From Thermoanaerobaculia bacterium (GTDB lineage: Bacteria > Acidobacteriota > Thermoanaerobaculia > Multivoradales > JAGPDF01): 37,075 nucleotides of DNA. Shown one piece after another: positions 1 through 37,075 of the stretch (the first letter of the stretch is position 1; each line of letters opens with the position of its first letter). The position numbers were made by a program, and so were the translations under genes. The notes beneath the pieces are model-generated. The model was not told where the DNA came from. It searched no databases and saw only the letters and a program-made list of their open reading frames with translations. The DNA is taken from positions 1 through 37,075 of the forward strand of contig JAGPDF010000046.1 in assembly GCA_018057705.1 (NCBI GenBank), read 5' to 3'.

Positions 1-560
1 GCCGCCGCCGCGATGCGCGGCAGGAACTGGTTGTGCACGGAGAGCACGCGGCCGTCGTCCTTGATGTTGATCTGCAGCTGGGCGTTGTAGACCGGAAGCC
101 CGGCGTGCCTCTGGCGGAGATAGATGTGGGTGAGGCCGGTGGCGCGCGACGGCACCACGTTCGTCACCTCATAGTCGTCGAGGTCGGCGGCGTCGAGGCC
201 GAGGAGGTCGACCTCTTGGCGGACGAAATCGACCGCCAGCGACTCGATGTCACCGCCCTGGCGGGTGCCGGTGAGGTAACCGCCGGAGCGGCCCACCGAA
301 CGCGTCGCGCCCGTGCGAGCATCGCGATCGATGCGCAGGCCGGGGGTGGTGGCTCGCCAGCGTTCGATCGCGGCGTTCTGCGCCGGATCGGCCGCCAGAG
401 CCTCGCCCGCGGGCAGGGTCTGGCGCAGGTCGTAGTGGCGTCCGGCAACGGCGCCGTCGGGCTTGGACTCGGCGCCCTGAACGGGGGTCGCGAGGCCGGC
501 GGCGAGCAGAGCCAAGGCGAGAGGCGGGGCGGCGATCAGTCTTGCGAACAGCCTGTTCAT
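1..560 (-). CDS. Secreted M36 (fungalysin)-like metallopeptidase, N-terminal part, cut by left edge
   Basis: The leftward frame opens with ATG at 560 and stays open to base 1, so about 186 N-terminal residues are visible. A GGAGG ribosome site lies 6 bases before the ATG. Residues 1-30 form a signal peptide: basic start, a long Ala/Leu core and an AxA-like cleavage region near VQGA. Residues about 105-180 resemble an FTP (fungalysin/thermolysin propeptide) domain, with the pattern THIYLRQRHAGLPVYNAQL followed by a segment about the expression of the VHNQFLP type. In the M36 family this propeptide inhibits and folds a zinc protease domain carrying HExxH, which would lie beyond the window. The product is probably an exported protease. 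The assignment as M36 rather than M4 rests on the propeptide style only. The gene is convergent with nothing here and lies 204 bases downstream of the crp-like gene on the same strand. Confidence 0.8.
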   Translation of the reverse strand, partial: MNRLFARLIAAPPLALALLAAGLATPVQGAESKPDGAVAGRHYDLRQTLPAGEALAADPAQNAAIERWRATTPGLRIDRDARTGATRSVGRSGGYLTGTRQGGDIESLAVDFVRQEVDLLGLDAADLDDYEVTNVVPSRATGLTHIYLRQRHAGLPVYNAQLQINIKDDGRVLSVHNQFLPRIAAA

Positions 561-764
561 GAATCCTCCGAGCCGGGGTCTCGCAGCTCGCGCGAAGTGC
601 GCAGCGACGACACCTGTTTGTAGAGAAGGGGGGATGCTACCCAAAAAGGCTGGAAAATCACGCCGCAGTGCGGCAATCACCGGACGGGCCGGGCGACCCG
701 GGAAAGCCGCGGCGGCGCAGGGCGAGCGCACTCCGGCCGGCCGGCTGGGCCGTGGGCGCCGAAC

Positions 765-1466
765 TCAGCGGCAGAGGCGGGCGAGAGCCGGGGGCTGGTG
801 GACCTGGATGTGGTGGGCGCTGTCGACCGAGAGGTAGCCCTTCTGGCGGAACTCGACCATCACCTGGTTGACGCGCTCGCGCGAGGCGCCCACGAGCTCG
901 GCGAGGTCGGTCTGGGTGAGGCGGAGGTTGATCCTCACGCCGCCGCCGTTCGTGTCTTCGGGCGTGCCGTAGCGCTCGGTGAAGGCGAGGAGCTGGCGCG
1001 CCAGGCGCCCGGCGACGTCGAGCGAGGAGAGCGACTGGATCTGCTCGTTGGCCATCCGGAGGCGTCCGGCTAAGAGCCGGACGAGGTTCTGGGTGAACTC
1101 CGAGACGTTCTTGAGGCAGTCCTGGAAGGTGGCGCGGTCCATCCAGAGGAAGGTGCACTTCTCCATCGTCATGACGTTGGCGGAGCGCCCGGCGGAGTCG
1201 ACGAGACTCATCTCGCCGACCGTGTCGCCGGCGCCGAGGAAGGCGAGAATGACCTCGCGGCCGTCCATCTGCTCGATGAGGATCTTGACCGTTCCTTCGA
1301 GCAGCACGTAGACGACCTCGCCCGGCTGCTCGGCGGTGATCATGTTCGTCCCTGCCGGCACGCTCTTCTTGTGCATGACGTCGTTCAGCCGCTTCAGACG
1401 ATCGGCGGGGATGCCGCGAAAGAGCGGAATCTCGGCCAGCTGGTTCGGGTCGGTGAGGGCGGGCAA
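765..1466 (-). CDS. Crp/Fnr-family transcriptional regulator
   Basis: This is a 233-residue cytoplasmic DNA-binding regulator of normal family length. Residues about 13-125 form a cyclic-nucleotide-binding beta-roll. The cassette GEMSLVDSAGRSA (84-96) keeps the Glu and the Arg-Ser pair that contact cyclic nucleotide in CRP, so ligand binding is plausible. Residues about 183-203 (LTQTDLAELVGASRERVNQ) are the helix-turn-helix of the C-terminal winged helix. The N-terminus lacks the Cys cluster of FNR, which argues against an iron-sulfur oxygen sensor. I chose the TTG start at 1466 because GGAGGT precedes it by 3 bases. The frame stays open upstream to an ATG at 1574, but those extra residues do not look like the family. 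A -10-like TACAAT and an inverted repeat lie just upstream. The gene is divergent from the S41 protease gene, so control of itself and of that gene is possible. Confidence 0.92.
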   Translation of the reverse strand: MPALTDPNQLAEIPLFRGIPADRLKRLNDVMHKKSVPAGTNMITAEQPGEVVYVLLEGTVKILIEQMDGREVILAFLGAGDTVGEMSLVDSAGRSANVMTMEKCTFLWMDRATFQDCLKNVSEFTQNLVRLLAGRLRMANEQIQSLSSLDVAGRLARQLLAFTERYGTPEDTNGGGVRINLRLTQTDLAELVGASRERVNQVMVEFRQKGYLSVDSAHHIQVHQPPALARLCR

Positions 1467-1492
1467 TGGACCTCCGTTCGGATCGAGCGCTG

Positions 1493-1498
1493 ATTGTA
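1493..1498 (-). promoter_or_regulatory. Candidate -10 element of the crp-like gene
   Basis: The leftward strand reads TACAAT here, a good -10 match (TAnnnT). A transcript from it would have a leader of roughly 20 bases containing GGAGGT and the TTG start. The hexamer 17 bases upstream (TTTCGG) is a poor -35, as expected if an activator helps or if -35 is unimportant. Confidence 0.45.
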
Positions 1499-1504
1499 AC
1501 CGCT

Positions 1505-1529
1505 CGCCCGGTTTCCCGAAACGCGGGCG
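1505..1529. promoter_or_regulatory. Inverted repeat, candidate operator in the crp/S41 divergent region
   Basis: The arms CGCCCG-GTTTC and GAAAC-GCGGGCG flank a CC centre and pair with one bulged base. The core GTTTC-CC-GAAAC is a perfect 12-base palindrome with centre. It lies directly upstream of the crp -10 (1493-1498), over the spacer and -35 position, where a bound dimer would block crp transcription. Operator identity is an inference. Confidence 0.4.
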
Positions 1530-1552
1530 ATTCCCGGGCTGCGGGACAAGGT

Positions 1553-1570
1553 GGCCGGGTAAACCCGGCC
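1553..1570. promoter_or_regulatory. Perfect 8+8 inverted repeat in the crp/S41 divergent region
   Basis: The 18 bases GGCCGGGTAAACCCGGCC have 8-base arms around AA. The repeat sits 24 bases before the S41 protease ATG at 1595. It is not followed by a T-run on either strand, so an operator is more likely than a terminator. In RNA it could also form a 5' hairpin. Confidence 0.4.
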
Positions 1571-1594
1571 GCAACGGTCTACGTAAAGCGGACG

Positions 1595-3139
1595 ATGAAG
1601 CGTCTACGCCTCCTCCTCCGCCCTCTGCTCGTCGCCATCCTCGCCCTGGCCGCTCTCGCGCTCGGGCGTTCCTTCTGGCCGGTGCCGGCGGCGACTCGCG
1701 CCGCCTGGGTCGCCGACCTCGACCTTCTCGAGGCGCACACCGCCGCGGCCTACGCCAACCTCGCCGATCGCCTGCGCAGCCGCGAGCTCGCGCCGCGCGA
1801 GCTCGACCAGGAGGCCCGCACGGCGCTCGCGCGCGCCCGCACCGCGAGCGAGGCGCGCGCCGCCCTCACCGCCTTCGTCGAGGCCTTCGACGACCATCAC
1901 TTCCGCGCCGAGGCGCCGTACAGCGCGCCGCGGCGCTGGCTGCGGCGGATGCTCGGCAAGGACCGGGCCCAGGAGTCGGGCGCGATTCCCTGGACGGCGT
2001 CCGGTGCCGAAGCCTGCGCGCGCTTCGGGGCGCGCGACCGCAGGGAGGGCAGAATCGATTGGGGTGCGCTGCCCGGCTACGACGCTCTCGCCGCCGACCC
2101 GGTCTCTCACCCGTTCCCGGCCGGCATCCTGAGACGAGCGGGCGCGGCGCCGCTCGGGATCCTGCGCATCGGCCTCTTCAGCCAGCAGGGCTTCCCCCAG
2201 CTCTGCGCCGCCGAGTGGGAGCGCGTGAAGGCGGCGCGCGCCGGCGCGGTGCCGCCCGAAGTGCCGCCCGCAGAGGGCGCAGAGGTGTCAGCCGCTTGCG
2301 ACGACACCTGCCAGGAGGCTTTCTGGGCGGGCCTCGAGGAGCGCCTCCTCGACCGCTTCGCCGCCGAGCTCGCCGAGCTTGCGGAAGGCGGCGCCACCGC
2401 CCTGCTGGTCGATCTGAGTGACAACGGCGGCGGCTCCGGCATCGTCGGGCGGATGGTGCGCATGGTGACCTCCCGGCCGCTGCCCGAGCGCGCCGGGGGC
2501 TTCATCCGTCATCCGCACTCGGTGGCGCGGTTCACGGCGATGGCCGCCGACTACGCCGCCGAAGTCTCCCGTCCGGAGCTCCCGGCGCGCCAGCGCGAGC
2601 TCTACGCCAGAGTGCAGGCGCAGCTCGAGGCGGCGGCCCGCGAGGCCGCGGCGCCGTGCGACCTCGCAGCGATGTGGCAGCTCGCGAGCGCCGCGGAGCT
2701 GCCGTGCGCGAACGTCGGGCGCGTCGGGCCAGGGCTCGACCCTGCCGAGCAGGCCGAGTTGGCGGAGCTCGAAGCGCTCGAGACGGGCGGCAGCAGGAGG
2801 GAGCGCCCGGCCGCGTGGACCGGCGAGCTCTTCGTCGTCACCAACCGGCGCACCGCCTCGGCGTCGGAGGACTTCGTCGCCAGCCTCCAGGATGCCGGAG
2901 CCGCGCGGATCGTCGGCGAAACGACGATGGGCATCGGCTGCGGCTATACCAACGGTGGCGTGACGCTCACACTCCCGGCCACCGACCTCACCGTGCGCGC
3001 TCCCGACTGCATCCGCTACCGCAGGGACGGCCGGAACGAGGCCGAAGGGGTGCTGCCGGATCTGCCGGTCGAGTGGAACGACGACGACAGCGGCCAGGCG
3101 CGCGCCGAGAAGCTCGTCGTGGCGCTCCGGGAGCGCTGA
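1595..3139 (+). CDS. Membrane-anchored or exported S41-family serine protease (S41B/IRBP-like)
   Basis: The product has 514 residues. Residues 1-33 give a basic start and a Leu/Ala hydrophobic segment, a signal peptide or single anchor, so the catalytic part is outside the cytoplasm. The S41 core is visible as a DLSDNGGGSG beta-turn near residue 273 and TASASEDF at 420-427; Ser422 is the probable nucleophile, and GETTMGIGCG follows at about 440. C-terminal processing proteases have a Lys in the GExTxGKG motif; here that position is Ile, so this looks like the S41B type, which uses a different tetrad. No PDZ domain is recognised. I chose ATG 1595 because it begins the signal peptide; an upstream in-frame ATG at 1466 would overlap the crp start. 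The gene is divergent from crp (128-base gap). The substrate is unknown. Confidence 0.82.
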   Translation: MKRLRLLLRPLLVAILALAALALGRSFWPVPAATRAAWVADLDLLEAHTAAAYANLADRLRSRELAPRELDQEARTALARARTASEARAALTAFVEAFDDHHFRAEAPYSAPRRWLRRMLGKDRAQESGAIPWTASGAEACARFGARDRREGRIDWGALPGYDALAADPVSHPFPAGILRRAGAAPLGILRIGLFSQQGFPQLCAAEWERVKAARAGAVPPEVPPAEGAEVSAACDDTCQEAFWAGLEERLLDRFAAELAELAEGGATALLVDLSDNGGGSGIVGRMVRMVTSRPLPERAGGFIRHPHSVARFTAMAADYAAEVSRPELPARQRELYARVQAQLEAAAREAAAPCDLAAMWQLASAAELPCANVGRVGPGLDPAEQAELAELEALETGGSRRERPAAWTGELFVVTNRRTASASEDFVASLQDAGAARIVGETTMGIGCGYTNGGVTLTLPATDLTVRAPDCIRYRRDGRNEAEGVLPDLPVEWNDDDSGQARAEKLVVALRER

Positions 3140-3159
3140 GCCGCTCCTGAACTTCGCCA

Positions 3160-3191
3160 GACCGCCTTCGAAAGCGTCGTCGTTCGCGGTC
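3160..3191. terminator. Weak candidate bidirectional terminator hairpin
   Basis: GACCGC at 3160-3165 pairs with GCGGTC at 3186-3191 across a 20-base loop that can pair further (CGAA/TTCG). It lies between two convergent genes, the expected place for a shared terminator. There is no T-run, so the call is weak. Confidence 0.25.
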
Positions 3192-3193
3192 CT

Positions 3194-5989
3194 TCAATCC
3201 GGCGACTTCGGCTGTGGACGAAAGCCCGGGTTCGACGGTTCGAGCGCGCCGCAGCGAATCGCCCCTGGCGCCTCCGGCGCGGTGATCGGAGCGAGCGGAG
3301 CGAGCGGCCCGAACGGCACCGGCGGCGGAACCTCCGCGCTCCAGGCGCAGTTCTGGCCGGGCTCGACGATCTCGAAACCGTCGCCGAACACGAGGTCGCT
3401 CGCGCCGTAGACGGTGCGGATGCGGGCGTAGCTGTTCTCCGAGGAACCGCCGCAGAGGCACGGCTCCTGGGAGAACTCACCGCACGGAACGTCGCGCGCC
3501 GGCAGGAGCTTCGGGCCGCAGCCGGGCATGTAGGTCATCGCATCCGGAACATAGAAGTGATGATCGAGGCCGTGCTGATGGGCCACCTCGTGCACAACGG
3601 TCCAGCAGAGCTCGTCGAGCACCTCCTGCGACGGCACGGTGCCGAGAACTCCGGCGAAGGTGAACGAGATCGAGTTGGGGATGAAGCCGCAGCTGAAGGG
3701 CGAAACCCCGAGCGTCCCGCTATCCTGTCCGATGTTCTGCGGAAACCCCGCGACCACATGCTCGAGGTGCGCCACCGCGCCGGGATCGACATCGGTGACC
3801 TCGACGGCGAACGGCCGAAAAGACCGCTGCACGCAGGCGACGAGGTCGCCCCAGAGATCACTCGGCAGCGCGAACTCGGGCAGGCTTGCGGTGCTCGGGC
3901 CGAGGATCGACGAGCGGTTGGCGCGCGAGTCCTCGAAGAGGCTCCGGAAGTAGATGCAGCCTCCGGGTTTGCAGTCTTCGAGGAAGATGAGCGGCAGCGG
4001 CGGCGTTGCGAGGGGCTCGAGGGAGAAATCGATGCCGCTGGTCGTGGCGTCCTCGACCACGACGATCGGCGTGCCGGTCGTCGGATCGCAGGCGTTGCAC
4101 GGCAGGTCGTCGAAGAGCTCGTTCGCGTAGCCGAAGGCACCGCTCGCAACGGCATAGTAGGTGCCGGCCGCGAGATTCAAGGCGCCCGTCGTCAGGTAGG
4201 CCCCCGAAGCGTCGCTCCCGACCGTGCCCTCCAGCGCGCCGGAGGCGTCGTAGATCGCGATCTGGACGCCGGCCAGGGGCCCGCTCTGGGCCACGACCTG
4301 GCCCGCGATGCCGGTGAAGCCCTGGGTGACGCCGTCCAGAGTGAAAGTCAAACAGGTGGGTGAATCGATGGTGACCGGCACCGGCGTGCCGCCGTCGGCG
4401 ACGCAGCTGCCCGGTTCACAAGGCTGCTCTTCCCAGACCTCGCCGAGCAGCCCGGCGCCGCCCGAAGGCTGCGCAACGACCCGGTAAGAGACGCCGGCCG
4501 GCATGCCGGAGATCCTGAAGCCTCCGCTCGTGTCGGAGTTCACGAGGGTCTCGAAACCACCGTCGAGCCGCGCGACCGCCACCAACGCGCCGTTGACCGG
4601 AGCGTTGGTAGCGGCAACGACCACGACCCCCGAGAGCACCCCGCCGGGATCGAGCTCGAAGTCGATGTCGGCCGTCTCGCCCGCGCCGACGACGTCGACC
4701 ACCGTGTTGGGGCTCGACGGCAAACAGTTGAACGGGTCGTAGCAGGTCCCGGCGTCGTCGTAGATCTCGCCCACATGCACGCCATCGACCGCCGCCACCA
4801 GATACGAGCCCGGCGCCAGCCCGCCGATGCGGTAAGTGCCGTCGCTCGCCGTGGTCGCTCCGCCGGGGAAGGGCCCGCCGCCGCGCGCCACGACCGACAC
4901 GTTGCCGAGCGGCAGACCGGAACCGGTCTCGACGATCGTCCCGGAGATGGCGCCGAGCCGCGCGAGGGCGAAATCAATTCCGGTCACCGGAGCTGCGCCG
5001 ACGACGATCGGCGTGCCGCTGGTCACGGTGCAGAACGGCTCGCACGGCAGATCGTCCCAGAGCTCGTCCTGGTGCTCGCTGCCGGTGCGCGCAAAGTAGG
5101 TTCCCGGAGGGAGTCCTTCGACGGTGATCCAGTCGCCGTTCGCGTCGGTCAGCGCCTGCGCCGTCCGAAAACCGGGCGACTCGCGCAACGAGACGTTGAC
5201 ACCCGCGAGCGGCGCCAGGGACAGATCGGTCACGGTGCCGGAGACGCTGCCGCCTGCGGCCAGTGCGACGTCGATCCCGGAGGTCGTCGCGCCGGCGGTG
5301 ACCGCGATCGGGCTGCCGATGGGGAGGACGTCGCAGTTCATCGGGCAGGGCGCGTCCGGAAAGACCTCCGCCACGAGTCCGGGCGCGTACGCGCGGACCT
5401 TGTAGTTCCTGGTCTCGAGCCCTTCGAAGAACCAGGCGCCGTCGGCCCCCGCCACGACCGGCGGAAGCCCGAATGTGCCGACAAGTCCGAGAGCGTAGCC
5501 CTCGACCAGGGCGCCGGGTACCGGTGTCGTGCCGTCGGCGAGCAAAACGACGCCTTCGATGCGGCCGCCCGCGACGAGCGTGAAGTCGATCGCCTCGACC
5601 GAGCTGTTCGGCGCGACCGGGACGGTCGAGCCGGCCTCCTGGGGATCGCAGGCCTGATCGCACGCGACGCCCGGCCAGACCTCGTCGACGAGCAGGTCGG
5701 TCGCCTGGGTGCGCACGAAGTAGTCACCGGCGGCGATGGCGGCAAACTGGTAGTGCCCGGTCGGTCCGGTGGTCGTCGTCGCGATCGTCTGAAGGAAGCC
5801 GTCGACGATCCGCTCCAGAACGAGCTCGCCACCGACGATTGGTGCGTCGCTCGCGGCCGCGGTGACGCGGCCGGAGATCGCGCCGCCACCGGGGAGCGGG
5901 CAGTCGCTGGCGCCGAGCTCGCGGGCGCCGCCGATCGGAAGGAGGAGCAGAAGCACGAAGAGCTTGCGGCGCCGAGCCGGCGAATTCAT
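3194..5989 (-). CDS. Secreted CarboxypepD_reg-repeat protein with metzincin-like protease domain
   Basis: The product has 931 residues with a signal peptide (residues 1-27, Leu-rich core after MNSPARRRK). Residues about 30-670 hold about six beta-sandwich modules of the CarboxypepD_reg type, each with SGxV near the start, a DGxY/GxYxxxA middle and an end such as DDLPCEPFCTVTSGTPIVV. The Cys pair in each module may form a disulfide. Residues 800-810 read HEVAHQHGLDH, a full HExxHxxGxxH zinc site, and DAMTYM (816-821) fits a Met-turn, so the C-terminal part is probably an active metzincin-like protease. FGDGFE follows near residue 868, with about 60 more residues after it. GGAGGT lies 6 bases before the ATG. 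This is probably an exported protease with an adhesive or spacer stalk. The substrate is unknown. Confidence 0.85.
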   Translation of the reverse strand: MNSPARRRKLFVLLLLLPIGGARELGASDCPLPGGGAISGRVTAAASDAPIVGGELVLERIVDGFLQTIATTTTGPTGHYQFAAIAAGDYFVRTQATDLLVDEVWPGVACDQACDPQEAGSTVPVAPNSSVEAIDFTLVAGGRIEGVVLLADGTTPVPGALVEGYALGLVGTFGLPPVVAGADGAWFFEGLETRNYKVRAYAPGLVAEVFPDAPCPMNCDVLPIGSPIAVTAGATTSGIDVALAAGGSVSGTVTDLSLAPLAGVNVSLRESPGFRTAQALTDANGDWITVEGLPPGTYFARTGSEHQDELWDDLPCEPFCTVTSGTPIVVGAAPVTGIDFALARLGAISGTIVETGSGLPLGNVSVVARGGGPFPGGATTASDGTYRIGGLAPGSYLVAAVDGVHVGEIYDDAGTCYDPFNCLPSSPNTVVDVVGAGETADIDFELDPGGVLSGVVVVAATNAPVNGALVAVARLDGGFETLVNSDTSGGFRISGMPAGVSYRVVAQPSGGAGLLGEVWEEQPCEPGSCVADGGTPVPVTIDSPTCLTFTLDGVTQGFTGIAGQVVAQSGPLAGVQIAIYDASGALEGTVGSDASGAYLTTGALNLAAGTYYAVASGAFGYANELFDDLPCNACDPTTGTPIVVVEDATTSGIDFSLEPLATPPLPLIFLEDCKPGGCIYFRSLFEDSRANRSSILGPSTASLPEFALPSDLWGDLVACVQRSFRPFAVEVTDVDPGAVAHLEHVVAGFPQNIGQDSGTLGVSPFSCGFIPNSISFTFAGVLGTVPSQEVLDELCWTVVHEVAHQHGLDHHFYVPDAMTYMPGCGPKLLPARDVPCGEFSQEPCLCGGSSENSYARIRTVYGASDLVFGDGFEIVEPGQNCAWSAEVPPPVPFGPLAPLAPITAPEAPGAIRCGALEPSNPGFRPQPKSPD

Positions 5990-6020
5990 TTCGTGACCTC
6001 CGGAAGGCGAGATGGCGGCG

Positions 6021-6026
6021 AGTTTA
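6021..6026 (-). promoter_or_regulatory. Candidate extended -10 for the metzincin-like gene
   Basis: The leftward strand reads TGTAAACT, which gives TAAACT as -10 with a TG extension. It lies about 31 bases before the ATG at 5989, leaving a leader of about 25 bases that contains GGAGGT. No -35 match is seen. Confidence 0.3.
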
Positions 6027-6077
6027 CACCCGCCCGTCCGGACCCGGCGGATTGCGGCGCTCCTGCCAGAACAGGCC

Positions 6078-7442
6078 TCACCAGAACTTCGTCGAGCCCC
6101 ACTCGAAGCCGTCGGCGAAGACCAGGCTGTTCTCGAGCCGGACGAGGTAGGCCTGCGAACCGGAGCTTGCCTGGTCGGCCTCGACCAGGATCATCGGCTG
6201 GCCTCCGGGAGTCTCGATGTCGACCGGACTCTCGCCGTTGGCGCCGCCGCCGTCGATGTCGAAGAAGCGCGAGCCCCCCTGCCCGAAGGTGTCGTCGGAG
6301 TCGAGGCCAACGCCGAACTCGACCAGCAGGCGTCCGAGACCGGCACCGTCTCCAACGGCGCTGTCCCAGCCGTAGAGGAGCCTGCCGAGTCCGTCGAAGG
6401 CGAGGGCCCCGACGTCGGCGGACGAGACGGTCGTCTGGGCCGAGAGCGCGAACGTCGGGTCGAAGACCCGCACGAACGAGCTGTCGCCGTCGAGCCGCAG
6501 GGCCGCGACACCGACACGGCCGTCACTGCCGATGGCGAGCGCGCCGGAAACGGAGTCCAGCGCGTCGCCGGTGTCGATCAGCATGAGCCCGCCGCCCGGG
6601 AACGTCGGGTCGAGGTCGCCATCCGAAGCGAAGCGCGCCAGAACGGTGTCGAGGTCGCCGCTCGCGTCGGGATCATAGAAGGAGAGATGAACGTAGGCCC
6701 GATTCTGCGAGTCGACGACGAGGTCGGCTCCCCCGCCGGTGAGAGCGAACTCGGGAGCCGGCACATAGGCGAGTCCGTCGATCCCGAAGTTCGCGTCGAG
6801 CGCGCCAGCGCCGGTCAGGCCGATGAGAAAGTAATCTGCGGTGACCACGCCGGTCACGCGCTCGAGCAGGGCGATGTATTTCGTCGTCGCATCACGCGAC
6901 TCCTCGATGTCGAGCAGGCGGCAGTCCTCGGTGTCGCAGTACGGCGCGTCGTCGAAGTAGGCCCAGCCGGCACCGGAGAAGGTGTCGTCGAGGTTGCAGC
7001 TGTCGCCGCCGTCGAACGTTTCGAACCGGGCGACGAACGCGCGCGCGACCGTCTCGGTGCCGAAGACCGTCATCGTCCCGGCGTAAAGGAGGCGGTCGGC
7101 GGAGTCGAAGAGAACCTCCCGGATGTCGAAGTTGTCGAGCAGGGCGAGCCCCCAGCTGCAGCCCTCCCACGAGCCACCGCCAGAGTTGCCGTCCCGCCAC
7201 CACTCGAACTCGGAGTCGTCGGGCAGCGTCGTGTTGCCGGTGAAGTAGAGCCGCTGGTCCGGGGCCACGCCGGAGGCGCGCGGGACGGAGCTCCCGAAGC
7301 TGGCCGAGATACCGTCGCCCCCCCAGCTCGGGTCGAGATCGCCGTCGCCGGCCGGAAGCGGATGCCAGGGTCCCAGCAGGGCGACGAGCAGGATCGCGAG
7401 GATCGGCGGAACTGGGGTCCGGAAAAGTCGGTTGTGGCGCAT
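6078..7442 (-). CDS. Secreted delta-60-repeat protein with C-terminal FADGFE motif
   Basis: The product has 454 residues. Residues 1-31 are a signal peptide (PPILAILLVALLGPWHPLPA). The body carries delta-60-type repeats, recognised by the turn LDxxF/WGxxG: LDPSWGGDG (36-44), LDDTFSGAG (about 150), LDANFGIDG (about 213), LDPTFPGGG (about 276) and SDDTFGQGG (about 382). Such repeats usually build a beta-propeller-like fold in exported proteins of unknown role. The protein ends exactly in FADGFEWGSTKFW, the motif shared with two other secreted proteins of this window. A GGGAGA site precedes the ATG by 4 bases. It lies 88 bases upstream of the metzincin-like gene on the same strand. No enzyme motif is seen, and I cannot assign a molecular function. 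Confidence 0.8.
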   Translation of the reverse strand: MRHNRLFRTPVPPILAILLVALLGPWHPLPAGDGDLDPSWGGDGISASFGSSVPRASGVAPDQRLYFTGNTTLPDDSEFEWWRDGNSGGGSWEGCSWGLALLDNFDIREVLFDSADRLLYAGTMTVFGTETVARAFVARFETFDGGDSCNLDDTFSGAGWAYFDDAPYCDTEDCRLLDIEESRDATTKYIALLERVTGVVTADYFLIGLTGAGALDANFGIDGLAYVPAPEFALTGGGADLVVDSQNRAYVHLSFYDPDASGDLDTVLARFASDGDLDPTFPGGGLMLIDTGDALDSVSGALAIGSDGRVGVAALRLDGDSSFVRVFDPTFALSAQTTVSSADVGALAFDGLGRLLYGWDSAVGDGAGLGRLLVEFGVGLDSDDTFGQGGSRFFDIDGGGANGESPVDIETPGGQPMILVEADQASSGSQAYLVRLENSLVFADGFEWGSTKFW

Positions 7443-7518
7443 AGGTCTCCCTCAACCTTCAAACGTCGATCGTCATCCGGAAGGGACAGTTCGATCCCGA
7501 CCGTGGGGCGCCGCCGAC

Positions 7519-7531
7519 AGGCGCTTCGCCT
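7519..7531 (-). terminator. Short hairpin just after the acyl-CoA synthetase stop
   Basis: AGGCG and CGCCT (7519-7523 and 7527-7531) pair around a 3-base loop directly after the stop codon at 7532-7534. There is no T-run. It could slow or end transcription, but it may be only a GC-rich chance stem. Confidence 0.25.
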
Positions 7532-9709
7532 CTAGGGCTTCGCCTGGCTCACTCGCACCCGGACATCCACCGCTTTCGACGCGCCGGGCTCGCCGGGCTG
7601 CGCCGCCGGTGCAGCCGGTGCCGCGAGAAAGGGATTGATGTCGAGCTCGACGATCTCGGGGAAGTTCTGGACCAGCCAGGCGAGCTTCAGCAGCACCGTC
7701 TCGAGGAGCGCGATGTCCGAGGGGGCGTCGCCGCGCACCCCTTCGAGGAGCTTCACGCCGCGGATGCGGCCGACCATCTCTCGCGCCTCCGAGGGGGCGA
7801 GTGGGGTGACGCCGAAGACGACGTCGCGGAAGACCTCGACGTACTTGCCGCCGAGGCCGAACATCAGCACGGGGCCGAAACGGGGGTCGGTGGAGATGCC
7901 GAAGATCGTCTCGTGCCCGCTCCGGGCCATCTCCTGCACGAAGAATCCGGTGAGGGCGAGGCCCGCGGCGGCGAAGCGATGCGCGAGCGCGTCGCAGGCC
8001 CGGGCGAGCTCGGCCTCGCTCGCGAGGTCGAGCTCGATCGCCTTCGCCTCGCTCTTGTGGACGAGGCCGGGCGAGATCGCCTTCACCACCACCGGGTAGC
8101 CGATCCGCCGCGCGGCGGCGAGCGCTTCGGTGCGGTCGGCCGCGACCTCCCACCTGGCGACCGGGATGCCCAGAGCCTCGAGCAGGCGAAAGGCGTCGTC
8201 GGTGGCGAGGTAGCCGTCGTCGCCGGGCCGTGCGAGCGCCCCGGCGATCCTCTTCCTGTCGAAGTCGAAATCGGGCAGCGCCTCGTGCTCCGGCCGCCGG
8301 CGCCATTCGCCGTAGCGCACGAGCTGCGCCAGTGCGAGGGCCGCGGACTCGGGGAAGCGATAGACCGGCGGCAGGTGGTGGGCGCTCTTCAGCCCTTCGT
8401 AGAACGACTCGACCGCCATCATCACCGCCAGCACCGGCTTGCCGCAGACCGCCGGCGCGAGCTCCCCGCCCGGTCCTGCGTTTGTCTCCGATGCCGCCGC
8501 CCTTGCCGCCCGCCCGACCGCTTCGAGCACATCGCGCGGGTCGCCCAGGAGCGGCGTCACGTTGACGACGATCGCCGCGTCGACTCCCGGGTCGGCGAGC
8601 ACCGCAGCGACGGTGCGCTCGTACTGCGCGGCGGTGGCCGAGGCGATCATGTCGACGGGATTGCCGAGCGAGGCGGCCGACGGCAGGAAGCTCGCGAGGT
8701 GGGCGCGCGTCGCGGGGGAGAGCTCGGCCATCTCGAGCTCGAGGTTGACGCAGGCGTCGGTCGCCATGATCCCCGGCCCGCCCGCGTTGGTGACGATCGC
8801 CACCCGCGGGCCAGCGGGCAGCGGGCATCGGTCGAGGGCGCGCGCGACGTCGAAGAGCTCGCCGATGGTGTCGGCCCGCAGCACCCCGCACTGGTCGAGG
8901 AAGGCCGAGACGGTGACATCGGTGCCGGCCATCGCGCCGGTATGGCTCGAGGCGGCGCGCGCTCCCTCGGCGGTGCGCCCGGACTTGACGATCAGGATCG
9001 GCTTCTTCCGCGTCACCCGCTTCGCGATCTCGGTGAAGCGGCGCGGGTTGCCGAACGACTCGAGGTACATGCACATGACCTTCGTCGCCGGGTCGTTCTC
9101 CCAGTACTCGACGAGGTCGTTGCCGGAGACGTCGGCCTTGTTGCCCATCGAGACGAACTGGGTCAATCCGATACCCAGTTGCGCGGCGACGTTGAGGATG
9201 GCGACGCCCAGCGCCCCCGACTGGCTGACGAAGCCGACCGAACCGGCGACCGCCGGCGTGGGCGAGAAGGTCGCATTCAGCGACACCGCGGCATCCGTGT
9301 TGATCACCCCCATGCAGTTGGGCCCGACCATGCGCGCGCCGGCGGCGCGGATGGTGGCGCGCAGCTTCGCCTCGAGCGCCCGGCCCTCTTCTCCGGTCTC
9401 GCCATAGCCGGCCGTGATCACCACGAAGGCGCGCACGCCGAGGGCGATCGCCTCTTCGACGACCCCCTGCACGAGCGCCCGCGGCACGGTGATGACGGCG
9501 AGGTCGATGGCGTCCGGAATGGCGGCGAGGGTCGGATAGCACTTGAGCGAATGGATCGCCGCCGCCTTGGGATTCACCGGGTAGATCGCGCCGGTGAACT
9601 GCGCCTCGATCATGTTGTGGACGATCGACCAGCCGATCGAGTCGCGGGAGCGCGACGCGCCGACGACGGCGACGGTCCTGGGAGAGAAAACGGTATCGAG
9701 AGCGTGCAT
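7532..9709 (-). CDS. ADP-forming acyl-CoA synthetase (acetate--CoA ligase type), fused alpha and beta parts
   Basis: This 725-residue cytoplasmic enzyme of the NDP-forming acyl-CoA synthetase family interconverts an acyl-CoA, ADP and phosphate with free acid, CoA and ATP. Residues 1-135 are a CoA-binding Rossmann domain (VAVVGASRSRDSIGWSIVHNM; MVGPNCMGVIN). Residues about 145-285 are a succinyl-CoA-synthetase-like domain (VGFVSQSGALGVAI) with the phosphohistidine candidate His256 in SSHTGAMAG. Residues about 490-705 form an ATP-grasp domain (GYPVVVKAISPGLVHKSEA; ELDINPF near the end). The order is the single-chain fusion seen in many bacteria, and the length fits. There is no GNAT domain, so it is not the Pat acetyltransferase. 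GGAG lies 7 bases before the ATG. The start is 21 bases from the lipid-kinase stop, suggesting cotranscription. The substrate (acetate or another short acid) cannot be told from sequence. Confidence 0.92.
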   Translation of the reverse strand: MHALDTVFSPRTVAVVGASRSRDSIGWSIVHNMIEAQFTGAIYPVNPKAAAIHSLKCYPTLAAIPDAIDLAVITVPRALVQGVVEEAIALGVRAFVVITAGYGETGEEGRALEAKLRATIRAAGARMVGPNCMGVINTDAAVSLNATFSPTPAVAGSVGFVSQSGALGVAILNVAAQLGIGLTQFVSMGNKADVSGNDLVEYWENDPATKVMCMYLESFGNPRRFTEIAKRVTRKKPILIVKSGRTAEGARAASSHTGAMAGTDVTVSAFLDQCGVLRADTIGELFDVARALDRCPLPAGPRVAIVTNAGGPGIMATDACVNLELEMAELSPATRAHLASFLPSAASLGNPVDMIASATAAQYERTVAAVLADPGVDAAIVVNVTPLLGDPRDVLEAVGRAARAAASETNAGPGGELAPAVCGKPVLAVMMAVESFYEGLKSAHHLPPVYRFPESAALALAQLVRYGEWRRRPEHEALPDFDFDRKRIAGALARPGDDGYLATDDAFRLLEALGIPVARWEVAADRTEALAAARRIGYPVVVKAISPGLVHKSEAKAIELDLASEAELARACDALAHRFAAAGLALTGFFVQEMARSGHETIFGISTDPRFGPVLMFGLGGKYVEVFRDVVFGVTPLAPSEAREMVGRIRGVKLLEGVRGDAPSDIALLETVLLKLAWLVQNFPEIVELDINPFLAAPAAPAAQPGEPGASKAVDVRVRVSQAKP

Positions 9710-9730
9710 GGGATCTCCGGAAGGTGAAGC

Positions 9731-10615
9731 TCAGCTGCGCGGGGCGAGGATCTGGATCTGCTCCGGCGCGAGCACGATGTTGAGTGGCGCCGCGGCGACG
9801 AAGGCGTCGCCGTCGGCCTGGAGCTGCAACGAAGCCGGCGCGACAATGCGCAGGCTCGTGAAGGAGCGCACCTCGACATCGCTGCGCTCGAGGTGGCGGC
9901 CGCGCGCGAGGGCGAGAACGAAGGCGACGGCATCACGTCGCCGGCGCCCGTGAAACAGCAGGAGCTCGAGCTTGCGGTCATAGCCGGAAGCGCCGGGGAC
10001 GATGGTGAACTGTCCCGCGTACTGCGGCAGATTGGCGACGACGAAGCCGGTCGCCTCGACGACACCCAAAGCGTCACCATCGATCTCGAGCGCGAAACGA
10101 GGAAACCGATAGCGGAGCCACTCACGGATGCCGGCGATCGCCACCGCCCCTTTACCGAGCAGTTTCTTGGTGCCGAGATCCACGTGCGCCATGACCTCGG
10201 CGTCGAGCCCGCCGGAAAGCTGCATCAGGAAGGGCTCGCCGTTCGACTGCCCGAGATCCAGCAGGGTGGGCTCGGCGGTGAGCAGGGCGCGCGCCGCGGC
10301 GACCGGGTCTGCCGGCAGGCCGAGCGCACCGGCGACGACGTTGGTCGTGCCGCCGGGCAACGCGCCCACCGCCACATCGCTGCCGGCGAGGACGCTCGCC
10401 GCGACGCGCAGGGTCCCGTCGCCGCCGAGGACGAAGAAGACGTCGACCCGCTCGGCGAGGGCCCGGCGAGCGACCTCGCGGCAGTGGTCGGGCCCCGAGG
10501 TCGGCTCGAGCTCGAGGTCGAAGCCGCTTTCGAGGGTCCGGCGGATCTCGGGCAGCGCCCGCCGTGCCCGCCGCTGCCCGGCGCGGGGGTTCCAGATGAG
10601 AACGGCGCGGCGCAC
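9731..10615 (-). CDS. Diacylglycerol/sphingosine-kinase-like lipid kinase (DagK/YegS family)
   Basis: The 294-residue product has the usual family length. The N-terminal nucleotide-binding domain shows NPRAG (9-13), GGDGT (64-68, ATP phosphate binding) and GALPGGTTNVVAGALGL (84-100), the family's LPxGTxN segment. The C-terminal beta-sandwich carries a SGGLDAEVM segment (about 154-162). It probably phosphorylates a lipid such as diacylglycerol at the inner membrane face; the exact substrate is unknown. The start is GTG at 10615. A TAGAAT hexamer lies exactly 6 bases before it and there is no properly spaced ribosome site, so a leaderless message is likely. It is followed 21 bases later by the acyl-CoA synthetase gene. 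Confidence 0.9.
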   Translation of the reverse strand: MRRAVLIWNPRAGQRRARRALPEIRRTLESGFDLELEPTSGPDHCREVARRALAERVDVFFVLGGDGTLRVAASVLAGSDVAVGALPGGTTNVVAGALGLPADPVAAARALLTAEPTLLDLGQSNGEPFLMQLSGGLDAEVMAHVDLGTKKLLGKGAVAIAGIREWLRYRFPRFALEIDGDALGVVEATGFVVANLPQYAGQFTIVPGASGYDRKLELLLFHGRRRRDAVAFVLALARGRHLERSDVEVRSFTSLRIVAPASLQLQADGDAFVAAAPLNIVLAPEQIQILAPRS

Positions 10616-10621
10616 TCCGGG

Positions 10622-10627
10622 ATTCTA
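10622..10627 (-). promoter_or_regulatory. Candidate leaderless -10 of the lipid-kinase gene
   Basis: TAGAAT on the leftward strand, followed by 6 bases and then the GTG start at 10615. This is the spacing that puts the transcription start on or next to the start codon. The same hexamer and spacing occur before ruvB. Confidence 0.5.
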
Positions 10628-10665
10628 CGGTGCGGGCACGCGGCCCTCCCCGCCCACGCAGGCGG

Positions 10666-13600
10666 CTACTGCGGGAAGGAGGAGAGGTCGCCGAAGCTCA
10701 TGAATCGGCCGAGGGGGCTGGAGTAGATCTGTCGCACGCCAGTCAGGGTGTCGCTCACGGTCAACTCCAGCTCCAGGTTCCCCAGCGCTCCGGCGAAAAC
10801 CCAGAAGTGGCCGTTGCTCCCGGCACCGTCGAGGATCTTCACCACCAGCTCGGGATTGTCCGCTGCGAAGAACCGGAACGAGCCGGTGTCGGCAGAGAGC
10901 TCACGCGCATAGCCCGTGCCCGCGCGGCCCGCAAAGTCGCGCCAATCGACCTCGACAGCGAAGCGTCCGTCGGCGAGACAGAGGCGCGTCGAAGAAGGGG
11001 CGCAGGTGCCCGGCGCGGCCGGCGCGTCGGCGGAGAAACGGCGGAGCGACCGCAGCCACGACGCGGTCGTGGACTCCAGTCCGGCCGCCTCGGCGGAAGG
11101 GAGCGAGCGGACGTCGCCCAGACTCGTGAAACGTCCGAGCGGATTGGCGTAGTCGGCGTGCGCGCCGGTCGCGACGTCGAAGAGCGTCAGCGACGTCTCG
11201 AGATTCGACAGGGCGGCGAGGTAGGTCCAGAAAAAGCCGTTGACCGGGCCGCCATCGAAGACCTTGCCGACGAGCTCGAGGTTCTCCGGCGCGAAGAACC
11301 AGAAGGCCGCCGCACCCGGAATCGCGTCGCTCGCCTGGCCCACGCCCTGGCGATCGGCGAAATCGCGCCAGCCGGCGAGCCAGCGGAACCGCCCGTCGCC
11401 CGTGCAGGCGAGGTCGGTCGCGGCCGGGCACGGAAATGCCGTCGGCGCGTCTGCCGCCCAGAGCTCGACGCCGCTCAGGCTGTCGTCGGCAGAGAAGAAG
11501 AGCCGATCGCCGAGAACCGCGAAGCCGCCCGGCCCGGAGCCGAGCGCGCCTGGGCGCAGGTCTGCCGCCCGCGACGTCGAGCCGCGAGTACCGAAGGTCT
11601 GCCAGAGCTCGGCGCCCGCCTCGTCGTCGGTCGCGGAGAACAGAATCCGATCGCGAAAGAAGGTGAAATCGATCGCACCCTGGCCGGTCACTCCGTCCGC
11701 CGGTGGGTAGAGCGCGAACGTTCCCGCCTGCGTTCCATCGCTGCGCCAGAGCTCGGCGGGGAGTTCGGCGCGCCCGGCGATGAAGTAGAGGCCGAGCGGC
11801 GTCGCGCGCGCCGACAGGGAATAGCCGGATCGGCCTGCCGGCAGGCGTGCTGCGATCTCGGTCCCCGCAGGAGTGCCGTCCGTGCTCCAGAGCTCGGTCT
11901 GGCCGGCGGCGCCGGAGGCGAGGAGAAAGAACAGGCGATCCCGATAGGCCGCGAAGGCGAGAGCATCGACATAGCCCGCGGTGGAGGGCCACGCAGCGAT
12001 GCTCCCGGTTCCGCCGGCGGTGCCGTTGGTCGCCCAGAGCTCGACGGTCTCCGCCGTGGAGAGGAAGAACAGGTTTCGTGTGCCGATCTGCGCCCGCGAC
12101 CGGAAGTTGCTGGTCGATTCGGGCGGCAGCGCCGCGAGTCGTGACAGGCCCTCGCCGGCGCGAGAGATGCGCCAGAGCTCGGAGAGACTCTCCTCGGTGG
12201 AGACGAAATAGAGCCAGCGCTCGTCGGCGAGGGAGAGCTCTGCAGAGGCGAGCTCCACCGGCAGGGTGAAGAGCGGCTGAGTTGCAGCCGTTCGCTCGTC
12301 GAACGCCCAAAGCTCCTCAGTCGCCGTCCAGAAGAGCTCGGGGCCCTGCGCGAGATAGGAGCCCGAGAGGCCGCGGGCGAGTGGTCGGATGCTCTCGGAA
12401 TCGGCGAGGCAGAGGTCGAAGCCATCGCTGAAGATGTAGCTTCGAGTCCAGTAGATCGACCTCTCTCCGAGACGCGGAAAGTCGAGGTAGGGCGAGGAGT
12501 ACCCGAGATAGCAGCCACCCGCTTCCTCGCCCTGCGGCACCAGTCGGGTGCCCTCCGGCGTACCATCGGACCAGAAGAGCTCGGCGATACCGCTGGCAGG
12601 CTCTGTCGCGGCGATGAACATCCCGTCCGCAACCACCGCCGCGACGCTCGCCTGCGAGCTCCAGGGCTCGTGACCGAGATCGGCGACCACCGCAGAGTGC
12701 GAACCGTCGAGCGCCGCCGAGCAGAGCTCCACGCCCGACATTCCGACCGACGCGGCGAAATAGAGCCGGTCGGGCAGCTGAAGCAGGGGAATGTCCTCGG
12801 GGTAAGAGGTGAGCCCGTATGGGAGCGGGAGATCCGTCAGGCGAACGACCCGGGAGGGAGGCGAAAACGAGTAGAGCTGCAGATCGTGCGCCTCGGACCA
12901 GGCAGAGAACAGGAAAAGTCCCTCGAGATCGCGAATCCGGCCAGGAACGGAGCTGCAGGTGCCGGGACAGAGATCGAAGACCGTCCGCTCGCCGGTCAGC
13001 GCGTCGCGCGCCGCGAGCTCCCTGCCGAGAAGCTCGTTTCTCACCGGATAGACGACCGTGCTGCCGACCGCGCGCACAAAAGGTTGGTTGGAGTCCCAGC
13101 ACTCGTGGGAGCAGGCGATCTCGACGGCTTCGGGTGGACCCGTTCCGCTCATTCGGAGCTTCTTCACCACCCAGCTGTCGCCCTGGTACTCGCCATAGAA
13201 GAGCTCGTCGCCGACCGCTGCGCTCAGATGGGAATCGAGCAGCGGGATACCGCCGGCCGAGCGCAGGACGGTTCCGCTTGCCGTCCCGTCCGTCGACCAG
13301 AGCTGCGTGCTGACACCCTCTTCCACCACCGAGAAGACTGCGGGGGCGCCGACCTGGACGGCCCCCTGATCCGTGAGGCGCAGGTCGTCCTCGTTCTGGA
13401 AGAGGAGTTCAGGCCGGCCTGCGCTGTCGACGCTCCAGAGCTCGTACTGGAACGGGTCACCCGGTCTGTTCCCGAGGACATAGACAGGGACTCCCGGACT
13501 GACTCGGCGGATGTCGAGTGGAAAGCTCTCGAGCTTCCGGGTTCCGCCGCGGGTCCCGTCGGTGCGCCAGACTTCCGTCAGGCCGCCCGCAAGACCCCCG

Positions 13601-14268
13601 ACAATGAGGAGACGGTCCGACCCGACTCCACGCAGCGATATGCCAGCGAATCCGCCCACGGCAAAGCTCGTCAGCGAGAAGGTCCCGCCAACCGTCCCAT
13701 CCGATCGCCAGAGTTCCGTCGAGTCCGGACCTTTGTCCATCAGGAAGAGGACCGCACCGTCGTCGAGGGGGAGCGCCGGAGGGTCGCCGGGAAAGCGCCA
13801 GAATTCGGTCGGTTGGTTGCCTTCGGGGATGTCGAAGAGGTGCTGCGTCGTAGCGAGCGAGCCGGCGGTGACCCAGACGGCGCGCGGCGCGGGGGATGTG
13901 CCCGGGAGAGCGAACTGATCGCCGGTGGCGAAGAGCAGGAACTCCCCGGATGCGGCGAAGCCGTAAGGGTCGCCGTCGCACTCTCCCGGACAGAGGTCGG
14001 CCAGGAGCTGGGGTACCTCGCTTCCCGTCGGAATCACCCAGGCCTCGCGCCCGAGCTCCCAGGTCCGGGCCGAAAACCAGGTTCCCTCCGGCAGCTGCAC
14101 CAGGTTGCGCGGATCGCTGTCGGCCTGGCCGTTCTCGCCGGGGGCGAAGTCCCGAAAGAGATGCGGCTGCAGGTCGTCCGCGCGGAGCGCTGGCGAACTG
14201 GAAGTGAACGAGATGACGATGCAGAACGCGAGAACGGGGCCGAGCTTCGTGGCTGTCCGCGCGCGCAT
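10666..14268 (-). CDS. Secreted 1200-residue ELWxxDGT-repeat protein with tandem C-terminal WRDF domains
   Basis: Residues 1-30 are a signal peptide (LGPVLAFCIVISFTSSSPALRA). Most of the chain is about twelve repeats centred on ELWRSDGTxGGT, such as ELWSTDGTPAGT and EVWRTDGTRGGT. These repeats are typical of beta-propeller-like exported proteins and include several decayed copies (ELWAFDERTAATQ, ELWRISRAGEG). The C-terminus has two copies of a domain of about 110 residues at 947-1058 and 1089-1200, sharing WRDF, a middle with FFAxxNxEL, and NPLGRF/SPLGRF near the end. This domain has no family name that I know. The ATG lies 2 bases after the ruvB stop (TAGCCATG) with no ribosome site of its own, so translation is probably coupled to ruvB. 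No catalytic motif is seen. A cell-surface or secreted role is inferred; the function is unknown. Confidence 0.85.
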   Translation of the reverse strand: MRARTATKLGPVLAFCIVISFTSSSPALRADDLQPHLFRDFAPGENGQADSDPRNLVQLPEGTWFSARTWELGREAWVIPTGSEVPQLLADLCPGECDGDPYGFAASGEFLLFATGDQFALPGTSPAPRAVWVTAGSLATTQHLFDIPEGNQPTEFWRFPGDPPALPLDDGAVLFLMDKGPDSTELWRSDGTVGGTFSLTSFAVGGFAGISLRGVGSDRLLIVGGLAGGLTEVWRTDGTRGGTRKLESFPLDIRRVSPGVPVYVLGNRPGDPFQYELWSVDSAGRPELLFQNEDDLRLTDQGAVQVGAPAVFSVVEEGVSTQLWSTDGTASGTVLRSAGGIPLLDSHLSAAVGDELFYGEYQGDSWVVKKLRMSGTGPPEAVEIACSHECWDSNQPFVRAVGSTVVYPVRNELLGRELAARDALTGERTVFDLCPGTCSSVPGRIRDLEGLFLFSAWSEAHDLQLYSFSPPSRVVRLTDLPLPYGLTSYPEDIPLLQLPDRLYFAASVGMSGVELCSAALDGSHSAVVADLGHEPWSSQASVAAVVADGMFIAATEPASGIAELFWSDGTPEGTRLVPQGEEAGGCYLGYSSPYLDFPRLGERSIYWTRSYIFSDGFDLCLADSESIRPLARGLSGSYLAQGPELFWTATEELWAFDERTAATQPLFTLPVELASAELSLADERWLYFVSTEESLSELWRISRAGEGLSRLAALPPESTSNFRSRAQIGTRNLFFLSTAETVELWATNGTAGGTGSIAAWPSTAGYVDALAFAAYRDRLFFLLASGAAGQTELWSTDGTPAGTEIAARLPAGRSGYSLSARATPLGLYFIAGRAELPAELWRSDGTQAGTFALYPPADGVTGQGAIDFTFFRDRILFSATDDEAGAELWQTFGTRGSTSRAADLRPGALGSGPGGFAVLGDRLFFSADDSLSGVELWAADAPTAFPCPAATDLACTGDGRFRWLAGWRDFADRQGVGQASDAIPGAAAFWFFAPENLELVGKVFDGGPVNGFFWTYLAALSNLETSLTLFDVATGAHADYANPLGRFTSLGDVRSLPSAEAAGLESTTASWLRSLRRFSADAPAAPGTCAPSSTRLCLADGRFAVEVDWRDFAGRAGTGYARELSADTGSFRFFAADNPELVVKILDGAGSNGHFWVFAGALGNLELELTVSDTLTGVRQIYSSPLGRFMSFGDLSSFPQ

Positions 14269-14270
14269 GG

Positions 14271-15335
14271 CTACTCGGGATCGAACAGGGTACCGGAAGG
14301 GGTGTATGGCGCCGCCGGCGGAGGGTAACCCAGATGCTGGTAGGCGCGCTGGGTGGCGACGCGGCCGCGGGGAGTGCGCTGCAGGAAGCCCTCCTGCAGC
14401 AGGTACGGCTCGTAGAGGTCCTCGATCGTGCCGCGGTCTTCGCCCACGGCGGCGGCGATCGCCTGGATCCCCGCCGGGCCACCGCCGTAGACCTCGATCA
14501 GCACCGAGAGGATCCGGCGGTCGAGCTCGTCGAAGCCGAAGTCGTCGACTTCGAGGAGGGCGAGTGCCTTCTTCGCCATCGCGAGATCGATCCCCGGTTT
14601 GTGGGCGTCCACCTGCGCGAAGTCGCGCACCCTCCGCAGCAGCCGGTTGGCGATGCGCGGCGTGCCGCGGCTCCGGCGCGCGAGCTCGTCGAGGCCGGCG
14701 GCGTCGGAGGCGATCCCGAGGAGCTCGGCGGAGCGTTTGGCGATCCGCGCCAGCTGCTCTGGAGGATAGAAATCCAACCGGTGGACGATGCCGAAACGGG
14801 CGCGTAGCGGCGACGAGATGAGCCCCGCCCGCGTCGTCGCGCCGACCAGCGTGAAGCGCGGCAGATCGATCTGGACGATCCTCGCTGCCGGACCCTGGCC
14901 GATGACGAGGTCGAGCTTGAAGTCCTCGAGGGCCGGGTAGAGGATCTCTTCGACCGCCGGCCCGAGGCGGTGGATCTCGTCGACGAAGAGCACGTCCCCA
15001 GGCTGCAGATTGGTGAGAATCGCCGCGAGGTCTCCCGCCCGCTCGAGCACCGGCCCGGCGGTCGTCCGCAGCGGCGCATCCATCTCCTTGGCCAGGATAT
15101 GCGCCAGCGTCGTCTTGCCGAGTCCGGGAGGCCCGAAGAGCAGCACGTGGTCCAGAGGCTCGCCACGCTCCCGCGCCGCCCGGATGAAGACCTTCAAGTT
15201 CTCGACGATCCGGTCCTGCCCGACATACTCCGTCAACTGCCGCGGCCGGAGCGTCTGCTCCACCGAAGCCTCGCTTCCCAGGAAGCTACCCTCGAGCTCC
15301 CCGGACAGTATGCGATCGGACGGTGACGGCGGCAT
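14271..15335 (-). CDS. ruvB: Holliday junction branch-migration helicase RuvB
   Basis: The 354-residue product matches RuvB throughout. It is the hexameric AAA+ motor that, with RuvA, drives branch migration of Holliday junctions in recombination repair. Visible elements are the [11 protein letters not shown] entry, Walker A GPPGLGKT (68-75), Walker B DEIH (119-122), the sensor segment VGATTRAG with the following LRARFG arginine region, and the C-terminal winged helix ([28 protein letters not shown]). The length is close to the usual 330-350 residues with a short N-terminal extension. The ATG at 15335 has no ribosome site but TAGAAT lies exactly 6 bases before it, so the message may be leaderless. 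ruvA and ruvC are not next to it. The gene is divergent from the DUF4160 gene and overlaps closely with a secreted repeat-protein gene downstream. Confidence 0.98.
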
Positions 15336-15341
15336 GGGGGC

Positions 15342-15347
15342 ATTCTA
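15342..15347 (-). promoter_or_regulatory. Candidate leaderless -10 of ruvB
   Basis: TAGAAT on the leftward strand, then 6 bases, then the ruvB ATG. No ribosome site can fit between them. No -35 match is visible 17 bases upstream. Confidence 0.5.
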
Positions 15348-15387
15348 GACCCGCCGAGCGCGCAGCGGGCGGGGGTCGGCGCCTTGG

Positions 15388-15393
15388 TATTGT
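15388..15393 (+). promoter_or_regulatory. Candidate leaderless -10 of the DUF4160 gene
   Basis: TATTGT followed by exactly 6 bases and the ATG at 15400. The 64-base divergent region therefore appears to hold two opposed leaderless promoters, this one and that of ruvB. Confidence 0.45.
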
Positions 15394-15399
15394 GGTCAC

Positions 15400-15639
15400 A
15401 TGTCTCCGACGGTGAAGAGGGTCGGGCCCTATCGATTCTTCTTCTATGGCAACGAGGGCTTCGAACCGCCTCATATCCATGTCCGTCGGGAGAGGATGCT
15501 GGCGAAGTTCTGGCTCGGGCGGATCGAGCTCGCGAGTTCGACGGGCTTTCGCCCCCATGAGCTGTTCGAGATTCAACGGCTCGTCGAGGGCAACGCGACA
15601 GAATTCGAGGGGGCGTGGCATGAGTTCTTCGGCACCTGA
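15400..15639 (+). CDS. DUF4160 protein, first gene of a DUF4160/DUF2442 pair
   Basis: The 79-residue product matches the DUF4160 pattern: MSPTV start, YRFFFYGNEG, an HIHV motif (PPHIHVRRE, about 25-33), AKFWL and a C-terminal EFEGAWHEFF. The length is normal. DUF4160 genes often sit beside DUF2442 genes, and the pair has been suspected of being a toxin-antitoxin-like module; no biochemical role is established that I know of. The next gene starts inside this one's 3' end (20-base overlap), so they are one transcript. The ATG has no ribosome site but has TATTGT 6 bases upstream. Confidence 0.85.
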   Translation: MSPTVKRVGPYRFFFYGNEGFEPPHIHVRRERMLAKFWLGRIELASSTGFRPHELFEIQRLVEGNATEFEGAWHEFFGT

Positions 15640-15895
15640 ATTGCGGCCACTGGCGCGAAATGTGTCGGTGACTGAAGACGAGCTCACCGTGGAGCTGGCC
15701 GATGGGCGCCGGATTTCGGCGCCGTTGGTCTGGTTCCCGCGCCTGCTCGCCGCCGACGCGGCCGAGCGGCAGAACTGGGAGCTGCTGGGCGACGGAGAGG
15801 GCATCCACTGGCCGGCCGTGGATGAGGATCTGAGCGTCGCTGGCCTTCTGGCCGGCGCGCGCAGCCAATCGCGCCCGTTGCGAAGAGCGGGCTGA
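15620..15895 (+). CDS. DUF2442 protein, partner of DUF4160
   Basis: The 91-residue product has the DUF2442 signature: ELTVELADGRRISAPLVWFPRL (about 22-43 region), a run with ERQNWELLGDGEGIHWP, and DEDLSVAGLLAG near the end. The start ATG at 15620 lies within the DUF4160 gene and is preceded by GAGGGGG at good spacing, indicating coupled expression. In the family the domain is small, mixed alpha/beta and of unknown function, often coded beside DUF4160. In a toxin-antitoxin reading one of the two would neutralise the other, but sequence alone does not say which. A Ser/Arg tail after LLAGARS is longer than needed for the domain. Confidence 0.85.
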   Translation: MSSSAPELRPLARNVSVTEDELTVELADGRRISAPLVWFPRLLAADAAERQNWELLGDGEGIHWPAVDEDLSVAGLLAGARSQSRPLRRAG

Positions 15896-15910
15896 CGATC
15901 TGGCCGCCTT

Positions 15911-16045
15911 GTGGCCCCCCGCGACTTCATTCGCAAGTGGAAGGCTGCGACGCTCAAGGAACGCTCGGCGGCGCAGGAGCATCTTCTCGACCTCTGCGAG
16001 CTGGTGATGCACGAGAAGCCGGCGGCGCGTCTTGAGCACGCCTAG
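15911..16045 (+). pseudogene. Remnant of an MmeI-like DNA methyltransferase N-terminus
   Basis: A GTG-started frame of 44 codons reads RDFIRKWKAATLKERSAAQ followed by EHLLDLCELV, then ends after an unrelated tail at TAG 16043-16045. The first about 32 residues match the start of large class I adenine DNA methyltransferases of the MmeI-like type (pattern xxFIxKWxxxxLKERSxxQEHFxDLC). Those enzymes are hundreds of residues longer, so this is a truncated relic and not a working enzyme. It follows the DUF2442 gene by 15 bases. The similarity to the known family is from memory and has not been aligned here. Confidence 0.6.
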
Positions 16046-16071
16046 AAACCAGGCTCCCGAGACTTCCCGCC

Positions 16072-16605
16072 ATGGGACTTGAGGCTGTCGAGATCATCAT
16101 GGGGGCCGAGGAGGCTTTCGGGGTCTCGATTCCCGACGAGGTGGCCGGGAAGATGCGGACGCCGGCGGATCTCCTCGCGTTCCTCGCTGCCGCGGTCCCG
16201 GTGGCTTCGACGCCGGAGTGTCTCACCCAGCAGCTCTTCTATCGGCTGCGCAGGGGGTTGCGATTGCAGCTCCCGTTCTCGGAAGGGAAGTTCGAGCCCG
16301 ACACGTTGCTCTCGACGGTGCTTCACCAGGACCAGTGGCCCAGGGTCTGGCGGGAGGTTCGCTCGAGCGTCGGCGACTCGACATGGCCGGCTTCCGTCCC
16401 CTGGCCCGGTTTTCTGCGCGACGGACCCAGGACGATCCGGCAGCTGATCTGGCATCTCGTGGCCGCGCTGCCGAAGCCGGAAGCGGGGGCGGCGTGGCCG
16501 CGGGAGCGCCTCGAAGCGGAGGTTCGGCGGATCATCGCCGGCGCTCTCGGAAAGAAGGACTTTCCGCTCTCCGCCCGATTCAGGGAAGATCTGGGAGTTC
16601 ACTGA
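16072..16605 (+). CDS. Acyl-carrier-protein-like protein with swapped halves and no phosphopantetheine serine
   Basis: The product has 177 residues. Residues 1-42 (MGLEAVEIIMGAEEAFGVSI then PDEVAGKM...PADLLAFLA) match the second half of an acyl carrier protein, from just after the DSL site to helix IV. Residues 147-177 (EAEVRRIIAGALGKKDFPLS then ARFREDLGVH) match the first half, helix I through the DLG before DSL. The order is therefore reversed, with the break at the phosphopantetheine site itself. The serine position corresponds to Gly2, so no carrier thiol arm can attach there. Residues about 45-140 are an unrelated linker with CLTQQLFYRLRRGLR and three Trp-containing segments. A typical ribosome site is not seen. 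It precedes rsgA by 8 bases and may be cotranscribed with it. I know of no characterised function; a scaffold or regulatory ACP mimic is one possibility. Confidence 0.75.
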   Translation: MGLEAVEIIMGAEEAFGVSIPDEVAGKMRTPADLLAFLAAAVPVASTPECLTQQLFYRLRRGLRLQLPFSEGKFEPDTLLSTVLHQDQWPRVWREVRSSVGDSTWPASVPWPGFLRDGPRTIRQLIWHLVAALPKPEAGAAWPRERLEAEVRRIIAGALGKKDFPLSARFREDLGVH

Positions 16606-16613
16606 GTTTCCAC

Positions 16614-17690
16614 ATGCACACGAATCTCGAAGCGTTGGGTTGGGATAGCTGGTTCGAGGCGCGGGCCGGGCTGCTCGGCGACCGGGCGGCCGGCGTGGCG
16701 CGCCCGGCGCGAGTGGCCGCTGTCGATCGGGACCAGTTGCTGTTGCTCGACGAGACGGGCGCTTTCCGGGGGAGGCTTTCGGGGAGGTTCCTGCACGCGG
16801 CGGGCGCGGCGGCGGAGCGGCCGTGCGTCGGCGATTGGGTGGCGGTCGAGAAGACGGCGGGCGAGCCGTTCGGGGTCGTGCACGGCGTCTTCGAGCGCAA
16901 GACCGGCTTGCGGCGGAAGACCGCGGGGGACTCCGTCGAGCACCAGATGATCGCGGCGAATGTCGACTTCGTGATCATCGTCCAGTCCTGCCACTTCGAC
17001 TTCAACTTGCGGCGACTCGAGCGCTACCTGGTCATGGTGTGGGAGGGCGGGGCGACACCCTCCGTGCTCCTCACCAAGACCGATCTCGTCGCGCCCGAGG
17101 TCCTGGCCGGCCAGTTGGAGGAGATCCGGAGCGCGGGCATCGCTGCGTCGGTCTCGACCCTGAGCAACGTCACCCGCGAGGGGGTCGAAGAGCTCCGGCG
17201 CCAGCTGCTCCCGGGCAAGACCTACTGCTTCGTCGGCTCGTCGGGGGTCGGCAAGAGCACTCTCATCAACGGACTTCTGGGCCGGGACCGGCTCGATACG
17301 AAGGCGGTCAGCGGCACGGGCGAAGGGCGGCATACGACCGTGCGCCGGGAGCTCCTCGTGCTCGAGAACGGTGCGATGGTGATCGACAACCCCGGGATGC
17401 GCGAGCTCGGCCTGCTGGGCGCGGAGAGCGGCATCGAAGCGAGCTACCCGGACATCGGTGAGCTCGCGTCCCAGTGCCGTTTCCGCGACTGCACCCATGC
17501 CAACGAACCGGGCTGTGCCATTCGCGCGGCGTTGGAGTCCGGTGCACTGGACGCTGGGCACTACGAGAACTTCCTCAAGCTCAAGAGCGAGTCAGAGTAC
17601 CTGCAGATGTCCTACGCCGAGAAGCGGAAGAAGGAGAAGGACTTCGGCCGGTTCATCAAGTCCGTCCAGAAGCGGCTGCGCGAGGACTGA
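16614..17690 (+). CDS. rsgA: Ribosome small-subunit GTPase RsgA (YjeQ)
   Basis: The 358-residue product is full length for RsgA, the circularly permuted GTPase that helps late maturation of the 30S subunit. An N-terminal OB-fold covers about 25-95 (RVAAVDRDQLLLLDETGAF; CVGDWVAVE). The permuted G motifs follow in the family order: TKTD (G4, 154-157), GSSGVGKS (G1, 208-215), GEGRHTT (G2 region, 237-242) and DNPG (G3, 258-261). The C-terminal zinc site is C288, C293, H295 and C301 (CRFRDCTHANEPGC). I chose ATG 16614 because it opens the domain, 8 bases after the ACP-like stop. The frame is open far upstream but that part overlaps the ACP-like gene. The ribosome site is weak. A small hypothetical gene follows 26 bases later. 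Confidence 0.96.
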   Translation: MHTNLEALGWDSWFEARAGLLGDRAAGVARPARVAAVDRDQLLLLDETGAFRGRLSGRFLHAAGAAAERPCVGDWVAVEKTAGEPFGVVHGVFERKTGLRRKTAGDSVEHQMIAANVDFVIIVQSCHFDFNLRRLERYLVMVWEGGATPSVLLTKTDLVAPEVLAGQLEEIRSAGIAASVSTLSNVTREGVEELRRQLLPGKTYCFVGSSGVGKSTLINGLLGRDRLDTKAVSGTGEGRHTTVRRELLVLENGAMVIDNPGMRELGLLGAESGIEASYPDIGELASQCRFRDCTHANEPGCAIRAALESGALDAGHYENFLKLKSESEYLQMSYAEKRKKEKDFGRFIKSVQKRLRED

Positions 17691-17701
17691 GCGCGCCGCG
17701 G

Positions 17702-17707
17702 TATTGT
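17702..17707 (+). promoter_or_regulatory. Candidate -10 before the small hypothetical gene
   Basis: TATTGT in the context GGTATTGTG, the same nine bases found before the DUF4160 gene. Here 9 bases separate it from ATG 17717 rather than 6. No ribosome site is present between them. Confidence 0.3.
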
Positions 17708-17716
17708 GCATCCATC

Positions 17717-18235
17717 ATGAGCGGCCCCCCTCCGCTGGCTCCGAAGGCTCGCTTCGCCGGGTTCGCCCCGTTCGATCCGTCGGACGCCTGGCTGCTGCAG
17801 TCGGTGCTCTATGCCGGCGGGTTGACGGAAGGGGCCGAGTTGCGCGACGTCATCGGCCTCGGGGATGGCATCGGGGATGCCCTGTTCTCCGCCGAGGAGC
17901 TGCGCGGTGGCTTCGCGCGGCTCACCGCTGCCGGCTTCGTCCGCGCGGCAGCCGGGCGCTACTTCGTGGTCGGCGAAGCGCGCGGCCTGGCGAAGCGGGA
18001 GGGGCTCTCGCTCGCCGAGCACCGGGACGAGATCGCGGCGTTCCTCGCGGCCTCGAACTATCGCGGGAGCGATCCGGACGAGCCGGATCCCGAGCTCAGC
18101 GACGAGCGGATCGGACAGGCCATCGCGAGTTACCTCGCGCTGTTCCGCGAGGGACCGGGCGAGCCCGCTTCGCCCGCCGACCCGGCACCGAACCCCACGC
18201 CAACTCAGGAAGAGGATCCGACCACGGTCCACTGA
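17717..18235 (+). CDS. Hypothetical protein, 172 residues, winged-helix-like
   Basis: I do not recognise a named family. The protein has no signal peptide or membrane segment. Residues about 20-95 are mostly helical with a short beta end (DAWLLQSVLYAGG; a GDGIGDALFSAEELRGGFAR segment; AAGRYFVV), which resembles a small winged-helix or helix-bundle module that could bind nucleic acid or protein. Residues 150-172 are Pro/Ala/Glu/Asp rich and probably disordered. The start ATG 17717 is chosen because it follows the rsgA stop by 26 bases and a TATTGT -10-like site; the frame is open further upstream within rsgA but that part is a shadow. Its place after rsgA suggests cotranscription but gives no function. 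Confidence 0.6.
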   Translation: MSGPPPLAPKARFAGFAPFDPSDAWLLQSVLYAGGLTEGAELRDVIGLGDGIGDALFSAEELRGGFARLTAAGFVRAAAGRYFVVGEARGLAKREGLSLAEHRDEIAAFLAASNYRGSDPDEPDPELSDERIGQAIASYLALFREGPGEPASPADPAPNPTPTQEEDPTTVH

Positions 18236-18268
18236 TCCGCGCCCGCCGCCGTTTCCGCGAAGTGGAGC

Positions 18269-19915
18269 ATGGGACACGTACATTGCAGGCGGAGGCGCGG
18301 CCTCGCCGTCGCGGTGGGCATGGGGCTCGGGATTCTCCTTGCGGCGCGGCCGGGAGCGGCGCAGCTGCCGAGCGTCGGCCTGTCGTCGGTCGGAGCGCAG
18401 GCGTTCGGCAACGAAGACCTGCTCTTCTACCGGCCTGAGCCGGGGGACAACTTCGGCGCCACCGTCGTCGCCGGCGACTTCAATGGCGATGGCATCGACG
18501 ACCTCGCGACCGGGATTCCCAGCGACAGCGGCTTCGTCGGTGATCCGCTGCTCGGTTGCGGCGCGGTCGTCGTGCGCTACGGCGCTCCAGGCGACCGGCT
18601 CGAGACCGGGCTCGCCGACACCTACCTGAACCAGTTCGCCTCCGGCAGTCCCGACCCAGCCGAGTTCTCGGAGTACTTCGGCTCGACGCTCGCGGCGGGC
18701 GACTTCGACGGCGACGGGATCGACGACCTGGCAATCGGCATCCCGCAGAACGGCGCCGGCGTCTCGCACTCCGGTGCCGTCCAGATCCACTACGGGCGGG
18801 CCGGCGGGATCCAGTTCGCCGGCGAGCACTTCCTGCGCCTGGGGACGAACGGAGTTCCCGGCACGCCGACGCAGAGTGATCGCTTCGGCCTCGCCCTCGC
18901 CGCCGGCAACTTCGACGGCGACGCCTACGACGATCTCGCCGTCGGCATCCCGAACGGCGACCTTCCCGGCCCGCTCGTCGATGCCGGCAAGGTCCTGATC
19001 TTCCACGGCGTCGCCGCCGGCCTGCTGCCGTTCTCGGGCTACTTCGTCTCGCAGGCCGAGGCGCAGATGGAAGGGGTTGCCGAGGCGGGCGACGTCTTCG
19101 GCTACTCCCTGGTTGCCGGGGACTTCGACGGCAGCGGCCAGGACGATCTGGCGATCGGCGTCGCGAACGAGGACGGGCTCGGCGCCGTGCAGGTTGTCCT
19201 CGGCGGTCCTTCGGGTCTCGTGCTGGCGAACAACCGGCTCTATCTGCGCTCGACGCTGGGACAGGCGGCCGCCGACTCCGGTTTCGGCCGGACCCTAGCC
19301 GCCGGCGACTTCAACGGCGATGGCCGCGACGACCTCGTCGTCGGCGATCCTTTCCTCGACTTCACGATCTCGGCGACGCTGCGTCAGAGCGTCGGCGCGA
19401 TCCACGTTCTCTACGTTTCCGATGCCCTCCCGCCCTCTCCCTGGTTCGATCTCGACCACACCGACTTCCTGCACCAGGGGATCTTCTATGGCAACGCCGC
19501 GCAACAGGAGGGGGACTATTTCGGCAGCGCGCTCGCCGCCGGCGATTTCGACGGCGACGGCGATGACGACCTCGCCATCGGTCAGCCGGGGGAGGACCTG
19601 GGAGGTAGCGAACGGGGCGGAGTCACCCTGGTGACCGGCGACCCCGCGGGCGGCCTCCCGCATCACTTCCGCTTTCTCTCTGCCGGAATCTCCGGTTTGC
19701 CGGGATCCACCCAGGATGGGCAGTCGCTCGGCATGGCGCTCGCGGCGGGCGACTTCGACGACAACGGCCATCTCGATCTCGTGCTCGGTGCGCCGTACTC
19801 CGACGTCGCCGGCGTCGGCGCCGATGTCGGAGTGGAGTTCGTCCTCTACGGCACCCGTTTCGCCGACGGCTTCGACAGCAACTCGGCGATCTATTGGAGC
19901 GCGCCGCAGCCCTGA
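18269..19915 (+). CDS. Secreted seven-repeat FG-GAP (integrin-alpha-like) protein with FADGFD end
   Basis: The product has 548 residues. Residues 1-31 are a signal peptide (a Gly/Leu core after CRRRRG, then AARPGAAQ). Seven FG-GAP repeats follow at about 61, 136, 205, 275, 339, 417 and 487, with units such as YFGSTLAAGDFDGDGIDDLA and calcium-loop residues DxDGDGxDD; the seventh is altered (LGMALAAGDFDDNGHLDL). Seven repeats are the number needed for one closed beta-propeller, as in integrin alpha. The C-terminus reads FADGFDSNSAIYWSAPQP, the shared secreted-protein motif. No enzyme site is seen. It is probably an exported calcium-bound binding protein. The ribosome site is weak (GTGGAG only 2 bases before ATG). 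Confidence 0.85.
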   Translation: MGHVHCRRRRGLAVAVGMGLGILLAARPGAAQLPSVGLSSVGAQAFGNEDLLFYRPEPGDNFGATVVAGDFNGDGIDDLATGIPSDSGFVGDPLLGCGAVVVRYGAPGDRLETGLADTYLNQFASGSPDPAEFSEYFGSTLAAGDFDGDGIDDLAIGIPQNGAGVSHSGAVQIHYGRAGGIQFAGEHFLRLGTNGVPGTPTQSDRFGLALAAGNFDGDAYDDLAVGIPNGDLPGPLVDAGKVLIFHGVAAGLLPFSGYFVSQAEAQMEGVAEAGDVFGYSLVAGDFDGSGQDDLAIGVANEDGLGAVQVVLGGPSGLVLANNRLYLRSTLGQAAADSGFGRTLAAGDFNGDGRDDLVVGDPFLDFTISATLRQSVGAIHVLYVSDALPPSPWFDLDHTDFLHQGIFYGNAAQQEGDYFGSALAAGDFDGDGDDDLAIGQPGEDLGGSERGGVTLVTGDPAGGLPHHFRFLSAGISGLPGSTQDGQSLGMALAAGDFDDNGHLDLVLGAPYSDVAGVGADVGVEFVLYGTRFADGFDSNSAIYWSAPQP

Positions 19916-19935
19916 GCACACCCGTGTCGCCGCCG

Positions 19936-19962
19936 CCCCGCCCGCGCATAGGATGGGCGGGG
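19936..19962 (+). promoter_or_regulatory. Perfect 8-bp hairpin overlapping the ribosome site of the SnoaL-like gene
   Basis: CCCCGCCC (19936-19943) pairs perfectly with GGGCGGGG (19955-19962) around an 11-base loop. The right arm contains the first bases of the GGGGAG ribosome site (19959-19964) of the gene starting at 19972. A -10-like TAGGAT (19949-19954) lies in the loop. In a read-through transcript the stem would hide the ribosome site; a transcript started from TAGGAT would not form it. Confidence 0.45.
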
Positions 19963-19971
19963 AGATCGACC

Positions 19972-20490
19972 ATGTCGCGACGCCTACTCGGTTCCGGAAT
20001 CTTGATACTCGGTCTCGCCTGCGCCGGAGAGCTTGGGGCCGCAACGGCGAAAGTGGCGCCGGCCCCCGATGCCGAGCGCACCCGTGCCGAGATCACCGCG
20101 CTCCTCGAGAGCTTTCTCTCGCCCGGGCAGAACCCGACGCGCGCCGCGCACGAGCGCTTCTGGGCGGACGATCTCGTCTACACGAGCTCGACGGGGAAGG
20201 TCACGAACAAGGCGCAGATCCTGAAGTCGTTCGACGAACCGCAGAACGCGGAAGAGGGCAAGACGCTGGAACCGGAGCCGGTCTACTCCGCCGAGGATGT
20301 CCTCGTGCGCAGTTACGGAGAAGTCGGCGAGATGGCGGCGCTCACGTTCAGGCTTGTCGCCCGTGCCGCCGATGGAACGACGCAGTACTACCGCAACAGC
20401 GGCACCTTCCTCTTGCGCGAAGGCAAGTGGCAGGCGATCACCTGGCAGGCGACCAGGGTTCCCGACCCGTCGATCGCGGAGGCGAAATGA
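19972..20490 (+). CDS. Exported SnoaL/DUF4440-like (NTF2-fold) protein
   Basis: The product has 172 residues. Residues about 1-24 are a signal sequence (SGILILGLACAGELGA). A Cys at 18 lies in LAC, but the residue three before it is Gly rather than Leu, so a lipoprotein is possible but not convincing. The mature part is a cone-shaped NTF2-like fold: a helix with RAEITALLESFL, ERFWADDLVYTSSTGKV, AALTFRLVARAADGTTQYYR, and a closing strand GKWQAITWQATRV. This fits the SnoaL/DUF4440 group, whose members range from isomerases to non-enzymatic binders. GGGGAG lies 7 bases before the ATG. The stop overlaps the next ATG by 4 bases (ATGA), so the two proteins are made together. The ligand is unknown. 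Confidence 0.8.
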   Translation: MSRRLLGSGILILGLACAGELGAATAKVAPAPDAERTRAEITALLESFLSPGQNPTRAAHERFWADDLVYTSSTGKVTNKAQILKSFDEPQNAEEGKTLEPEPVYSAEDVLVRSYGEVGEMAALTFRLVARAADGTTQYYRNSGTFLLREGKWQAITWQATRVPDPSIAEAK

Positions 20491-21050
20491 CGACCTCGTT
20501 CGCGACCGGCGAGCCGTACTCCGGGGCGGAGATAGCGGCAGAGATGACGCGCTTGCATGCGGAGTCCGAGCGCTACCTCCTGGGCGTTCCGGCGGTCGAG
20601 TTCGCCGCGCTGCAGGGCGAGAAGTGGTCGCCCGCCGACCATGTGCGGCATCTCGCGAAATCGACCTTCCCGCTCGTTCCGGCGCTCGGCCTGCCGAAGT
20701 TCCTGCTCGGTCTGCGCTTCGGGCGCGCGGCTGCGGAGTCGCGCGGCTTCGCCGCGCTGCGCGACGACTATCGCGCACGCCTGCGGGAGACCGGCGCCAC
20801 CGCCGGGCGGTTCGCGCCGTCGCCTCGTCCGCTGCCGGACGATCTCGAGGCCTGGCAGCGCGAGGTCCTCGGCTCGTGGCGCGAAGCCGTCTCGGGGCTC
20901 GCCGCGAAGATCCCGGCCTGGAGCGAGCGCGCTCTCGATCTCTACCGCCTGCCGCATCCGCTGCTCGGCAAGCTCACGGTGCGCGAGATGCTCCTCTTCA
21001 CCGTCTACCACAACGCCCATCACCTCGAGCAGGTCGCCGGCCGGCGCTGA
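20487..21050 (+). CDS. DinB-family four-helix metalloprotein
   Basis: The 187-residue product matches the DinB/YfiT-like four-helix bundle. Residues about 52-57 contain WSPADHVRHLAKS, and the C-terminus carries HNAHHLEQV (H175, H179), giving the usual three-His metal site with the first His near residue 52. Such proteins are metal-dependent thiol transferases or unknown enzymes; the family name is not linked to the DNA polymerase of the same name. The ATG overlaps the previous stop by 4 bases and GGAGG lies 5 bases before it. There is no signal peptide, so the protein is cytoplasmic although its partner is exported. The substrate is not predictable. Confidence 0.88.
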   Translation: MTTSFATGEPYSGAEIAAEMTRLHAESERYLLGVPAVEFAALQGEKWSPADHVRHLAKSTFPLVPALGLPKFLLGLRFGRAAAESRGFAALRDDYRARLRETGATAGRFAPSPRPLPDDLEAWQREVLGSWREAVSGLAAKIPAWSERALDLYRLPHPLLGKLTVREMLLFTVYHNAHHLEQVAGRR

Positions 21051-21144
21051 GGGCACGCCGGGAGGCGACGTCGCGCCCTGCGACGCAGTTCTCCCTGTCC
21101 CACCGGGGCTGGTGATCGGAACCGGTGCGAGGGAGAATCGGTCC

Positions 21145-23628
21145 GTGAGCGACGACGGCACGAACGACCCCGGGAAGGCGGCCTCGGAAGCCGAGGCGGG
21201 CAGCTCGCCGGCGCTCTTTCACGCCGCGCACACGATCGACCTGCCGATGGCCGACGGCAAAGGCCCGGCGATCGGGCCCTACCGGATCCTGCAGCTCCTG
21301 GGCGAGGGCGGCTTCGGGTCCGTCTACATGGCCGAGCAGAGCGCGCCGATCCAGCGCCGGGTGGCGCTCAAGGTGATCAAGGCCGGCATGGACAGCCGGC
21401 AGGTGATCGCCCGCTTCGAGCAGGAGCGCCAGGCCCTCGCGATGATGGACCACCCCGGCATCGCCCAGGTTCTGGACGCCGGCGCGACCGACACCGGCCG
21501 GCCGTATTTCGTCATGGAGCTCGTCCGCGGCGAACCAGTGACCGAGTACTGCGACCGGCACAAGCTCGCGATCGCCGACCGGCTGGCGCTTTTCGCCGAG
21601 GTCTGTGCCGCCGTGCAGCACGCGCACACCAAGGGGATCATCCACCGCGACCTGAAGCCCTCGAACATCCTGGTCTCCGCCCAGGACGGCCAGGCGCACG
21701 CCAAGATCATCGACTTCGGGATCGCCAAGGCGACGGCCGGGAACCTCACCGAAAAGACCCTCTTCACCGAGCATCGGCAACTCCTCGGGACGCCGGAGTA
21801 CATGAGCCCGGAGCAGGCCGAGGGCTCGCTCGACATCGACACCCGCACCGATGTCTACGCGCTCGGCGTGCTGCTCTACGAGCTGCTGACCGGCACGACG
21901 CCGTTCGACTCCCGCCGCCTGCGCTCGGCCGCCTTCGGCGAGGTGCAGCGGATCCTCCGCGAGGACGACCCGCCGCGCCCGAGCACCCGCCTCAGCCAGT
22001 CGACCGAGACGCTCACGGCCGTCGCCGCCCACCGCCACACCGAGCCGAAGAAGCTCACGTCGCAGCTCAAGGGAGAGCTCGACTGGATCGTCATGAAGGC
22101 GCTCGAGAAGGACCGCCAGCGACGCTACGAAACCGCCAGCGGACTGGCGATGGACATCGGGCGCTTCCTCGCCGGCGAGCCGGTGAGCGCGGCACCGCCT
22201 TCGACGGCCTATCGCTTTCGCAAGTTCGTGCGGCGGCATCGAACGGCAGTAGCGGCGGCAAGCCTCGTGGGCGCGGCCCTGGTCGCGGCGGTCGTCGGGA
22301 TCGCCTGGCAGGCGCGGGAGGCGCGCGCCCAGCGCGACAAGGCCGAGCGGGTCGCCCTGTTCATGGCCGAGATGCTGCGCGGGGTCGAACCGGGCGTCGC
22401 CCGGGGGCGCGACACGACGATGCTCACCGAGATGATGAACGCCGCCGCGGCGCGGATCGAGCGCGGCGAGCTCGCCCGGGCGCCGGAGGCCGAGCTCGAG
22501 CTGCGCAGCACGATCGGCACCACCTTTCGCGAGCTGGCGCTCTACGACGAAGCCGCGAAGATGCTCGCCCCTGCCGTGCCGCTCGCGCGGAGCCTGAACT
22601 CGGGCGACAGCGAGGCGACCGCCGACGCGGTGGGGAGTCTCGCGCAGCTCCTGAACGACCGCGGCGAGCTCGAGGCCGCCGAGCCGCTCTATCGCGAGGC
22701 GCTGGCGATGGACCAGCGGCTCTTCCCGGGCGCCGACGCGCGGGTGGCGACCGACCTCAACAACCTCGCGCAGGTGCTCTCCGACAAGGGCGACCTCGCG
22801 GCCGCCGAGCCGCTCGCGCGCCAGGCGCTCGAGATGCGGCGGCGGCTCTACCCGGGCGACCACGAAGATCTTGCGGAGAGCCTCAACAACCTGGCGCACC
22901 TCCATCACGGGCGGGGCGACGTCGTCGGCGCCGTGACGCTCTTTCGCGAAGCGCTGGCGATGAGCCGACGGCTCTACCCGGGCGATCACCCGCGGGTGGC
23001 GGGAGGGCTCAACAACCTCTCGGTGGTACTCAAGAACAGCGGCGATCTGGCGGGTGCGGAACCGCTCGCCCGCGAGACGCTCGAGATGCGGCGGCGGCTC
23101 TTTCCCGGCGACCACCCGTATGTCGCGACCGGCCTCAACAACCTCGCGCTGGTGATCCAGGAGCGCGGCGACCTCGTAGCGCCCGAGGCACTCTACCGGG
23201 AGTCGCTGGCGATGCGCCGGCGCCTCTACCCGGAGGGGCACGTGAGCATCGCGACCGATCTCAACAATCTCGCCGGTCTCCTCCTCGAGCGGAACGAGCC
23301 GGCAAGTGCGGAGCCGCTCTACGCCGAAGCCGTCGAGCTCTACGAACGCACCCAGGGTGCGGGCTTCTGGCGCACCGGCATCGCCCGCCAGGGCCTGGGG
23401 CGGAGCTTCACCGCTCTCGGCCGCTTCGCCGCGGCCGAGCCGGAGCTCGTCGCCGCGGAGAAGATTCTGTCGACCGCCCAAGGTGTGCCCGCCGGCCGCC
23501 ACGCGCGGTCCGTGGAGGCGCTGGTGGCGCTCTACGAAGCGTGGGAGAAGGCCGATCCCGGCCGAGATCACGCCGGCGAGGCCGCCCGGTGGCGGCAGAA
23601 GGTCGCCGGCGTCCCCGCGCAGCGCTGA
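21145..23628 (+). CDS. Membrane Ser/Thr protein kinase with extracytoplasmic TPR domain
   Basis: The 827-residue product is a Hanks-type kinase. The kinase domain is at about 46-345 and has every key element: GEGGFGSV (53-60), catalytic Lys76 in ALKVIKA, HRDLKPSN (167-174, Asp169), DFG (190-192), APE-like SPEQ (221-224). A basic stretch (RKFVRRHR) precedes a transmembrane helix at about 368-388. Outside the membrane are about six TPR/kinesin-light-chain-like repeats of 42 residues (LNNLAQVLSDKGDLAAAEPL; YPGDHPRVAGGLNNL) from about 430 to 780. Such kinases pass an external or envelope signal to cytoplasmic targets. The start GTG 21145 is preceded by GGGAGA; GAGAAT also lies 6 bases before it. 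An in-frame ATG at 21247 is the alternative. Confidence 0.93.
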   Translation: MSDDGTNDPGKAASEAEAGSSPALFHAAHTIDLPMADGKGPAIGPYRILQLLGEGGFGSVYMAEQSAPIQRRVALKVIKAGMDSRQVIARFEQERQALAMMDHPGIAQVLDAGATDTGRPYFVMELVRGEPVTEYCDRHKLAIADRLALFAEVCAAVQHAHTKGIIHRDLKPSNILVSAQDGQAHAKIIDFGIAKATAGNLTEKTLFTEHRQLLGTPEYMSPEQAEGSLDIDTRTDVYALGVLLYELLTGTTPFDSRRLRSAAFGEVQRILREDDPPRPSTRLSQSTETLTAVAAHRHTEPKKLTSQLKGELDWIVMKALEKDRQRRYETASGLAMDIGRFLAGEPVSAAPPSTAYRFRKFVRRHRTAVAAASLVGAALVAAVVGIAWQAREARAQRDKAERVALFMAEMLRGVEPGVARGRDTTMLTEMMNAAAARIERGELARAPEAELELRSTIGTTFRELALYDEAAKMLAPAVPLARSLNSGDSEATADAVGSLAQLLNDRGELEAAEPLYREALAMDQRLFPGADARVATDLNNLAQVLSDKGDLAAAEPLARQALEMRRRLYPGDHEDLAESLNNLAHLHHGRGDVVGAVTLFREALAMSRRLYPGDHPRVAGGLNNLSVVLKNSGDLAGAEPLARETLEMRRRLFPGDHPYVATGLNNLALVIQERGDLVAPEALYRESLAMRRRLYPEGHVSIATDLNNLAGLLLERNEPASAEPLYAEAVELYERTQGAGFWRTGIARQGLGRSFTALGRFAAAEPELVAAEKILSTAQGVPAGRHARSVEALVALYEAWEKADPGRDHAGEAARWRQKVAGVPAQR

Positions 23629-23718
23629 GCGGAGCTGCGGTTGCGTTAACGTTCGACCCGGCATCCGGTGCCACTTCTCCGGCGCTTCCAGGTCAGCTCG
23701 AACTGCGGAATCTGCGGC

Positions 23719-23733
23719 GAGCGGCATCCGCTC
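23719..23733. other. Small perfect hairpin in the gap before the giant gene
   Basis: GAGCGG and CCGCTC pair around CAT. It lies about 90 bases after the kinase stop within a 250-base gap. No T-run follows, so a terminator role is doubtful. The rest of that gap holds the candidate promoter described separately and no gene I can support. Confidence 0.2.
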
Positions 23734-23804
23734 CACGGCCTCGCTACGCAAGGAATCTTCGGGCGGAGTTGCGCCGCTCTTCTGCCCGCACTTTGGACCG
23801 TGCC

Positions 23805-23831
23805 TTGACGATATGAAACTCGTGTAAGGAT
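23805..23831 (+). promoter_or_regulatory. Weak candidate promoter of the giant secreted protein
   Basis: TTGACG at 23805-23810 is a good -35. The following TAAGGAT (23825-23831) is the best -10 candidate, but the spacing (14-15 bases) is short. It lies 48 bases before the chosen ATG at 23879. This AT-richer patch stands out against the surrounding GC-rich DNA. Confidence 0.3.
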
Positions 23832-23878
23832 GGACTCCCCAAGGAACGGTTTTTCTCTGCTGGTGGAAAGTGGTCGTT

Positions 23879-34578
<10,700 letters not shown>

Positions 34579-34579
<1 letters not shown>

Positions 34580-37075
34580 TGATCGCCTCACGATTCAGGA
34601 AGCTGCAGCAGACGACCGCCCGCCTCCTCCTCACGCTCGGCCTCCTGCCCACCGGACCGGTGATGGGGATGGGGGCGGTGGCACCTCAAGATCTCGGGCT
34701 GCAGATCACGGAGTCCGCCTCGAATCTGGGGCCGCACATCCGCCTTGCGAAGCGGACGACCAGCCTCGAGCTGGCAGAACAGTTTGCGCGGCAAGCCGCG
34801 CGGGGGGCGTGGCTCGGCATCTCCGCGAAGGTCGACGGTGTTGTCCTGCCAGCGAAAATCTTCGGCAAAGGAAAAGACCTGCAGGAGCGGGCCGTCCGCG
34901 GCGCCCTCGAGGCGCTGCAGCGGGGTACTTCCTTTACCAGCAGCTTCTTCTCTGCCGACTCCACCGACTCCACCGCCTCCACGACCCCCCTCGGAGCCAC
35001 GAGCGCTCCGACCGCCGCCCCCCGCGCCGAAGGCGCAACGGGCGCCGGCCAGGCGCCGCTGACGGACCTGCCCGAGGGCGCGATCCCGCCGCCGCCGACA
35101 CCGCCGGATGCGAATCCGACTTCATTGAAGGGAAGCCAGCCGGCCGCTGGGGTTGCGCCTCGCGCTCCGCGCTCCGGCGCGGGGGCCGGGTCCGTTCAAC
35201 CGATGGTCGCCGTTCCGGTAGTGCCAGCTTTCAATCTGCTGTCCATTTCCTGGCAGCCCAACGATCCCTCTCCAGGCGCGGTCTTCCTGCCGATCGCGAG
35301 CGCGGTGCGGCGGGTTTTCGCCTTCGACGCCTGCGACACCGCCGATCCGTGGAAGGTCTGGGATCCGGCGAGCCCGGGGACCTCGGATCTGACCGCGATC
35401 ACGCCGACGAAAGGCTTCTGGCTCGAAGGGCAGGGGAGTGGGACGCTCCCCGAAGGTGGCCCCGAGCCGACGACGACTTCGATCCCGCTCTGCCTGGGGT
35501 GGAATCTCATCGGTTACCCCGCCGGCTCGGCGCGGCCGGTGGCGACGGCTCTCGCTTCGATCGCCGGCCAGTACATCCGCCTCTTCGGCTTCGATCCGAC
35601 CGACAGCGCCGACCCGTGGGAGGTCTACGACGTCGCGGTGCCGGTCTGGGCCAACGACATGACGGAGCTCCGTCCCGGGCGCGGCTACTGGATCTACATC
35701 ACCGAGGCGACGACGCTCACGATCTCGAACGAAGAGGAGCTCCCCGACGTCGCCATCCTCTCGCCCGCCGACCTCGCCGAGGTCACCGGCCCGGCGCCGA
35801 TCGTCGGCACGGTGCGCTCGCCGGAGCTCCAGAGCTGGACGCTCGCCTACCGGGCGGTGGGGGATTCGGACTGGCTTTCGCTCGGCACCGGCACGACGCC
35901 GCTCGAGGCGCAGACGCTCGGCACCCTCGACCCGACGCTGCTCGAGAACGGCCTCTACGAGGTGCGCCTGCGTGCGGTGGACACCGCGCTCAACTACGTC
36001 GAAGAGACGATCGCGCTCAACGTCGAAGGTCAGCGCAAGATCGGCCACTTCGCGCTCGCCTTCGTCGATCTCGAAGTGCCGCTCTCGGGGATCCCGATCC
36101 AGGTGATCCGCGGCTACGACAGCCGGCGAGGGCACCGCAAGGGCGACTTCGGGCAGGGCTGGGAGCTCGAGGTCAAGGCCGGCTCGTACCGCACGAACCG
36201 GCCCACGGGCGACGGCTGGAACATCGCGCAGGGCTTCCTGCCCTGCGACACCGCGCAGGAGAGGAAGTCGCACATCTCGACGGTGAAGCTCTCGGACCGC
36301 GAGGTCTACCGCTTCCGCCCGGTGCTGACGCAGCTCGCGCCGGGCGTCGGCGGCTGCTACGGCATCGCCGGCTTCGCGTACGTCGACGGCCCGGTGCCGG
36401 GAGCGACGCTGCAGGCGATAGCCGGCACCAACATCTTCTGGGCGACCGGCAGCAGCCAGCTCCTGTCCACAGAAGGCGGCCTCTACGACCCGCCGCAGGT
36501 GCGGCTGACCACCCGTGACGGAAGAGCCTTCGAGGTGAACCGCACCACGGGCGTGACGAAGATCGCCGATCCGAACGGCAACGCGGTGAGCTTCACTACC
36601 GGCGGCATCAGCCACACGAGCGGTGCCAGCATCACCTTTGAGCGTGACGCGCAGAACCGCATCACGCGGATCGTGGACCCTGAAGGGGAAGATCTCGTCT
36701 ACGTCTATGACGCCGCGGGCGATCTCACGAGCTTCACGGACCGCACCGAGGCCGAAACGACCTACACCTACTCGGGGAATCACTACCTCGAGGAGATCCA
36801 CGGTCCCCTCGGAAGAACCCCGATCCGCAACGAGTACGGCCCGGACGGCCGGCTGACGAAGCACGTCGACGCCTTCGGCCACGAGATCCTCTACGACCAC
36901 CAGCTCGCCGCGAACCGCGAGATCGTCACCAACCGCCTCGGCGCTTCGCGCCAGCTCGACTACGACGCGCGCGGCAACGTCACGCACGAGGTGGACGAGT
37001 CGGGCGTCGAAACGACCCGGACCTTCGACGGCAACGACCAGCTGCTGACCGAGACCGACGAGCTCGGGAACACCA
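34579..37075 (+). CDS. Secreted RHS/YD-repeat protein, N-terminal 832 residues, cut by right edge
   Basis: ATG 34579 overlaps the stop of the giant gene by one base (TGATG), with no ribosome site, so translation is probably coupled. Residues 1-34 are a signal peptide (TARLLLTLGLLPTGPVMGMG). A Pro/Ala/Thr-rich linker lies at about 115-205. Two related modules follow (about 213-385), each ending in TKGFWLEGQ or GRGYWIYITEATTLTI; the second contains GWNLIGYP. An Ig-like beta-domain (about 390-490) leads to DLEVPLSGIPIQVIRGYDSR and GDFGQGWELEV, the usual start of large RHS proteins. YD repeats begin near 645 (DPEGEDLVYVYDAAGDLTSF; YDARGNVTHEVDESGVETT) and are still running at the edge. RHS shells often enclose a C-terminal toxin, which lies outside the window. 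Secretion or surface exposure is inferred. Confidence 0.93.

Follow-up and report, generated by a model that had tools for sequence, protein, structure and literature searches.

A circularly permuted, serine-less acyl carrier protein in a large bacterial family, probably a mimic of the carrier

Can an acyl carrier protein (ACP), the shuttle of fatty-acid synthesis, be encoded with its two halves in reversed order, and what would such a protein do if the residue that holds the cofactor were missing? The question was raised by an open reading frame at positions 16072-16605 (+) in a 37,075-nucleotide stretch of DNA from a Thermoanaerobaculia bacterium (Acidobacteriota; contig JAGPDF010000046.1), hereafter the window. 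An earlier note, made from the sequence alone, had described the product as an ACP with its halves exchanged, split at the cofactor site, with Gly in place of the serine and with a linker of about 100 residues joining the halves. The observation was confirmed. The complete gene encodes 177 residues, has a TGA stop and ends 8 bp before the start codon of rsgA. In the numbering of E. coli ACP the protein begins with M-G-L at the positions of D35, S36 and L37 and ends at D35 (EDLGVH), so the chain is cut at the phosphopantetheine serine, and that serine is Gly (codon 2, 16075-16077).

Both halves are recognizable at the sequence level. Residues 3-38 match the second half of PF00550 (profile positions 32-67, E 8e-4, 0.8 bit under the gathering score) and of the NCBIfam ACP models (E 2e-8), although the best score of the window protein against the latter, 33.9 bits, is below the curated cut-off of 71. 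In the Aquifex ACP 2ehs_A, residues 3-40 of the window protein match chain residues 36-73, and residues 147-176 match chain residues 2-33. The second half of the ACP with helices II-IV (residues 3-41) is thus encoded at 16078-16194, and the first half with helix I and the loop ending at EDLGVH (residues 142-177) at 16495-16602. A profile was built from 21 ordinary ACPs to score the rejoined ends. The window protein scored 38.4 bits with the N-half alone and 57.4 bits when its last 36 residues were put in front, against 37.9 bits with a shuffled C-half and 40.3 bits for the native order. In 101 relatives the true C-half added a median of 26.4 bits and always more than 3, while shuffled C-halves added -0.9. 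Independently, a profile of only the linker and the C-half gave matches in 378 of 396 genomes of the same phylum (listed E values mostly 1e-12 to 1e-9), and nearly all of those listed cover only positions ~136-178, which are ordinary ACP first halves. The permutation is therefore far beyond chance, and a chance match was rejected on the basis of the rejoining test and of the family described below.

A first scan of genome contigs with the window protein found nothing, probably because the sequence is divergent. A DNA pattern that places ATG at the D35 position and leaves codon 2 free found at least 118 contigs in about ten phyla, including Planctomycetota, Verrucomicrobiota, Bacteroidota, Pseudomonadota, Acidobacteriota, Thermodesulfobacteriota and Lentisphaerota. 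The earlier note had suggested unannotated relatives in Planctomycetes-like genomes; relatives do occur there, but they go far beyond Planctomycetes. In the phylum of the window, 4 of 396 genomes match the pattern and the reversed control pattern matches none. Of 112 complete members, 111 have Gly at position 2, 111 have Leu at position 3, and 96 end in a DLG-like motif. All four Gly codons are used. In 56 of 109 members no other start codon lies between the upstream stop and this ATG, and a start-site error, with the true protein beginning upstream, was rejected for this reason. To avoid bias from the N-terminal pattern, a search was made with the linker and C-half profile alone. The 19 members found in this way have Gly2 in 17, D38 in 18, Glu or Asp at position 41 in 18, E47 in 18 and F50 in all 19; the exceptions at position 2 are one Ala and one Ser, both in divergent members. 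In the order of one planctomycete, 17 of 146 genomes carry a long-range match with E below 1e-15. The window copy itself has no close relative in its own family or order, and in another genome of the phylum there is a frame-broken remnant of such a gene (positions 1501-1950 of the locus), in which the linker domain is 48% identical, the C-half lies in another frame and no N-half was found. This could suggest that the window ORF is a decaying or non-functional ACP duplicate. However, strong constraint across about ten phyla, a single supported grouping, a confident predicted fold and exact termini make this very unlikely, and for the family as a whole it is nearly refuted.

The members fall into three size classes: minimal (about 83-95 aa), about 180-200 aa, and over 200 aa. 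Of 49 members over 200 aa, 36 have exactly two strongly hydrophobic segments, whereas members under 200 aa almost never have any. The window protein belongs to the middle class. An AlphaFold2 model made with 68 family members (pLDDT 88.8, pTM 0.79) has predicted helices at residues 3-16, 22-27 and 31-41 (ACP II-IV), then at 51-66, 86-100, 111-116 and 122-132, and finally at 144-159 (ACP I). The helix order is therefore II-III-IV, linker domain, I, instead of the I-II-III-IV of ordinary ACPs. Foldseek alone gave no significant match to the full model, as expected for a permuted protein. In structural alignment with VIA-align, the 13 best matches are all ACPs, covering model residues about 45-148 (Z 4.4-7.1, 6-17% identity). 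The linker of the earlier note is thus not a plain linker but a second, degenerate ACP-like domain without a DSL motif (residues ~46-137, 16207-16482), and CLTQQLFYRLRR is the start of its helix I. Most relatives over 200 aa carry their two hydrophobic segments within this region. Cys50 (16219-16221) and Phe56 (16237-16239) at the start of the domain are invariant in 39 linker-bearing relatives. Homologs with a normal intact ACP domain in the linker had been named beforehand as a finding that would refute the note's reading, and the result touches on this point, but the domain is degenerate, and minimal relatives of 83-90 aa lack it and still have the permuted ACP. One such 86-aa member is predicted as a four-helix bundle (pLDDT 92.2, pTM 0.81), and many of its structural matches are ACPs (best Z 6.4, 1f80_F). 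All these Z values are under 8, middling for helical bundles, and haloacid-dehalogenase caps score alike, so that the fold search supports but does not prove the ACP arrangement; closure of the bundle by the two ends is inferred from model confidence, profile rejoining and these structural matches. A permuted protein with a long joining domain could in principle exchange halves with ordinary ACP or with itself, so that the functional unit would be an oligomer, but the prediction of the minimal member as a confident single-chain bundle speaks against such domain swapping, which we regard as very unlikely.

A maximum-likelihood tree of 56 rejoined permuted and 64 ordinary ACP sequences separates the two on one branch (support 96/96; 98% of bootstrap trees), and phyla are mixed within the permuted side. 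This fits a single permutation and transfer between phyla, although the tree rests on 75 columns, has long branches and includes ordinary ACPs mainly from two phyla. The gene is single in 42 of 45 genomes checked. The genome of the window has other PP-binding domains elsewhere, so this gene is an extra. A search for an operon partner among ORF clusters around ~110 loci showed none in more than 4 loci, the largest being an ABC ATPase.

Several lines of evidence indicate that the gene moves alone. Between genomes with 65-98% identical copies, DNA similarity often starts about 20-40 bp before the ATG and ends within about 20 bp of the stop, with unrelated flanks. Some of the flanks are integron cassette boundaries. 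In 12 of 107 loci a word of 7 or more bases beginning with GTT lies upstream and its reverse complement just after the stop, where 0.68 are expected from mismatched pairs; a stricter test finds 7 of 106, with 2 expected. Three cases are clear. In a member from Nevskiaceae the gene lies between attC sites, and a nearly identical attC is found in the integrase-bearing contig of that genome. In Simiduia aestuariiviva it lies at 710123-710386 (-) of contig C3, inside a cassette array with attC sites that begins at intI near 718.0-719.0 kb (+), 7.6 kb away and in the expected orientation, and a copy of the same start lies at the end of a second intI-bearing contig. In a Pirellula MAG it is the first gene, divergent from intI. 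In the Nevskiaceae member and in Simiduia, with attC flanks within an array and an integron integrase in the genome, the location is that of gene cassettes of sedentary chromosomal integrons, while most members have no recognizable attC and are not shown to be cassettes. Integron integrase (TIGR02249) scores above the curated cut-off in 15 of 43 genomes of this set and in 0 of 14 named control genomes, which are not matched for lifestyle. The 15 include the genome of the window (432 bits, contig C4:1880-2818), where an attC-like element lies near the contig start (203-299 of the locus examined), so this bacterium has an integron. The window copy itself is not in a recognizable cassette: a simple scan, which is not a trained attC model, found no attC-like site in the window, and the best complementarity between upstream and downstream flanks was 6, as in controls. 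Strict attC scans had missed attC sites, and the criteria were relaxed. In five loci of Flavobacteriaceae (L051, L150, L081, L088 and L145), single-gene boundaries GTTGTAAAAC / GTTTTACAAC surround similar genes in unrelated flanks, although these genomes lack an integrase above the TIGR02249 cut-off; a different cassette-like element is possible. No plasmid-borne relatives of the window protein were found. With regard to a phage origin, viral contigs gave one hit, a long-form member on a 57-kb contig classed as viral (IMGVR_UViG_3300044993_000663, gene from 6537, +).

Single-gene mobility, patchy distribution and the location in integron arrays or next to the integrase raise the possibility of an adaptive cassette gene of the defence, toxin-antitoxin or stress-resistance type, in which the ACP-like surface would be a sensor or bait for an attack on fatty-acid synthesis or ACP. 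This seems unlikely, since none of 68 members matched a PADLOC 2.0.0 model at E<=0.01, no toxin partner recurs beside the gene, and most members are not shown to be cassettes.

What, then, could the protein do? The 68 aligned members match generic ACP models in Pfam (PF00550, E<=0.1 for all) and NCBIfam, but none has a model of its own there. Compared with the type II ACPs (PF00550, TIGR00517; e.g., E. coli AcpP), the homologous helices I and II-IV, the acidic helix II (D38, E41, E47), Phe50 and a predicted four-helix bundle are shared, whereas the circular permutation at the DSL motif, the missing serine, the frequent fusion with a second degenerate ACP-like domain and a membrane hairpin, and the often mobile gene are different. 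The protein is an ACP relative that fails two defining features of ACP, the helix order and the serine. ACPs without a usable attachment serine, such as some mitochondrial ACP subunits and inactive PKS carrier domains, keep the ACP fold without carrying and have structural or regulatory roles, as is inferred here, but they keep the normal helix order, while here both termini lie at the serine site. Searches of the open-access literature, which left out subscription papers and InterPro, on permuted or serine-less ACPs and on integrons with ACP found no description of a naturally permuted ACP or of an ACP cassette.

The earlier note had interpreted the protein as a carrier that cannot carry and that is likely to be a structural or regulatory ACP mimic, and this interpretation is partly supported. 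A mimic fits the near-invariant Gly2 and the acidic helix-II residues kept in the sample not chosen on the N-terminus, but a regulatory role is inference, and the view of the linker did not hold. We consider it somewhat more likely than not that the protein is a pseudo-ACP that arose once from an ACP, probably a tandem pair, when the chain was cut at the phosphopantetheine serine. In this view the two ends would fold into one ACP bundle, joined in the window protein by the second, degenerate domain, which in most longer relatives would carry a membrane hairpin. Without the serine the protein would not take phosphopantetheine and would not be a classical carrier. The conserved helix-II face is the one that ordinary ACPs use to dock on AcpS and fatty-acid enzymes. 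The protein may thus act by imitation, binding one or more ACP-dependent enzymes (AcpS, fatty-acid or lipid acyltransferases, or an ACP-regulated protein) as a decoy or regulator, at the membrane in the long forms, with the gene spreading alone between bacteria, sometimes as an integron cassette. The computations demonstrate the permutation, the replacement of Ser by Gly, the breadth of the family, the clustering of permuted sequences, the predicted folds and the cassette location of some members, whereas the loss of carrying, the binding to ACP partners, the regulatory role, the origin from a tandem pair and the membrane orientation, and with them the function as a whole, are inferred. No binding partner, phenotype or conserved neighbour gene supports the proposed role, and a plain decoy does not obviously need Gly2, as Ala, Asn or Asp might do.

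The near-invariance of Gly2 is the strongest fact left unexplained by this model. It is the least variable free position of the N-half (entropy 0.08 bits, against 0.8-3.6 for other free positions), and the start codon directly before it is ATG or GTG in nearly all members. As methionine aminopeptidase removes Met before Gly, the glycine is expected to become the N-terminal residue, right at the old serine site. Its amine might therefore be acylated or otherwise modified, and the protein would carry or anchor a chain by an amide instead of a thioester. This is possible but unlikely, since no acyltransferase or other gene recurs beside it, bacteria are not known to have a dedicated N-terminal glycine acyltransferase, and Gly may be kept only for helix-cap geometry. 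It is slightly less likely still that the permutation exists precisely to create such an N-terminally acylated carrier or membrane anchor in many phyla, spread on gene cassettes. ACP is one of the most studied and most connected bacterial proteins, and a natural permutation cut precisely at its active serine, kept in about ten phyla and moved between genomes as a single gene, appears to be undescribed in the libraries and papers searched. If the protein is a mimic, it gives a natural probe and possible inhibitor of ACP-dependent enzymes; if its N-terminus is modified, it is a new way to carry or anchor acyl chains. It also gives a testable function to an integron cassette gene.

The surroundings of the gene add some minor observations. 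Directly upstream in the window (15400-15892, +) a DUF4160 gene is followed by a DUF2442 gene, a pair typical of accessory or toxin-antitoxin-like islands. Between this pair and the permuted ACP there is a 45-codon ORF (15908-16045, +; PRDFIRKWKAATLKERSAAQEHLLDLCEL) without a Pfam match, which resembles the N-terminus of MmeI-like DNA methyltransferases and looks like a truncated remnant. Downstream, the RsgA GTPase (16614-17690, +) is only 34-46% identical to the best matches in seven genomes of the same order or family and may be an extra or foreign copy; synteny around rsgA in relatives of the order was not informative. In another locus (L047) the first ORF downstream of the permuted ACP is a further serine-less, ACP-like ORF (HDLGIDADDAEEML), which is DUF1493-like.
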